64,000 nucleotides of DNA, taken from contig NZ_JACBAZ010000001.1 in NCBI RefSeq assembly GCF_013391475.1, positions 888,377 to 952,376 of the forward strand, given 5' to 3'. The notes beneath the pieces were generated by a model. It had not been told where the DNA came from, did no database searches, and saw only the letters and a list, made by a program, of their open reading frames with translations. Positions 1-64,000 of the stretch are shown one piece after another. Each line of letters begins with the position of its first letter. Position 1 is the stretch's first letter. Source of the stretch: Oceaniferula marina (GTDB taxonomy: Bacteria > Verrucomicrobiota > Verrucomicrobiia > Verrucomicrobiales > Akkermansiaceae). The position numbers and the translations under genes were made by a program.

Positions 1-67
1 ACAAGCCGGTTATACGGAAACCCTGCTGTTCAAACAAGGACAACGGAGCTACGAGCCCCTGCCATAA
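1..67 (+). CDS. 3' end of a gene cut by the left window edge
   Basis: An open frame enters from the left edge and runs from base 2 to a TAA at 65-67, giving only 21 residues that end in YEPLP. It converges on lgt. Too little is present to identify the product. The frame could be fortuitous, but nothing else explains these bases. Confidence 0.35.
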   Translation, partial: QAGYTETLLFKQGQRSYEPLP

Positions 68-128
68 CAGCAAGCATCCATCCGCTTTTTTCAGCCCCAC
101 ACTCGGGCGGCCAAGCCCTGCAAGCGGC

Positions 129-1109
129 TCAGGACGAAAGTTGATCGCGTCTCATCCATCCACCCACGATGAATGCCAGCCCCATGGCGATCATAAAAGT
201 GGAATAGAACTGCCCCTTGGTCATGGCCCCAATCATTGCAGAATCCGGCTCACGGAACACTTCGACAACGATACGGAACACCGCGTAAAACAGGAAAAAC
301 ATACCGGTTAAAATCCCGTTGGGCAACTTGGGAAACCGAACACGCGTCACAAACAAAATCGCAAACAACACCACGCCTTCCAGCAATGCTTCATACAGCT
401 GTGACGGATGCCTGGCTTGAAGATACGTTCCCAAGGTCTGTTGAAGTTCCGGATTTTCACGCGCCTGCGCCATCAAATAATCATAGCTTTTATCCGAGAT
501 CGTAGGGTCAATGGCAGCACAAGCGTCATAGGCCTCTCTCAAACGCTCGGGATCTCCTTTCAGATCCTCGTGCAATGATGAGGGAAACTTCATCGCCCAA
601 CCCACCCCATGTGCCACCCGCCCATACAACTCACCGTTGATAAAGTTCGCAAAGCGAACCAAACCAATCCCGATCGGAGCGACCACACACAGTCCATCCC
701 CCACACCCGTCCACGAAACCTTGTTCTTGCGGGCGTACACATAGGTAAAGACCACCAAACCGAGAATCCCGCCGTGACTGGCCATACCTCCGTCCCACAC
801 CCGGATAATCATCGCCGGGTCCGCCAACAATTCAGACCACCCGTTTTCCTTCGGGATTTGATAGAAAAGAATATACCCCAGACGTCCACCGAGAAACACG
901 CCAAAAAAAGCAGCATAGGCAATGAAGTCCGCCACCTTGTCCGCAGGTAAAACCCACAGATTGCGTTTCGCCTGCCATCTCAGCAAATAATAACCAAAGA
1001 CAAAGGCCAGAAGATAACCGAGACCATACCACCTCAATTTGACCGGCCCAAACAGATCAAAAATCACAGGATCCCAATTGTGGATATATGTCGCAAACAC
1101 GAGCGACAA
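129..1109 (-). CDS. lgt: Prolipoprotein diacylglyceryl transferase
   Basis: Integral membrane enzyme that moves diacylglycerol from phosphatidylglycerol onto the lipobox cysteine of prolipoproteins, the first step of lipoprotein maturation. The 326-residue product has several hydrophobic segments, the SHGG motif with H112, the signature VRFANFINGELYGR (151-164) and HPSQLYE at 234-240. A hydrophilic insert at about 183-230 makes it longer than the roughly 290 residues of E. coli Lgt. No internal Met fits better, so the 1109 start is kept. It stands alone, divergent from nothing recognisable on its left, and its substrates would include the lipoprotein encoded at 28608. Confidence 0.93.
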   Translation of the reverse strand: MSLVFATYIHNWDPVIFDLFGPVKLRWYGLGYLLAFVFGYYLLRWQAKRNLWVLPADKVADFIAYAAFFGVFLGGRLGYILFYQIPKENGWSELLADPAMIIRVWDGGMASHGGILGLVVFTYVYARKNKVSWTGVGDGLCVVAPIGIGLVRFANFINGELYGRVAHGVGWAMKFPSSLHEDLKGDPERLREAYDACAAIDPTISDKSYDYLMAQARENPELQQTLGTYLQARHPSQLYEALLEGVVLFAILFVTRVRFPKLPNGILTGMFFLFYAVFRIVVEVFREPDSAMIGAMTKGQFYSTFMIAMGLAFIVGGWMRRDQLSS

Positions 1110-1161
1110 CTCACACTAATCCGTGGCGTGTGACAAGCGGTATCTTGGAAAGAGAGCCAGA

Positions 1162-2241
1162 CTAAAGGTAATCCGTCAGGCTATCGACGGTAGCCCGATC
1201 CAACTTCCGGATCAATGCCACAGCCAACTCCACCATGCTCAGATAATCCCTGATATCGATGATCGAATTATGCGAATGGATGTAGCGCGAAGGCACCCCC
1301 AGAACAATCGTAGGAACTCCACGGCCTGACAAATGAAAGGCCCTGGCATCAGTCCCGCCGCTGGATCGAAGCGCCAGTTGGTGCCTGATTCCACAATCAC
1401 GGGCAACGCCAACGCAAAGGTCCACCAAGGCCGGGTTCATAATCGCCGTAGGATCCTGCATCCGAATCTGCACCCCTTCCCCCATCATGCCTTGAGAGGC
1501 AGAACGATTAAACCCGGGCGTATCATCAGCCGGTGTCCCCTCCAAAACAATACATACATCCGGTTGGGCTTGGACAGCCGCCGTGGTTGCCCCCCGCACG
1601 CCAACCTCCTCCTGAACCGTGCCACAGGCAATCAAGGTGTTAGGACACTCCACCCCCTTCAATTCCTGGCTGGCTTGGATCGCACAGGCCATTCCCACCC
1701 GATTATCAAAAGCCTTCGCCATAAATAAATGTTCGTCCGCCATCGGCGAGAATGGGGTGAGAGGAACGATCGGGTCACCAATCCGGATACCGATGGACGC
1801 TTCAAGCTCTTTCCGGCTTGCGGCACCGACATCAATAAACATCTGCTCGGCAGGCATCACCCGTTGACGTTCGGACTCGGGTAAAAAATGCGGAGGTTTG
1901 GACGAAACCACCCCGAGAATTTTGCGCCCGTCCCTGGTTCTTACTTCCACCCGCTGGGCCAACAAGGTGTGTGACCACCAGCCCCCCAACGTAACAAACT
2001 GAATAAACCCGTCAGGCGTGATATTCTGAACCCGGAATGCCACCTCATCCATATGACCGGCCAGTAACACCCGTGGGCCCAACTCCCCTTGTTCACAGAA
2101 CACCGACCCATTGCCATCCGTACTCAAATCCCCCGCCCCGGCTAGCTCCTGAGCAAAAATCGAACGCACCTCATCTTCAAATCCAGGCGCCCCATGTGCC
2201 TCGGTCAACTCCTTTAACAACGCAATGGCTTTCTCTCGCAT
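1162..2241 (-). CDS. M42-family glutamyl aminopeptidase / cellulase-like metallopeptidase
   Basis: Di-metal cytosolic aminopeptidase of family M42 (PepA/FrvX/YsdC type), 359 residues, the normal family length. Expected ligands and catalytic residues are visible: H63 and D65 in AGHMDEV, D179 in KAFDNRVGM, the E211-E212 pair in TVQEEVGVRGA, E234 in VLEGTPADD, and H322/H324 near the end after SGGTDARAF. It shortens peptides released by proteasome-like or other proteases. The start at 2241 lies opposite the aro gene, whose true start is at 2436, so the two genes are divergent with about 195 bp between them. Some members were historically called endoglucanases; the sequence supports a peptidase. 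Confidence 0.9.
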   Translation of the reverse strand: MREKAIALLKELTEAHGAPGFEDEVRSIFAQELAGAGDLSTDGNGSVFCEQGELGPRVLLAGHMDEVAFRVQNITPDGFIQFVTLGGWWSHTLLAQRVEVRTRDGRKILGVVSSKPPHFLPESERQRVMPAEQMFIDVGAASRKELEASIGIRIGDPIVPLTPFSPMADEHLFMAKAFDNRVGMACAIQASQELKGVECPNTLIACGTVQEEVGVRGATTAAVQAQPDVCIVLEGTPADDTPGFNRSASQGMMGEGVQIRMQDPTAIMNPALVDLCVGVARDCGIRHQLALRSSGGTDARAFHLSGRGVPTIVLGVPSRYIHSHNSIIDIRDYLSMVELAVALIRKLDRATVDSLTDYL

Positions 2242-2435
2242 GCCTGAAGCATTATCAGATCAGAAAGGAACTTCAAACTTGAATGTTTCGACACTCGATC
2301 AGACTTGCCAACTCACACGAATTTCGACAGAATCGAGGCGCAGCGAGATTGATATCGCAGCAAAAGCAGACAGCTGTCATTTTGAGCCCCATTTTGCCTA
2401 CTATCTGCACCAACTTCCAACATCAAACACATCAC

Positions 2436-3497
2436 ATGGCCCAAGTCACTGACCTCCATATTTCAAGTAATATCCCTCTCCCGGCTCCAGCCTTGCTTCT
2501 CTCTGAAGTTGAGCGCTCCGCCCAGCAAGCAGAATTCATCGCTGAGTCCCGACAGCACATCCGCAACATCCTCAACGGCGAAGACCATCGCATGCTTCTC
2601 GTCTGCGGCCCCTGCTCCATTCACGACACCAAAGCCGGTATCGAGTATGCCCAACGGCTCGCGGAACTGGCAGACGAGGTCAAACATCAGATCTATGTGG
2701 TTATGAGAGTTTATTATGAAAAACCTCGCACCACCATCGGCTGGAAAGGCTTGATCATGGACCCCAAACTCGACGGCTCCGACAACATCCCCGAGGGACT
2801 TCGCCAGGCACGCCACTTCCTTCGTGAAGTCATCGACTGTGGACTCCCCACCGCCACCGAGCTGCTCGACCCGATCACCCCTCAGTACATTGCCGATTTA
2901 ATCTCATGGTCCGCCGTGGGTGCCCGCACCACTGAAAGCCAAACCCACCGCCAAATGGCATCCGGGCTTTCCATGCCTCTTGGATTCAAAAACACCACCA
3001 CCGGAGACCTCACAGCCCCGGTGAACGCCATCAAGGCGGCCACCCAAAAACAAACCTTCCTTGGCGTCAGCGAACAAGGTGTCGCCTCAGCCGTCACCAC
3101 CTCCGGAAACCCGGACTGCCACATCATTCTTCGTGGTGGCGACGACGGACCAAACTACGGAGCCGACGACGTCGCCGTGACGGGCCGACTGCTTAAGCGC
3201 AACGGGCTCCAAGCCTCGATCATGGTGGATGCCTCCCACGCAAACTGCGGTAAAAAATATGACCGCATGCCTGCAGTCTTCAGAGAAATCGTTCGTCAAC
3301 GCTGTGCCGGCAACACCCAATTGATTGGAGCCATGCTCGAAAGCAATCTGGTCGCAGGCAACCAAAGCTTCCCTCAGCCTGTTACAGACCTGACCTACGG
3401 ACAATCGATCACCGACGAGTGTATCGACTGGGATACCACCCTGCAAATTGTCCGGGAAGCGGCAACAGCCCTGAAACAATCCGGAGTGGTTGGTTAA
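2436..3497 (+). CDS. aroG: 3-deoxy-7-phosphoheptulonate synthase, class I (AroG type)
   Basis: Condenses phosphoenolpyruvate and erythrose 4-phosphate to DAHP, the entry step of the shikimate pathway. The frame is open from 2283, but homology to AroA-I-alpha enzymes begins around the Met at 2436 (MAQVTD), giving 353 residues, close to the 350 of E. coli AroG. The phosphate-binding GPCSIHD is at 58-64, followed by YEKPRTTIGWKG and the metal and substrate motifs GARTTESQ and DASHANC. The long N-terminal region upstream of 2436 looks like untranslated leader. Which aromatic amino acid feeds back on it cannot be read from sequence. Confidence 0.92.
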   Translation: MAQVTDLHISSNIPLPAPALLLSEVERSAQQAEFIAESRQHIRNILNGEDHRMLLVCGPCSIHDTKAGIEYAQRLAELADEVKHQIYVVMRVYYEKPRTTIGWKGLIMDPKLDGSDNIPEGLRQARHFLREVIDCGLPTATELLDPITPQYIADLISWSAVGARTTESQTHRQMASGLSMPLGFKNTTTGDLTAPVNAIKAATQKQTFLGVSEQGVASAVTTSGNPDCHIILRGGDDGPNYGADDVAVTGRLLKRNGLQASIMVDASHANCGKKYDRMPAVFREIVRQRCAGNTQLIGAMLESNLVAGNQSFPQPVTDLTYGQSITDECIDWDTTLQIVREAATALKQSGVVG

Positions 3498-3603
3498 AGC
3501 CAACAAAGCTCCAATAAAAACATAACCAGGGAAAGGCCAGGCCCAGCGAATCGAACCATTCAGCTCGGCACCAGCCTCCCCTGGCGAATGTCTTCGCCCA
3601 GCG

Positions 3604-4203
3604 ATGATCCGCCAACACACCTTCGCTGCCATCGATTTTGAATCGGCAGGAGCAGCGCGCGGCAAAACCGACGTCCCGGTTCAAATAGGCATGGCGATGT
3701 GGACGACGGACTCCGGCCACCATCGTCCATTTGTTTCCTTTATCCGTGCAGACCGACCGATCACCTGGGCGGCTCAAAAAGTCCACGGCATAGGCAGCGC
3801 CGACCTTGCCGATGCTCCGGCATTCATGACCCTGTGGCCTGAAATCAAATCCACGCTGGGCGGAAACGTCGTGGTTGCCCACGGCCACGGCACGGAAAAA
3901 CGATACCTCAGAGCCTTTCCCGCCCATGGATTCGAACCCTGGGTCGATACCTTGTTACTGGCCCGGGCCGCCTGGCCCGACCTCCCGTCCCATGCCCTCG
4001 GAGACCTCTGCAACCACTTCCAACTAAGCTCCAAAGTCTCCGAACTCACCCCTGGAAAAACCTGGCACGACGCCCTCTACGACGCCACAGCCTCTCTCGT
4101 GCTGCTTGAATATCTAATCGACACCCTCAAGCTAAGCAACTCACCACTTGACGTCCTGATTCATCCGGACACCTCGGACTGGCACCGTATCCGGAGAACA
4201 TAA
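3604..4203 (+). CDS. DEDDh 3'-5' exonuclease (DnaQ-like)
   Basis: A 199-residue RNase-T-fold exonuclease similar to the proofreading epsilon family. D11 and E13 (AIDFES) form Exo I, and H155 with D160 (HDALYDA) form Exo III. The Exo II region reads VVAHGHGTEKRYL (90-102), where family members usually have an Asp (AHNxxFD), so the third acidic ligand is absent or replaced by E98. It may be a stand-alone trimming or repair nuclease; there is no polymerase or helicase domain. It converges with the PEP-CTERM gene over a shared hairpin. Start chosen at the Met immediately before the Exo I strand. Confidence 0.8.
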   Translation: MIRQHTFAAIDFESAGAARGKTDVPVQIGMAMWTTDSGHHRPFVSFIRADRPITWAAQKVHGIGSADLADAPAFMTLWPEIKSTLGGNVVVAHGHGTEKRYLRAFPAHGFEPWVDTLLLARAAWPDLPSHALGDLCNHFQLSSKVSELTPGKTWHDALYDATASLVLLEYLIDTLKLSNSPLDVLIHPDTSDWHRIRRT

Positions 4204-4205
4204 AA

Positions 4206-4240
4206 GCAGCTTGCCCACGACGGAACAAGCTGCCTAAAAA
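4206..4240 (-). terminator. Hairpin between convergent genes
   Basis: An 8-bp perfect stem (GCAGCTTG at 4206-4213 with CAAGCTGC at 4226-4233) lies between the exonuclease and PEP-CTERM genes. On minus it is followed by four T, so it most likely ends the PEP-CTERM transcript and may act in both directions. Confidence 0.6.
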
Positions 4241-4262
4241 CAATACTTGATCAAAGTATAAA

Positions 4263-4979
4263 CTATCTGCGGCGACGCATAAGAAGAGCCAATCCCGCGA
4301 GCCCCATGAACGCTGAAGAGGAAGGCTCAGGAACAACTGTAGCATCTAGAGTGAATCCATTGAGAGACATAATTCTGTTTCTTCTTACACTATCTGTCGT
4401 TCCCCCGGTATTGCCAAATTCATTGCCTCCTACCCAAAAACGAACAACCACATCATCCGTTCCATTTGAGGTAAACGGGACAACTGCTTGATTTCCGGTC
4501 GATCCATATGTCACATCATCCAAAACGTTAGTAAAGCTGGCACCTCCATTAATACTAAGCTGAACATCGACAACCCCAAACTGGTTGCTCAAATCCTCCA
4601 AGGAAAATGTGAAGCTGCCAGTGACCGCAGCAAGACCACCAAAAACCAAGTCCTGATCATCATTTAAAGCCCCGTCAATACTAGCAAAGTCCTTTAAAAA
4701 GAGATCCCCACCTCGATCAATCATCCGAAAATTGGTAGCTGCCGAACTTTTGTAAGTCACATCAATACCACTGCCTAGGTCAATTGATGGACCAACATAA
4801 CCTGCGGAACCACTGGTATAGTTTCGGGTGCCCGGTGCGGTATTATTGGCAAATACAAACCCACCATAACCGACCGCAACATCCCCAACAGAATCACTGA
4901 AGTCCACCTTTAGTGTTGCAGCATGAGCACCAGCCAAAGACCCCAGCAAGCCATACAGAATATAATATTTCATTTTCAT
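4263..4979 (-). CDS. PEP-CTERM sorted secreted protein
   Basis: Begins with a Sec signal peptide (MKMKYYILYGLLGSLAGAHA) if started at 4979. The open frame continues upstream to 5051, but that extension would bury the signal. The mature part is a beta-rich, Gly/Asn/Thr-rich sandwich with no recognised catalytic motif. The C-terminus has VPEPSSS, a hydrophobic segment and RRRR, the exosortase substrate tail, so the protein is probably cleaved and anchored or exported to the surface or extracellular matrix. No exosortase lies in the window. Function beyond sorting is unknown. Confidence 0.85.
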   Translation of the reverse strand: MKMKYYILYGLLGSLAGAHAATLKVDFSDSVGDVAVGYGGFVFANNTAPGTRNYTSGSAGYVGPSIDLGSGIDVTYKSSAATNFRMIDRGGDLFLKDFASIDGALNDDQDLVFGGLAAVTGSFTFSLEDLSNQFGVVDVQLSINGGASFTNVLDDVTYGSTGNQAVVPFTSNGTDDVVVRFWVGGNEFGNTGGTTDSVRRNRIMSLNGFTLDATVVPEPSSSAFMGLAGLALLMRRRR

Positions 4980-5110
4980 AACAGCTGAGGTTATATCAAA
5001 TAAATCGTAAAAGTTCGAGTCAAAAAGCACAGACACTACCCATTTGTTCAAATATGAAACAAATGAGTTTACCCCCCCCCTCAGACTCCGCTCTCAAAAT
5101 CCGCAGCAGC

Positions 5111-6064
5111 TTACTCCCCCTGCCACTCACCGTACTTGCGGTATTTTTCGTAGCGTTGCTGAAGTAGTTCTTCCGAACTCAATTGTTCCAACTGTTCAAT
5201 CTGCTTCAATACGGCATCCCTGAGATTACGGGCAGCCTCCTCGTGGTCGTGATGAGCCCCGCCAATCGGTTCGGGAACCACTTCATCAATCAGACCCAGT
5301 TCGCCAAGATCAGGAGCGGAAATCTTCATCGCCTCCGCAGCCTCGGGAGCGTGTTTGCGATGCTTCCACAAAATAGCGGCACATCCCTCCGGGCTGATCA
5401 CGGAATAATAAGCATTTTCCATCATCAACACCCTGTCGGTCACTCCGATTCCCAGAGCTCCACCAGAACCACCTTCCCCCAACACTACGGTCACAGTCGG
5501 AACCTTGAGCGTCATCATCTCCCTTAAATTAAAGGCAATCGCCTCGGCAATATTGCGCTCTTCGGCACCAATACCAGGAAAGGCCCCTGGAGTATCCACC
5601 AGCGCGACAACAGGCAAATTGAACTTTTCAGCCAAACGCATCAAACGCATCGATTTCCGATAACCTTCCGGGTGGGCGCTACCAAAGTTTCTCAAAAGGT
5701 TTTCCTTGGTGTCACGGCCCTTCTGATGACCGATCACCACCACCTTTTTTCCACCCAACGTCGCAAAACCTCCGGGCATCGCACTATCGTCTCCAATGTG
5801 GCGATCTCCATGAAGTTCACAAAAATCCTCAAATACGTGTTCCACGTAATCGAGCATAAACGGGCGATTGGTATGTCTAGCGATCTGCACACGATGCCAT
5901 GGAGAGAGCTCTTCGTAAATACGCTTTCTCGTCCCTTCCAGCTTTTCTTCCATCCTGGCAATCTCATCGGACATGTCGATGTTCTGGCTGGAGGCCTTTT
6001 TCTTTAGCTTGGACAGCTCCTGTTCGAGCTCGGCGACAGGTTTTTCAAAATCGAGAGGTTTCAT
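5111..6064 (-). CDS. accA: Acetyl-CoA carboxylase carboxyltransferase subunit alpha
   Basis: Part of the AccAD carboxyltransferase that transfers CO2 from carboxybiotin to acetyl-CoA to form malonyl-CoA for fatty acid synthesis. Starting at 6064 (MKPLDFEKP) gives 317 residues, matching the roughly 319 of E. coli AccA; the open frame to 6118 adds residues with no family support. The N-terminal coiled helix (VAELEQELSKLKKK), GHQKGRDTKENL, the oxyanion glycines in LGEGGSGGALG and SPEGCAAILWK are all present. accD is not in the window, as is common when the subunits are unlinked. acpP, of the same pathway, lies 1.7 kb away. Confidence 0.95.
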   Translation of the reverse strand: MKPLDFEKPVAELEQELSKLKKKASSQNIDMSDEIARMEEKLEGTRKRIYEELSPWHRVQIARHTNRPFMLDYVEHVFEDFCELHGDRHIGDDSAMPGGFATLGGKKVVVIGHQKGRDTKENLLRNFGSAHPEGYRKSMRLMRLAEKFNLPVVALVDTPGAFPGIGAEERNIAEAIAFNLREMMTLKVPTVTVVLGEGGSGGALGIGVTDRVLMMENAYYSVISPEGCAAILWKHRKHAPEAAEAMKISAPDLGELGLIDEVVPEPIGGAHHDHEEAARNLRDAVLKQIEQLEQLSSEELLQQRYEKYRKYGEWQGE

Positions 6065-6169
6065 ATAAAAGAAATGGAGTCGTAATTCGGAATTGGGAAA
6101 ATATCGATCAGCAAGCAAGTCATACTGAGCACTTACATCATGTCTACAATGGGCTTGTTCAATAAAGTA

Positions 6170-7051
6170 TCAATGGCGGATTTCCACATCATTGCCCGGC
6201 CGGAGCAACAATGGCAATTCCTCCATATCAGCCTCACTGAGAAAAAAACCTAGCTGCAAATCGTCTTGTTCGCCCTCGAAGAATGCACGAATGGCCAGGG
6301 ATTTGTCACTGAGAAAAATCACTTTGCTCGTATTCCTGTAAACTTCCGAATGACTCGGATAAACCTTTCCGTCTGCCTGCCCCATGATCGAGCCCACGCT
6401 GAGGTGGCGAACGGTCCCCCCCCGCTTATAGGCCACTTTCACAAGCGGGTATTCTTTAATAAACTCACCCTGTCGCCAAACCGTCAAGGTCTTGAGCCGA
6501 ATGTTAATCACCAGTCGCATATCCAGCGGCATCACCGTCAATTTATCACCGGGGTGTAAGCTACGGTGGTCCGCACGCATCAATTTACTGAGATGAACCA
6601 GACTATCCATCGTGGTTTTATTATTTCGAATGATCTTGGTAAAGGTATCACCCCGTTGAACCGTGATCTCACTCTTCCCCTCCCTCCAGTCCGGGTCCAA
6701 CAAGCGGTCCACATTGATCTCCCCAAGAATCCGTCTCGCCTCGGAGGCGGCTTCCGCAGCGGGATAGTAACTGACGATATACTTCAGCTTTTCCTCCGCT
6801 TCAGCCATGGATTCCATCGCCAATAGCTCCCGAGCCCGCTGAAACGCCTTCTCCCCCGGCTCATTATTGGACAAGGCACCTTTTTCAGCCTTCGCCTTGA
6901 GTGCCAATTCCGCAGCGCGCTGCTCAGCGATCAAAGCCCCGGGCATGTCACGGACCGAGCCCGTATACTCCTTCATCAAATAAGCCGTAACAAGAACGAC
7001 CCCAATAACGCCCAGGGCTGCAATTGCTTTGATGAGATGCATGATTCGCAT
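6170..7051 (-). CDS. LysM domain protein with degenerate L,D-transpeptidase-like domain
   Basis: Membrane-anchored envelope protein with an N-terminal transmembrane or signal-anchor segment, an Ala/Glu-rich helical region, a LysM repeat (ITVQRGDTF through LHPGDKLTV) and a C-terminal region shaped like a YkuD domain (INIRLKTLTVWRQGEF, YPLVKVAYK, a final NDVEIRH). The YkuD catalytic signature HGT...SHGCIR is not present, so transpeptidase activity is unlikely; a peptidoglycan-binding or scaffolding role is inferred. The start is at 7051 or 7042; the frame extends to 7090, but those residues precede the hydrophobic segment without purpose. It follows the 176-residue gene on the same strand with a gap of about 80 bp. 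Confidence 0.75.
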   Translation of the reverse strand: MRIMHLIKAIAALGVIGVVLVTAYLMKEYTGSVRDMPGALIAEQRAAELALKAKAEKGALSNNEPGEKAFQRARELLAMESMAEAEEKLKYIVSYYPAAEAASEARRILGEINVDRLLDPDWREGKSEITVQRGDTFTKIIRNNKTTMDSLVHLSKLMRADHRSLHPGDKLTVMPLDMRLVINIRLKTLTVWRQGEFIKEYPLVKVAYKRGGTVRHLSVGSIMGQADGKVYPSHSEVYRNTSKVIFLSDKSLAIRAFFEGEQDDLQLGFFLSEADMEELPLLLRPGNDVEIRH

Positions 7052-7131
7052 AGGACAATCATAATCAAAATTGTCTAGCAGACCACTCAAAAGCTAGCGA
7101 ATCATGGAAAAACATCCCTCATCGGGAGAAC

Positions 7132-7662
7132 CTACAGCAATCCCTTACGCTTAAAATCAAACGCATTGATATCCGAGGACTTACCAATCATTTCGATGGC
7201 AAATTTTAACAGACTCACCTCCCATGCGTCATCCACTCCCTCCATCACAGCCAACATGGGGTCTCCAGTCTGGCGAACCTCTTCCATCACCCGGTCACGG
7301 ACAGCCTCCAATGAATCGTGAACCAATTCCTCAGTCACGCGCCCGCGCTTGAACATAAAACCATATTGAAAAAACACGGGTTCCAGGTCGTGCTCGCGCA
7401 ACCAGTCCAAGTACTCTCCGGCCTTTTCTTGAAAGCCCTCCAGCTCAACATTCCCCCCCATATGGCCAGGGCGGATAATTTGCGGCTTTTGCGCTTCCAC
7501 CTCCCCCTGACGAACCCGAACCTGACCAACCTGATCCATCGGCTCGCTTAACATCGTAAACTTGAACCGCGTCGAACCAAAGGTATCAATCCGTCTATCC
7601 GGCTCACGCAATAGCTGAGCCGTTTCCATGGCATATTGGATACTATCAGGAGAATGGGGCAT
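7132..7662 (-). CDS. Conserved-looking protein of unknown function (176 aa)
   Basis: Soluble acidic protein with no signal peptide or membrane segment. It has an N-terminal region rich in charged residues, a central segment with VFFQYGFMFKRGR, and a C-terminal helical part ending INAFDFKRKGLL. Codon use resembles its neighbours and the frame is free of stops over 530 bp, which supports a real gene. I recognise no family. It lies between acpP (separated by a strong terminator) and the LysM gene, so it probably starts its own transcript. Confidence 0.7.
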   Translation of the reverse strand: MPHSPDSIQYAMETAQLLREPDRRIDTFGSTRFKFTMLSEPMDQVGQVRVRQGEVEAQKPQIIRPGHMGGNVELEGFQEKAGEYLDWLREHDLEPVFFQYGFMFKRGRVTEELVHDSLEAVRDRVMEEVRQTGDPMLAVMEGVDDAWEVSLLKFAIEMIGKSSDINAFDFKRKGLL

Positions 7663-7697
7663 AAGAAGATGAGCGATATCGAGTAAAGAGAATGTGC

Positions 7698-7735
7698 AAA
7701 ACAGGGTAGGCCCGCTAAGAGCCTACCCTGTTTTT
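7698..7735 (-). terminator. Strong bidirectional intrinsic terminator after acpP
   Basis: A perfect 14-bp stem (7698-7711 with 7721-7734) encloses a 9-nt loop and carries a T run on both strands. It sits just downstream of acpP on minus and upstream of the 176-aa gene, so it isolates acpP as its own transcript. Confidence 0.85.
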
Positions 7736-7812
7736 AGAAAAAAACCATTCCAAGCTTAATGCCTGGGATGCCTTAAAAGCCGATTAGACTTTTTGTTATT
7801 GCCCTTCTGGGC

Positions 7813-8052
7813 TTAGCCGTTGGCTTTATTGACATACTCAATGATGTCACCAACACTGGTAAGCTTCTCAGCGTCTTCGTCAGGCACTTCAATGCCGAAC
7901 TCTTCTTCAAAAGCCATGACCAACTCGACGGTATCGAGCGAATCAGCACCGAGGTCTTCGATGAACTTGGCTTCTGGCTTGAGCTGATCGGCACTGACTC
8001 CGAGTTGCTCGACGATGATATCTTTTACTTTGGCTTCGATGTTGTCTGACAT
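7813..8052 (-). CDS. acpP: Acyl carrier protein
   Basis: Carries growing acyl chains on a 4'-phosphopantetheine arm during fatty acid synthesis. The 79-residue acidic product has the prosthetic-group motif [18 protein letters not shown], with the modified serine in DSL, and ends VNKANG. Length and motif are exactly those of the family. fabF/fabD are not adjacent, which is unusual since acpP often sits beside fabF. It ends before a strong terminator and has a long 5' intergenic region, consistent with an independent highly expressed unit. Confidence 0.97.
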
Positions 8053-8462
8053 TTCAGTTAGTTAGGTTGTGGGTTGGTGCGAGACGCTAGCCTCCGCGGA
8101 TACGCTTGGCAACACTGAAAAACATCAAAATCCCCAAAAATAGTTAAAACAGCTTAAATACTAAGTTCACGCCAACAATCACGATCTTAAAATCGCCATA
8201 TATAGGATCTTTCAGGGTAATTTTTCACCACATGACATTCATTTTTTCATTTACTCTATACTTTTCTGGTGTATTAGCCCATGTTCCCGCTCCCGCTTGA
8301 AAACGGCCCTGTAATATAAGCTACACCTCCCTTTTTCACAGCGCCTACAACCCCGAAGGCTGTCACCGCTCCCTTGTCACTCGACACTGGATTCAGGAAC
8401 GCCTCAAGCCATCCTCAACCAGGATCAGGCGACAGCATTTAAACAACAACCTTTCTAATATC
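8053..8462. other. Divergent intergenic region acpP / gltB
   Basis: About 410 bp without a gene that must hold the promoters of both acpP and gltB. The only sigma70-like pair I see toward gltB is ATGACA at 8232 and TATACT at 8257 with a long 19-bp spacer, which is weak. No riboswitch fold, repeat or small gene is evident. Confidence 0.4.
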
Positions 8463-11400
8463 ATGACGACGGAAAAGAAAAACACATCAACCCAGCCACT
8501 CGGGCTCCCTGAAGCTCAGGGACTCTATGATCCCGCCAACGAACATGACTCCTGTGGAGTTGGATTCCTCTGCCACCTCAAGGGAAAAAAATCCCACCGC
8601 ATCGTCAAAGGAGCACTGGAAATGAATGTCAACATGGAGCACCGCGGAGGTTGCGGATGTGACGAAGCCACCGGTGACGGGGCCGGACTTTTCATTCAAC
8701 TCCCCCACAAATTTTTCAAGACCATCACCACCGAGCTCGATTTCGACTTACCGGAGGAAGGTCAGTATGCCGTAGGCTTCGTCCATCTTTCCCCAGACCA
8801 AGAGGAATGCGCCAACGCCATGGCGACCTACGAAAAAATGATCAAAAAAGAAGGTCAAACACTGCTCGGATGGCGTGATGTCCCCACCAACAGTGAAATC
8901 CTAGGTAAGGCAGCGCGCGAATGTGAACCCCAGATGAAGCAGGTTTTCATCGCCCGCAACCCGGAAATCACCGACGATCAGGATTTCGAGCGTAAACTTT
9001 ACGTCCTACGCCGCCGCACAGCCCAAGCCATCCGTTACTGTACGACCAGTGGCGCAGAATATTTCTACACCGTCACCCTGTCTGCTAGAACCATCGTCTA
9101 CAAAGGCATGCTGACCACTTGGCAACTTAAAGATTATTTCCCCGATCTCCAACATGAAGACGTGGAATCCGCCATGGCATTGGTTCACTCACGCTTCAGC
9201 ACCAATACCTTCCCTAGTTGGCCACGGGCCCAACCGTTCCGCTACATGTCCCATAACGGGGAGATCAACACCATGCGCGGCAACGCCAACTGGATGCAGG
9301 CCCGACAAAAACTCCTCGGCAGCGGCGTCCTCGGTGAAGATCTGGACAAGCTCCTCCCGATTATTCGTGAAGACGGATCGGACTCCGCCATGTTCGATAA
9401 CTGCCTCGAGTTCCTCGTCCTTTCAGGACGCACACTCCCCGAAGCCATCATGATGATGATTCCCGAACCATGGGAAAACCATCAGCACATGACCGACACC
9501 AAAAAGGCGTTTTACGAATACAACGCGACGCTCATGGAGCCCTGGGACGGTCCGGCATCCATCGCCTTCTGTGACGGCATCTCCATCGGTGCCATCCTCG
9601 ACCGTAACGGTCTTCGCCCATCCCGCTACTACGTCACCAACGACGACCTCGTCATCATGGCATCGGAGGTAGGAGTTCTCGAAGTCGATCCGGCAACGGT
9701 CGTCAAAAAAGGACGCCTCGAACCCGGCCGCATGTTCCTCGTCGATACTCAGAAAGGACGCATCGTCGACAACGCAGAGGTCAAAGAAGAGATTGCCAGC
9801 AAAAAACCATACGCTGAGTGGTTGGAGAAAAACCGTGTGTTCTTTGCCGAACTCGCAGCCGGTGAGACGGCAGCCACCATCACTGGCCACGACCTGATTC
9901 AGCGCAATCGCGCATTTGGCTACACGTTTGAAGACAAGCGCTTCATCCTTGGACCATCGGCAGAAACCGGCAACCAGCCACTTGGTGCGATGGGTAACGA
10001 TACGCCCATGGCCGTATTGTCCGATCGCCCACAACTGCTCTATAATTACTTCCGCCAGCTGTTCGCCCAGGTGACCAACCCAGCCATCGACCCGATCCGC
10101 GAGGAACTCATCACCTCGAGCATCACCTTTGTGGGCTCGGAAAAAGACATCCTGAACCCAGGACCGGACAACTGCCGCATGGTTCGACTCGAAAGCCCAA
10201 TCATCGACAACCAACAGCTTGCCCGCCTCCGCGACATCGACCTCGACGGATTCAGTGCCGAGACCCTGCCGATTATCTATCGCCCTGAGAAAGTGGACGC
10301 CGGATTGGCCGTCGGCCAACTCCCCGGACACGTTGACAACCCACATGTTTCCGACGATGCCGAACAACTTGGCGAAGTCTCAGGGGAAGCCCTCAAGACG
10401 GCTCTCGACCAATTGTTCAAAGCTGCCGATACCGCCATCCTGCATGGCGATAACGTGCTGATCCTCTCGGACCGTGGCATGAACAAGAAAAAAGCAGCCA
10501 TCCCCGCCCTGCTCGCGGTTGCTGGCCTGCACCACCACCTGATCCGAAACGGCACACGCACCAAGGTCTCCATCGTGTTGGAATCCGGTGAACCACGCGA
10601 GGTCCACCACTTTGCCGTCCTGCTCGGATACGGAGTGGACGTCGTCAACCCCTACCTTGCCATCGACACCCTGGCCCAGATGACCGAAGAAGGTGAACTG
10701 GACATGGACCACGATACCGCCGTGCAAAAATACCTGAAGGCATCGATCAAAGGTGTGATCAAAACCATGTCGAAAATGGGTATCTCCACTGTCGCGAGTT
10801 ACCGTGGAGCTCAGATCTTCGAATGCATCGGTCTGAACGAAGAAGTCATCGACCAGTATTTCACCCGGACCACATCACGAGTCAAGGGTATCGGACTGGA
10901 AACCATTTCCCGGGAGGTCAAACTTCGTCACGACGACGCTTACAAACCACGTGAAACCGAAAACGAAGCCCTCGATGCCGGCGGCGTTTACCAATGGCGT
11001 TTCGATGGAGAGAGACACCTCTTCGGACCACAGGCCATTCACCTGCTGCAGCAGTCGACGCGTCTCGGAGACTTCGAAGTCTTCCGTCAATACTCCAAGC
11101 TCATTGACGATCAAGCCAAAGGACTTTGCACCCTGCGCGGATTAATGGACTTCAAGTTCGACCCCGCAAAGGAAATCCCGATCGACGAAGTGGAACCAGT
11201 GAGTGCCATCGTCAAGCGCTTTAAAACCGGAGCCATGTCCTATGGATCGATTTCCGAGGAAGCCCACGAAGCACTCGCAGTCGCGATGAACCGCCTCGGT
11301 GGAAAATCCAATACCGGAGAAGGTGGCGAAGACCCCTACCGCTTCCGTTGGACCAACGACCAGGGAGACTCCAAGAAGAGTGCGATCAAACAGGTGGCCA

Positions 11401-13175
11401 GCGGCCGCTTCGGGGTGACCAGTCACTATCTGGTGAACTCACGCGAGATCCAGATCAAGATCGCCCAGGGAGCCAAGCCCGGTGAAGGTGGTGAACTTCC
11501 AGGTCACAAAGTCCTTCCACAGATTGCCAAAGTGCGCGGAACCACTCCAGGTGTGGGGCTCATCTCCCCACCACCCCACCACGATATTTACTCGATCGAG
11601 GACATGGCTGAGTTGATCCACGATTTGAAAAATGCCAACACCGATGCCCGGATCAACGTTAAACTCGTCTCCGAGGTTGGCGTCGGCACCATCGCCGCCG
11701 GTGTGGCCAAGGCCAAGGCCGATGTCATCCTGATCGCAGGACACGACGGCGGAACCGGAGCCAGCCCAAGATCATCGATCCAACACGCCGGTTCCCCATG
11801 GGAACTCGGCCTCGCGGAAACCAACCAAACACTCCTGCTCAACGACCTGCGAAGCCGGGTGGTTCTCGAAACCGACGGCCAGCTTAAAACCGGTCGTGAC
11901 GTTGTGATCGGAGCCCTACTTGGAGCCGAAGAGTTTGGATTTGCCACCGCACCTCTGGTCACCTTGGGCTGCATCATGATGCGTGTCTGCCACAAGAACA
12001 CCTGCCCGGTTGGTATCGCCACCCAGAACACTGACCTGAGGAAGAAGTTCAATGGCGCCGTCGAAAACGTCGTCAACTACATGAACTTCGTCGCCCAGGA
12101 AATCCGCGAACTGATGGCCAAACTCGGCTTCCGTTCCATCACCGAAATGGTCGGACGCAGCGACAAACTCGAAATGCGCAAGGCTGTCGATCACTGGAAA
12201 GCCCAGGGGCTCGACTACTCGAAGATCCTCTACCGCCCAAAAGTCGGCCCGGAAGTCGGAACCTACGCCCAACAGCAGCAAGATCACCTGCTCGACCGCG
12301 CACTCGACAACACCACGATCCTCGAACTCTGCCGCCCTGCCATCGAAAGCTACGAAAAGGTGCATGCCGAACTACCGATCACCAATATCAACCGCGTGGT
12401 GGGAACCATCACCGGAGCGGAGATCTCACGCCACCACGGTGCCGCAGGCCTTCCGGAGGATACCATCCACCTGAAGTTCAACGGCAGCGCCGGCCAGAGC
12501 CTCGGAGCGTTTTGCCCGAAAGGGATGACCTTCGAACTCGAAGGCGATGCCAACGACTACATCGGCAAAGGTGTTTGCGGAGCAAAAATCATCGTTTACC
12601 CACCGAAAAACTCGCTCCCTGAATTCGTCGCCGATGAAAACATCATCGTCGGTAACGTTGCCTTCTACGGGGCCACCAATGGTGAAGCCTACATGGCTGG
12701 TATCGCCGGAGAACGCTTCTGCGTCCGAAACTCCGGTGTCCATGCCGTGATCGAAGGCGTCGGTGACCACGCCTGTGAATACATGACTGGAGGATCCGTT
12801 ACCATCCTTGGTTCCACGGGTCGTAACTTCGGTGCCGGCATGTCCGGTGGAGTCGGCTATATCTATAACGAACATGGAGACTTTGAATCGAAAAACAACG
12901 ATGCCATGACCAACCTTTACCCACTGATCGAATGTGAAGACAGTGAGATTGAGGAGGTCAAGGCCCGGATCCAAAAACACGTCGACTACACCGGCAGCGT
13001 AAAAGGACAACGCATTCTCGACAACTGGGAGAGCGAATCCGCAAAATTCCTCAAGGTTATGCCGGCCGACTATGAACGCGTGCTCAACGCCTTGAAGCGA
13101 GCTGAAGAAAGTGGTCTCGAAGGAGACGCCGCCATCCTCGCAGCCTTCGAAGAAAATGCGAAAGTAGGAAACTAA
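8463..13175 (+). CDS. gltB: Glutamate synthase, large (alpha) subunit
   Basis: Iron-sulfur flavoprotein that takes the amide of glutamine and reductively adds it to 2-oxoglutarate. The 1570-residue length is typical of bacterial GltB. A short propeptide precedes the Ntn nucleophile C31 in EHDSCGVGF, so cleavage before C31 is expected. The glutaminase domain covers about 31-430, a central domain follows, then the FMN synthase domain at about 830-1240 with the 3Fe-4S ligands in [12 protein letters not shown] near residue 1170, and the C-terminal GXGXG beta-helix at about 1290-1500. gltD follows 41 bp downstream. Confidence 0.98.
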
Positions 13176-13216
13176 CTACTAACACTAAATTTTAACACTA
13201 ACCAACTTTTATCACC

Positions 13217-14713
13217 ATGGGAAAACCAACCGGATTCTTAGAACACGAACGAGCCACTATCCCGGATCGCCCACCTCTTGAGCGCATCAAGGACTGGAAG
13301 GAGATCCACGATCTCCGCTCAGACGACGCCGTCAAAACCCAGGCATCCCGATGCATGGACTGCGGCACCCCTTACTGCCATACCGGACTGATGTTCGGTG
13401 GCATGTCCAGCGGCTGCCCAATCAATAACCTGATCCCGGAATTCAACGATCTCGTTTACCGAGGACGCTGGGACGAAGCCCTCGAGCGCCTGCTCAAAAC
13501 TAACAACTTTCCCGATTTTACGGGCCGCGTTTGCCCCGCCCCCTGCGAAGGAGGATGTGTCCTGGGCTCAATCGAGCCACCGGTCACCATTAAAAATGTC
13601 GAATGCACTATCTCCGACAGAGGATGGGAAGATGGACGGATGACACCTAAACCACCTGCTGAACGCACCGGCAAAACCGTCGCGGTTGTCGGCTCAGGCC
13701 CAGCCGGACTGGCTGCAGCCGACCAGCTCAACCAGGCTGGACACACCGTCACCGTTTTCGAGCGGGAAGACCGCCCTGGAGGTTTGCTCATGTATGGAAT
13801 TCCCAACATGAAGCTCGATAAGCAAGAGGTCGTTGATCGCCGGATTGAGCTGATGAAAGCCGAAGGAATTGATTTCAAGTGCAATGTCTTTGTGGCCAAA
13901 AACAATGAATGGACACCGAGCCGTCTGCGCAAAGAATTTGATGCTGTGATCCTCTGCTGTGGAGCGACCAAACCTCGCGATCTGGAAATCAAAGGTCGTA
14001 AGGCTAAAGGCGTTCACATGGCCATGGATTTCCTGACTGCCAACACCCGTCATCAACTCGACCATCACTTCGACGGAACCAATCCCGAACTCAACGCCAC
14101 CGGCAAAGACGTCGTGGTCATTGGTGGAGGTGACACCGGAACCGACTGTGTAGGCACCAGCCTTCGCCAAGGCTGCAACAGCGTTTGCCAGCTGGAAATC
14201 ATGCCCCAACCACCAATGGAGCGGGCAGCCAACAACCCATGGCCCGAATGGCCCAAAGTCTATAAAATGGACTACGGTCAACAAGAAGCTGAAGCCGTGC
14301 AAGGTGCCGACCCCCGGAAGTACTTGGTCATGACCAAAGCCATCCTCAAAGACGAGGAAGGGAAGGTCAAAGGCCTTCAGGTGGTCGACATTACTTGGGG
14401 CAAAGATGAGCAAGGCCGCTTCGTCCCCGAGGAAACAGAGGGCACGCTGCGGACCATCGACGCCCAGCTTATCCTTCTGGCCATGGGCTTTGTCGGCCCC
14501 GAACAAAAGATCATCAACCAGTTCAAACTCGAAACCGATGCGCGTAGCAACGTCAAGGCCGAGCACGAGGTCTACACCACGAATGTAGAAGGTGTGTTCG
14601 CTGCCGGTGACATGCGCCGGGGACAGTCACTGGTCGTCTGGGCAATCAACGAAGGCCGCGGTGCCGCACGCGAATGCGACCGCTTCCTGATGGGCAGCAC
14701 CCAGCTACCGTAA
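13217..14713 (+). CDS. gltD: Glutamate synthase, small (beta) subunit
   Basis: Supplies electrons from NADPH to GltB through FAD and 4Fe-4S clusters. The 498 residues include the N-terminal cluster ligands C46, C49, C54 and C67 and the second set C106, C110, C114, the FAD-binding [15 protein letters not shown], the NADPH-binding [14 protein letters not shown] and the C-terminal [16 protein letters not shown]. It is transcribed with gltB (41-bp gap) and closed by the terminator at 14746. Together they form the GS-GOGAT ammonium assimilation route; glnA is not in the window. Confidence 0.98.
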
Positions 14714-14745
14714 GGCTCTAAGGGAAGACTCCCCGATCACAATCC

Positions 14746-14781
14746 AAGCCCTCCGCATCATGCATGCCGGGGGGCTTTTTT
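14746..14781 (+). terminator. Intrinsic terminator of gltBD
   Basis: AAGCCCTCCG pairs with CGGGGGGCTT (one G-T pair) around an 11-nt loop and is followed by six T. It lies 33 bp after the gltD stop. Confidence 0.88.
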
Positions 14782-14995
14782 GTGCCATTGTTACTCCCCC
14801 GTTGCTAACACCAATGTTGAGTTGGTATTAGCCCCGCTCCCCAACCATGAAAACAACAATAAACGATGCTTCAGAAAATAAAACGGTCGCTCCTAGACAC
14901 CAACGCTAATAATCTGAATCTGAATAGACTGATGCTCTGGTGGCTCTCCCCATTCATCCATCAATCCTCGCTAATGATTAACCAGCCCACACAAC

Positions 14996-15976
14996 ATGAA
15001 ACAATTTATCATTCACGCTTTTTCTCTTGCCGCTTTGACCACGGCGCAAGCAGCCATCACTTCGACAAGCAATGGCAACTACACTGATGGGAGCACGTGG
15101 GATGGTGGCAACCCACCTACAAATGGAGAAGACTACATCATCCAGCATAATGTGGAACACGCAGCAAACGGAACCTATTCACTCGCGGGAGACAGCGTCA
15201 CCATCAATTCCGGATACCTCCGGTTCACGGGAAATGCACCAAGCTCGAGTGCCTCCAACATTACAGTCAACAATTTGGCATTAAACGGAGGCCGCCTCGA
15301 TTTTCGTTCATCCAACCAATACGCAAGAACCATGAATCTGGTCAGTGGCTTCAATGTGTCCACCGACAGCCAAATTCGCATCGGTGACGGAGGAGAACAA
15401 TTCGTCATGAACGTTAGCCTTCAGGGTAACATCACCGGAAGCGGCAATCTGAACTTTGTATCCAACGGAGGTAACGGAAGTGATGATAAAATGAACCTCA
15501 ATATCACTTCGGCCAATCTCGGCTATTCCGGAAATTGGAGTATCAACTCAATCGACTCCGGATACGGCTACCTCTATGCCAATTCAGCGAATGCCCTTGG
15601 CTCTGGAAGCCTGACTCTCAATACCCGGAGCGCGTTGGTGGCAGGAGCCACGACCAGCTTGGACAGTCTTCAAGGCGTCACGCTCACAACGTCGACATCC
15701 ATCCTGCAGCTCACCAACGCATGGGTCAACCATGCCGCTAGCCTCAACATGCAAGCGGGAACGCTCGACCTTGCGGATTCTGATTCTATAATCGGGGATT
15801 TCAGCATCAATGGCAACAGTCTCGCAGCAGACACTTACGACTCCGCGGCACTCTCTGCGCTCGGATTTGGTGGCAATTTTACAGGAACTGGCACCATCAC
15901 CGTCATTCCGGAACCCTCTTCCGCCGTGCTCGGAAGCCTCGGTATCTTTGGCATCCTTCTACGCCGCAAACGCTGA
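14996..15976 (+). CDS. PEP-CTERM beta-helix surface protein
   Basis: Secreted protein with a signal peptide (MKQFIIHAFSLAALTTAQA) followed by a low-charge, Gly/Ser/Asn/Thr-rich region of short beta repeats (INSGYLRF, LALNGGRLDF, LNMQAGTLDL) like those of autotransporter-type beta-helices. The tail is IPEPSSA, a hydrophobic segment and RRKR, an exosortase sorting signal. No catalytic residues are recognisable, so a structural or adhesive extracellular role is inferred. It is monocistronic, preceded by the gltBD terminator and converging with the AI-2E permease gene. Confidence 0.85.
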   Translation: MKQFIIHAFSLAALTTAQAAITSTSNGNYTDGSTWDGGNPPTNGEDYIIQHNVEHAANGTYSLAGDSVTINSGYLRFTGNAPSSSASNITVNNLALNGGRLDFRSSNQYARTMNLVSGFNVSTDSQIRIGDGGEQFVMNVSLQGNITGSGNLNFVSNGGNGSDDKMNLNITSANLGYSGNWSINSIDSGYGYLYANSANALGSGSLTLNTRSALVAGATTSLDSLQGVTLTTSTSILQLTNAWVNHAASLNMQAGTLDLADSDSIIGDFSINGNSLAADTYDSAALSALGFGGNFTGTGTITVIPEPSSAVLGSLGIFGILLRRKR

Positions 15977-16030
15977 TCATCTCGAATGGGACGCCATACG
16001 GGCGCAACCTTCAGTTCAGAAAAAAGCGCT

Positions 16031-17209
16031 CTAGCTTCCCTCTCCAGTAGCGGGAACGACCTCCGCGCCATCCACTTTGTCAACCTGGACCTTATCCACT
16101 GACGCCTCTTTCTGCTTTGCTGACTCCTTGATGATTCGCCGTTCCTGCTCCTCCGTGTCCTTTTTCCCCTGACTGATGGCAACACCAAGCCAGCGTAACT
16201 CATAGGTATTATCCAACGCCACCTTGATCATCATGGTCAAAGGCACCGCCAACAACATACCGACTGGCCCCCAGAGAAAACCCCAAAACAGAACGGATAT
16301 CACAATCACCACCGTCGACAGACCAAAGCGCCGACCCAGCAATGCCGGCTCCATAAAGTTGCCGAGAAAACCATTAATCACCAGGTAGCCACACGCCACC
16401 GCTATCGCATGACGCACATCGTGGGTCAACAACGCCAGCAGCATCGGCGGCACTCCGGCAATAATCGAGCCGACAGCGGGAATGTAGTTCAAGGCAAAAG
16501 CGAGCAAGCCCCAGAGTAATGGAAAGTCCAACTCGGCGGCCCAACACAACAAGCCCGCCAACACTCCGGTAGCGATACTGATCAGCGTTTTGATCCCCAG
16601 ATACTTCTGGATATCGCGGGTAGCGCTGAGCATACGCTGCAAATTCGGACCACGAGCTTCAACAATGGCTTCAAAACGACGGCTGAAAATCCGAGCCTCC
16701 CCGAGCATAAAGACCAAAAGGATGAGCACAATAAACGACACCTGGAAGGTATCGAACACCCGAGCAAGCAATGAGGTGATGTTGCCTTTAAAAAAGTCGA
16801 CAATTTTATCCGCAGTCAGGAACTTCTTGATCTCCTCCTGCGCATTTTCCACCTGCCATTCTTCAAGCTTGGCTCCGGTATCCAGAGCCACCCCATAGAG
16901 CTTCCGCCCGTAAGTCTCCAGTCGATCCCCTTCAGACAGGTCATTGATCAGCATGGCCGCGCCTATGATAAAACCGGTCAGAAAAGCAAACACGACCAAG
17001 ACTGTAATCAGCACCGCAAATATGCGGGGAACCTTGTGCTCACGCAGCCAGTTCATAATAGGAAAGCTCACTGCGGCTAAAAAAAAGGCCAACGAAACCG
17101 GAATGAAAAAATTACGCGCCAGATGAAGACCGCTCACGACGACCACCGCCGAGGCAAGTAAGAGCATCGCTTTGTAAGCTTCTACGGGCTTGGTTGTTTC
17201 AGGGGACAC
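16031..17209 (-). CDS. AI-2E family transporter (PerM/TqsA-like permease)
   Basis: Polytopic inner-membrane protein of 392 residues with about eight hydrophobic segments: a pair near residues 15-40, one near 60-85, one near 155-175 and a cluster of four between about 205 and 335. The family motif region FALNYIPAVGSIIAGVPPMLLAL is characteristic. The C-terminus is a hydrophilic Lys/Glu-rich tail. Family members export or exchange small molecules or ions (TqsA affects AI-2 efflux; others are Na+/H+ antiporters), so the substrate is not assignable. It has no gene partner here. Confidence 0.88.
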   Translation of the reverse strand: MSPETTKPVEAYKAMLLLASAVVVVSGLHLARNFFIPVSLAFFLAAVSFPIMNWLREHKVPRIFAVLITVLVVFAFLTGFIIGAAMLINDLSEGDRLETYGRKLYGVALDTGAKLEEWQVENAQEEIKKFLTADKIVDFFKGNITSLLARVFDTFQVSFIVLILLVFMLGEARIFSRRFEAIVEARGPNLQRMLSATRDIQKYLGIKTLISIATGVLAGLLCWAAELDFPLLWGLLAFALNYIPAVGSIIAGVPPMLLALLTHDVRHAIAVACGYLVINGFLGNFMEPALLGRRFGLSTVVIVISVLFWGFLWGPVGMLLAVPLTMMIKVALDNTYELRWLGVAISQGKKDTEEQERRIIKESAKQKEASVDKVQVDKVDGAEVVPATGEGS

Positions 17210-17233
17210 GAAATAAAAATCAAAAAAGAGGTG

Positions 17234-17437
17234 TTAGGTAAGTGCATACCCGAATCGGGTTTCAGGCATGAGCAAGGTCTCCCAGTATGCCGTTCGCAGG
17301 AGGCACCCAAAAGACATCAATCTAAAGGGTATTTCCATGAACAGCCGACTCACCCGTAGCTCCTTGAAACGAGGGGCGAGCGCCGGAATGGCGGCATCAT
17401 ACGCTTGTTTGACCACTGAGGCAATGGATTCATTCAT
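17234..17437 (-). CDS. Possible small protein upstream of the permease
   Basis: A 67-residue frame on the same strand as the permease, ending 24 bp before its start. The N-terminal half (VVKQAYDAAIPALAPRFKELRV) looks protein-like, while the C-terminal half is less convincing. A shorter frame exists on the other strand (17268-17525). I recognise no family; it may be non-coding leader. Confidence 0.25.
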   Translation of the reverse strand: MNESIASVVKQAYDAAIPALAPRFKELRVSRLFMEIPFRLMSFGCLLRTAYWETLLMPETRFGYALT

Positions 17438-17584
17438 TTTTCTTAAAATAATTTTCGCTCCTTACAAACGAGCAGCCATGCCGTTTCTTTTTACCCGTTC
17501 CATCGGAGCTACAAGCCAAGAATAGATCACCCATAAGCGTATAGCAAGCTTGCCACTTGTGACAAAACTGCCTAGATTCCCTGC

Positions 17585-18106
17585 ATGAAATCTCACGAGG
17601 TTCTCAAGGAGGCATTTGAACAAAGCAGCCCTAAATCCATTGCTTCAGAACTGGGGGTCTCCCTCTCGCTTGTCTATAAGTGGGCACAAGATCAATCGGA
17701 GCTGGGATCAGGGAGCCGCAACCCCTTGGATCGGATTATCGAGATCTATGACAACACCCGGCACCAAGCCATTATCGAATGGCTCTGCGAACAATGTGAC
17801 GGTTACTTTGTCAACAACCCTCAACCCCCTAGCGAAGAAGACTACAAGGTGCTTCCAGCCACCCACGAAATTGTCGGCCAGTTTTCCGCGCTCTTACACC
17901 GGATTTCCCAAGCGGCATTAGACAACTCCATCACCCCGGACGAAGCTGAAGACATTCGGCACAGCTGGGATTCTTTGAAAAGCTATGCCGAAGGTTTTGT
18001 CCGCTGCTGCGAAAAAGGAGACTTCGAACGGATTCCCAAAGAAGAAAACCCAAGGGGCTCCGACCCTTCAGCAAACACCCCTGCACCAAGGACAGCGCTC
18101 TACTAA
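17585..18106 (+). CDS. CII-like helix-turn-helix regulator
   Basis: A 173-residue soluble protein whose N-terminus (MKSHEVLKEAFEQSS followed by IASELGVSLSLVYKWAQ) is a helix-turn-helix of the kind found in phage CII / Rha-type regulatory proteins. The rest is helical, with FSALLHRISQAALDNSITPDEAEDIR, resembling the oligomerisation part of the phage CP76/CII family. It is probably a DNA-binding regulator of prophage ancestry now fixed in the chromosome; no phage genes surround it. Target unknown. It lies 66 bp upstream of pyrD on the same strand and may be co-transcribed. Confidence 0.65.
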   Translation: MKSHEVLKEAFEQSSPKSIASELGVSLSLVYKWAQDQSELGSGSRNPLDRIIEIYDNTRHQAIIEWLCEQCDGYFVNNPQPPSEEDYKVLPATHEIVGQFSALLHRISQAALDNSITPDEAEDIRHSWDSLKSYAEGFVRCCEKGDFERIPKEENPRGSDPSANTPAPRTALY

Positions 18107-18172
18107 TCCACTCACTCTCACCGACCATCCTCCATAGGGCTCGAGCCATGAGTCCTGCCACTTCTGATCTTT

Positions 18173-19210
18173 ATGACAAGTAGTCAATACCACTTCATCC
18201 GCAATATTCTGTTCCGCTTCGACGCCGAGGATGTCCATCACTTCACCATGCGCTACATGCGGAGCATGGAACAATTCGGTCTGCTGAAATGTGTCGCAGG
18301 GCGTATCCCCAGCTCCAAGCCCGTCGAATGCATGGGACTCACCTTCCCGAATGCCATCGGCCTGGCCGCTGGACTCGATAAACAAGGCAACTGCATCGAT
18401 GCTCTTGGACGTCTCGGGTTCGGACATATCGAAATAGGAACCATCACCCCGCGCCCGCAACCAGGAAACGACCTGCCCCGATTATTCCGCATCATCAGCG
18501 AAGAAGCCATCATCAACCGAATGGGCTTCAACAACGTCGGCATTGAAGAAGGAGCTAACAACGTTGCTGCCTCGAAAAATTTCCGGAAGTCCGGCGGTAT
18601 CGTTGGCTTCAATATCGGCAAAAATAAAATAACGCCAAATGAGCAAGCGACCGATGACTACCTCGCCTGCCTGCGAGGAGCTTGGGACGTTGCCGACTAC
18701 GTCACCGTCAACATTTCATCTCCAAACACTCCCGGCCTCCGGGATCTGCAAGCCGCGGAAGAAACAGCCAGACTGATCGAGGCCTTAAAGCAAGAGCAGG
18801 AAAAACTAACAACCGATCGAGGTCGGAGGGTTCCGATCGCGCTCAAGGTTGCGCCAGATCTTGAAAACGATAACATTGCTGACCTTGCCAAGGTCTTTCT
18901 CGATGGCGGACTCGATTGTCTGATCGCAACCAACACCACGCTGGACCGAAGCAAGGTTGAGGGCTGTGATTTTGCAGACCAGCCGGGAGGACTCTCCGGG
19001 GCCCCACTCACCGACCACTCCACGGAAGTCATCGCCGCCTTTCACTCCCATCTGGGTGATCAAATCCCAATCATCGGAGTCGGAGGTATTATGAATGCCG
19101 AACACGCTCAAGACAAACTCAAAGCCGGAGCCAAACTCGTCCAAATCTACTCTGGATTCATTTACCACGGACCACCACTGGTCAAATCCATCATCCAAGC
19201 CACAGCCTAA
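18173..19210 (+). CDS. pyrD: Dihydroorotate dehydrogenase (quinone), class 2
   Basis: Membrane-associated flavoenzyme oxidising dihydroorotate to orotate with quinone in pyrimidine synthesis. The N-terminal amphipathic extension (IRNILFRFDAEDVHHFTM) marks class 2. Also present are GLAAGLDKQG (FMN), INRMGFNN, the catalytic serine loop in NISSPNTPGLRDLQ, KVAPDL, TNTT and IGVGGI near the end. The 345 residues match the usual 336-350. purB starts 26 bp downstream, so this is a small nucleotide-synthesis operon. Confidence 0.95.
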   Translation: MTSSQYHFIRNILFRFDAEDVHHFTMRYMRSMEQFGLLKCVAGRIPSSKPVECMGLTFPNAIGLAAGLDKQGNCIDALGRLGFGHIEIGTITPRPQPGNDLPRLFRIISEEAIINRMGFNNVGIEEGANNVAASKNFRKSGGIVGFNIGKNKITPNEQATDDYLACLRGAWDVADYVTVNISSPNTPGLRDLQAAEETARLIEALKQEQEKLTTDRGRRVPIALKVAPDLENDNIADLAKVFLDGGLDCLIATNTTLDRSKVEGCDFADQPGGLSGAPLTDHSTEVIAAFHSHLGDQIPIIGVGGIMNAEHAQDKLKAGAKLVQIYSGFIYHGPPLVKSIIQATA

Positions 19211-19236
19211 CCACCCCCAACCTTTTATCTTTCATC

Positions 19237-20655
19237 ATGATTCCTAACATCCTAGCAGAACGTTACGCCTCTCCCGCCATCTCAAAAATCTGGTCCGCAG
19301 AAGGCCGCATCATCCTCGAACGAGAGTTCTGGATTGCGGTCATGAAAGCGCAGAAAGAACTCGGTCTCGACATCCCAGCCGAAGCCATTGCTGCCTATGA
19401 ATCCGTCAAAAACCAAGTGGACTTAGACGCCATCATGGAACGTGAACGGATCACCCGGCACGATGTAAAAGCCCGTATTGAAGAGTTCTGTGACCTGGCT
19501 GGCCACGAACACATTCACAAGGGAATGACCTCGCGTGACCTCACCGAAAATGTGGAACAACTCCAGGTCTACCGTTCGCTCCTGGTCATCCGTGACAAAA
19601 CCGTAGCGACCCTCAATCAGATGAAACAACGGGCAGCTCAATGGCAAGATCTCATGATCACCGCCCGAACCCACAACGTGGCAGCCCAACCCACCACTTT
19701 CGGTAAGCGGATTGCCATGAGTGGTGAGGAGCTCCTCAGTGCGCTGGACATGCTCGAACACCTGATTGCGACCTACCCGGTCCGAGGACTCAAAGGAGCG
19801 GTTGGCACCCAGATGGACCAACTCTCACTGTTTGACGGAGACGCGGCCAAAGCCTCCCAACTCGAAGCCAAAGTCTGCGCACACTTGGGCATTCCGGTCG
19901 TCTTCACCAATGTGGGGCAGGTCTACCCCCGCTCGCTGGACATGCGCACCGTTTCTATTCTCGCTGACATTGCCTCCGGCCCTTCTTCCTTCTGCCGAAC
20001 CCTACGCTTGATGGCCGGCCATGAAACCGCCAGCGAAGGCTTCGCCAAAGGCCAAACAGGCTCCAGCGCCATGCCCCACAAAATGAACTCACGCTCCTGT
20101 GAGCGAGTCAATGGCTTCCATGTCATCCTCAAGGGACACGTCACCATGGCTGGAGGCCTCGCAGGAGACCAGTGGAACGAAGGTGATGTCTCCTGCTCCG
20201 TCGTCCGCCGACTGATGCTGCCGGACGCCTTCTTCGCTCTCGACGGGATGTTCGAAACATTCATGACCGTGCTCGGCCAAATGGATGCCTACCCCGCTGT
20301 TATCGAAGCTGAAAACAACCACTACCTGCCATTCCTGATGACCACCACCATCATGATGGAAGCAGTCAAAGCCGGCGTGGGCCGGGAAACGGCCCACCGC
20401 GTGATCAAACAACATGCTGTCGCTACCGTCAATGATCTGCGTTCTGGACGGATCAAGGAAAACAACCTGCTTGAACGGCTTGCCGACGACCAGGAAATCC
20501 CGCTCGGCCACGAAGAACTTGAACGATTACTCAGTGAAGGACGCGAAAATACCGGCACCGCACAACCTCAGGTAAGCCATTTCACCGATAAAGTTCAAAA
20601 AATTTCTGAACAGTATCCTGAAGCAGCATCTTACCAACCCGGAGCCATTTTGTAA
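19237..20655 (+). CDS. purB: Adenylosuccinate lyase
   Basis: Fumarase/aspartase-superfamily lyase acting twice in purine synthesis (SAICAR to AICAR, adenylosuccinate to AMP). The 472-residue protein has the signature SSAMPHKMNSRSCERVNG with the flexible catalytic loop, TSRDLTENVEQ and TARTHNVAAQPTTFG. It is in the same transcript as pyrD and ends before a clean terminator. purC, which makes its substrate, lies 2.8 kb downstream on the other strand. Confidence 0.96.
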   Translation: MIPNILAERYASPAISKIWSAEGRIILEREFWIAVMKAQKELGLDIPAEAIAAYESVKNQVDLDAIMERERITRHDVKARIEEFCDLAGHEHIHKGMTSRDLTENVEQLQVYRSLLVIRDKTVATLNQMKQRAAQWQDLMITARTHNVAAQPTTFGKRIAMSGEELLSALDMLEHLIATYPVRGLKGAVGTQMDQLSLFDGDAAKASQLEAKVCAHLGIPVVFTNVGQVYPRSLDMRTVSILADIASGPSSFCRTLRLMAGHETASEGFAKGQTGSSAMPHKMNSRSCERVNGFHVILKGHVTMAGGLAGDQWNEGDVSCSVVRRLMLPDAFFALDGMFETFMTVLGQMDAYPAVIEAENNHYLPFLMTTTIMMEAVKAGVGRETAHRVIKQHAVATVNDLRSGRIKENNLLERLADDQEIPLGHEELERLLSEGRENTGTAQPQVSHFTDKVQKISEQYPEAASYQPGAIL

Positions 20656-20691
20656 GCCCCCTGCGCTAAACGCTCACATTTTTAATACCTC

Positions 20692-20725
20692 ATTGCCCCT
20701 CCCCGTATGGGATAGGGGCATTTTT
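20692..20725 (+). terminator. Intrinsic terminator of pyrD-purB
   Basis: TGCCCCT (20694-20700) pairs with AGGGGCA (20714-20720), with extra pairing inside the loop, followed by five T. It lies 37 bp after the purB stop. Confidence 0.88.
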
Positions 20726-20849
20726 GTGTTCATAGCTGTAATTTTAATATAACCAAATCATCAAAACACCTGCATAAAACTGAAAAGCAAAACAATTATA
20801 ATTTTTCCATTTATTTAGCATTTTTTATGAACATTTCCCACACTCAGGG

Positions 20850-20997
20850 GTCTATGACAGTGAGGACAGCGTGCAAGACGCGTCGTTCTTATTCATGTAA
20901 GGGTGAATTGCAGAACTCAATGCCAATCAGATAAGCGTGTTGGTATTGAAGTCGCAGAAAAACCGTAGGCAAAGCCCCCCTGAGCCTACGGTTTTTT
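20850..20997 (+). ncRNA. Candidate small RNA ending at an orphan terminator
   Basis: No gene lies between the purB terminator and 21166, yet a perfect 13-bp stem (20958-20970 with 20984-20996) with a T run sits at 20958-20997, preceded by a 10-bp stem with one G-U pair (20917-20926 with 20940-20949). Two tandem stems with an intrinsic terminator and no reading frame suggest a structured small RNA. Its 5' end is unknown; a weak sigma70-like pair TTGCAG/GATAAG occurs at 20908-20935. I do not recognise it as 6S, tmRNA or SRP RNA. Confidence 0.4.
20958..20997 (+). terminator. Orphan intrinsic terminator
   Basis: Perfect 13-bp stem with 13-nt loop and six T on plus (five T on minus as well). No protein gene ends upstream of it on either strand within several hundred bases other than purB, which has its own terminator. 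Confidence 0.8.
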
Positions 20998-21031
20998 CTG
21001 TACCCGTGTTTTGCTTTACCCGTTCTTTTCC

Positions 21032-21065
21032 GCCCCCCGTTTCTGCCCCCCGTTTCTGCCCCCCG
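21032..21065. repeat. C-rich 13-bp tandem repeat
   Basis: The unit GCCCCCCGTTTCT occurs 2.6 times head to tail in the untranslated region before the 96-aa gene. Probably a slippage-prone tract; no function is evident. Confidence 0.8.
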
Positions 21066-21165
21066 CCCGCTATCTCGGGTGTGAACAAGCTTTCCCAGAG
21101 TTGCGTATTGTGTTCCTACTCGGTCGGCACTAGTTTCATCGGACATCACCTTATACCATCTTCAT

Positions 21166-21456
21166 ATGGCCATCCCATTAAAAACCAGCCAAGTCATTTG
21201 CTTCTACGACATCCAGTACCGCTGGATCAAACGCAGTACGGAACGGGGCGTCGAAGTCAGGGTCGAACTCTGTGAGCACCCCCAGGGCCAGATGCTCATT
21301 ACCCAATGCCCCCGTGTGTTCCGGGACTCCATGGTCGAAGACATCATTGAACAAGGAAGAGACCTTGGCTGGCAACCGGAAGAAAAAAAAGCAGCGATGC
21401 TGACCCGTCTGACCAAACGAGGGCTGGTGGTGATCGAAGACGCAGCAGACCAATAA
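21166..21456 (+). CDS. Small protein of unknown function (96 aa)
   Basis: A short, stop-free frame with protein-like composition: an N-terminal beta-rich part (VICFYDIQYRWIK), a VEVRVELCEHPQGQMLI strand pair and a C-terminal helix (EEKKAAMLTRLTKRGLVVIED). No signal peptide and no known motif. It starts 58 bp before engB on the same strand, so the two are probably co-transcribed. Function not assignable. Confidence 0.65.
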   Translation: MAIPLKTSQVICFYDIQYRWIKRSTERGVEVRVELCEHPQGQMLITQCPRVFRDSMVEDIIEQGRDLGWQPEEKKAAMLTRLTKRGLVVIEDAADQ

Positions 21457-21513
21457 CACTCAATTCCCGAACTCAATTCCTGAATTTCCGTTCACTGAGC
21501 ACCAACCCAAACC

Positions 21514-22119
21514 ATGCAAATCCATTCCGCCCAGTTTGAAATCAGCGCCCCGGATCTCGACTCATGCCCGGAATCCGACCTCCCCGAATTTGCTTTTATT
21601 GGTCGATCGAACGTCGGCAAGTCTTCACTGATCAATACGCTGACCAATAAGCACAACCTAGCCATGGTTTCAGCCAAACCTGGCAAAACCCGCCTGATCA
21701 ACTTCTTTAGAATCAATCAGAAATGGGACCTCGTCGACCTCCCGGGCTATGGCTATGCAAAAGCATCAGGCCAAACCAGGAACAAATTCAATGTCATGGT
21801 CTCGGATTATCTGGTCAAGCGGGACAACCTAAGCTGCGTCTTTGTCCTGATTGATTGCAGACACGAAGCCCAAAAACTCGATCTCGAATTCACGGCATGG
21901 CTCATCGAATACCAGATCCCGTTTGTTCTGGTCTTCACCAAGACCGACAAAGTCAAACCTACGATTGTGCAAAAACACATCGATTACTTCAAAAAGGCGA
22001 TGTCGGAGTTTTGTGACGGCCTTCCCCGAATTTACACCTGCTCTGCAAAAACGGGCACGGGCCGCAAGGAAATCCTGCAATTCATCGATCAGGCTGTCGT
22101 CAATTTTTCCCGCTACTAA
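21514..22119 (+). CDS. engB: Ribosome biogenesis GTPase EngB/YsxC
   Basis: Small essential GTPase needed for 50S subunit assembly. All G motifs are present: G1 GRSNVGKSS, G2 around KPGKT, G3 DLPGYG, G4 TKTDK and G5 SAKTG. The 201 residues match the family (about 195-210). It follows the 96-aa gene by 57 bp. A 7-bp hairpin (22141-22147 with 22162-22168) lies 22 bp after its stop but lacks a good T run. Confidence 0.95.
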   Translation: MQIHSAQFEISAPDLDSCPESDLPEFAFIGRSNVGKSSLINTLTNKHNLAMVSAKPGKTRLINFFRINQKWDLVDLPGYGYAKASGQTRNKFNVMVSDYLVKRDNLSCVFVLIDCRHEAQKLDLEFTAWLIEYQIPFVLVFTKTDKVKPTIVQKHIDYFKKAMSEFCDGLPRIYTCSAKTGTGRKEILQFIDQAVVNFSRY

Positions 22120-22196
22120 GCGCGTCCCCACCACAAAAAATGGCAGCCCCGCATCAACGAAGCTGCCACCTGATTCTTCTATCGAGAAGCTTGATT

Positions 22197-22403
22197 ATAC
22201 CATTCTCCCAGTTAAATTTGCAGAATGGTTTGAGTTTGAGATGATGATTCAGTCAGCAAGCTGAATGGCAAGGGGGCGCTGAATCTTTTAGATTTTACCG
22301 TTGTTGCGCGTCGGTTGCATAGCCCGCTATGCGCCTTCCTTGCGCCTAGTTAAAATCGAAAACCTTCAGTGCCATTCGGCCAATTTAACTGATCAAATGG
22401 TAT
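22197..22403. repeat. MITE-like palindromic element
   Basis: The whole 207-bp stretch folds as one imperfect hairpin. The ends match as inverted repeats of about 32 bp (ATACCATT...CAGTTAAATT...GAATGG at both termini). The arms continue with related sequence and meet at a perfect apex, GCATAGC-CC-GCTATGC (22317-22332). The left arm carries about 40-50 extra bases, bounded by a repeated GAATGG. There is no coding capacity. The right end coincides with the last base of the purC stop codon. It resembles a non-autonomous transposon or REP-type element; only one copy is in the window. Confidence 0.65.
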
Positions 22404-23506
22404 TACTCGACAATGCCGTAGGCTGAGAGGGCATCGAGGATTTCCTGACGGGCATTCTCAATCGCAGGAACGGCCGTTCCCGTCAACTGCTCGGCAGTGC
22501 TCTTGTAAAGCTCACTCGTTGCCATCAACGCCTCGGTAGGCACTTTGAAGCTGGTGCCTAGCACCTCACGCTCATCCATCCGCTCCTTGTTAAGCAAAAC
22601 GTCCGCTTCCGGCACGCTGTCGCACAAGAACTTGCGGAACATCTCCTTGGAGTTTTCAACAATCTTGCCATCGGCATAAGCCGGCTTGTCCCAGTAGCGC
22701 GAGGAATCCAACGTTCCCACTTCGTCGATGTAAATCATCGAGTAACCGTCTCCGGATGCATTCGGAATATATCCAAACTCAAATTTGGTATCGACCAGCA
22801 ACTGATCGGCCTGATCCGCCTGATCTGAAATAATCTTGAAGCCTTCGGCTAACAGCTTTTCATAATGATCGACATCCTCGGGGGAATGGAAGGCAAAGGC
22901 TTCGTAGTTGTCCAGAATCTGCTGACGAGTCACATTAACATCGTCTTTTTCCGGCACGCCGGGAATCCCCTGCAAAATACCTTTGGTCGAAGGAGTAATG
23001 AGCAATTCATCCAGCTTCCCTCCGTTCGTCAATCCCTCAGGCAGTGGAATACCGCAAATATCACGCTCCCCACGTTCATATCCACGCCACATACTTCCTG
23101 TGATATACTGACGGGCAATCCCCTCCACCATCACAGGTTTAGCCTTCTGGACAATCCACACCAACGGGTGGGGAGATGCCAGAACGTGATTGCCAGCCAA
23201 ACCGGCTTTTTCAAATTCTTTGAACCAATGCAATGCCGTTGCATTGAGAGAAGCACCTTTCCCGGGAACTCCCATCAAACCATCTTCACCCTGCCAGATA
23301 ATCTCGTAGGCCGATATCCGGTCGCTGATGACCATCACAGCCAATTCCGTCCCGGGGGACACATCATATCCCTGCTCTTCAATAATCCGGGCACTATCTT
23401 CGGCCGTCAGCCAGTACACGGAACGCACTTTACCGCTGTGAACGCTACCTTCATGCCGAATCGGCAAATCATCTGTCTTTGCAATTGCGAGGTTTGATAA
23501 GCTCAT
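22403..23506 (-). CDS. purC: Phosphoribosylaminoimidazole-succinocarboxamide synthase (long form)
   Basis: ATP-dependent ligase joining aspartate to CAIR to make SAICAR, the substrate of PurB. At 367 residues it belongs to the longer type rather than the roughly 237-residue E. coli form. SGKVRSVY near the N-terminus, [39 protein letters not shown] and [13 protein letters not shown] are family motifs. The stop codon abuts the palindromic element at 22197-22403, which could act as the 3' hairpin of this transcript. Transcribed alone on minus. Confidence 0.93.
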
Positions 23507-23726
23507 AATGTCTTGTTTTTATGGGTTCGTTGTAGAAGAGGCAAAGGCCGGCCTCAAATGCCTGACTAGCGGAATACACGGCTCCATGCCGCAACTCACG
23601 GCAGCCTTTGCTTTCTGCGCAAATCCTAGCCAAGCAAAGAACCTTGCCAAGATTAATTCAACACGATTCATGCCATCCAGATCACTTTGACTCGACATTT
23701 CTTCATTCAGATTTCAATCTATCCGC

Positions 23727-24053
23727 ATGCGTGAGACAACGGACAAGATCAAGGAATTCCTTCAATTCATTACCCTCCAGTTCATCCAACACCCGGATCA
23801 GGCTCAACTACGCGTTGCAGAAGTCGATGAAAACCACATCAGTTTCAGACTCATCGTGGCCCAATCCGATGTCGCCATGCTGATCGGCCGCAATGGTTTT
23901 ACCGCCAGCGCCATCCGCAATGTCATGAAAGCCGCAGCCGCCAAAGACGGCATCCAGGCCAGCCTGCAAATCCACTCCCACGAAGAAGAGCGACAACGAA
24001 TCGCAGCCATCGAGGCGAATGAAATCATCGACGGCGGCTCACCGGAGGATTAG
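23727..24053 (+). CDS. KH-domain RNA-binding protein (KhpA-like)
   Basis: A 108-residue single-KH protein. The RNA-binding loop GRNG (54-57) lies in MLIGRNGFTASAIRNVMKAAA, the canonical GxxG loop followed by the alpha helix seen in KhpA/YlqC. The N-terminal part is longer than in Firmicutes KhpA. Family members bind many RNAs and pair with KhpB to control cell division and elongation; no KhpB (Jag) gene is here, nor the usual rpsP/trmD neighbours, so the assignment rests on the domain. Confidence 0.8.
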   Translation: MRETTDKIKEFLQFITLQFIQHPDQAQLRVAEVDENHISFRLIVAQSDVAMLIGRNGFTASAIRNVMKAAAAKDGIQASLQIHSHEEERQRIAAIEANEIIDGGSPED

Positions 24054-24243
24054 ACCAGAGGATTAGAATTCTGGAACGCTCCCTCATCGGGCCTGCAAAC
24101 GCATCAAATGGGCCATCTCTCCCACACGAGATCAGCCACAGCCGTCAGCCAAGATGCTTCAGCCACAAGCTCTGCCAAACGCCCGGCCAAACACGCTGTC
24201 TTTCCATTTTCCTCTCAGCCCATTCTGACCTATTGTCGTTATC

Positions 24244-26739
24244 ATGCTCTTCAAGCGACTCTTCAAGCACCTCCGCCTGATCATCCTGATTGCGGTCGGG
24301 TTGCTGCTGGGCATCGTCATTGGAGGTATCTACACCCTGAATCAAACCGGGGTAAACGACCAGTGGCGCCACAAAATTGCCATCGAGCTCGAAAACCTCG
24401 GCATCATCGCCGACTTCGACAGCTTACGCTATGACCCGACTCGTGGCATGGTCGCCGAAGGAGTCCGCATCTACGCCGACTCAAGCCGAAAAGAAACCGT
24501 AGCCCGACTCAAGCACCTCGTGATTGATGTCGATAAAACCAAGCTCATGCGAGGCAAACTGAGGGTCAATAATGTCTCGTTGAAACGGGCCGAGGTTTCC
24601 ATGCCTATTAACCCCAATGAACCGGACGGCCCGAGAGTGGTGATCAACAAACTTCAAGGGGACCTCTACCTGCCGGATAAAAACACCATCGAAGCTCAAA
24701 ACGTCAAAGGTATGGTGGCGGGCATCCATCTGGAACTTAAAGCCAACATCTGGGGAAAAAACCTCAGCAAGGAACACGTTCAGACCTCACACCATCAAGA
24801 AACACGGATCAACCGCATCAAAGTAATCGCCAAAATCATCCAGGAAATCAGCCGCTGGAGCTGGCCTGAGAATAAACCACCTAAACTCAAAATCTACGTC
24901 GAAGGCAATCTCGACAACCCAGATTCATCCCACATCGACTTCGAACTAAGTGCCAGCTCGCTGGAACGAGACGGTGTGATTCTCAGCGATGTCCGGGTCA
25001 GAGGCGACTACCACAATAAACTCATCACCCTCGATCAGATTCAATTAGACGATGGATCCGGAAAACTCATCGCAAGAGCTGATTTCCATCCCAATACACG
25101 CAAAGGACGCTTTGAAGTCACCCATTGCAAGCTCCACTTGCAAAAACTAACGCGCAAACTGCTTGGACTGAATCCACTGCATGAAGTCACCTTTTCCACG
25201 CCGCCACAGATCACTTGCTCCGGCGAAGTCCGACTGGATTCAGAACTCACCCCGCAACTGCAACTCAATGGAAAAATCAACGTCGATCACTTCCACTTCA
25301 AAGGGATCCCATATCAAAACCTTGAATCCGAGCTTTCACTGCAAGGAAGCAACCTCTTTCTCACCAACCTGAAAGTCACCCACAGCGATGGTGAAATCCA
25401 CGGCAGGCTACTACTCAAGGACAACCTGATACGTTATGACGCTCAGGCAACCCTTCCTGTGGAAGCTTACCGACCCTTCATTACCAATCCTAAAATCACC
25501 GAAGCGCTCAATAAGGCGTCATTCACAAAGCAGTCGAAAATAGAAATCACCACCACCGGATCTTATTCAAAAGACACACCGGCAGAGCGGATCTGCAGCG
25601 GCCATGTTCGACTCCAAAACTTCACCTATAAGGAAGTCCCCATGCGCGACGCCGTCGCGGACTTTGCCTTCGTTCCCGGCAAGAACACCTTCGCCAATAT
25701 CCGACTCACCTTCGACTACCAAGACTACCCACTGCGTAAAACCTACGGGGGTCCCTCCTCAGGCAGGGTCGACAGCGACCAGGTGGTCATGGATCTCAAG
25801 GAGCGAATGGTCCACATCAAAAACATACGAACCACCGCTTGGCCGGCCCCGGTCGTTCGCCTATTTGCAAGCAAGGCAGCCGACCACTGTGAACAATACC
25901 GGTTTTTGCGCCCGCCCGGTCTCAGCGCCTCTGGCTCATTCGACCTGAATCAAAACCAAAAACGAACCGACTTCAAGATTGACGTCCATGCCCCCGGATC
26001 CACTCATTACCGCTTTCTCGGCGAAACCTTGTCGCTGAAACGGCTTCGCGGCCACGTCCGAATCCGACAGGGAAGAGTCGATGTATCCAACCTTTCCTTC
26101 TATACCTTCCAAGGCCCCTGCAAAGGTAAACTCACGGTCCACACCATTGAACGGAAGTATGCAGGAGAACTCCAATGGTCTCGCCTACACCTTAAAGATA
26201 TCGGCCAGCTCTACCATTTTAAAAATGCCGAACGTGGATTAATCACTGGAAGAATCGATTTCAGTGGGAAACATAAAAACGTCGGCTTTTTCAACGGCAA
26301 AGGGTCCATCGCCCTTGAACGAGGCAACCTGTTCTCCATCCCCATGCTCGGCCCCCTGTCACCCGTCATCGGCTCCGTTCTCGGAGATAAGAACCCGACC
26401 AATGAGCATGCTGAAAACGCATCATGCACCTTCGCCGTGCGCAACGGCGTAGTCTACTCCGACAACTTTCTCGCCAACACCCGCTCGCTACGTTTCACCG
26501 GAGAAGGCAAAATCGACCTGAACAACAAACAGATGGACATGATGGTGCGCATGAACGCTCGCGGTCTATTCAGCTTGATCTCTCTCCCATTGAAACCGTT
26601 GATGGGGATGTTCCAGTTCGCAGGAACAGGCAACATTTCCAAACCCCAATGGAAAACCACTATTTTCACCTCACCAAAACGTGGTAAAAAAGATCCGATT
26701 TTCCGTCGTCCGCCAAAAGCCAGGGTCATCGGAGAATAG
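24244..26739 (+). CDS. AsmA/TamB-like inner-membrane-anchored protein
   Basis: An 831-residue protein with an N-terminal transmembrane anchor (about 10-32) and a very long periplasmic beta-rich region of repeated strand pairs (for example FDSLRYDPTRGMVAEGVRI, RVNNVSLKRAEVSMP, LRGHVRIRQGRVDVSNLSF). It ends in an AsmA-C-like segment with RFTGEGKIDLNNKQMDMMVRM and a Lys/Arg-rich tail. AsmA-like proteins form hydrophobic grooves moving phospholipids between membranes of diderm bacteria, so that role is inferred. Monocistronic; the opposite-strand gene at 26774 converges with it. Confidence 0.75.
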   Translation: MLFKRLFKHLRLIILIAVGLLLGIVIGGIYTLNQTGVNDQWRHKIAIELENLGIIADFDSLRYDPTRGMVAEGVRIYADSSRKETVARLKHLVIDVDKTKLMRGKLRVNNVSLKRAEVSMPINPNEPDGPRVVINKLQGDLYLPDKNTIEAQNVKGMVAGIHLELKANIWGKNLSKEHVQTSHHQETRINRIKVIAKIIQEISRWSWPENKPPKLKIYVEGNLDNPDSSHIDFELSASSLERDGVILSDVRVRGDYHNKLITLDQIQLDDGSGKLIARADFHPNTRKGRFEVTHCKLHLQKLTRKLLGLNPLHEVTFSTPPQITCSGEVRLDSELTPQLQLNGKINVDHFHFKGIPYQNLESELSLQGSNLFLTNLKVTHSDGEIHGRLLLKDNLIRYDAQATLPVEAYRPFITNPKITEALNKASFTKQSKIEITTTGSYSKDTPAERICSGHVRLQNFTYKEVPMRDAVADFAFVPGKNTFANIRLTFDYQDYPLRKTYGGPSSGRVDSDQVVMDLKERMVHIKNIRTTAWPAPVVRLFASKAADHCEQYRFLRPPGLSASGSFDLNQNQKRTDFKIDVHAPGSTHYRFLGETLSLKRLRGHVRIRQGRVDVSNLSFYTFQGPCKGKLTVHTIERKYAGELQWSRLHLKDIGQLYHFKNAERGLITGRIDFSGKHKNVGFFNGKGSIALERGNLFSIPMLGPLSPVIGSVLGDKNPTNEHAENASCTFAVRNGVVYSDNFLANTRSLRFTGEGKIDLNNKQMDMMVRMNARGLFSLISLPLKPLMGMFQFAGTGNISKPQWKTTIFTSPKRGKKDPIFRRPPKARVIGE

Positions 26740-26773
26740 ATCAACGTTTGAAGCTTACCCCAGCCTATTTCGA

Positions 26774-27289
26774 TCATTCCTCCCTAGTCTGGCGCTTCCT
26801 CAACGCACCCCAAATCATCCCGCCTCCCCCCAGAACAAAAAGAGCCGGAAACCAAAGGGTATACCCTGCAGCCTTCGTGTCGTGTTGCAAAATCCCAGCC
26901 TCAGGACGCAGAGGGTCCACCCACACCGTATGGGTCGACCCCATTGGATAGGCCTCTTTCAAATGATTCACCTGCGACTCATCCTTCGTCCACTTCGATC
27001 CCCTCGGAGAAAAACGATTGGTCGTCATATCCCGCCCAGCAAACTCGTACCCATACATCAGATTCAATCGGTACTCCCTTGGCGAGCCGGAAATCTGACG
27101 TTCCTCGGTCTCTACCCTCAAAACCATGGCTTCCACTTGCGGCCACTCACGAGTTTGTTTCGCCTGCTGGTAACTCCGGAACATCAACCAACCAAACACC
27201 GCCCCGACAAGCATCAAACTGACCCCAATCAAACACAAAAACCAAACTCCTGAGCGAGTGCCCTTTTCCTCCTTGTTGCTGTCAGCCAT
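26774..27289 (-). CDS. DUF3592-type membrane protein
   Basis: Two transmembrane segments flank an extracytoplasmic beta domain: TM1 at about residues 15-37 (VWFLCLIGVSLMLVGAVFGWL) and TM2 near the C-terminus (TLWFPALFVLGGGGMIWGAL). Between them are the DUF3592 features W-P-x-V-x-A-x-V and VWVDPLRPEAGIL. The start is chosen at 27289 (MADSNKEE); 27295 is one alternative and the open frame reaches 27328. About 172 residues. Function of the family is unknown. It converges with the AsmA-like gene. Confidence 0.75.
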   Translation of the reverse strand: MADSNKEEKGTRSGVWFLCLIGVSLMLVGAVFGWLMFRSYQQAKQTREWPQVEAMVLRVETEERQISGSPREYRLNLMYGYEFAGRDMTTNRFSPRGSKWTKDESQVNHLKEAYPMGSTHTVWVDPLRPEAGILQHDTKAAGYTLWFPALFVLGGGGMIWGALRKRQTREE

Positions 27290-27408
27290 ACCCATCACTA
27301 CGATGAAGTTCAAACGAACGGAACTCAAAACTGTGACAGACTCACCTCGGGTACATCCATCCCCAGGGCTCCTACATCAGGGAGGTTCTGTCGGTGATGC
27401 CTGCGGCG

Positions 27409-27431
27409 CTGACAGAATTGTCAGGTTTTTT
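27409..27431 (+). terminator. Short intrinsic-terminator-like hairpin
   Basis: CTGACA-GAAT-TGTCAG followed by GTTTTTT. The 5' half (GACAGAA, 27411-27417) can alternatively pair with TTCTGTC at 27386-27392, giving two mutually exclusive stems. No plus-strand protein gene ends here after 26739. Confidence 0.5.
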
Positions 27432-27579
27432 AATTTTCAAAGATCATGGTTTGCCCAAAGCCTATCGCTCACCTCTAAAAAAATCCTGTAAATCCGCTTC
27501 AATCATGTGAATCATGTCAGCGACACAGGCTGATAGTCGCTAGTCTGCTCTCCCTGTATCCATCCTCTACGAACCACGG

Positions 27580-27608
27580 TTGACAGCCCCCCTCCGCTTG
27601 CCTAAATC
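27580..27608 (+). promoter_or_regulatory. Sigma70-like promoter of the IclR gene
   Basis: TTGACA (27580-27585) and TAAATC (27603-27608) are separated by exactly 17 bp and lie 33 bp before the IclR start codon. This is the best sigma70 match seen in the window. Confidence 0.55.
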
Positions 27609-27640
27609 TATACTTCAAACCGATCTTCCATCGATTCATC

Positions 27641-28438
27641 ATGAGTTCATCCCAAGAAACATTCAAAGACAGCCGCTATAAAGTCCCCAATCTCGAACGG
27701 GCCCTCGTGATGATGGAACACCTGCTGGACCACCCTCTAGGGAGAACCGCCTCCGAGCTCACCGAAGACCTCGGCTTTTCAAAAAACAGCGTCTTCCGTA
27801 TCACGATGACCTTGCTCAACCACCATTTTCTTATCCGCGATGAAAACAAACGCTTCCGCTTAAGCAAAAAACTTCTCCTCATGGGCTGCCGGAGTTTTGG
27901 TGATGCCCGCTTCATCGAACACGCGCTCGACATCATGCGGTCGTGCCGGGATGAAATCAAAGAGTCCGTCTTCATTGGCACCTTGGTCGAAAACGAAGGT
28001 GTGGTCATCGAGCAGGTTCTCGGCTCCCACCCGTTTAAATTCACCATCGATATCGGAGCCCGCATGCCCATCCATTGCGCAGCCCCGTGCAAGGCCATCC
28101 TCGCCTATATGCCGGCCGTCGAACGATCCTCCATCATCCAGCAGGCATCATTCAAACGCTATAACGAAAACACCATCACTTCAAAAAAAGCGTTCAACCA
28201 AGAACTCGAGTCCGTCAAGCAGTCAGGCTACGCCCTCGACCGGGCCGAACAAATCCACGGTGCCCACTGTGTGGCGGCACCCGTTTTCGACCAACACGGC
28301 TACCCCATCGCCGCTATCTGGACCACCGGCCCCTCCGATCGCATCCCCGCGGACTACTTCAGCAAGCTCGGAAAAACCATGCGGCACTTTGCCGACAAAA
28401 TCTCCCACCGAATGGGATTTGAGGCGCTTGAAACCTAG
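27641..28438 (+). CDS. IclR-family transcriptional regulator
   Basis: 265 residues with an N-terminal winged helix (about 17-75, including GRTASELTEDLGFSKNSVFRITMTLL) and a C-terminal IclR effector domain (about 90-255; GARMPIHCAAPCKAILAYMP and GAHCVAAPVFDQHGYPIAAIWTTGP are family-typical). IclR proteins usually control an adjacent catabolic operon in response to its substrate or intermediate, so it is inferred to control the six-kilobase cluster downstream on the same strand. A palindrome suited to an operator lies at 28538. Effector unknown. Confidence 0.9.
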   Translation: MSSSQETFKDSRYKVPNLERALVMMEHLLDHPLGRTASELTEDLGFSKNSVFRITMTLLNHHFLIRDENKRFRLSKKLLLMGCRSFGDARFIEHALDIMRSCRDEIKESVFIGTLVENEGVVIEQVLGSHPFKFTIDIGARMPIHCAAPCKAILAYMPAVERSSIIQQASFKRYNENTITSKKAFNQELESVKQSGYALDRAEQIHGAHCVAAPVFDQHGYPIAAIWTTGPSDRIPADYFSKLGKTMRHFADKISHRMGFEALET

Positions 28439-28537
28439 GTTTCAGCAACATTCATCGAGCCACAGCATCCTGCCACCATCAAACACAGGGGGAAATCAGC
28501 CCTCAAGAGTTGTCTATATTTCAACTTTTGTTTTTTA

Positions 28538-28549
28538 TGTAAATTTACA
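28538..28549. promoter_or_regulatory. Perfect 12-bp palindrome before the catabolic genes
   Basis: TGTAAATTTACA lies 58 bp upstream of the cupin gene start, within an A/T-rich region that also contains AGTTG-N9-CAACT just upstream (28508-28526). Position and symmetry suit an IclR dimer site; a TGTAAAT half-site also occurs before the IclR gene near 27487. Confidence 0.35.
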
Positions 28550-28607
28550 ACTTTACAGAGCGTATCATAAGTCGTAAGAAAACGACGACATCAACCCTAT
28601 CATCGAT

Positions 28608-29297
28608 ATGGAAACAACCATTAGCAGAAGAGCCTTTGTCGCCAGCGCCCTGAGCGCTGCCGGTGGAGCCATCGTCACCGGATGTAAATCCAGTGAATCT
28701 ACAACCAGCAACCAGACCACAAGCATGACCAATTCCGACTTCTACAACAACGGAGAATTTGACGCAGACAAAGCCAAGCAAGCGTATTTCGATATGATGA
28801 AACGCTTAGGCTGCCCTACCCTCGAGCAATACAAAGGAGACCTTCTCTGGGCCATTGATTTCGGACTGGGCGATTTCGCCTCCGCCGGTATGGGCGGCGT
28901 CTTCTGGGCCAATGAAAATCACGAAAAAGGAGGATACCTTGGACATGAAATCTTCCTGCTTCCCGGCCAAATGATTGTTGAGCACGCTCATGTGGCTTGC
29001 AGTACCTGCCCACCAAAACGGGAGTCCTGGCTGGTCCGGCACGGATCCGTTTACTCATTCAGTGTTCAGGACGAGCCCAAAGGTTTCCCCGAAGGCTGCG
29101 TGATTCCTGAAAGCCAGCGTGACATCGCCACAGTAAACTCCGCCATCCTCGTCAAGGAAGGCGAAGTCGATCACCTCAACAAAGCCGAAGCCAAACACTT
29201 CATCATGGCTGGTCCTGAGGGAGCTGTCGTCACCGAGTTTGCCACCTTCCACGACAACGAAGGACTGCGTTTCACCAATCCGAACGTAAAGTTCTAA
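28608..29297 (+). CDS. Tat-exported lipoprotein of the D-lyxose isomerase cupin family
   Basis: 229 residues. The N-terminus has a twin-arginine motif (SRRAF, residues 6-10), a hydrophobic stretch and a lipobox ending VTGC with C26, predicting a folded protein exported by Tat and lipidated. The rest matches the YdaE-type D-lyxose ketol-isomerase family: LLPGQMIVEHAHV, then KRESWLVRHGSVYSF and AEAKHFIMAGPEGAVVTEF. All four metal ligands are present (H126, H128, E139, H197). Known relatives are cytosolic and isomerise D-lyxose/D-xylulose or mannose/fructose. An exported version is unusual. First gene of the catabolic cluster. Confidence 0.82.
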   Translation: METTISRRAFVASALSAAGGAIVTGCKSSESTTSNQTTSMTNSDFYNNGEFDADKAKQAYFDMMKRLGCPTLEQYKGDLLWAIDFGLGDFASAGMGGVFWANENHEKGGYLGHEIFLLPGQMIVEHAHVACSTCPPKRESWLVRHGSVYSFSVQDEPKGFPEGCVIPESQRDIATVNSAILVKEGEVDHLNKAEAKHFIMAGPEGAVVTEFATFHDNEGLRFTNPNVKF

Positions 29298-29319
29298 GCA
29301 AGAACACCATCAAACTCTG

Positions 29320-29371
29320 GGCTGAACACAGAGAATCATCTCCCAACACGGGAAGAACTCTGTGCTCAGCC
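29320..29371 (+). other. Intercistronic hairpin between cupin and VOC genes
   Basis: A 14-bp stem with one mismatch (29320-29333 with 29358-29371) encloses a smaller TCCC-N5-GGGA hairpin. No T run follows, so it is more likely an mRNA-processing or stability element than a terminator. Confidence 0.6.
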
Positions 29372-29406
29372 TCAACAAGAAACAAAAAACAAACCAAACA
29401 ATAACT

Positions 29407-29721
29407 ATGCAAGAATTCAATCACGTTGGTATTCCTACCACCTTTGAGCGTGAGGGCGAAACCTACCTCGAAGATGCAAAACTCTACATCACCGACTTTG
29501 CCAACCACCCATACAAAATCGAATGGCTTCGCTTTGAAGAAGATTCCCCTATGCCGGAAATCTTAAAAACCACGGCACACGTCGCCTATATGGTGGACGA
29601 CCTTGAAAAAGCCATGGAAGGCAAACAAACGTTGCTCGAACCATTCGAACCCATGGAGGGACTGCGCGTCGCCTTCATCCTCGATGATGGAGCACCCGTC
29701 GAATTCATGCAGGAAATCTAA
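29407..29721 (+). CDS. Small VOC/glyoxalase-fold protein
   Basis: 104 residues starting at 29407 (MQEFNHVGIPTTF). The frame is open from 29362, but the family begins FNHVGI. Single-domain VOC metalloenzyme-like fold with H6, the central HVAYMVDDLEKAM and the C-terminal VAFILDDGAPVEFMQEI with a terminal Glu ligand. VOC proteins include epimerases, lyases and isomerases acting on small carbonyl compounds. In this operon it probably isomerises or epimerises a sugar or its phosphate; a functional stand-in for LsrG is one possibility. It is 27 bp from dhaK. Confidence 0.8.
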   Translation: MQEFNHVGIPTTFEREGETYLEDAKLYITDFANHPYKIEWLRFEEDSPMPEILKTTAHVAYMVDDLEKAMEGKQTLLEPFEPMEGLRVAFILDDGAPVEFMQEI

Positions 29722-29748
29722 CCAACCACATACCCTATCCATTTCATC

Positions 29749-30744
29749 ATGAAAAAATTAATCAATGACCCAGCCAACCTGACAGCTGAACTGCTCGAGG
29801 GATACACCTTGGCCTACCCAAACAAAGTCAAACTCGTCAACGAAAAGATCGTTGTTCGGGCAAACGAAAAAGCAGAAGACAAAGTCGCGGTCATCAGCAT
29901 GGGAGGATCCGGACACGAACCTGCCGTTTCCGGTTTTGTAGGTGACGGCATGTTAGATGCCAGCGTCGTGGGAGATATCTTTGCGGCCCCGGGCGCCCCC
30001 AAAGTCTTTGAAGCATTGCAAATGTTCAAACGAGACGCCGGCATTTTACTCGTCGTTCTGAACCACGCCGGTGACGTCATGAGCGCCAATATGGCGATGC
30101 AACTGGCGGAGCGTGCCGGAATCAAAGTCAAAATGCTGCTGACCCACGAAGACATCAGTGCAGGCATCGACACCCCGGTCGAAGACAAACGTGGTTTGGC
30201 TGGATGCGTTCCCCTTTACAAAGTCGCCGGTGCCGCCGCAGACGAAGGCAAATCCCTCGATGAAGTCTACGAAATAGCCGAGCGCTTCAACCAGCAAATG
30301 GCCACGCTCGCCGTTGCTGTCACTAACTGCACCCACCCGCAAACCGGACAGGCTATCTCTAACCTCGCCGACGACGAAATGGAAATCGGCATGGGCCAAC
30401 ACGGTGAAGCCGGCGGAGGCATCTCCAAGATCCTTACTGCTGATGAAACGGCAGAACGTATGGTGCTACCATTGATCGAAGCGACAGGAGCAAGCAGCGG
30501 AGACACGGTGCAACTCCTCATCAACGGTGTTGGCGGCTCGACCCTCATGGAAATGAACATCGTCTACCGGAAAGCGCACCAGATCCTCACCGAAAAAGGA
30601 ATCACGCTTGTCCCAGGCATCGTCGACGAGCTCCTAACGGTTCAAGAGATGGGAGGGTTCCAAATGATCCTCTGTAAACTTGATCCAGATCACGTCACTT
30701 ACCTCGAGGCTCCAGCCAACGCACCCTACTGGACCACGCAATAA
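29749..30744 (+). CDS. dhaK: Dihydroxyacetone-kinase-type subunit DhaK
   Basis: 331-residue ketose-binding subunit. The substrate is normally held covalently by a histidine: H218 in GMGQHGEAGG is conserved, as is GSGHEP (53-58). The family loop usually read as NYTGD is NHAGD here (105-109), a change next to the substrate pocket. DhaL follows. DhaK/DhaL pairs phosphorylate dihydroxyacetone, and relatives act on erythrulose and other short ketoses, so the true substrate is open. No DhaM phosphotransfer subunit is present in the window. Confidence 0.93.
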   Translation: MKKLINDPANLTAELLEGYTLAYPNKVKLVNEKIVVRANEKAEDKVAVISMGGSGHEPAVSGFVGDGMLDASVVGDIFAAPGAPKVFEALQMFKRDAGILLVVLNHAGDVMSANMAMQLAERAGIKVKMLLTHEDISAGIDTPVEDKRGLAGCVPLYKVAGAAADEGKSLDEVYEIAERFNQQMATLAVAVTNCTHPQTGQAISNLADDEMEIGMGQHGEAGGGISKILTADETAERMVLPLIEATGASSGDTVQLLINGVGGSTLMEMNIVYRKAHQILTEKGITLVPGIVDELLTVQEMGGFQMILCKLDPDHVTYLEAPANAPYWTTQ

Positions 30745-30757
30745 CTCAACACCACCC

Positions 30758-30786
30758 ACGGGCAAGGGGCAATCCCCCTTGCCCGT
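30758..30786 (+). other. Intercistronic hairpin between dhaK and dhaL
   Basis: A perfect 12-bp stem ACGGGCAAGGGG (30758-30769) with its complement at 30775-30786 around a 5-nt loop. It lacks a T run. Very stable, and positioned to influence dhaL translation or mRNA decay. Confidence 0.65.
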
Positions 30787-30812
30787 CACTCACACCTGAA
30801 GCTCTTCACACC

Positions 30813-31433
30813 ATGACCACTTCCCTTACACTCGATCATCTCAAAGCCATGTTCGCAGCGGGACTCACCGCCGTGACAGAAGCCAAGGAGGAACTCTCCT
30901 CGCTCGATGCCGCCACCGGAGACGGAGATCACGGCACCGCCATCTGCCAAGCCATGACGGCCATCTGCAACACGGCTGACAAAGGCACCGACCTCAAGCA
31001 ATCGCTCAATGACATGGGCTTTGCCGCCATGATGGAATCCTGTGGATCCACCAGCACCTTGATCGGAGCACTCCTTCTCGGGATGAGTGACGGAGTCGAT
31101 GGCAACGAACTGTCTCCGGCAGCCGTGGCAACCATGTTCAACTCCGGCCTCGCCAATCTCCGCCAGCAAACCAAGGCCGACATCGGTGACAAAACCATGA
31201 TGGATGCCCTGATCCCCGCCATCACAGCGATCGACACCCATCAGGGATCCGACCTCTCAACGATGTTCAATACGGCAGCCAAAGCAGCAGCCGATGGCCG
31301 GGACGCAACCAAAGATATGGTTGCCAAGTTCGGGCGCGCACGCAACTTGGGGGACCGCGTCATCGGCCACACCGACGCAGGAGCAACGTCTATCGCCTTG
31401 ATCTTCCAAGCGTTCGCTAACAGCCTCGACTAA
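30813..31433 (+). CDS. dhaL: Dihydroxyacetone-kinase-type subunit DhaL
   Basis: 206-residue nucleotide-binding subunit that donates phosphate to the ketose bound on DhaK. The Mg-ADP ligands D32, D37 and D39 lie in SLDAATGDGDHGT, and SCGSTSTLIGALL and RVIGHTDAGATS are family motifs. Either it relies on a DhaM encoded elsewhere, or it exchanges ADP for ATP directly. A strong hairpin precedes the gene. Same transcript as dhaK and lsrF. Confidence 0.93.
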   Translation: MTTSLTLDHLKAMFAAGLTAVTEAKEELSSLDAATGDGDHGTAICQAMTAICNTADKGTDLKQSLNDMGFAAMMESCGSTSTLIGALLLGMSDGVDGNELSPAAVATMFNSGLANLRQQTKADIGDKTMMDALIPAITAIDTHQGSDLSTMFNTAAKAAADGRDATKDMVAKFGRARNLGDRVIGHTDAGATSIALIFQAFANSLD

Positions 31434-31490
31434 TTTTTATTTTCCAAACCCTACGAACTAACAACCAAATTCAAAAAAACCAACACGACC

Positions 31491-32369
31491 ATGGCAGACT
31501 TAGATGACATCAGAGACGGAGACAACTTCGGCCTCAACACCCCGGCAGACACAAGCAGCTTCTACCTCAAAGGTATGAATAGTGCTTCATGGGGAATCAA
31601 AAACCGCATGTCCCGTATCTTCAACCGCGAATCAGGCCGCACCGTCATGCTGGCCTTCGACCACGGATTCCTCATGGGACCCACATCCGGACTTGAGCGC
31701 ATCGACCTCAACATCGCGCCTCTTGCCGAGGAAGCTGACTGCTTGATGGGATGCCGCGGCATGATCCGCACCTGTATTCCCGCAGAAAACACTAAACCCA
31801 TCTGCCTCCGGACAGACAGCGGAACCACCATCCTCACGGAAATGAACCACAACGTGCTCATCTCCGAAGAAGATGCCATCGGAATGAACGTTTCCGCCAT
31901 GGCCGCCATGCTCTCCATTGGTGATGCCGACACCGAAGCCACCACCATCGCCAACTTCAGCCGTCTGGTCGATATCGGCAACAAATACGCCATCCCCGTC
32001 ATGGGCGTCACTGCGGTCGGAAAAGACATGGCCCGCGATGCTCGCTACTTTGGACTCGCGTCTCGCGTCTGTGCCGAGAACGGTGCCAGCATCGTTAAAA
32101 CCTACTACACCGAAGGCTTTGAAAACGTCGTCGCGGCCTGCCCGGTCCCCGTCGTGATCGCCGGTGGCAAAAAACTCCCCGAACTCGAGGCCCTCGAACT
32201 TTGCTACAACGCAATCCAGTGTGGTGCGTCCGGAGTCGACATGGGACGTAACGTCTTCCAATCCGAAGCTCCCCTCGCCATGATGAAAGCGGTCAAAGCC
32301 GTCGTTCACAACAATGCGACACCAGCTGAAGCATTCGACCTCTTCAACACGCTGCAGAACGAAGCCTGA
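31491..32369 (+). CDS. lsrF: LsrF-type class I aldolase / thiolase
   Basis: 292 residues beginning MADLDDIRDG, strikingly like E. coli LsrF in both start and length. The Schiff-base lysine is K203 (GASIVKTYYTEGF), the same number as in E. coli LsrF. Also present are VMLAFDHGF, VIAGGKKLPE and SGVDMGRNVFQ. LsrF converts 3-hydroxy-5-phosphonooxypentane-2,4-dione plus CoA to acetyl-CoA and DHAP in autoinducer-2 breakdown. Here none of lsrK, lsrG, lsrR or lsrACDB is nearby; the partners are DhaKL, VOC and a cupin, so the substrate may be AI-2-derived or another ketose phosphate. Confidence 0.9.
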   Translation: MADLDDIRDGDNFGLNTPADTSSFYLKGMNSASWGIKNRMSRIFNRESGRTVMLAFDHGFLMGPTSGLERIDLNIAPLAEEADCLMGCRGMIRTCIPAENTKPICLRTDSGTTILTEMNHNVLISEEDAIGMNVSAMAAMLSIGDADTEATTIANFSRLVDIGNKYAIPVMGVTAVGKDMARDARYFGLASRVCAENGASIVKTYYTEGFENVVAACPVPVVIAGGKKLPELEALELCYNAIQCGASGVDMGRNVFQSEAPLAMMKAVKAVVHNNATPAEAFDLFNTLQNEA

Positions 32370-32576
32370 TGAATCGTTGAAAGGGTCGCTACCCAAAAAC
32401 GTATCTAAAGGCGGCCGTGTAAACTCTTTTGCACTGCCGCCTCCTACTCTTTCTTCCCCACTCACTCCACAGGGATCTTCCGGATCCGCAAAGTGACTGA
32501 CTGCAGGCAAAACAACGTTTAGCCGACCATCTTCAGCCGCATCAACAGAACACACACTAACACCGCATCAGAAACC

Positions 32577-35500
32577 ATGAAACCCAGCATCATTGCCAGC
32601 GTCATCATTGGATTGAGCACCAGCCTCACGCTGCTGGCAAAACCCCGAGAACTCAACTACGGAACCAAGGAGTCTCTTGAGCTCGCCATCCAGGATTTGA
32701 TCAACACCCACGGGAAGGCCTATCCCAAAGGTCCAGCATTCTTAAAACGCCTGAAACAAATCAATGACGAAAAGGACCTGGCGAAACTTCGTAAAGAGGC
32801 TCTGATGGCCAACCCTGCCATCGATTTCGACCAATTACTCATCATCGAGCGCAGCGTCAACAAACGCTGGCTTCCCGCCAACTGGCAGTGCAACTCCAGC
32901 TTGCCTAAAACAGGTCACAACAACAACATTTCCACCCTTTCTCTCAAAGACGGGTCAACCAAACAAATCTTCAAGCCAGAAGGAGGCAAATTTCTCGGCG
33001 ACCTTGAGCTCCACTTCGACGCCGACAAGATCATGTTCTCCTCCATTGGAGAACACGGCGCGTGGGCGGTATTCGAAATGGATCTAAAAAAAGGAGCCCA
33101 ACCAGAACAAATCACCCCTCCGATTGCAGACATCGACTGCATGGACCCATGTTATCTTCCAGATGGCAGGATCATCTTTGCGTCAACTTCCGGGTTCCAA
33201 GGTGTCCCTTGCGTCGGTGGTAATGATATCGTCGCCAACCTCCACATCCTGGATCCGAAAACCAACAATATTCGCCGGATCTGCTTCGACCAGGAAAACA
33301 ACTGGAACCCGACAGTCCTACCCAATGGAAAGATTCTTTTCCAACGCTGGGAATATACGGACTCGGCCCACTACTTCAGCCGCCTGCTGATGCACATGAA
33401 CCCAGACGGAACCAACCAGAAGGAATACTACGGTAGCAACTCCTACTGGCCAAACTCGATGTTCTATGCCCGCCCGATCCCGGGAAGTTCCAATAAATTC
33501 ATCACCATCGTCACCGGCCACCACGGCGTCGCCCGTGCCGGGGAATTAATTTTATTCGACAACAACAAGGGCCGTCACGAAGCCGATGGCGTGATCCAGC
33601 GCATCCCGGGCCGAGGAAAAAAAGTCGAGCCGGTCATCAAGGACCGACTGGTCAATGGATCCTTCCCACTATTCCTCCACCCATACCCGCTCAGTGAAAA
33701 CCACTTCATCGTTTCCATGAGTCTGGACGGAAAACACTTCGGCATTTACCTCGTCGACACCTTCGACAACATCGTGCCGATCCAAGAAGCGAACAAAAAT
33801 GCACTCACCGAAGCCATCCCACTGAGGAAGACGGCTAAGCCACCGGTCAAGCCCGACCTCGTCCGCCTCGACCAAAAAGATGCTACCTTCTATATTCAGG
33901 ATATCTACGCTGGCCCCGGCCTCAAGGACGTGCCCCGTGGAACGGTTAAAACCCTCAAAGTTTACACCTACGAATACGCACCTCGTAAACAAGGTGGCCA
34001 CTACGCCATCGGCATGGAGGGGCCCTGGGATGTGCGCACCGTGCTCGGCACCGTGCCTGTCAACAAAGACGGATCCGTGATGTTCAAGGCTCCAGCCAAC
34101 ACCCCGATCGGCTTCCTGCCGCTTGACGCCGAAGGCAAGGCCTTGCAAATCATGCGCTCTTGGGCGACGGCCATGCCAGGCGAGGTTGTCTCCTGCGTCG
34201 GTTGTCACGAACCACAGAACATGTCACCGACCCCACGCCCAACGATGGCCTCCAAAATGGCACCGAAAAAACTCACCCCATGGCTTGGAACCAAACCACG
34301 TGGGTTCAGCTTCCACCGTGAAATCCAACCGGTTCTCGACGAATCCTGCGTTGGCTGCCACACCACGGAACTGGCGAAAAAAGATGGTCGCCCGGACTTC
34401 GAAGATATGAAAAAATCCTACTTCGAACTCCACCCCTACGTGCGCCGGAACGGACCCGAAGGTGACTACCACTTGCTCACCCCTCTTGAGTTCCACGCTG
34501 ACACCAGCGAACTGGTTCAAATCCTCCAGAAGGGACACTACAATGTCAAACTCGGCGAGGAATCATGGGAAAAACTCATCACCTGGATCGATATGAACGT
34601 GCCTGAGCACGGAACATGGACCGAAGCTCCAAAAGGCCGAGGATCCAAAACCGAGGAGTTCCTCGGACGCCGTGCCGAGACCCGGAAAAAATACGCCGGT
34701 CTCGAGGTCAATCCGGAAGTGGTGCAAAACCCATACACCGAACGCAAAAAGTTCATCGCCCCACCCGAGGTCACCGAAAACAAGACCAAGCCTGAAACAT
34801 CCAAGCATTGGCCCATCGCCCCAGACAAGGCCCGGGCAATGCAACAAGGAAAAACACCGCTTAGTGTCGATCTCGGCAACGGCTCGAAAATGACCTTTGT
34901 CTATATTCCTAAAGGCGAATTCATCAATGCCGAAGGGAAAAAAGAGCTCGTGAAAAAATCCTACTGGATGGCTAACACCGAGGTATCACTCGAACAATAC
35001 CGTGCATTCCAGAAAGAATACAAAAACGGAGTCTACGACATGCACTACAAGGACCAGGTGGACCGTGGATACTACATGAACGATCCCAAGTTCCCCGTCA
35101 TCCGGACCAACTGGGATGAAGCCAACGCCTTCTGTGACTGGCTAGGTAAAAAGCTTGGCAAACAAGTCAAACTCCCGAGCTCCAGCCAATGGGAGTGGGC
35201 ATGCCGCGCTGGTTCGGCCTCCCCGGTCAACTATGGTGAACTCGCCGATGACTTTGGTAAACACGCCAACCTCTCGGACGTCAACATGAAGAAAATGGCG
35301 GTCAAGGGAGTCAACCCCAAGCCGATCAAAAACCCACCACCTCATCTCGATTTCATCCCTAAGCGTGATGATGTCAATGACGGTGTTCTTCACCTCGCCA
35401 AAGTGGGCAGCTACCAGCCAAACATCTGGGGATTGCATGATATGCACGGTAACGTCGCCGAATGGACCAGCTCCGATTACGCCGATGACAAAAAAACCGT

Positions 35501-35615
35501 CCTCGGTGGATCATGGAGAGATCGTCCGCACCGTGCAGCTGCCGGATTCAGCCTCGGCTTCCGTCCATGGCAAAAGGTTTACAACGTAGGTTTCCGAGTT
35601 ATCATCGAAGAATAA
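32577..35615 (+). CDS. HZS-alpha-like c-type cytochrome with C-terminal formylglycine-enzyme-like domain
   Basis: 1012-residue secreted protein with signal peptide (MKPSIIASVIIGLSTSLTLLA), a TolB/WD40-like propeller at about 110-420 (LPDGRIIFASTS, LPNGKILFQRWEY) and a middle domain like that of hydrazine synthase alpha subunits. Two haem-c sites lie near residues 540 (CVGCHEPQ) and 590 (CVGCHTTE). The C-terminal domain, from about 765, is SUMF1/FGE-like (MTFVYIPKGEF, GLHDMHGNVAEW, GGSW, GFRV). The paired cysteines of true formylglycine enzymes are missing where the sequence reads WRDRPHRAA, so that domain is probably binding-only. Redox function unknown. The partner gene follows 15 bp downstream. 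Confidence 0.8.
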   Translation: MKPSIIASVIIGLSTSLTLLAKPRELNYGTKESLELAIQDLINTHGKAYPKGPAFLKRLKQINDEKDLAKLRKEALMANPAIDFDQLLIIERSVNKRWLPANWQCNSSLPKTGHNNNISTLSLKDGSTKQIFKPEGGKFLGDLELHFDADKIMFSSIGEHGAWAVFEMDLKKGAQPEQITPPIADIDCMDPCYLPDGRIIFASTSGFQGVPCVGGNDIVANLHILDPKTNNIRRICFDQENNWNPTVLPNGKILFQRWEYTDSAHYFSRLLMHMNPDGTNQKEYYGSNSYWPNSMFYARPIPGSSNKFITIVTGHHGVARAGELILFDNNKGRHEADGVIQRIPGRGKKVEPVIKDRLVNGSFPLFLHPYPLSENHFIVSMSLDGKHFGIYLVDTFDNIVPIQEANKNALTEAIPLRKTAKPPVKPDLVRLDQKDATFYIQDIYAGPGLKDVPRGTVKTLKVYTYEYAPRKQGGHYAIGMEGPWDVRTVLGTVPVNKDGSVMFKAPANTPIGFLPLDAEGKALQIMRSWATAMPGEVVSCVGCHEPQNMSPTPRPTMASKMAPKKLTPWLGTKPRGFSFHREIQPVLDESCVGCHTTELAKKDGRPDFEDMKKSYFELHPYVRRNGPEGDYHLLTPLEFHADTSELVQILQKGHYNVKLGEESWEKLITWIDMNVPEHGTWTEAPKGRGSKTEEFLGRRAETRKKYAGLEVNPEVVQNPYTERKKFIAPPEVTENKTKPETSKHWPIAPDKARAMQQGKTPLSVDLGNGSKMTFVYIPKGEFINAEGKKELVKKSYWMANTEVSLEQYRAFQKEYKNGVYDMHYKDQVDRGYYMNDPKFPVIRTNWDEANAFCDWLGKKLGKQVKLPSSSQWEWACRAGSASPVNYGELADDFGKHANLSDVNMKKMAVKGVNPKPIKNPPPHLDFIPKRDDVNDGVLHLAKVGSYQPNIWGLHDMHGNVAEWTSSDYADDKKTVLGGSWRDRPHRAAAGFSLGFRPWQKVYNVGFRVIIEE

Positions 35616-35630
35616 CGATAGGAAGAGACC

Positions 35631-37463
35631 ATGATGATCCAAACAACCTACGCACAAGCATCCTGCCGCTTTTTACTCCTTCTCAGCATCATGGCCATCC
35701 CGGCCATGATGTTGGGCTCGGCAACAGCAGCGCCTCCCAGATCTCCCGCGGATCTGGAGCTCTCGGAAGACAAAGAGACGCTTTACGTCGCCGAACACAC
35801 AGGAAAAAGTGTCGCGTGGGTTGAAACCAGAACCCGCAAACTCATGAAACGGGTGGCTCTTCCCGCTGAAGTCACCGGCATCACCCGTCATCAACAAAAA
35901 CTCTACGTCACCAGTAAGGACCAACTCGGTGCCGTCCATGAACTGAACGCCTCGTCGGGGGAAATTCTCCGCACCTTAAAAGTCGGACAAGGTGCCCGCG
36001 CCCCTATTGTCAACAGCCAACGCAACGAACTCTACGTCTGCAACTACTTCATGAACACCGTGTCGGTGATCGACATTGACACGTTCAAAGAAAGTAAACG
36101 CATTCCCGTGCTGAGAATGCCCAATGCCACTGGCATCACCAAAGACGGACAAACGCTTTATGTTGCCAACCTACTTCCTAACGGAGCAAGCAACGTCGAA
36201 CACACAGCAGCCAAAGTCAGCTTGATCGACTGCAAAACCCACAAGGTGATCAAGCACATCGAACTTGCAAACGGCAGTAACGCGCTCAGAGACATCACCC
36301 TCTCCCCCGACGGACATTTTGTTTTTGTCACCCACTCCCTGGCCCGCTTCTTGGTCCCCACCACCCAACTTGATCGGGGTTGGATCAACACCAATGCTTT
36401 CAGCATCATCAACACAAAGACCCAGGAACTCTATGCCACCATCCTGCTGGATGACATCAGTCAGGGCGCAGCCGGCCCATGGGGAATCGATATTTCATCC
36501 GACCAAAAACACATCTTCGTGGCCCACTCCGGCACGCACGAAATCAGTGTCATCGACATTCCCGGACTGATCAAAAAAATTGAGGAAACCGAGATCAGGG
36601 AAGACCTCGAATACAACCTCTCCATCATGTCGGATATCAGAAAGAGGATCAAAGTGCCTGGAAACGGCCCCAGAGCCATCCTCAGCCACGGCCCCGGCGT
36701 TTGGACCGCCCAGTATTTCAGTGACGACCTGACTTATGTGGATCTACGCAAGGGAACGGTCTCACCCAACATCCTGAATTTCCCGATGAACCCGTCGATC
36801 AAGATCTCCCAGGCACGCAAAGGGGAAATCATTTTCAACGACGCCACGTACTGTTTCCAACAATGGCTCTCCTGCAATGCCTGCCATACGGAAGAAGCCA
36901 GAATGGACGGACTCAACTGGGATTTGCTCAATGACGGCATCGGCAACCCGAAAAATGCCAAAAGCCTGCTCTTCTCCCACGTCACTCCGCCAGCGATGAT
37001 CACCGGCATTCGCCCCAAGGCGGAAGTGGCAGTTCGCGCCGGTGTCCGCCACATCCAGTTTGCGTCTGCCACCGAAGACCAATACGAAGCACTCGACGCC
37101 TACCTGAAATCACTCAAACCAGAACCCAGCCCTTATCTCGTCAATGGTGAGTTAAGCGACGCAGCCAAACGGGGAGAGAAAACTTTCAAATCACCAAGCA
37201 AGGGAGCCTGTATCGTTTGCCACAACGGCCCCTATTTCACCGACATGCAAAAGCATGATATGAAGAATGCCGGTCCAGCCGACCGAACCTCCGTTTGGGA
37301 CACGCCCACCTTGCGCGAAGTCTGGCGCACGGCCCCCTATCTGCACGATGGTCGCTCGGCTACCATTAAAGAGGTGCTGGTCAAAGAAAACCATGGCGGA
37401 GCTGCAGACAAGCTCGACAAAAAACAGATCGACGATCTCGTCGAATACGTGCTCAGCCTATAG
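35631..37463 (+). CDS. YVTN beta-propeller / di-haem cytochrome c peroxidase-like protein
   Basis: 610 residues: signal peptide (to about residue 30), YVTN-type seven-bladed propeller repeats (LYVAEHTGKSVAWVE, LYVCNYFMNTVSVID, LYVANLLPNG, IFVAHSGTHEISVID), then a MauG/CcpA-like domain with two haem sites, CNACH and CIVCH, and the distal TAPYLHDGR motif. It is likely periplasmic and paired with the preceding multihaem protein, with which it is co-transcribed. The family oxidises or reduces unknown partners; peroxidase activity is not assured. Start chosen at the tandem ATGATG at 35631. Confidence 0.82.
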   Translation: MMIQTTYAQASCRFLLLLSIMAIPAMMLGSATAAPPRSPADLELSEDKETLYVAEHTGKSVAWVETRTRKLMKRVALPAEVTGITRHQQKLYVTSKDQLGAVHELNASSGEILRTLKVGQGARAPIVNSQRNELYVCNYFMNTVSVIDIDTFKESKRIPVLRMPNATGITKDGQTLYVANLLPNGASNVEHTAAKVSLIDCKTHKVIKHIELANGSNALRDITLSPDGHFVFVTHSLARFLVPTTQLDRGWINTNAFSIINTKTQELYATILLDDISQGAAGPWGIDISSDQKHIFVAHSGTHEISVIDIPGLIKKIEETEIREDLEYNLSIMSDIRKRIKVPGNGPRAILSHGPGVWTAQYFSDDLTYVDLRKGTVSPNILNFPMNPSIKISQARKGEIIFNDATYCFQQWLSCNACHTEEARMDGLNWDLLNDGIGNPKNAKSLLFSHVTPPAMITGIRPKAEVAVRAGVRHIQFASATEDQYEALDAYLKSLKPEPSPYLVNGELSDAAKRGEKTFKSPSKGACIVCHNGPYFTDMQKHDMKNAGPADRTSVWDTPTLREVWRTAPYLHDGRSATIKEVLVKENHGGAADKLDKKQIDDLVEYVLSL

Positions 37464-37467
37464 ACAA

Positions 37468-37501
37468 AAGGACCGGCAATACGATTGCCAGCTGGGTCCT
37501 T
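37468..37501 (+). terminator. Hairpin after the cytochrome gene
   Basis: AAGGACC (37468-37474) pairs with GGTCCTT (37495-37501), and a nested GGCAAT/ATTGCC stem fills the loop. Only a short T/C tail follows, so termination is probable but not certain. Confidence 0.5.
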
Positions 37502-37607
37502 CTGACAAAACGACCGGATCAGCCTTCTATCAAAACCACACCGTATCGAAGAGCCAACGGTCCATTCATCGCACGGCTATGAATGATAGGTAAGGAATGA
37601 TAGGTAA

Positions 37608-37629
37608 GGCTGATTGGCCTCAATCAGCC
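37608..37629 (-). terminator. Hairpin downstream of pyk
   Basis: A perfect 9-bp stem GGCTGATTG/CAATCAGCC with a 4-nt loop lies 55 bp beyond the pyk stop. Beside it, the 14-bp sequence AATGATAGGTAAGG is repeated directly (37582-37609). No strong T run, so it is a weak terminator or processing site. Confidence 0.45.
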
Positions 37630-37683
37630 GCCAGAGCCTCACCATAAACAGGCCTCTCTCAAGGTGCCTTGTTCCAGAGCCGA

Positions 37684-39093
37684 TCAGGCGTGGATCAGCA
37701 GAACGGAATCGACGATCTCGCCCTTCTGTCCCATATCGGAGATCACCACCAAGGGTGTTCCATCGCGGACAACGCCCTCATCCTTCAGCATGGCGACGGC
37801 CTTGCGCAATAACGAGTCCAGATCATCACCGAAATCGATCTGGCGAGCCGTGACACCACGAGCCAAGACCACCTTTCGACAGGTTGAGGCATTCGCGGCA
37901 AAAGCGTGGATATTGGATGTCGGCCGGAACAGAGAGGCTTGAACCGGCATGTAGCCACGGCGGGTAAACACCACCAACTGCGCCTCAGGAATGGAATCCA
38001 CCAGTTGAATCGCAGACCGCACGGTCTTTTGGCGCTCGGTGCGTAGCACCGCGTCCTTACCATACCCCATACCGCCACTGCGCTCAATCCGGCGCGCAAT
38101 ACGATCCAGAATCTCGACACATTCAATCGGGTACTTGCCGACACTGGTCTCACCACTGAGCATCACGGAATCAGCCTCTTCGAATACAGCATTGGAAACA
38201 TCCGTCACCTCGGCCCGGGTGGGCAATGGGTTGGAAATCATCGACTCCAACATATGTGTCGCTACGATGACCCGTGTGCCCAATTTTAAACAACGCTGGA
38301 CAATTTTACGCTGCAAAATCGGCAACTCTTCAATATTAACTTCAATCCCCAAATCTCCACGTGCCACCATAATCACGTCCGCAGCCGCAATGATATCGTC
38401 AATGTTGCGAACAGCCTCCTGGTCCTCAATCTTGGCAATAATCTGGGCATCTCCGCCACCTTCAAGCATTGCTGCATGAAGCTCCCGGACATGCGCCGCA
38501 TCCCGGACAAACGATCCGGCAATGTAGTCAACAGCGCAGTCACATGCGACCGCCAGATCCAAATGATCCTTGCGGGTGAGTGCCGGTAGATTCAAACGAA
38601 CTCCGGGCAAGTTGATATGGCGGCGACTCCCCATGGTTCCATCGGTCTTCACCTCACAGATGATCCGATCCACATTGACCTCTTTAATCAGCATCAACAG
38701 GTTTCCGTTATCCACGATCAGGCGGTCACCCACCGAAACATCGGCCATCAGTCCGACATAGTTCACCGTTGTCGACAACTCCATACTCGGAGCTGCATCC
38801 GCTTTGCGAAACTCCACCAAATCCCCCTTGGTCAATACCAGTTCACCATCCACATCACCGGTCCGGATCGAAGGCCCCTGCAAATCACACAGAATAGCCA
38901 CATGCTCTTCCATTTCAGCTGAAATCCGCCGGATCCGGGCACAGACGTCACGCACCCAATCATGTTTGGCATGACTCATGTTCAGACGGAACACATTGGC
39001 TCCAGCCGCAATTAAAGATTCCAACATCGCATCGGAATCGGTGGCAGGGCCCAAAGTGCAGATAATACGGGTCTTTCGGTTGGTGCGCTTCAT
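37684..39093 (-). CDS. pyk: Pyruvate kinase
   Basis: Last step of glycolysis, PEP plus ADP to pyruvate plus ATP. 469 residues with the N-terminal KTRIICTLGPATDS, NMSHA, the signature IIAKIEDQEAVRNIDDI and the metal-binding MVARGDLGIEV, then MLESMISNPLPTRAEVTDV. The C-terminal allosteric domain is present. Start at 39093 gives the usual MKRTNRKTRI lead. Monocistronic, running away from tRNA-Ser. It would take PEP produced downstream of the Eda/KdgK route encoded 4 kb away. Confidence 0.96.
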   Translation of the reverse strand: MKRTNRKTRIICTLGPATDSDAMLESLIAAGANVFRLNMSHAKHDWVRDVCARIRRISAEMEEHVAILCDLQGPSIRTGDVDGELVLTKGDLVEFRKADAAPSMELSTTVNYVGLMADVSVGDRLIVDNGNLLMLIKEVNVDRIICEVKTDGTMGSRRHINLPGVRLNLPALTRKDHLDLAVACDCAVDYIAGSFVRDAAHVRELHAAMLEGGGDAQIIAKIEDQEAVRNIDDIIAAADVIMVARGDLGIEVNIEELPILQRKIVQRCLKLGTRVIVATHMLESMISNPLPTRAEVTDVSNAVFEEADSVMLSGETSVGKYPIECVEILDRIARRIERSGGMGYGKDAVLRTERQKTVRSAIQLVDSIPEAQLVVFTRRGYMPVQASLFRPTSNIHAFAANASTCRKVVLARGVTARQIDFGDDLDSLLRKAVAMLKDEGVVRDGTPLVVISDMGQKGEIVDSVLLIHA

Positions 39094-39267
39094 GCGGCGA
39101 ACCCTATGAGAAGATCCCTAAATTTCAATTTGGAATTCCCCAATAGCAGATCATACGCCCCATATCACAAAAAATGCGCATTTTTGCAATTTCCTGCACT
39201 TCATCACTTGACCAGAACGTCAGGATATGTTCTAAACCGCGCGTCGTTCGACCGACACATCGATTAA

Positions 39268-39358
39268 GGACCGATGGCTGAGTGGTCGAAAGCGCTCCCC
39301 TGCTAAGGGAGTATGCCTCAAAAGGGCATCGAGGGTTCGAATCCCTCTCGGTCCGCCA
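39268..39358 (+). tRNA. tRNA-Ser (GCT)
   Basis: A full cloverleaf with long variable arm: acceptor GGACCGA/TCGGTCC, anticodon stem CTCCC/GGGAG with anticodon GCT at 39302-39304, variable-arm stem ATGCC/GGCAT and T arm GAGGG-TTCGAAT-CCCTC. The discriminator G and encoded CCA end at 39358. Reads serine codons AGC/AGT. Its 3' end is partly duplicated at 39526-39545. Confidence 0.97.
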
Positions 39359-39400
39359 CGACCCCCGCTCAAGATTTCTTGGGCGGGGGTCGTGGCTTTT
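39356..39400 (+). terminator. Terminator of tRNA-Ser
   Basis: A very long stem (39356-39374 with 39377-39395, one T-G pair) starts at the CCA end itself and is followed by CTTTT. It contains CGACCCCCGC/GCGGGGGTCG. Confidence 0.8.
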
Positions 39401-39525
39401 ACAGACGGGAGGGATGAGAACGAAGTTCGAGCGCACAACCGCGCGTGCATCACGCGCAATCTTCCCCCAATCAAAATGCGGAGGAGCATTTTGCCACTTC
39501 CGCACAGCCCGCGCGGAGCAAGGGC

Positions 39526-39545
39526 AATCCCTCTCGGCCCGCCAC
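39526..39545 (+). repeat. Partial copy of the tRNA-Ser 3' end (possible attachment site)
   Basis: AATCCCTCTCGGCCCGCCAC matches tRNA-Ser positions 39340-39359 at 19 of 20 bases. Such direct repeats of a tRNA 3' end usually mark integration sites, and the decayed foreign genes start just to its right. No integrase gene is visible. Confidence 0.5.
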
Positions 39546-39627
39546 TTTTTCACTTCCCCAATCTTGGCCAGAGTGGGCAGAACCAACCAAACTCTTTGGG
39601 TATAATTGAGTCATTTAACGGTTCACC

Positions 39628-40526
39628 ATGGAAGCCTCAGTCAATATCACACCTAAAATACTCCAACTTATCGCCTCGATTGATGAATTCAAGGGGCACT
39701 GGCAGGCTTTTGGGGCTATTGACCGTGATCCGTCTGACACAACACAGAAAAACAGCCACCATTGAGAGTGTGGGCTCATCCACAAGGATAGAAGGCTCCA
39801 AAATGTCTGATGCTCAGGTAAAAATCTTGCTGGATAATATTGAAATTGAGAAATTCACTTCCCGTGATGAACAGGAAGTCGCAGGTTATGCCAAGGTCAT
39901 AGATCTGATCTTTGACTCTCGGGAATTCCTCAATGTAGATGAAAATCACCTGCTCCAGCTTCACTCCACTTTGTTAGCACACTCTACCAAGGAGTAACGT
40001 CATCGAGGGGCATACAAAACTCTGGATAACCATGTCGCAGCCTTCGATGCCAATGGTAAGCAGATCGGCATTCTCTTTGAGACTTCACCCCCCTTCGATA
40101 CCCCTGCCCACACGAAGACACGCCTTGAATGGGAGCTGCAAACTTTCGCGGGAGCTCACCACTCTTTTCCTACTTCAGTCAGGATATGAGTCTGTGCCAG
40201 ATGCCTCGATTGAGCGGATTATTGAGGAGAATAAAGACAGCTATTACAGAGCATTGAGAATAGCGCAAACGTCATTCCAGACCACACCTGACTGGAACGC
40301 TTGGATCGTTTTCTTCCTGCGGACTTTATCAAAACAATGCGAGGTTCTAGCTCGGAAAGTCGAAGACCGTCGCATGCACGAAGGTAAACAGGAAGTCCGT
40401 ATCTATGATTATGTGGATGATGATGCTCCCATGTTTGCCTCTATGTTCAGAAAACGTCTGAAAGGTTATTCCTCCATGGGTTATGAAATTTACGATCCTG
40501 AACAAGAACCTCTTGATCTGAAATAG
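39628..40526 (+). pseudogene. Broken Fic-family AMP-transferase gene joined to a helicase tail
   Basis: From 39628 the Fic N-terminus reads MEASVNITPKILQLIAS...HWQAF, then the frame shifts near 39710 and continues as ATIESVGSSTRIEGSKMSD. A TAA stop at 39995 interrupts KE-stop-RHRGAYKTLDNH, after which GKQIGILFETSPPFDTP continues in frame. A deletion then removes the catalytic HPFxDGNGR helix, and KLSRELTTLFLLQSGYESVP resumes in another frame from about 40132. The last part, EVRIYDYVDDDAPMFASMFRKRLKGY, matches the C-terminus of DEAD/DEAH restriction-type helicases, not Fic. At least three lesions plus a chimeric end: a dead gene. Confidence 0.75.
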
Positions 40527-40547
40527 CCTTATAAATAGAGTAACGCC

Positions 40548-41771
40548 ATGAGCGAGTATCAGTGCTATCAGTGGAAAAAAGTGAGTCAGAGTTTAAGCCC
40601 AAAGCAGTATAAGGAAGTATCGAACTTGTCGTCCCATATTTCGGTGACCAGTAACTCAGCCGAGGTGACATATCATTGGGGTGATTTCAAACATGACCCA
40701 CAAACCGTCCTAACGAGATATTTTGATATTTTCCTCTATGAGGCGAACTGGGGAACTCAGCGAGTGGAATTTAGGTTTGATATAGGGAGTGTTGATGTTG
40801 AGCAAATACAGGGTTTTGCGCTTGGTAATCTTCTTGAGGTCAAGCAAACTGAAGATGCTGTTTTCGTAGAGGTGTGGTTTGAAGAAAATTGGATAGAGCC
40901 TAGCTATTCATACTACGATCAGTATGAGGATACAGGGGACTGGCGTTTGGAAGCGTTTGAAGCAGTATATCGTCAAATTCAGCAAGGGGATTATCGCGGA
41001 CTATTTCTTCTCTGGATGAAAGGCTGTGAGATATCTTCCATAGAGAAAAAAGTAGTGGCTCTACCTAGAGGTATGGCAAAGCTGGAGGAGGAGCATCGCA
41101 TTCTCGCTGATTTTGTCGGAGTAAATGAAGAGTTGATTAAACAAGCGGCAGAACGGAGCCGTCCACTTCCTAGAACGAAAAAGGTTGAGAAGTCGCTGGA
41201 TCTTCATTTGCCCAAATTGTCCATCGAGAAAAAAGAGGACTATGTGAAGCGACTTCTATCAGAAGATGCTCATTCTGTGCAGAGTGAACTGAAACGTGAA
41301 CTTAGAAAACTAGGTGGTTATCGACAGTCCAGCTATTTGGGAGGTGATGTTTGCTATGATGATTTGGCGAATGCAGCTAAGCGTGAAGCTCGACTGGAAG
41401 CGCAAAGAATGAAAGAGGAAAAGGAGCGCCGCAGGAAAGAATACTTGTTAGAGCTGGGGAACCGTGAAGATGAACTTCTGGATCGCATTCATGAACTAGT
41501 TTCTGAGAAAAAGACAAAGTCTTATGAAGAAGCCGTGCTCTTGTTGCGAGGCTTGGAAGACCTTTGGGTATCGCGGGATGACCGCGAATATTTTATTCAA
41601 GCCGTGAAATGTATCGCAAACGAATTCCCCCGTTTAACGGGTTTCCGTGGTCGCTTGGAAAAAGCAGGGTGGCTTGAACCTGCGAAGATGACAGTTGTAG
41701 CCCAAAATCAGAGAGAACGATGGTTAAAACAAAACCCTTTGGATCAAGAGATTAACTTTAAGTTACTATGA
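40548..41771 (+). CDS. Conserved-looking protein of unknown function (407 aa) in the island
   Basis: Intact soluble 407-residue frame. The N-terminal domain (EYQCYQWKKV, EVTYHWGDFKHDP, FLYEANWGTQRVEFRF) resembles uncharacterised proteins from scattered soil and marine bacteria that I know only as hypotheticals. The C-terminal third has a charged coiled-coil stretch (REARLEAQRMKEEKERRRKEY) and a helical tail. Base composition is AT-richer than the flanking housekeeping genes. It overlaps the following CcbP-like frame by ATGA, so the two were a translationally coupled pair. Whether it still works without its broken partner is unknown. Confidence 0.7.
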   Translation: MSEYQCYQWKKVSQSLSPKQYKEVSNLSSHISVTSNSAEVTYHWGDFKHDPQTVLTRYFDIFLYEANWGTQRVEFRFDIGSVDVEQIQGFALGNLLEVKQTEDAVFVEVWFEENWIEPSYSYYDQYEDTGDWRLEAFEAVYRQIQQGDYRGLFLLWMKGCEISSIEKKVVALPRGMAKLEEEHRILADFVGVNEELIKQAAERSRPLPRTKKVEKSLDLHLPKLSIEKKEDYVKRLLSEDAHSVQSELKRELRKLGGYRQSSYLGGDVCYDDLANAAKREARLEAQRMKEEKERRRKEYLLELGNREDELLDRIHELVSEKKTKSYEEAVLLLRGLEDLWVSRDDREYFIQAVKCIANEFPRLTGFRGRLEKAGWLEPAKMTVVAQNQRERWLKQNPLDQEINFKLL

Positions 41772-42135
41772 GTGCTGAAATAGACGAATACAGGGAAGAC
41801 CGGATCACCATGGGAGCTGTAGTGGATGCTTATGGGGCAGAAGAAAGAGCTATGGGCTGGTATTATTATCTTGAGGGGAAATCAGTTTCCCATTCCATGC
41901 TTTATGTCTGAGAAGAACATCAACGTTAACACTACGCAAGGACGACGTTTATTCGGTAAAACGGATGGCAGATGTCGAGGATTGCGACCATGACATCTAT
42001 GTTATGGTCGAGTTTGATGATGACGAGCTTGCGGTGCAGCTCACTCAGCTTGAGCCCATAGGCGAGCTGGATGATGAGTCACGGGAGGCTGTCTGTGATT
42101 AGCATTATTGGTGTGAACGCGGCTATCAATTTTAA
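41768..42135 (+). pseudogene. Broken CcbP-like calcium-binding protein gene
   Basis: The first frame reads MSAEIDEYREDRITMGAVVDAYGAEERAMGWYYYLEGK, and family similarity then moves to another frame: DDVYSVKRMADVEDCDHDIYVMVEFDDDELAVQLTQLEPI. That matches the acidic Ca2+-binding CcbP-type family (ERAMGWYYYLE, CEHDMFVEVEW). A frameshift lies near 41885 and a TAG interrupts EAVCD-stop-HYWCERGYQF before the natural TAA at 42133. Split and truncated, so presumed non-functional. Confidence 0.7.
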
Positions 42136-42443
42136 AACGCTGCTTTGTTTATCATGAAGGGGCGGAAAGAACATCTATCACTAGCATTGAACCAGATGGA
42201 ACAAGTTACGTTCTGATTTCGACGCCAAAATCCTTTTCAAAGTGTTTCAACTGATCCTCTGGTTTCATGGCGATGATCGTCCTCAACTTGTTTTCAGAGA
42301 ATCCACGCCAAAAATACGAGAACGAGCTGCAAAGTCAGGTCGCCCATCATAACTTCTTAGCCCTTGTTCAGACCTAGCCTCATACATCATCATTAATATA
42401 AACAACTTAGGGCCACCAACCTAACAACCAACAAGGGCTCAAC
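42136..42443. other. Gene-free right part of the decayed island
   Basis: About 310 bp with no intact gene. On minus a short frame (MKPEDQLKHFEKDFGVEIRT, near 42209-42271) and neighbouring fragments look like scraps of a further decayed protein that I cannot identify. No second tRNA-Ser repeat or terminal repeat was found here. Confidence 0.4.
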
Positions 42444-43538
42444 CTAACGGTCAACACGGGCGCTGCCACCACCAACGAGTTTTTCAACTTCCGCAAGGGA
42501 CGCCATCGTGGTGTCACCCGCTGTGGTCATTGCCAAGGCCCCATGCGCAGCTCCGTATTCAACCGCTTTGGCAGGATCCTGCAACTCCATCAAGCCGTAG
42601 ATCAGGCCGGACGCAAACGAGTCTCCGCCACCGACGCGGTCGTAGATCTCAAGCGCCGGACGATGGGTCGCTTCATAAAACTCACCATCGTGCCAGAGAA
42701 TCGCTCCCCAGTCGTTGATACTTGCGGTGACCACATCTCGCAGAGTGGTCGCAACGGCCTTGAAGTTCGGGTACGTTTCCACCACTTGCTTAATCATATG
42801 CTTGAAGCTATCCAGCTCAAGTCCGGTCACATTCTCGGAATCGACACCTTCCACCTCGAAACCAAGGCAAGCCGTAAAATCTTCTTCATTGCCGATCATC
42901 ACATCCACGTAAGGAGCAATGGCACGGTTCACTTCCTGGGCCTTCGCCTTGCCGCCAATGGCATTCCACAGGCTGGGACGATAGTTCAGATCGTAGGAAA
43001 CACGCACATCATGTTCCTGGGCCTTTTGACATGCCTCAATGGTGAGTTCAGCGGTGCTTTCCGAGAGCGCCGCAAAAATGCCCCCGGTATGAAACCAACG
43101 ACTTCCCAGCGTGCCAAAAATATGATCCCAGTCGACATCTCCAACCTTCAGCTGGGAAACGGCGGTGTGTGCACGGTCAGAACATCCCTTGGCAGCTCTC
43201 ATACCAAATCCTCGTTCGGTAAAGTTCAAACCATTCCGTGCGGAGCGACCAATCCCGTCGTCTTCGCGCCATTGAATCAACTGGGAATCAACGCCTCCCT
43301 GAAAGATAAGATCCTCCAGAAGGCTGCCAACTTCGTTTCTCACCAGCGAGGTTACGACGCCAGTCCGCAGTCCAAAGCAACGACGCAAGCCCCGGGCCAC
43401 GTTGTATTCCCCCCCACCTTCCCATGCCTGGAACCGGCGGGTTGTTTTGATTCGACCCTCACCGGGGTCAAGGCGTAACATAACTTCCCCCATCGAAATG
43501 GAGTCGAACTGAGTATTGGCTTTTTGTCTGGTTTTCAT
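42444..43538 (-). CDS. kdgK: 2-keto-3-deoxygluconate kinase (PfkB family)
   Basis: Ribokinase-like sugar kinase, 364 residues. MLRLDPGEGRIKTTRRFQAWEGGGEYNVARGL is the substrate-binding N-terminus and the PfkB signature DRVGGGDSFASGLIYGL carries the catalytic Asp. Placed 30 bp downstream of eda in one minus-strand transcript, it should phosphorylate KDG to KDPG for Eda to cleave. This couples degradation of uronate or aldonate sugars to the lower Entner-Doudoroff route. A few PfkB kinases of this subgroup act on other keto-sugars, but the eda link supports KDG. Confidence 0.88.
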   Translation of the reverse strand: MKTRQKANTQFDSISMGEVMLRLDPGEGRIKTTRRFQAWEGGGEYNVARGLRRCFGLRTGVVTSLVRNEVGSLLEDLIFQGGVDSQLIQWREDDGIGRSARNGLNFTERGFGMRAAKGCSDRAHTAVSQLKVGDVDWDHIFGTLGSRWFHTGGIFAALSESTAELTIEACQKAQEHDVRVSYDLNYRPSLWNAIGGKAKAQEVNRAIAPYVDVMIGNEEDFTACLGFEVEGVDSENVTGLELDSFKHMIKQVVETYPNFKAVATTLRDVVTASINDWGAILWHDGEFYEATHRPALEIYDRVGGGDSFASGLIYGLMELQDPAKAVEYGAAHGALAMTTAGDTTMASLAEVEKLVGGGSARVDR

Positions 43539-43568
43539 TCTCTCGATGATCAGGTTAAATCGATTTTG

Positions 43569-44195
43569 TTAGCTGGATTGTGTTAGTTGGACGGCCTCGC
43601 TCGTCAGATGGGCAATGGTTTCAAACTCCCCGCTATTGACGAGCTTGCGATCCACCATCCACGAGCCACCACATGCCAAGACCGAATCCAGGGCCAAATA
43701 GGAAGAAATATTTCCGCTGTTAATCCCACCCGTCGGGATAAATTTCATTTCATGATACGGCCCGGCCAAGGCTTTGAGTGTCGGCACCCCTCCAAACGTT
43801 TCCGCGGGGAAAAATTTTACGGCCTCCAATCCATATTCCATTGCTCTGGCGATATCAGAGGGAGTTACGACTCCGGGATAAACCGGAAGCCCTAGCTCCA
43901 GGCTACGCTTGACCGCGGATTCGTGAAACCCGGGGCAGACAATAAAGTTAGCTCCGTTATCATGTGCAATGTCAACCAGCTCGGCACTGGTTACGGTCCC
44001 GGCCCCCACAAGCACATCCCCACGGTCCGATAGCGCCTGCATACATTGCGCGGCTACAGGCGTCCGAAACGTAACCTCGGCTATCGGCAAACCTCCCGAA
44101 ACCAGGGCATCTGCTAATGGAGAAGCCGACTCCACTGAGTCAAGCACAACGACGGGAACAATACGACGATCTTGGATGGTTGCTTGCGCATTCAT
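43569..44195 (-). CDS. eda: KHG/KDPG aldolase
   Basis: Cleaves 2-keto-3-deoxy-6-phosphogluconate to pyruvate and glyceraldehyde 3-phosphate. 208 residues with the catalytic E40 (IAEVTFRTP), the GAGTVTS loop and Schiff-base lysine K127 in AVKFFPAETFGG. First gene of the eda-kdgK transcript. No edd gene or uronate isomerase lies in the window, so the upstream supply of KDG is encoded elsewhere. Confidence 0.94.
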   Translation of the reverse strand: MNAQATIQDRRIVPVVVLDSVESASPLADALVSGGLPIAEVTFRTPVAAQCMQALSDRGDVLVGAGTVTSAELVDIAHDNGANFIVCPGFHESAVKRSLELGLPVYPGVVTPSDIARAMEYGLEAVKFFPAETFGGVPTLKALAGPYHEMKFIPTGGINSGNISSYLALDSVLACGGSWMVDRKLVNSGEFETIAHLTSEAVQLTQSS

Positions 44196-44411
44196 GACGG
44201 GGGCAACTTGGTGGATTCAAATCTGATTTAAAAGAGTAATCAGCAGCGTTTGTTCACATCTGAAACCGGACACTCACGATCCGAACACATCAAAAAAAAC
44301 GTCACTACATTGCCCGTGTTGAATTTGATGGGAGAAATTCGCCAACTTTGATTTGCACTCGCTGGCAATGCTTGGACAAAACCGAGGCTGCGGCATCACC
44401 GCGATCCTGTG

Positions 44412-46388
44412 TTAGATCACTTCCCAAACAGCGAGAAATTCACGGGCGTTCTCTGGATCATTAATCAGGCACAAACCTGATTCCACGCCGGCATGGCTGA
44501 TATCATGCAAGGTCTCTGCATCCATCCCCGACTTGCGCAATATCCGGAACAACCCACCGCTTCCAGGTTTGGATTTTTTTTGCAACTCGAGAGCGACACG
44601 CCCCATGGTCATGCGCACATTCAATTCAACCACATGCCGCAATGCCAATGCCCCGTCATCATCGCGGTAGACCATCGCGTCCACCCCGACGGGGCCTCGG
44701 TAATCGCCCAACAAACCTGACAGGGCTGCTGGTATTTTATTCCGATACCAATCCATCATCCCAGCATCGGCAAAAAGAAACTTCGCGACATCCGGATCAA
44801 TTCCCCCGCCCCATTTCGGATAAACCCGGCTGCCCAAAAACCGCCCTGCACGATCATTCTGCATTTCAGTGAGTCCGATTTGACGAACCTGCCCATCCGC
44901 GCCCATTTCATACAAGGCAGAAAAATCCATCACTCGGTCGAGCCAGGGTTCCACGAGCACGCCGGCATGTTTGGCCAGACAACGCTTCAACCAGCGCTCA
45001 ATCTCCGCATCCGAGGTTTCCTTACGAACCCGGAAATGACCGCGCCCGGCACAGGAAAAATTCGATTTGAGCAACAAGTCCCGATCCTGCCTCATGTTCT
45101 GAACCGCCAGTAAGGCTGAGTCATATTCAGTAAAAAACGCACCAACATCGTCGTGCAGCCCAAGACATTCGTTTAAGCGCACCCCGGCTTCCTTTGCCAG
45201 CCACCAGGCCGGGGCCTCCCTCCTCCATTTCCACTCTCCGGATTCCGAAACGGCATCAGCAAAGGGATCCAAAATCCGTGTAGCATCAGGCGACCACGCC
45301 CAGGGTCGGAGACCACCCAATTTTCGCTCCGCCATCGCATCCTCCACCCGCTCAAGCGAAACAATTTCGGGCAAATCGAAACCAAACTGCTTGAGTTTTG
45401 CCAAGTGCTGGTTCCCCGGGACGCAGCGCATCAACGACAAATCGTCTCGACGGCACCAGGCGATAGATAGGATTTCCAAATCCTGCTCCATCGCAGACTC
45501 CATTTTATTCGGCTGAAACACATCGCCGGTGAGGCTTGCCGCCACCGCTGACTCGGCATTCGGGTTGAACCAATGCACCACCGGCGTCCGCCCTCTCGAT
45601 TGCTCACAAACTTCCAGATGCGCAATAAAATCGTCATCGAGCCCTGCGAGTCGGCGGCCCTCGACATTGAACGGAGCCATGCCCTTGGCTTTGGCTGGAG
45701 CCAAGGGAAAGCTAAGAGATTTTTTAAATGCCTGCCAATCACTATCGCTCTGGTGTTTCCACTTGCGGAACCATTTGACCCCGTGCCCCACATGCCCGAT
45801 TTCATCCTGATAGATTTTTTCCAGCACCGCAGCCGTTCCCGTATCTCCGACCTGACGAAACAGCCCGGCGTAGTGTTTGGAAAAATCCAGATTCGACTGC
45901 TCGAAGGTCAGGTTCAAGCGGGTGACAAAATCCATGGGAGTCTCCATGGGCGCGATGAGTTTCCAAAAGTAATCGTTCACCGGCAAATCACCAAAATGAA
46001 TCCCACACTCGCGCATCCGGCGCATGTACATCAAGGTGTGCATTTGCTCCTCCCGCATCGCCTCGTAAACGCCCTCCCGATACGCCTTGGGTGCGTCAGG
46101 AAACTTTAACAGCACAAGTGCCATCAACTCCGCAGCCATCAATTCATGGTTCGCCAGAAAATGCATCATCACTCCGCGCTCCCGATCGTCATCCATCCGA
46201 TTCACTCCAGGAAAACTGGCTTTGACCCCTTTCTGGCTGATTCGCAGTGAGTCAGGCCGCCCCGGAGTATCAGGCTCCACAATCGCCATGCCCGGCTCAT
46301 CGTCGTTGGCCACTTCAGGAGCCAGCGTCAGTTTTTCATCGAGGGAGTCGGCAAATAGAATCCTCTCAGCGGCTTCACGCATCTGCAT
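44412..46388 (-). CDS. DUF455 ferritin-like domain fused to an ATP-grasp-like domain
   Basis: 658 residues. The N-terminal half (about 45-250) is a DUF455 ferritin-like helical domain with likely di-iron ligands in HELMAAELMA (81-90), EEQMH (113-117) and YQDEIGHVGHG. The C-terminal half (about 330-640) resembles ATP-grasp enzymes: LLLKSNFSCAGRGHFRV, GVLVEPWLDRVMDF, GPVGVDAMVY and a metal-ligand strand HVVELNVRMTMG. The combination suggests a carboxylate-amine ligase joined to an oxygen- or metal-dependent domain. The substrate is unknown. The 154-aa gene upstream on the same strand (63 bp apart) may belong to the same unit. Confidence 0.72.
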   Translation of the reverse strand: MQMREAAERILFADSLDEKLTLAPEVANDDEPGMAIVEPDTPGRPDSLRISQKGVKASFPGVNRMDDDRERGVMMHFLANHELMAAELMALVLLKFPDAPKAYREGVYEAMREEQMHTLMYMRRMRECGIHFGDLPVNDYFWKLIAPMETPMDFVTRLNLTFEQSNLDFSKHYAGLFRQVGDTGTAAVLEKIYQDEIGHVGHGVKWFRKWKHQSDSDWQAFKKSLSFPLAPAKAKGMAPFNVEGRRLAGLDDDFIAHLEVCEQSRGRTPVVHWFNPNAESAVAASLTGDVFQPNKMESAMEQDLEILSIAWCRRDDLSLMRCVPGNQHLAKLKQFGFDLPEIVSLERVEDAMAERKLGGLRPWAWSPDATRILDPFADAVSESGEWKWRREAPAWWLAKEAGVRLNECLGLHDDVGAFFTEYDSALLAVQNMRQDRDLLLKSNFSCAGRGHFRVRKETSDAEIERWLKRCLAKHAGVLVEPWLDRVMDFSALYEMGADGQVRQIGLTEMQNDRAGRFLGSRVYPKWGGGIDPDVAKFLFADAGMMDWYRNKIPAALSGLLGDYRGPVGVDAMVYRDDDGALALRHVVELNVRMTMGRVALELQKKSKPGSGGLFRILRKSGMDAETLHDISHAGVESGLCLINDPENAREFLAVWEVI

Positions 46389-46451
46389 AGCAGCACGTTC
46401 TGAAAGAACACCCGAAGAATCAAGGAGAGAATATGGCGACCCTGGCTGGGC

Positions 46452-46916
46452 CTAGCCCTCGAGCATGCTCGAAACCACGTGCAAATTGGCAATCCCCCTG
46501 GTCGAGAACTCATCCCAGAACCGTTTACTGACAGGCTCCAGCACTTGCTTGCGCTTTTGCTCGGGCAAGGATTGCACATATCCGGTTCCATGTTTGCGAT
46601 CAAGTTCGCGCTCGGCCAGACGCCCGACCAGTTCTTCCCAAAAGATTTCATTGCGCATCACATCAAAGCTTTGTGCATAAAACGAGCCTTCTTCCTTTTC
46701 CTTGCAAAGCCTGAGCCGCTGCCGTTCGGGGTCGAGCTCCACCTCACGCCCCTGGCCGTTGTCCTGCAAGCGCTTCAGCACCTTGTTCAACAAATCATCA
46801 TAGCGCGCGACACCTGAATCGGCCCCCGGCTGATGGTTCCAGAAAGTGGTCCAACAGGCGAGGGTCAGCATCTCAGAGAGCGTGAGTAGCTCGTCATCAG
46901 TGAAGCGCATGTGCAT
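46452..46916 (-). CDS. Unknown cytosolic protein (154 aa)
   Basis: Helical, charged protein with no signal peptide or membrane segment (FTDDELLTLSEMLTLACWTTFWNHQPG at the start, a KRFWDEFSTRGIANLHVVSSML end). I recognise no family. It is the first gene of a likely two-gene minus-strand unit with the DUF455/ATP-grasp fusion 63 bp downstream. Confidence 0.65.
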   Translation of the reverse strand: MHMRFTDDELLTLSEMLTLACWTTFWNHQPGADSGVARYDDLLNKVLKRLQDNGQGREVELDPERQRLRLCKEKEEGSFYAQSFDVMRNEIFWEELVGRLAERELDRKHGTGYVQSLPEQKRKQVLEPVSKRFWDEFSTRGIANLHVVSSMLEG

Positions 46917-47031
46917 GCGGCAGATGTAAGATAATTGCCGGAAGATGCAAGAGCCAAGAAGCCCCCGATGAACACGACCAGCCCCCCTTCATATCAGGGG
47001 AGCGGCAGAAAAGAAACCATGACTCGCACGG

Positions 47032-49728
47032 TTAACGAGGCACAACAGTCGCAAGCTTGCCTGGAAACAGCTTGATTTCCCGAAGCCCTTTTTCACCGGG
47101 CACACGCACCTTCACGGTCTGCACAATCGGCGATTTCAGTGTGGCTTGCCGCAACCTTCCATTTTTCCATTCAATGTCAACGATGACCTCACCCCGGGCA
47201 CGAAGCCCCTTGACCGAGCCTTTGGGGTAAGCCTTGGGTAAGGCCGGCAACAATGCGATTTCCCCGGCATGACTCTGCAAAAACATTTCGGCCATGCCAG
47301 CCGGGATGCCCAGATTTCCATCAATCTGAAATGGAGGGTGCGTTGTCCAAAGGTTGTCGAGGGTGTTGTAAGCCAACAAACCAGCAACACAGCCATGGGC
47401 ACGCTCAGCTTGGCCGAGCCGGCTCCATAGAGCCGTCCTCCACGCCCAGGTCCAGGACCGGCGACTGTCGCCAACTTCCCCGCGCTTGGTTAATGAAACA
47501 CGAGCGGCTTCCGCTAGCTTCGGCTGTTGAGCCAAGGTGATTTGGCTCCCTGGATGGACGGCAAACAAGTGACTCGTGTGCCGGTGGTTTCCTTTTTCCA
47601 AATCCTTTTCGCCCATCCATTCCATCAACTGCCCCCAACTTCCAATTTTCGGTCCATAGAGTTTGCCTAGGGCCGTCTTCAACCGCTTCTGCAGCTCGGG
47701 ATCACGGTCCAAGACCTCGGCAGCCTTCAAGGTGCTGCTGAACAGATCCCACATCAATTGCTGGGCATGTGCCGTACCATCCTCATGGGGGCCATGCTCA
47801 TGGGACCAGGCATTCGGCACCACCAGACTACCATCAGGCAACTCTTTCAGGCGGGGCAGCCAAAACAGACTGACACCCCGCATCCACGGCCAGGCGGATT
47901 TTTCAAGAAACGATTCATCCTTGGAAAACTGATAATGCTCCCAGTAATGCTGAGACAACCAAGCAGTTCCTTCGATATTCCAATTCCATCCGGTTCCCCC
48001 AAATGGGTTGATGCTCATCCGGGTGACAAATCCCTGGGTATCGCCACCGTAATGCAAGGCCGTGTGCTCCCGGTAAACCGGAACACCCGATGTCAGTAAA
48101 TCAAACAGAGGACGAGACAATTCAGGTAGGTTGGTGGTTTCCGCCAACCAGTAGTTCATCTGCAAGTTGATGTTCGAATGAAAATCACTGCACCATGCCG
48201 GAGCGTTACTGTTACACCAGATCCCCTGCAAGTTCGCCGGCAGGGTCCCCTCACGGGAACTCGAAATCAAGAGGTAACGCCCGTAGTTAAACAACATGGC
48301 CTCCAACTCCGGGTCAAGACAAGGGCGGGGCAAGGCTTTCGCTTGATCCCGATATCGCTGGATCCTTTGGTTGATCGGCTTGGAGGCAAGGGCGGCATCA
48401 CTTTTCCCCAAATCCAGAGAAGCTCGATGATAAAACGAGGTATAATCCTGCTCGTGCTCTGCCAACAAGGCTGGCCACTCTTTACCGGCAGACGCCTTCA
48501 AGCGGGGGGCCACTCGATCTGCAGGATCACCCTGCATCCATCCTTTGGCCCGGTCCATCACATAGTTCGTATCCGCAGCTAAAAACAATAATACCTCATC
48601 CGCTCCACGCACTTCCACGCCATCAGCCCCCTTCTTAACCACACCACCTTTGGCTCTGACCTGTACGCGAGCTTCATATTGAAGTTGATTCGGTAGTTGC
48701 CCACGCAACTTCAGACCACTCCCTGTCACCGAAACGGTTTCCATCCCCTTGTGCGCCCCCTCCAATTTGACAAGACCTCCAATCTGACCCGGCTGATCAG
48801 CCGATATCCGCCAGACGATTACCTGCCCCGGTTGGCTGGCAATCGCCTCGCGCTGGAAATTGACACCCCCGCTCTGCCACGATGTGGTATGCACCGCACG
48901 GGCAATATCAAGCTGACGCCGGTACCCCGCCGGCACCGACGGCTGAGCAGAGAGAGAGACCCCATCAAGGGAAATCTCAGCCACCTGAAAATGCTCCACA
49001 CCTTTCCTCGGCGCAAAAACAAATCGGTAATGCCGGTATTTTACCGGACGGTCGAGTTTGAAACCAACCTTCAGCCCCCGTTTAGGCATCGGCGCAACGT
49101 CCACCTTTTTATCCAGCATCTTCCACGTTTTTCCATCATCGGAGCCCTCGAACATCCAATGAGCCGGATCGCGTGATGGCACATCATTCGCACTGGTAAA
49201 GGAGTAGGCATCAAGGGCCGTTTTTTCTCCTAAATCCACTTGCCAGGCCATCTTGCTCCCATGATGAATCACACACCATTTGCTGCCAAGATTGCCGTCA
49301 ACCGATTGCGCCACCGTCTCTGACGACGATGAATCGACCGCTTTACGAAAACCCTCAGCTGCCCTGGGAGAGCTCAACTTAACGCCAGCCTTGGCCGAGC
49401 GTCCCTGTTCAAAAATTAAAAACCCAAAATTCTGATAGGCTCCAAACACATCCCCCTTGCCCGTTTTATTGTATTTCCCCGCTTTATTTTCGTTCCCCGT
49501 CCAGAGAGAGTCGACATTGAACTGCATCACGGCACGGTCCACATCGCCCATCACCACGCCGCCCAATGAGCCATTGCCAATCGGCAATCCCCCATTCTCC
49601 CACTTGCTCGCTGGGGAGTCAAAATACAGGACATGATCAGCATCCGAGGCCGACAGCTTTGGGCAGATCATTCCTGTTAAGGCGGCAAGAGCAGCCACGG
49701 TCATCGATTCTTTCATGTTCATCATCAT
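47032..49728 (-). CDS. GH95-family alpha-L-fucosidase (secreted)
   Basis: About 898 residues starting at 49728 (MMMNMKES), with the signal peptide to about residue 30; the open frame reaches 49770. The N-terminal GH95 beta domain contains LYFDSPASKWENGGLPIGNGSLGG and FNVDSLWTG. An F5/8-type discoidin-like insert (about 120-260) includes DAYSFTSANDVPSRDPAHW. The (alpha/alpha)6 barrel carries the active-site region with NINLQMNYWLAETTNL, HEHGPHEDGTAHAQQLMWDL and the C-terminal WTTHPPFQIDGNLG. GH95 enzymes remove 1,2-linked L-fucose, or L-galactose in some. An inserted discoidin-like domain is unusual and may bind the polysaccharide. Confidence 0.88.
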   Translation of the reverse strand: MMMNMKESMTVAALAALTGMICPKLSASDADHVLYFDSPASKWENGGLPIGNGSLGGVVMGDVDRAVMQFNVDSLWTGNENKAGKYNKTGKGDVFGAYQNFGFLIFEQGRSAKAGVKLSSPRAAEGFRKAVDSSSSETVAQSVDGNLGSKWCVIHHGSKMAWQVDLGEKTALDAYSFTSANDVPSRDPAHWMFEGSDDGKTWKMLDKKVDVAPMPKRGLKVGFKLDRPVKYRHYRFVFAPRKGVEHFQVAEISLDGVSLSAQPSVPAGYRRQLDIARAVHTTSWQSGGVNFQREAIASQPGQVIVWRISADQPGQIGGLVKLEGAHKGMETVSVTGSGLKLRGQLPNQLQYEARVQVRAKGGVVKKGADGVEVRGADEVLLFLAADTNYVMDRAKGWMQGDPADRVAPRLKASAGKEWPALLAEHEQDYTSFYHRASLDLGKSDAALASKPINQRIQRYRDQAKALPRPCLDPELEAMLFNYGRYLLISSSREGTLPANLQGIWCNSNAPAWCSDFHSNINLQMNYWLAETTNLPELSRPLFDLLTSGVPVYREHTALHYGGDTQGFVTRMSINPFGGTGWNWNIEGTAWLSQHYWEHYQFSKDESFLEKSAWPWMRGVSLFWLPRLKELPDGSLVVPNAWSHEHGPHEDGTAHAQQLMWDLFSSTLKAAEVLDRDPELQKRLKTALGKLYGPKIGSWGQLMEWMGEKDLEKGNHRHTSHLFAVHPGSQITLAQQPKLAEAARVSLTKRGEVGDSRRSWTWAWRTALWSRLGQAERAHGCVAGLLAYNTLDNLWTTHPPFQIDGNLGIPAGMAEMFLQSHAGEIALLPALPKAYPKGSVKGLRARGEVIVDIEWKNGRLRQATLKSPIVQTVKVRVPGEKGLREIKLFPGKLATVVPR

Positions 49729-49861
49729 GCTTATGTTTGGGTTTGAGTCCTTAGCTGCACCAATCAACAAGGCAGCTAAATCTGATAAAAAATCTGAAGC
49801 ACATTACGACACAACGCCAGCAATCTTTCCTCAACATGACACCGAAAGAGACAATCGCGCA

Positions 49862-50884
49862 TCACTCGGGCTCTTGTTCTGGCGGGGTCGTATCCCCTCC
49901 AGCATTTGGGGCCGTCGGCAACGGAACAGGTGCAAGTAGCCCCCCACTCTGGGGGAGAGCCCCCGTGGGACTCACCCATGATGGGGCCTTGGGAGAAATA
50001 TCCGTAAACCATGCCAGCACGGAAATGCCAATCAAGCCAATAAAGCCGCCATAGCCAACCGTCATGGCCGTTGACATCCCCACCACCAATGGAGAAAAAA
50101 ACAAAAGCCCCATCACCATCCAGCTCGGTTTGACTTCGTAATGATGCACCACCAACCGAATCCTCGACCTAGCCAAACCCAAACCCAAAAGAAGATAGCA
50201 GACAAACAAAAACAGGGCGTTGATATGATAGATCCAGCCACAGCCACCGCTCCGAAATGCACTTGCCCACAGAACCATGCTCCCGGATATCAGCAGGGAA
50301 CAGGCATACAAAGCCATGACACCCAATTTTCCGCTCACGCCCTTGAATGCAGAGGCCCCCAAGGTCCCCGCAGATGTCAAGCCAGCAGCAAAAACCAATG
50401 ACAAAGACAGGATGATATTGCGCCAAGGATCGATGCCGCCGATGAAATAACGAACAATCAAATACGGCAGCAGGGAAAGGAAGGTCAAAATACAGCAGCC
50501 CCAGATCACCAAAAATTTTCCCCGAACCACACGCCAGCGGTTTAAGCCGGTCATCTGCAGCAGTTCATGGTTCCCTTCTTCCAGCTCCTGCCCCATCAAA
50601 AGCAAGCCCCCCAGAGGCATCACCACAACGCAGACAGCCCACGCCACCATCCAAAACGGCCCGGAATCCATCACCAAGGCCAGATTAAACACCCCGGTCT
50701 TCTCAGAATACCTCTCAACATCCCCGAGGTGAAACTCAAAGGCCGTCGCCATCACGGCAAGAAGCTGAATAAAAATAAAGGGAAAAATAAACATTCCACG
50801 CCGCAAGCCCTGGCGCAACTCCTTCACGGTCATCGCCCCCATACGATCCAGCCAACCCAATTCAGCAGCATCCATTTCCTTCAC
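49862..50884 (-). CDS. ABC-2-like integral membrane protein
   Basis: 340 residues with about eight hydrophobic segments (for example FIFPFIFIQLLAVMATAF, WMVAWAVCVVVMPLGGLLLMG, GLTSAGTLGASAF) and a short cytoplasmic N-terminal helix (DRMGAMTVKELRQGLRR) typical of ABC-2 type permeases. It ends in a Pro-rich hydrophilic tail. No ATPase gene is adjacent; the downstream gene on minus is GH95. Substrate unknown. Confidence 0.75.
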   Translation of the reverse strand: MKEMDAAELGWLDRMGAMTVKELRQGLRRGMFIFPFIFIQLLAVMATAFEFHLGDVERYSEKTGVFNLALVMDSGPFWMVAWAVCVVVMPLGGLLLMGQELEEGNHELLQMTGLNRWRVVRGKFLVIWGCCILTFLSLLPYLIVRYFIGGIDPWRNIILSLSLVFAAGLTSAGTLGASAFKGVSGKLGVMALYACSLLISGSMVLWASAFRSGGCGWIYHINALFLFVCYLLLGLGLARSRIRLVVHHYEVKPSWMVMGLLFFSPLVVGMSTAMTVGYGGFIGLIGISVLAWFTDISPKAPSWVSPTGALPQSGGLLAPVPLPTAPNAGGDTTPPEQEPE

Positions 50885-50955
50885 GACCCCAAGGCTAAGC
50901 TAAGCACATGGATTCTGTCGAAAATTAAATGCACCGATACATCCCTGCCATGCAA

Positions 50956-51954
50956 TCAATCAAAAATGAGCCAACTGGGACTCTCAAGCTTATCGATCAC
51001 CAGATTTTTCTTCCCTTCCGGTGATTCATCAAAATGCAAGGTCAGCAAAAACGGCAATCCCATTTCATCCCTTAAATCTGCCGGGTTTTTAGCGTTCGAC
51101 TGCATTAGCGCCAACATATCACGGCACCCTTTTTTGTCTCGTTCCATGTATGCCGTTACCAATTGATCACTATCCTTGTTCTCAAGACGAAACGACTGAT
51201 ACTTCTCATCATCCCGGTGCTGGTAAACATACAGGTCATTCCAACTGGCATACACACGCAACGACACCGGCACTGTCGGTTTCTCAGCTAAAAAACGATC
51301 CCAGTTCCATGGATTATAAAAAACATCTGTCTCCCAGTCGACTTTGAAAGAGCCATCCTCCAGAGACTCCACCCACAACTGCTTTTTAAACAAGCCGTCG
51401 CTTGGCAGTTCAATCTTCCAAAATGATTTACCAAAAATGGTTTTCGGCACCATCGTCGTCATCGACTCCAACTCCGCAACCTTCATCGAATGCGCCCGAC
51501 TCTGATACCAATCCTCCATGAATGGTTGCACCCGTTCCGGGTGACGAACAAAAGCCAACTTGGCCTCAACGCTCGAAGCCTGTAAATAACCGGCTACGAC
51601 CTTCCGCAACTCGAGAATCGCCTCCTTGGATCGGACAAGCTCGATTTCTTCCTTCGACATGGACCGAGCTTCAATCGGAATAATTTTCTGAGGTTCTTCA
51701 TCAGGTTTTACTACCCACAATCCATATACCAGGGAACTCATACCAGCCCCCCCAATGAGTAAAATCAACAATGACAGCAAGCATAAGACTTTAGGGCTCC
51801 ACTGCTTCTGCTGGTTCGGATGCTCGCTATCATCGAACAAACTTCCCGCTAAGATACTCTCCTCCACCTCCAACGGTTTTTTGGAGTCCGTATTGATAAG
51901 TTTTACATCATCCCCCAACATGGCAAACAAATCCTGACCTTCGGGTTCCGACAT
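50956..51954 (-). CDS. Single-pass membrane protein of unknown function
   Basis: About 332 residues when started at 51954 (MSEPEGQDLFAMLG); the frame extends to 51993 without added signal. An acidic cytoplasmic N-terminus leads to one transmembrane helix at about residues 55-80 (VLCLLSLLILLIGGAGMSSLVYGLW) and a large extracytoplasmic domain with no known motif. Its start faces the PEP-CTERM gene 150 bp away on the same strand. Function not assignable. Confidence 0.7.
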   Translation of the reverse strand: MSEPEGQDLFAMLGDDVKLINTDSKKPLEVEESILAGSLFDDSEHPNQQKQWSPKVLCLLSLLILLIGGAGMSSLVYGLWVVKPDEEPQKIIPIEARSMSKEEIELVRSKEAILELRKVVAGYLQASSVEAKLAFVRHPERVQPFMEDWYQSRAHSMKVAELESMTTMVPKTIFGKSFWKIELPSDGLFKKQLWVESLEDGSFKVDWETDVFYNPWNWDRFLAEKPTVPVSLRVYASWNDLYVYQHRDDEKYQSFRLENKDSDQLVTAYMERDKKGCRDMLALMQSNAKNPADLRDEMGLPFLLTLHFDESPEGKKNLVIDKLESPSWLIFD

Positions 51955-52044
51955 GATGATTACTTTAAGCGATGAATGAATCAAGTGGAACATCCCACAT
52001 CCACAAGCCCATTACAAAATAAAAAAGATCTAAAATGAAACAGA

Positions 52045-52076
52045 ATCACTCCTATTCCCGAGGAAATAGGAGTGAT
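52045..52076 (-). terminator. Hairpin after the PEP-CTERM gene
   Basis: A perfect 12-bp stem (52045-52056 with 52065-52076) with an 8-nt loop, 28 bp downstream of the PEP-CTERM stop on minus. The T-rich stretch begins only several bases later, so termination is likely but imperfect. Confidence 0.55.
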
Positions 52077-52103
52077 CCAATCAAATCAATCAAGTGCAGT
52101 AAT

Positions 52104-52811
52104 TTAGGAACGCCTTCTTCTGAAGATGAAAGCCAAAGAACCAAGCCCGGCCAAGATAAAGGACGAAGGCTCAGGAACTGCATAAATGTAGGTTACCTCG
52201 ACAATCGCCTCCCCTTCATGGTTAGTCACTTGAAACGTTGCATTACTCGCCCCTGAGGCTCCCCAACTTCCACCGGCATTCACAAAGGCCGTGCGAGTTG
52301 AGATCCCATCACCTACGAAATACGCAAGATCGCTGGAAAGAGAACTGGAAGACTCATTACTTTCATAAGCCGAGATGATATCGTCAGACCAGAAATCAAC
52401 ACCTATATTATTGGCAACCCCACCATTGTCTGTAGCTTCCAATGCGATATCCCCAGATGCCTGATCCAAAGAAGCTTCAGCACCAAAAGCGTCATCATTC
52501 GTCCCGTTGCTATTCACATCAACATACGCCGAGACATCACCATTCAATGTAACCTGTGCCGTTACAGCACTCTCGGTGTTGTTTTCAATCGTGACGTGAG
52601 CACTCTCGCGAGCCGTTACTTTCACCCGAACTTCCGTCAAGGTGCCTAAGGACGAATCAAAACTTGCAAATATTGCGGGAGTATCGGTCAGGGTTGTAAT
52701 TTCACCAGTCACTGGGTTGGGACTCGCTGTCACGGTGTAACTCGCAGCAGAGGCAACGGAAAGTGACATCGCACTGACCGCAAACATGGGGATCATCTGT
52801 TTCATTTTCAT
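52104..52811 (-). CDS. PEP-CTERM secreted protein
   Basis: 235 residues with a signal peptide (MKMKQMIPMFAVSAMSLSVASA), a Thr/Ala/Ser/Asn-rich beta-sandwich body with alternating strands (VRVKVTARESAHVTIENNT, VTAQVTLNGDVSAYV), and the sorting tail VPEPSSF, hydrophobic helix, RRRRS. Anchored or secreted surface protein of unknown function. Upstream lies a G-poor intergenic region of over 500 bp. Confidence 0.85.
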   Translation of the reverse strand: MKMKQMIPMFAVSAMSLSVASAASYTVTASPNPVTGEITTLTDTPAIFASFDSSLGTLTEVRVKVTARESAHVTIENNTESAVTAQVTLNGDVSAYVDVNSNGTNDDAFGAEASLDQASGDIALEATDNGGVANNIGVDFWSDDIISAYESNESSSSLSSDLAYFVGDGISTRTAFVNAGGSWGASGASNATFQVTNHEGEAIVEVTYIYAVPEPSSFILAGLGSLAFIFRRRRS

Positions 52812-53380
52812 AGAATAAATTTGATTAACGTTCTCTCACCAAATGAAATGGAGAGGCCGAAACAGCTACCACCCAACAAACAACAGTCAACACCAATACA
52901 AACAATTTCAATTTATTTTTGTTAGCTATCATACAACCCCAAACTCAAACTAACAAAAATACAAAAACTCAGACGTTCACACTTCACAAAGACAAGCTCA
53001 ACAAAAACACACAAACAACTCAAAACGAACAAGTTACAAAGTAACAAAAGACCAAATCCGAGTTTAACTCACAGCAAACCACCAACAAAAACCACCTCAG
53101 AATAAATAATAAAATATATTTTATTAGCTAACAAACTAACAATAAAAGATCTTTTATTATTCTATAAACACGAGCTAACAAACACACACATCAAGCGCAG
53201 CCACAGACAACACCTCAACACCTCAACACCTCAACACCTCAACACCTCAACACCTCAACACCTCAACACCTCAACACCTCAACACCTCAACACCTCAACA
53301 CCTCAACACCTCAACACCTCAACACCTCAACACCTCAACACCTCAACACCTCAACACCCAACAAAAACAAAAGAAAGGGG
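52812..53380. other. G-poor intergenic region between the PEP-CTERM gene and rnpB
   Basis: About 570 bp without a gene. On plus it is strikingly poor in G and rich in A and C from about 52860 to 53370, so the transcribed minus strand is rich in T and G. It contains an 8-bp tandem array (53209-53358) and an A/T-rich patch with TTTATTAG and TTTTATTAT stretches near 53100-53170. No protein frame is credible. Confidence 0.6.
53209..53358. repeat. 8-bp tandem repeat array, 18.75 copies
   Basis: The unit AACACCTC repeats head to tail 18 times plus a partial copy, without a single interruption that I can see. On minus it reads GAGGTGTT. It begins about 20 bp downstream of the RNase P RNA 3' end. 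The unit is not a multiple of three and no frame passes through it, so it is not coding. Perfect copies suggest recent slippage. Confidence 0.97.
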
Positions 53381-53792
53381 GCCGCTCCCCTGTAAGCCGG
53401 ATTCTGTCCACTCCAGACAATCTGGAGCTGGACGGTCATTTATCTTATCCTACCCTGTCCGGAGACAGAGAGAAAACCTCCCTTGCGGGATGGTGCGACT
53501 AATACCCGGGGATCCTGATCGGGCGGGCAACCCTTCCCCTGTTATGTCTTGCGCCGCGTGGGGTTTACCGTGCCTCCTCGGTCACCCTTGGAGCGGTGGG
53601 CTCTTACCCCACCTTTTCACCCTTACCTCAATCCCGAAGGATCAAGGCGGTTTGTTTTCTGCTGCACTTTCCGTCCGACCAGCTTGAACTGGCCGTCCCC
53701 CGCTTTCGCAGGGCACGCTGCCCTATGGTGTCCGGACTTTCCTCGATCAAAATCAGACAAGCTGAGCTGACCGCGACCGTCCGGGGAGCGGC
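53381..53792 (-). ncRNA. rnpB: RNase P RNA (bacterial class A)
   Basis: Catalytic RNA that trims tRNA 5' ends. The minus strand carries the conserved core GAGGAAAGTCCGGAC near the 5' end (53730-53750), the central AGGGTGAAAAGGTGGGGTAAGAGCCC-like region and the 3' AGAATCCGGCTTA. P1 pairs GCCGCTCCCC-type ends: 53783-53792 with 53381-53390. About 412 nt, normal for class A. A T-rich tail follows the 3' end on minus, serving as terminator. Confidence 0.96.
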
Positions 53793-53907
53793 ACGCGCAA
53801 TGTAGGCTCTCGCAGCCATCATGCAAGCCTTGAAATGCCCGTATTTGACAAGCGGCCATCGATATCTATGCTTGAATCTTCATACCAACGACCTAATAAG
53901 CACGTCT

Positions 53908-55125
53908 ATGTCCTACCTATTACCAACCTATGCCAATTTCCCTCTCACCCTGGTCCGCGGCGAAGGAACCCGAGTATGGGACGAAAACGGCACAGACTAC
54001 CTCGATTTTTGTGCCGGTATTGCCACCTGCAGCATTGGCCATTGCCATCCCAGCCTGAGCGAAGCCATCGCCAAGCAGGCCTCCACCTTGATGCACTGTT
54101 CAAACCTCTACCAGATCCCGCAGCAAAAGGAACTGGCTCGCACACTGGTGGAAGACTTTGTCCAAACCCCGGGTAAGATCTTTTTCGGTAATTCAGGAGC
54201 TGAAGCCAACGACGGTATGATCAAAACCGCCCGTCGCTATGGCCACGCCCGTCCCCAGGCCGATGGTTCCCCCCGCTACGAGGTCATCACCTTCAAGCAA
54301 TCCTTCCACGGCCGGACCCTCGGCTCGATGGCGGCCACGGCCCAAACCAAGATCCAGCAAGGGTTCGATCCTATGTTACCCGGCTTCCGCTATTGCCCGT
54401 TCAACGATCTGGATGCCCTCCGCTCCTGCATCAGTGAAACAACGGTCGGCATCATGCTCGAACCCATCCAGGGTGAAGGTGGCGTCCATGAAGCCCGGCC
54501 CGAGTTTCTCCGAGGCCTCGCCGAGCTTTGCCAGCAACATGACCTGCTGCTGATGTTCGATGAAATCCAATGCGGTCTTGGCCGGACCGGCAGCCTGATG
54601 GGCTGGCAGGCCATCTGCCCTGAGTTGCAGCCCGACACCATTTCCTGGGCCAAAGGTCTGGGTGGTGGCTTTCCAATCGGGGCATTCTACGTCAGCGACC
54701 GCATCATCGATCAGAACGGCACCGAACTATCCTCGCTGATGGGCCCGGGCTCTCACGGGTCCACCTATGGTGGCAACCCACTCGCATGCGCCGCCGCCTT
54801 GGCGGTGCTTGAAGAAATTCGGAACTCGCAACTTGCCGATCACGCCAAACAGCAGGAACAACAGATCCGGGACATCATTCTTTCCTGGAACCACCCCGTG
54901 ATTCTCGAAATCAGAGGAAAAGGTCTGCTTCTCGGCATCGCCCTCGACCCCGAACAGCTCGAGGCACCAACCCTTTGCCAGACCCTCATGAGTGAGGGTC
55001 TCCTGACGGTCCCAGCAGGGCCCAACACCCTGCGCCTGCTCCCCCCCCTGAATGTCAGTAGCGAGGAAATCAACGAAGCCCTGAAAATATTGAAAAACAC
55101 CCTCGATTCGCTCTGTAAAAACTGA
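53908..55125 (+). CDS. argD: Acetylornithine aminotransferase
   Basis: PLP enzyme converting N-acetylglutamate semialdehyde to N-acetylornithine. The start is set at 53908 (MSYLLPTYANFP), giving 405 residues, the family norm; the frame is open from 53821, but that part lies against rnpB. Visible are GNSGAEAND, FHGRTLGSMAAT, FDEIQCGLGRTG and the Schiff-base lysine K249 in SWAKGLGGGFPIGAF. argF follows 31 bp downstream. Related class-III transaminases share these motifs, but the argF neighbour supports arginine synthesis. Confidence 0.94.
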   Translation: MSYLLPTYANFPLTLVRGEGTRVWDENGTDYLDFCAGIATCSIGHCHPSLSEAIAKQASTLMHCSNLYQIPQQKELARTLVEDFVQTPGKIFFGNSGAEANDGMIKTARRYGHARPQADGSPRYEVITFKQSFHGRTLGSMAATAQTKIQQGFDPMLPGFRYCPFNDLDALRSCISETTVGIMLEPIQGEGGVHEARPEFLRGLAELCQQHDLLLMFDEIQCGLGRTGSLMGWQAICPELQPDTISWAKGLGGGFPIGAFYVSDRIIDQNGTELSSLMGPGSHGSTYGGNPLACAAALAVLEEIRNSQLADHAKQQEQQIRDIILSWNHPVILEIRGKGLLLGIALDPEQLEAPTLCQTLMSEGLLTVPAGPNTLRLLPPLNVSSEEINEALKILKNTLDSLCKN

Positions 55126-55156
55126 ATACTGAGCGCTCATTCTCACCTCCCATATC

Positions 55157-56089
55157 ATGACTCATTTTCTTTCCATCGAAGAACTCTCCGCAAAACGCAT
55201 CAATCGACTGATTGATCTGGCCATTGAACTCAAGGCCGAACGCAAAAACGGAGGCCATAAAAAGCTCCCGCTCAAAGGGCAAACCTGGGCGATGATTTTC
55301 ACCAAATCATCCACCCGGACCCGCGTTTCTTTCGAGGTCGGAGTGCGAGAGCTCGGGGGCTCGATCATGTTTCTCTCATCGAACGACATCCAACTGGGAC
55401 GAGGAGAACCGATCAAGGACACCGCCCGCGTTCTCGGTCGCATGGTTCACGGAGCGATCATCCGCACCTTCGACCAGCAGGATGTGGTCGATTTTGCCAA
55501 CTACTCTGCCATCCCCACCATCAACGCTCTGACCGACGATGCCCACCCCTGCCAAATTCTTGCGGATCTGCTCACCATCAAAGAGCGCCTCGGAGGATGG
55601 GAAGGGAAAAAAGTGGCCTTTGTCGGTGACGGATTCAACAACATGTCCCGCTCATGGATGTGGGCTGCCAAAGAACTGGGATTCGAATTGTGCATCGCAG
55701 CGCCCCAAGGCTGCCTCCCTACAGAACAATACGTTGAACGTCTTCAAGCACCCAATGTCAGTATCACGACTGACCCTATTGAAGCCGTCAAGGATGCCCA
55801 AGTCATCAATACCGATGTCTGGCTATCCATGGGAGAAGAAGGGCAAAAAGAAAAAGAAAAACTTTTTGGAGACTACCAAGTCAACCAGGAACTACTCCAA
55901 CACGCCTGCGCTTCTCATATCGTCCTCCACTGTCTACCAGCCTATCGGGGCAAGGAAATCACCGAACGTGTGCTCGAAGCTCACGCCGACAGCATTTTCC
56001 AACAAGCTGAAAATCGACTCCACGCACAGAAAGCGGTTCTCTGCCGACTCGCTGATGGAGGCCAGACGTTTCGTGGGATGTTCGGCTAA
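55157..56089 (+). CDS. argF: Ornithine carbamoyltransferase
   Basis: Forms citrulline from ornithine and carbamoyl phosphate. 310 residues with the carbamoyl-phosphate loop SSTRTR (51-56), HPCQ in DDAHPCQILADLL, the ornithine-site strand NTDVWLSMGEEGQ and HCLPAYRGKEI near the end. Same operon as argD. It fits directly after argD in the arginine pathway; argG/argH are elsewhere. Confidence 0.97.
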   Translation: MTHFLSIEELSAKRINRLIDLAIELKAERKNGGHKKLPLKGQTWAMIFTKSSTRTRVSFEVGVRELGGSIMFLSSNDIQLGRGEPIKDTARVLGRMVHGAIIRTFDQQDVVDFANYSAIPTINALTDDAHPCQILADLLTIKERLGGWEGKKVAFVGDGFNNMSRSWMWAAKELGFELCIAAPQGCLPTEQYVERLQAPNVSITTDPIEAVKDAQVINTDVWLSMGEEGQKEKEKLFGDYQVNQELLQHACASHIVLHCLPAYRGKEITERVLEAHADSIFQQAENRLHAQKAVLCRLADGGQTFRGMFG

Positions 56090-56167
56090 TCAGCCCCTCA
56101 CCGATCTTATCCAAGAGAGGAACGGTAGTGGATTCCTCGCTCGGGTGCAGCCTAGCCCCTACAAGCA

Positions 56168-56752
56168 ATGGATCACACCCGCTACACTCTGATTGAGCGC
56201 CTCAAGGATCAAGACGACCAAGCGGCATGGGAGACCTTTACCCAAAACTACGAAGGCTACATCTACACTGTGCTGATCCGTTTGGGCATCCGTGCAGATG
56301 ACGCCTCGGACCTGCGTCAGGACATATTGCTCAAACTCTGGAAACAATTACCTGAGTTTGAATACCAAGCGGAGAAAGGATCATTCCGTTCCTGGCTCTG
56401 CACCGTGATCCGCAACACCGCCTACTCCTATTTTTCTTCTCGAAAAAACGAACAAAAGAGAATCGATAGCTACTTTCAATCACACGATGACAGCCCATCC
56501 GGAAGCCCGCAATTAGACCAATTGATGGATCACGAATGGAAAACCTACATCACCAATCGGGCGATGCAGAACCTGCGGGCATCCTTTAACCAACAAAGTA
56601 TCACGATCTTCGAGCGCTCACTCGATGGTGAAAGCGTCGAATCCTTGGCTCGGGAATTCGAACTTCAGGAAAACACCGTCTACCGGATCAAAAACAGAGT
56701 GAAAGAACGCCTCATTGTCCAAATCAACCGCATGAGAAAGGAGCTCGAATAG
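56168..56752 (+). CDS. ECF RNA polymerase sigma factor
   Basis: 194 residues: sigma2 region at about 20-95 (YIYTVLIRLGIRADDASDLRQDILLKLWKQL, then FRSWLCTVIRNTAYSY) and sigma4 helix-turn-helix at about 135-190 (GESVESLAREFELQENTVYRIKNRVKERL). It ends three bases before the kinase gene, so the two are translated together. In PVC bacteria ECF factors beside Ser/Thr kinases are thought to be controlled by phosphorylation rather than by a membrane anti-sigma factor; none is encoded here. Confidence 0.9.
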   Translation: MDHTRYTLIERLKDQDDQAAWETFTQNYEGYIYTVLIRLGIRADDASDLRQDILLKLWKQLPEFEYQAEKGSFRSWLCTVIRNTAYSYFSSRKNEQKRIDSYFQSHDDSPSGSPQLDQLMDHEWKTYITNRAMQNLRASFNQQSITIFERSLDGESVESLAREFELQENTVYRIKNRVKERLIVQINRMRKELE

Positions 56753-56755
56753 ATC

Positions 56756-58606
56756 ATGAACCGCTCAGTTGCCAATTCGGAGAACAACGACAAACTGCTT
56801 CAGTTCTATGATGCCTCACTCAGTCAGGTCGAATTATTGAGTGCCACCCGCTACAGCAATGAGAGGTTTATTGCCGAGGGGGCTATTAAATCAGTGTCCC
56901 GCGTCACGGACAATCACTGTTCCCGGGATGTCGCCATGGCCCGCATCAAGGATGATGTCCTGGACCTCGAGCAAGCAATCGACTTCATCCGGGAAATACA
57001 GACCACCTCGGGATTTGAACACCCTAACATCATCCGGGTATATGACATGGGGATCACCGAGGGAGCGCCATGGTTCACCATGGAGCTAACCAGCGGAAAA
57101 ACGCTCAACGATAAGATCCGGGAGGCACCCAGCCTGCCGGAAAAAATGGAGATCTTCATCCAACTCTGCGATGCCATTGCCTACGCCCACCAGCACGATG
57201 TCCTCCACCTTGACCTCAAACCCAACAACATCAGCCTCGGCAAACAAGGGCAAATAATGTTAGGCGACTGGGGGCTCGCATCAAGTATCGCCAAACGACC
57301 AGTTGACGATTTAGAAAAAAGTCAAACGCAACAAGGCTACATCAAGGGAAGCCCCGGCTTTATGGCGCCCGAAAAAGCCAACCCGGAATACACAAAGCAC
57401 CCAAGCTCTGATATTTTCGGGCTTGGAGCCATCCTCTACTTCCTACTCACCGGGGAGGCTCCGATCGAGGGGGCCAACCAACAAGAAACCCTCGATCTCA
57501 CCCGGAAAGGCAAGATCCAAGCTCTCAACCGACCGGAAATCCCAAGCCGACTCACCCCGCTCCTGAGCAAAGCAATGGCGAGCGATCCCGCTGAGCGCTA
57601 TCACTCCGCTGCCGAACTCAAACGGGAAGCCGAACAGTATCGGGACGGCTTTGCCACTCTGGCTGAGTCAGCCTCCCCCGTCACGTTAGCCGCCTTGTTT
57701 TTTAAACGTAACAAAACCACCTGCATCCTAGCACTCAGCTCCATCGTTGCCTTACTGGCATCCACCGCCTATTACATTCACTCCCTGCAAGCCAGTGAAC
57801 AACGCGCCATCGGAGCTCAAGCTAAAGCCGAACATGCGAACAGCATGACCACTCTGGCTATGGCCGAACTTTTAAACGAACAGGAAGCCCGGCAAAAAGC
57901 GAACGAGGAGCTGTCATCGATTTTACAAATCCACAGCGGCTATGAACTCGATCAACTGGATTTCGACAAAGCCCTGCAATCAGCAAAACAATCCGTTGAT
58001 TCCACCCCCGACAACCCGAACGCCCTCTACACTCTCGGCTTCACTCATTTTGTTCGGCAAGAATTTCGCCTCGCCTCGAACAACCTCAAACAAAGTGGAC
58101 TGAATAAAGCCGAAACACTCATCAAGCTATCGGATCAATATGCTTCAATCCCAGGACCTTTAAGTGGAAACGAGACCGTTCAACTGATCAAAAAACTCGG
58201 CAAGCAGCGAGTCTACATCAGCCTGAGCATGCTACACTATGACGCCAAGATCAAATCCAATAAAGAACACTGTAAACTCATTCATTATTTTCTAAAAAAA
58301 TACAACAAACCAAGCGGAAGATTTGCCCCTCCGCTCCAGTTTCATTACTCAGAAAAAAACCGCACGGCGAATCTATCAGGCAACCCTGACGGCATTCTTC
58401 TTCACTCAAAAAAAACCAACCTAACTCCCCCTGTTCACCTGCTCTCATCCTTACCCGTTCGCGCTCTCATTCTGGATGACACCGTCAGTAACCGCCGGCG
58501 AGCGGAGTCCCTCAAAACAAACAGCAAGTGTAAAATCATCTTTGTCAACCCTGACAGCCACCGACGCAAGCAGCCCCCCCGGAAGAAAAAGAACAAAACG
58601 TTATAA
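56756..58606 (+). CDS. Serine/threonine protein kinase with WNK-like lysine placement and transmembrane anchor
   Basis: 616 residues. The kinase domain (about 37-300) has the catalytic loop HLDLKPNN (151-158, D153), metal motif DWG (171-173) in place of DFG, and GSPGFMAPE (198-206). The usual VAIK lysine is alanine (VAMA, 59-62), while a lysine appears in the Gly-rich loop (EGAIKSV, K45), as in WNK kinases; E80 is the likely helix-C partner. One transmembrane segment (about 318-341), a coiled linker and a TPR-like region (about 420-480) follow, then a basic tail. It likely regulates the neighbouring sigma factor. Confidence 0.85.
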   Translation: MNRSVANSENNDKLLQFYDASLSQVELLSATRYSNERFIAEGAIKSVSRVTDNHCSRDVAMARIKDDVLDLEQAIDFIREIQTTSGFEHPNIIRVYDMGITEGAPWFTMELTSGKTLNDKIREAPSLPEKMEIFIQLCDAIAYAHQHDVLHLDLKPNNISLGKQGQIMLGDWGLASSIAKRPVDDLEKSQTQQGYIKGSPGFMAPEKANPEYTKHPSSDIFGLGAILYFLLTGEAPIEGANQQETLDLTRKGKIQALNRPEIPSRLTPLLSKAMASDPAERYHSAAELKREAEQYRDGFATLAESASPVTLAALFFKRNKTTCILALSSIVALLASTAYYIHSLQASEQRAIGAQAKAEHANSMTTLAMAELLNEQEARQKANEELSSILQIHSGYELDQLDFDKALQSAKQSVDSTPDNPNALYTLGFTHFVRQEFRLASNNLKQSGLNKAETLIKLSDQYASIPGPLSGNETVQLIKKLGKQRVYISLSMLHYDAKIKSNKEHCKLIHYFLKKYNKPSGRFAPPLQFHYSEKNRTANLSGNPDGILLHSKKTNLTPPVHLLSSLPVRALILDDTVSNRRRAESLKTNSKCKIIFVNPDSHRRKQPPRKKKNKTL

Positions 58607-58622
58607 AAAACGCGCCTCAAGC

Positions 58623-59867
58623 TTAACGTTCCGCATGCTGGGCATGCACACGGAAGAAATAGGAAGCGTCATCAGCAAGGTCAAGGTCTTCCGTATTAAC
58701 CGGAGGTGTAGCTTGCAAGCCACTGGTCAATTGCACCCAATGCTTCATGTCCTGGCTTCCCCAAATCTCGTAGCTCACTTTCTCCTCGCTCTTCCAACTC
58801 AAGCGATGTTGGTCAGAAGCGATGGACTGAAAAGCAATCACACGCATCGATGAATTCGGATCCGACGGGTCCGTTCCACTATGGTATTCCTGGGCATCGG
58901 ATTGACCGTCCCCATCCCAGTCACTGTTCGCATGACAGATATCAAGTCCTCCGAAAAAGGAGCGCTCCCAAGAATCCGACATTCCATCCGCATCCAGATC
59001 AATCAACGACCGAGTCTCGAAACTTCCACTGGTATGGGTGTTGGTGTTCCCATCAGAATTGCTTGCAAAAATACGATAATAAAGAGGCTGTCCTGGAGTC
59101 AGTCCTCCCAAGAGGTAATCGAAATCTCCGACAGGCTGACTTCCAATGGCCGTGTTGTTTTCCCATGCGTTGAGATCATCCCCCATATCCTGGGAACCCC
59201 ACACCAGAATAATATCAACCTCTTCATCATTCCCGCTATAAAGGACACTCCCCTGGATTCGCGATGAGATTCCATCCACTCCTTCAGGTGCATACTGAGC
59301 AATGGCCAGAAGCCCCTGGTAGTCATAAACCAAACCATCTCCAGCCATCGCGGCCCGATTCATTGTTTCCCGTTGTCTGCGGTGTTGGTATTTCTCTTCC
59401 CGCCAAAGATCGATTCCCGCCGACATCACATACTCGGCCATGTCCGAACGCGTCACCGACTCCAATCTGGATTTGCCTGCCTGAATCAAGGCGAGCGCCT
59501 GGTCATAGGCATCCCCCGTCACGCCACTCAGGCAAGGGCTCGATGCTGGACGGTCAAAGGACACCTGCTCCCCGAGCCCTTTGATGTTTTTCACATTGAC
59601 TCCGGTCAAACTGATCAAGGTGTTGAGTTCACCATCTGTCAATGGAGAGCGACCACTTTCATTGCCTGGAAAATTACTGGTGTAACGTCCATAGTAAGGC
59701 GCATTCAAATCGACCCAAGTGGCCAGTCGCTCAAAATCAGAACCCGAGAGAGATACCCCGTGATGACCCGAGCGAATGGTCTCAATCAATTTGCTCTTAT
59801 GAGCCCCCCAGGATTTTGCCTGCTGAATGGCTGCAGGTCCGGCCCCGGCGGCCCTGTGTATCCCCAC
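58623..59867 (-). CDS. C-terminal fragment of a frameshifted HZS-alpha-like protein
   Basis: 414 residues in a frame shifted relative to the upstream part. It starts in register with QQAKSWGAHKSKLIETIRSGHHGVSL, the continuation of the haem domain of the paralogue at 32577 (KGHYNVKLGEESWEKL there). It carries FN3-like segments and a thrombospondin-3/EF-hand-like run (DLDADGMSDSWE, NSDWDGDGQSDAQE) typical of verrucomicrobial surface proteins, ending ADDASYFFRVHAQHAER. Here the SUMF1-like domain of the paralogue is absent. The frame joins the N-terminal part at the C run 59843-59846. Confidence 0.7.
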   Translation of the reverse strand: MGIHRAAGAGPAAIQQAKSWGAHKSKLIETIRSGHHGVSLSGSDFERLATWVDLNAPYYGRYTSNFPGNESGRSPLTDGELNTLISLTGVNVKNIKGLGEQVSFDRPASSPCLSGVTGDAYDQALALIQAGKSRLESVTRSDMAEYVMSAGIDLWREEKYQHRRQRETMNRAAMAGDGLVYDYQGLLAIAQYAPEGVDGISSRIQGSVLYSGNDEEVDIILVWGSQDMGDDLNAWENNTAIGSQPVGDFDYLLGGLTPGQPLYYRIFASNSDGNTNTHTSGSFETRSLIDLDADGMSDSWERSFFGGLDICHANSDWDGDGQSDAQEYHSGTDPSDPNSSMRVIAFQSIASDQHRLSWKSEEKVSYEIWGSQDMKHWVQLTSGLQATPPVNTEDLDLADDASYFFRVHAQHAER

Positions 59868-61687
59868 TGGGATCCAGCGAACGATGCCCGGTAAAGTGCC
59901 GCGTAGCTTGCATTGAACACAACACCCTTGTCACCGGCTAACAATGGAGAATCTCCACCGTAGTCGTGACACGAAACACAATGGGTATCCAGGACAGGTT
60001 GAACATCCGTAATGTAATTAAACACCTTGGCAGCTTCACTCTGCCACCCATTCATCGTATTTGGAGATCTGCGTAAGGCCAGCGGCATCTGGGACCCGGG
60101 ATAGTGTGGAGCCTGGTCCCGTGATTCGTGGCAGCCGATGCAACCCTGGCTTTCCCCGGGTTGAATGATCGTCCCCGAACGCATGGATTGCAGCATCATC
60201 TTATTTTCATCCAATAGCTGGAAAAATACAAAACGATGGGGTGGAACTTCGAAATGAGCCGAGCCGTCATCTTCAACCGGAACAGTCCCCAGAATCCGCT
60301 TGGTTTCAAAATTATCCCAGTTGACCGCAGGCCCTTGGAATCCCTGTCCGCCCCAACCTTTCAAGGTAAAAAAACGCTTCTCGGGCGACTCCACCACACG
60401 TAACCATTTGACATCACCTCGATTGATCCCCTGCATGTGCGTTCCTTCATACACATCGGCAACGTAAAAGCGTCCAGGGGTATCGTCATATTTCCGAGGA
60501 ACCGTAACATCATTGGGCTTCGCCCGGGGCACCAGAGGCATCGGGTCAAAACAACCAACGGAACCCGCTCCTTCATCGTGAACCAGCGTGGAGCCACCGG
60601 TTTCGGCATCCAGCAAGTAAATGGCCATATGACCTCCACCCACATCGCGGGAACAGAGGAAATACCGCCCTCCACTACCTGTCTCCGGGTCGAGAACCGG
60701 AAACGGATCTTCATGTTTCGGATTGACCGACTTAAAAGCGTCAAAGGCCGATGTCACCGCGCCAACACTTCCATTGTTATAAACCTTGTTAATCGCCGAG
60801 GCAGGCCAGATTTTCACAACTGCATCCTTGCCGTCCCGGGCCAAACGGTGGTCGATGATAGCAATCGCTCCCCATGGGCGGTCATGGCAGGACCCAAACA
60901 CACAAACCGTTTGCTGGGTGCCGGGGATCGCATGTCCATCAATAACTCCACCCGGACTGCTGGTATTATTGCCGTAGTAAATTGCATGCCCGGTTCCGTC
61001 CGGATCAGTCACCCAGAGCCCCTGGGCATCACCGAAGTTGCGGTCCACATACTCCCAACGGTCATACATGATGCGTCCGTCGGGCATGAGGCTGGGATGC
61101 CCTTCATACAAGGTGCTGTTTGCTATTTGCAAAATATTCGATCCATCGGCATTCATCCGGTAAAGGTTATACGATAGGTGCTTGTTGCACATCACATACT
61201 TCGGCTCCCGCCCAGAGCTGAACACGATGTCACCATCAGGCATATAAATCGGGTCCAAGTCATCGACATCCGGCATGAATGTCAGCTGACGCAGTCCACT
61301 ACCATCGCTGCGAATCTCCCAAATATTATATGACTCACTCGTGCTCTTCCTCCATGAAAACAGAATCCGCTCGCCATCAAAATGCACGCAGGGGTCGCGA
61401 ACCACGCCGTCGGCTCCGGCACTTAGAATCGTGCTGATGCCGCCGGTTGCCGGATCATAAACCTTGAGCGCACTGCTACCCCCTGCGTAACTGCCATTGT
61501 TGTATTCGTTAGCCGCCGAAGGAAACATCGTATGCGTGTTATGGTGGTCCGGAGCATACTGCTTGCGCACCACATAGAGAATCTTATGATTCTGGACCAT
61601 CGCCGGCAACTCCGCCACGGCAACTCCCATACCGCCTCCCAACATGAGGGCGGTTAGCATCGATTGATAGCGTTTACGTATGTTCAT
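59786..61687 (-). CDS. N-terminal part of the frameshifted HZS-alpha-like c-type cytochrome
   Basis: 633 residues with signal peptide (MNIRKRYQSMLTALMLGGGM), TolB-like propeller strands (MPDGDIVFSSG, MPDGRIMYDRWEYVD), haem sites CIGCHESRD and CVSCHDYGG, and family motifs shared with the 32577 protein (KRILGTVPVEDDGSAHFEVP). Its own frame ends in GPDLQPFSRQNPGGLIRAN, which has no counterpart in the paralogue, while the other frame resumes the homology. A single missing base at the G run (59843-59846 on plus C) explains it. The start overlaps the stop of the next gene by ATGA. It could be a sequencing error or a true pseudogene. Confidence 0.72.
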   Translation of the reverse strand: MNIRKRYQSMLTALMLGGGMGVAVAELPAMVQNHKILYVVRKQYAPDHHNTHTMFPSAANEYNNGSYAGGSSALKVYDPATGGISTILSAGADGVVRDPCVHFDGERILFSWRKSTSESYNIWEIRSDGSGLRQLTFMPDVDDLDPIYMPDGDIVFSSGREPKYVMCNKHLSYNLYRMNADGSNILQIANSTLYEGHPSLMPDGRIMYDRWEYVDRNFGDAQGLWVTDPDGTGHAIYYGNNTSSPGGVIDGHAIPGTQQTVCVFGSCHDRPWGAIAIIDHRLARDGKDAVVKIWPASAINKVYNNGSVGAVTSAFDAFKSVNPKHEDPFPVLDPETGSGGRYFLCSRDVGGGHMAIYLLDAETGGSTLVHDEGAGSVGCFDPMPLVPRAKPNDVTVPRKYDDTPGRFYVADVYEGTHMQGINRGDVKWLRVVESPEKRFFTLKGWGGQGFQGPAVNWDNFETKRILGTVPVEDDGSAHFEVPPHRFVFFQLLDENKMMLQSMRSGTIIQPGESQGCIGCHESRDQAPHYPGSQMPLALRRSPNTMNGWQSEAAKVFNYITDVQPVLDTHCVSCHDYGGDSPLLAGDKGVVFNASYAALYRASFAGSQWGYTGPPGPDLQPFSRQNPGGLIRAN

Positions 61688-64000
61688 AAGGAAAGCAGGT
61701 AGGTTACAAGTTCATCTATTTCTTCTTGAGACAGTCCGTCTGTATTCCCATGTCCATGAGTATCCATCACATCCCTGACCGTCGCCGCCCGACCATCGTA
61801 AAGGTAGGGAGCGGAACGCCAAAGCTCGACCAGCGACGGCACATCAAAGGCCTTCCCCGTTTCACTCCCTGTTCCGGTTCCGACGTTGTATTTTTTCTGG
61901 TCCGTGAAATTCGGACCACTGTGGCAGTTGATGCAACCCGAAGACTGGAAGTGCTGCTTACCACGCAACGCTTTCTCGCTCAACTCACCATCCACCAGAT
62001 GGGGACTGGGAGTTGGTTTCATCGACTCAAAATAGCGGTCGATCGCTTCAGCATAGGACTCATCCCGATTGACAAACTGGATGTAACGCAAGCCCGCCCG
62101 AATCCCCACCGCGGCATCGGCCCGAATACCTGTGACCATAGCCGGAGCGGTATTCCAGGAAGTCACATGACTTTTGCTGTTTTTAGCATTACCAAATCCG
62201 TCGTTAAGCAGATCCCAATTCAGGCCGTCACTGCGCCCGTCTGGATGGCAACTCGCGCAACTCTGCCATTTTTGTAAACACAAGGTGGCATCATTGTAAT
62301 ACATCTCCCCTTTTCGAATTTCATCCGCCGGCTTCTTCCAACCAATTGTGACCTCACGCCCGTGGCTTGTCGTTCCCGCCATTTCAGCCACAGCCAGCGA
62401 GTCACTGAAATATTCTGCAGCAAATACCTTGCCTGACATAATCGCTATACCGCGAGGACCGTTTCCTCTGAGAGCCACACGCCGACGAATCCCCGCCATC
62501 CAGGCAAGGTCCTTACTGGCATCGTCTGAACTTGCCGCCAATTTGGCCTCCATCGCCCCCCGGTCAATCACACTGAGCTCGTGTGTGCCAGCATGTGCGA
62601 CACAGAGCCATGCACCATCCGGGGAACAAGCCACGCCCCATGGGTTGGCGGCGCCCTCATCCATGTCGTCCAAGAGCACGGTATTCACTCGGGCTTCACT
62701 TGCAGGATCAATAACCGACAGGGCGTTCGTATTAATCCACCCCCGTGTCACTTGAGTCGTTGGAATATAGTAGCGGGACAAAACGTGTGTAACATAGAGC
62801 GAGCCCCCACCCGGAGCCATTGCCAAGCCCCGCAGGGAATGAGAACCCGTGGGCAAAGCAATCGAGTTCGAAACCGATCGCGTCGAGGTATCAATCACCG
62901 AAACATGCCCGGCCACCTGACTCGATGTCGCCGGCCCCACAGCTAACAAATTGGCAACAAACAATTTACCGCCATCCGGCGACAACACTGCGGCATGAGG
63001 TTCCCGTTCAACCGGGATGTTCGCCAACAGGGACCCAGCCGACGCATCCAGAACCGAGACCATGTCATTAAACCGATTACACACATACAACCGCGAGCCA
63101 TCCGGACTCAGGCAGGGAGACATCGGCGTATGCCCGACCGGCCATGAATATAAAACCTCATAACTTGCGGTATCGACCACATGAATCTTCCCTGCACTAC
63201 CACCGGCTGCCACATACAAGCGTGAACCTGAAACATTCAAACACATCCCATTCGGAGCATCCGGCAGTGCGATATTCCTCAACAAACGCTCCGTAACGGC
63301 ATCCACCACGACGACCTTCTTCGCCCCATTGGCGGCAACATAAAGTAATCCGGCCGAAGCATCGGCAAGGACATCTACGGGAGAAAGATGCTGACCATCA
63401 TCCGATAAAATCACTCCTTCAACGGGTTCGCTTGGCACCTCAACTCCGGGCACAGGAGAAAAACTCAAAGAAAAAATTTCATCAATTTCCTCATCTCCAT
63501 CACCGTTAACCCAGACTGAGATCACTGCCGTCGTCTGCCCGGCCGGGATTGTCACTTGCCCCGACACCGGAGTAAAATCCTGGGCGTCCGTTGTGATATG
63601 ACCAAGGTCATAATCCAAGGTAATATCCTCATCCAAGGCGTAAGAAAGCGTCAATAAAAATTGAATTTCAGTCAGCCCTGTCGCCCCTTCGATTTCCTGG
63701 CCACCCGAAATCGTGACTTGTGGAAGGCGGGGCGTAAATGACTGCACATCACTCCAATCGCTCCCCTTGGCATTTACGGCATGGTAACGGAAATAATAAG
63801 TGCTCCCAACCGCCAATGCGCTCACTCCCTCTTCCAGAACGGACTCACCCAGCACCCCGAGATCTCGTTGATCATCCCAATCCTGCAACGCTTCACCGGC
63901 GTCTTCATCCCCCCAACACAACCAGACCCGAGTTGAATGGCCACCATCGTAAACCAACTCACCAGGCAAATTCGCCGTTGAACTTTTTATATCCGTCGCC
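61684..64000 (-). CDS. YVTN propeller / di-haem peroxidase-like protein, cut by the right edge
   Basis: The frame stays open to the right edge of the window (ATDIKSSTANLPGELVYDGG before the first start-like codon), so the N-terminus lies outside and 63969 is not the true start. In order: an FN3-like segment (VWLCWGDEDAG), a Calx-beta domain (about 85-190 of the visible part), a YVTN propeller (LYVAANGAKKVVVVD, LYVCNRFNDMVSVLD) and a di-haem peroxidase-like domain with CASCH and CINCH and SAPYLYDGR. Paralogue of the gene at 35631, but with added N-terminal adhesion-type domains. It overlaps the next gene by four bases, so they are translationally coupled. Confidence 0.8.
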   Translation of the reverse strand, partial: ATDIKSSTANLPGELVYDGGHSTRVWLCWGDEDAGEALQDWDDQRDLGVLGESVLEEGVSALAVGSTYYFRYHAVNAKGSDWSDVQSFTPRLPQVTISGGQEIEGATGLTEIQFLLTLSYALDEDITLDYDLGHITTDAQDFTPVSGQVTIPAGQTTAVISVWVNGDGDEEIDEIFSLSFSPVPGVEVPSEPVEGVILSDDGQHLSPVDVLADASAGLLYVAANGAKKVVVVDAVTERLLRNIALPDAPNGMCLNVSGSRLYVAAGGSAGKIHVVDTASYEVLYSWPVGHTPMSPCLSPDGSRLYVCNRFNDMVSVLDASAGSLLANIPVEREPHAAVLSPDGGKLFVANLLAVGPATSSQVAGHVSVIDTSTRSVSNSIALPTGSHSLRGLAMAPGGGSLYVTHVLSRYYIPTTQVTRGWINTNALSVIDPASEARVNTVLLDDMDEGAANPWGVACSPDGAWLCVAHAGTHELSVIDRGAMEAKLAASSDDASKDLAWMAGIRRRVALRGNGPRGIAIMSGKVFAAEYFSDSLAVAEMAGTTSHGREVTIGWKKPADEIRKGEMYYNDATLCLQKWQSCASCHPDGRSDGLNWDLLNDGFGNAKNSKSHVTSWNTAPAMVTGIRADAAVGIRAGLRYIQFVNRDESYAEAIDRYFESMKPTPSPHLVDGELSEKALRGKQHFQSSGCINCHSGPNFTDQKKYNVGTGTGSETGKAFDVPSLVELWRSAPYLYDGRAATVRDVMDTHGHGNTDGLSQEEIDELVTYLLSL

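Follow-up and report, generated by a model that had tools for sequence, protein, structure and literature searches.

D-lyxose isomerases are known only as cytoplasmic sugar isomerases, and the closest solved structures to the protein described here are those of Thermofilum (TsLI; 7nzo, 7nzp and 7nzq) and B. subtilis (2y0o). The active-site residues of TsLI are taken here from PMC8378251, in which K86 and E156 are reported to be essential for isomerisation and changing the D163-equivalent residue of the E. coli enzyme is reported to have abolished activity. Z5688 of E. coli O157 (3kmh, 3mpb) and the L-ribose isomerases (3ww1, 4q0p) share the same wider fold (Z 15.4 to 17.7) but are more distant and longer, with extra elements. 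Two further described systems resemble the neighbouring genes. Hydrazine synthase (HZS; 5c2v) has relatives encoded outside anammox bacteria, which have been noted with substrates unknown, and alternative substrates have been suggested for the wider family (PMC10732223). The Lsr pathway (LsrK, LsrG and LsrF) has a kinase and an LsrF-type thiolase/aldolase as its last steps.

Here, we analyse a gene cluster within 64,000 nucleotides of the Oceaniferula marina genome (the window) that encodes a cupin with a predicted export signal (Table 1). The cupin shares with TsLI and 2y0o the fold, the four metal ligands and the equivalents of K86 and E156, but it is only about 27% identical to them, carries an N-terminal signal and a linker, and belongs to a different operon and a separate clade. 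We lean towards the reading that it would be an extracytoplasmic metal-dependent isomerase and would carry out the exported step in a conserved, hitherto undescribed catabolic module. Its clade represents a large exported branch of the family, and it would be unusual for a sugar to be isomerised first and taken up afterwards.

Table 1. Features of the cupin cluster, in window coordinates
Feature	Position	Strand	Basis or residues
IclR-family regulator, directly upstream of cupin	27641..28438	+	
Cupin of D-lyxose-isomerase fold, predicted exported, 229 aa	28608..29297	+	homology, ligand alignment, fold comparison
Predicted Tat signal peptide and lipobox, residues 1-26 (SRRAF ... VTGC)	28608..28685	+	pattern test, conservation
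Linker from lipobox to folded domain, residues 27-41	28686..28730	+	low pLDDT; no homology to canonical enzymes
Cupin domain, residues 42-229	28731..29294	+	H126, H128, E139, H197, K137, E210; H113 is the K62 equivalent
Small VOC (glyoxalase/epimerase) metalloprotein, 104 aa	29407..29721	+	H6, E44, H58, E99 invariant
DhaK, dihydroxyacetone-kinase-type subunit	29749..30744	+	Pfam Dak1 E 1.2e-101
DhaL, ATP-binding subunit	30813..31433	+	Pfam Dak2 E 3.7e-38
LsrF-type thiolase/aldolase	31491..32369	+	PRK08227, PDB 3gkf; K203 conserved
HZS-alpha-like protein, exported, two CxxCH, C-terminal FGE-like domain	32577..35615	+	
HZS beta-gamma-like fusion, exported, propeller and di-haem domain, two CxxCH	35631..37463	+	

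Results

Neither Pfam nor NCBIfam gave a family for the cupin, so its relationships were established by phmmer, by a profile and by comparison of folds. Against PDB chains, phmmer matched 7nzo (E 1.7e-13) and 2y0o (4.8e-12), and a 21-sequence profile matched the same two entries at 5.6e-28 and 8e-26, respectively. The AlphaFold model (mean pLDDT 89) aligned with 7nzo at Z 23.4 and rmsd 2.5 over 176 residues; L-ribose isomerases ranked next (Z about 17), with the E. coli sugar isomerase after them (about 15.5). The metal ligands H75, H77, E88 and H143 that bind Mn in TsLI align with H126, H128, E139 and H197, all four invariant in 21 relatives; in an alignment of 56 relatives, H128 does not vary and each of the other three is at least 90% conserved. 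An earlier note, made from the sequence alone, had described the protein as a D-lyxose-isomerase-family cupin that keeps all four ligands, and both parts of that description stand.

The equivalents of K86 and E156, namely K137 and E210, are invariant in 56 sequences. Two of the eight substrate contacts of the known isomerase are altered in the cupin: K62 aligns with H113, and D163 aligns with N217, with D216 adjacent, and is not conserved across the clade. The alignment shows an intact catalytic core and an altered sugar-contact surface. The sugar-isomerase reading of the earlier note thus retains its fold and metal site and acquires a caveat as to the sugar. Because K62 and D163 are changed, the substrate is probably neither D-lyxose nor D-mannose. 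An enzyme that does isomerise one of these two sugars and is exported by chance, making xylulose or fructose for uptake, would agree with the closest solved structures and the retained core; the changed contacts, the low identity, the separateness of the canonical clade and a downstream kinase that is DhaKL, not xylulokinase or fructokinase, make this quite unlikely.

Cupins are functionally diverse. The protein might accordingly be exported and act as a lyase, a dioxygenase or a sugar-binding subunit of a cytochrome complex, a reading that draws on this diversity, on the changed substrate contacts and on the exported redox partners encoded alongside. Against it, the two residues essential for isomerisation are invariant, and every one of the closest folds is a sugar isomerase (Z 23 to 15), with the next cupins at Z 12. 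We consider a non-isomerase function unlikely, if less so than the D-lyxose/D-mannose reading, and regard isomerase activity, as judged from the residues and the model, as reasonably probable.

The N-terminus of the cupin, METTISRRAFVASALSAAGGAIVTGCKSS, contains a twin-arginine S-R-R-A-F motif, followed by a hydrophobic stretch (VASALSAAGGAIV) and a V-T-G-C lipobox at residues 23-26, in which Cys26 is the predicted lipidated residue. This arrangement, which the earlier note had pointed out, is present in the open reading frame and is unique in its surroundings: the cupin is the sole match to the Tat-plus-lipobox pattern among 68 window ORFs of at least 150 aa, and the pattern arose in 63 of 200,000 shuffles of the cupin's own N-terminus. 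The genome encodes TatC (E 2.5e-65), and residues 1-21 have pLDDT below 50 in the AlphaFold model. The signal call is made from pattern together with conservation, and on these grounds the cupin is very probably exported from the cytoplasm and probably lipid-anchored. The nearest relative, L091 (same genus, 72% identity), has no Cys at the lipobox position; hence, lipidation is not conserved even inside the genus.

The ATG at 28608 is taken as the start codon. Were translation to begin instead at Met40 (28725), the Tat/lipobox region would never be made, and the product would be a cytosolic cupin like any other. Met40 immediately precedes the folded domain, homologues in L004 and L011 begin at the equivalent point, and a clear Shine-Dalgarno sequence is absent at 28608; none is evident at either ATG. 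However, SRRAFVA is preserved between the same-genus relatives (L019/L091) despite third-position codon changes (TAGCAGAAGAGCCTTTGTCGCC versus TAGCAGAAGAGCTTTTGTAGCG), which favours translation of residues 1-26. Over these residues, 18 codons are changed in L091, 5 of them synonymously (dN 0.46, dS 1.02). Signals also lie at the same place in nearly all members of the clade, through several unrelated routes. A start at Met40 is therefore very unlikely, and the downstream start that the earlier note had named as a possible refutation is not borne out.

Relatives were found at 17 loci in a scan of genome contigs, and a profile search of 387 same-phylum genomes matched 46 genomes in two score groups: hits of the first, above 200 bits, carry an N-terminal extension, and those of the second, at about 70-104 bits, are of canonical length. 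In the tree, 42 rows of the first group are split from 14 canonical rows at 100% SH-aLRT; L076, a divergent short protein, is placed within the first group, where its branch is long. The clade occurs in Verrucomicrobiota, Planctomycetota, Bacteroidota and Armatimonadota. A signal sequence was judged present in 37 of 41 clade members and in none of 15 canonical proteins, the labels being assigned by eye on start codons of our own choice and mostly in metagenome bins. A simple hydrophobicity rule was discarded as a classifier, since it missed L068 and called four canonical cytosolic proteins 'Sec' on helices of the folded domain.

By these labels, the 41 N-termini comprise 5 Tat with a lipobox, 5 Tat without, 21 Sec with a lipobox, 6 Sec without and 4 with no signal. 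Sixteen changes among all labels are needed on the tree, which indicates that the export route has switched repeatedly while export was retained. As labelled, export is conserved across the clade and the lipobox is not; members use either Tat or Sec, and each route occurs with and without a lipid anchor. Several distant members (L059, L068, L073, L095 and Aureibacter pAT4 of the Bacteroidota) are likewise labelled as Tat lipoproteins, and among plasmid copies in Bacteroidota, Parabacteroides has a Sec lipoprotein, Aureibacter pAT4 has Tat with the lipobox ATAC, and pAT2 has Tat without a lipobox. The earlier note had supposed an exported exception among cytosolic proteins and had asked whether homologues lack the Tat/lipobox region. 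The canonical members do lack a signal, but the exported protein is far from isolated; most of its relatives bear signals, and it is the Tat and lipoprotein details that vary.

Export can nevertheless be lost. L004 (Phycisphaerae), with a full operon, has no signal and starts at a GTG that is served by a good Shine-Dalgarno sequence, and the L011 members likewise begin just before the fold; export is thus not essential to the reaction everywhere. Tandem cupin duplicates were seen in L011 (7441-8651), where the signal is absent from both copies, and in L074 (9155-10623), where one copy is exported and the other is not. Clade members in PLSDB records are annotated as 'hypothetical protein', and the literature searched contained no report of exported D-lyxose isomerases, of an exported branch or of an Akkermansia D-lyxose isomerase. 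The canonical family is known; the exported branch, as delimited here by sequence, appears to be new.

VOC, DhaK, DhaL and LsrF genes lie near the cupin in 22 other loci and also in Parabacteroides, and cupin-VOC-DhaK-DhaL-LsrF is the usual order among loci that have these genes; some clade members lack DhaKL-LsrF alongside. Among the 30 genomes that encode the long cupin, 29 also have LsrF and 28 have VOC; among the 357 that do not, the numbers are 30 and 11 (Fisher p 4e-26 for LsrF and 2e-31 for VOC), p values that serve only as a guide because the genomes of this phylum sample are related. From this linkage, the cupin, DhaKL and LsrF are likely to work as one module. The VOC model (pLDDT 96) most resembles glyoxalase I and methylmalonyl-CoA epimerase (Z 8.6 to 10.2), and its four conserved residues are of metal type. 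The LsrF-type protein scores 430.7 bits against PRK08227 of NCBIfam (cut-off 297) and matches PDB 3gkf at E 8.6e-103. The literature searched yielded nothing on LsrF with dihydroxyacetone kinase. The earlier note had placed the cupin's export upstream of intracellular kinases, which is in keeping with its predicted export and with the DhaK and DhaL genes directly downstream.

An IclR regulator also lies beside the cluster in L008, L011, L059, L091, Parabacteroides and Aureibacter, and in L018 (1893-2858) the frame upstream of the cupin encodes KETFKAGRYKAPNLERAL, which resembles the N-terminus of this regulator. A chorismatase-like/RidA-fold protein is encoded immediately before the cupin in Bacteroidota L107 (12653-13744) and L108 (8616-9794). 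The window cluster contains no transporter gene; Parabacteroides has a single run of IclR, HZS-like proteins, cupin, CcsA, DhaK, DhaL, LsrF and an MFS transporter. In L059, the gene after LsrF encodes a Ptb/Pta-acetate kinase fusion, and a butyrate kinase gene (buk) lies near the cluster in Aureibacter; a general link of Ptb/acetate kinase to LsrF was set aside, as among the loci searched it occurs only in L059, apart from the Aureibacter buk.

The HZS-alpha-like gene adjoins the cupin cluster in many loci. The beta-gamma-like fusion matches 5c2v_B (E 1.5e-29) and 5c2v_C (E 5.7e-23). Both neighbours resemble hydrazine synthase in their alpha-like and fused beta-gamma-like make-up with CxxCH motifs, but they are of low identity, the alpha-like protein has an FGE-like domain, and they are linked to sugar-type genes. 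The only cysteines in this domain are 853 and 876, and its C-terminal end, where the catalytic Cys pair of a true FGE lies, has none nearby; it is therefore probably not a formylglycine-generating enzyme. The Parabacteroides HZS-alpha-like protein bears an NPCBM domain, of carbohydrate-binding type. A second pair of HZS-alpha-like and beta-gamma-like genes lies on the minus strand of the window (58626-63969), and the HZS_alpha domain occurs in 11 proteins genome-wide.

Discussion

Sequence, structure prediction and gene order show the fold and metal site of the cupin, its conserved export signals and its linkage to VOC, DhaK, DhaL and LsrF, and from these we infer all of the chemistry. Outside the cytoplasm, the cupin would interconvert an aldose/ketose or alpha-hydroxy-ketone pair, and the exported HZS-like cytochromes encoded nearby may release or oxidise the sugar that it uses. 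After import, DhaKL would phosphorylate the product on a dihydroxyacetone-like end, the VOC protein would rearrange it, and LsrF would cleave the rearranged product into dihydroxyacetone phosphate (DHAP) and an acyl-CoA. We give even weight to LsrF acting here as a thiolase. An acyl-CoA product is hinted at by the Ptb-acetate kinase fusion of L059 and the buk of Aureibacter, both of which may be coincidental neighbours, and the NPCBM domain on the Parabacteroides HZS-alpha-like partner is consistent with a sugar substrate.

More tentatively, and with less confidence than we place in the exported isomerase itself, a surface HZS-like cytochrome complex and the exported isomerase may act together in at least four phyla, a glycan-derived or unusual sugar being oxidised, isomerised and imported before DhaKL and LsrF act on it. 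If true, such a coupled system would provide a function for HZS-like proteins outside anammox bacteria. The cluster is a lead on the role of these proteins in ordinary heterotrophs, such as the gut bacterium Parabacteroides distasonis, and its conserved neighbours constitute a testable pathway.

The Lsr pathway offers another precedent for the last steps. The module might instead resemble the Lsr route and degrade AI-2-type or other 1-deoxy-diketo pentoses, with DhaKL substituting for LsrK, the cupin and the VOC protein for LsrG, and LsrF yielding DHAP and acetyl-CoA. The LsrF-type protein exceeds the NCBIfam cut-off and has K203, acyl-kinase genes lie nearby in L059 and Aureibacter, and a second LsrF-DhaKL operon (L100) encodes a small ABM protein whose sole NCBIfam match is LsrG, at a score far below the cut-off. 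However, neither LsrK nor LsrG is encoded in the operon, the HZS-like partners would go unexplained, and LuxS is absent from the genome, which weakens an AI-2 role. LsrF-type proteins also occur in the same genome beside UPF0261/PEP-hydrolase genes, so an AI-2 role is not a fixed property of the family. We regard the Lsr-like route as unlikely, and favour the module with an exported isomerase.

The genome has a second LsrF gene (L097, 9162-10037) about 91 kb upstream of that in the window, encoding a 97% identical protein and adjoining UPF0261, PEP-hydrolase-like and ribulose-phosphate-epimerase genes. The similarity between the two copies ends at the gene boundaries, and the operon of the same-genus L091 lacks LsrF, which together suggest a recent LsrF copy or conversion.
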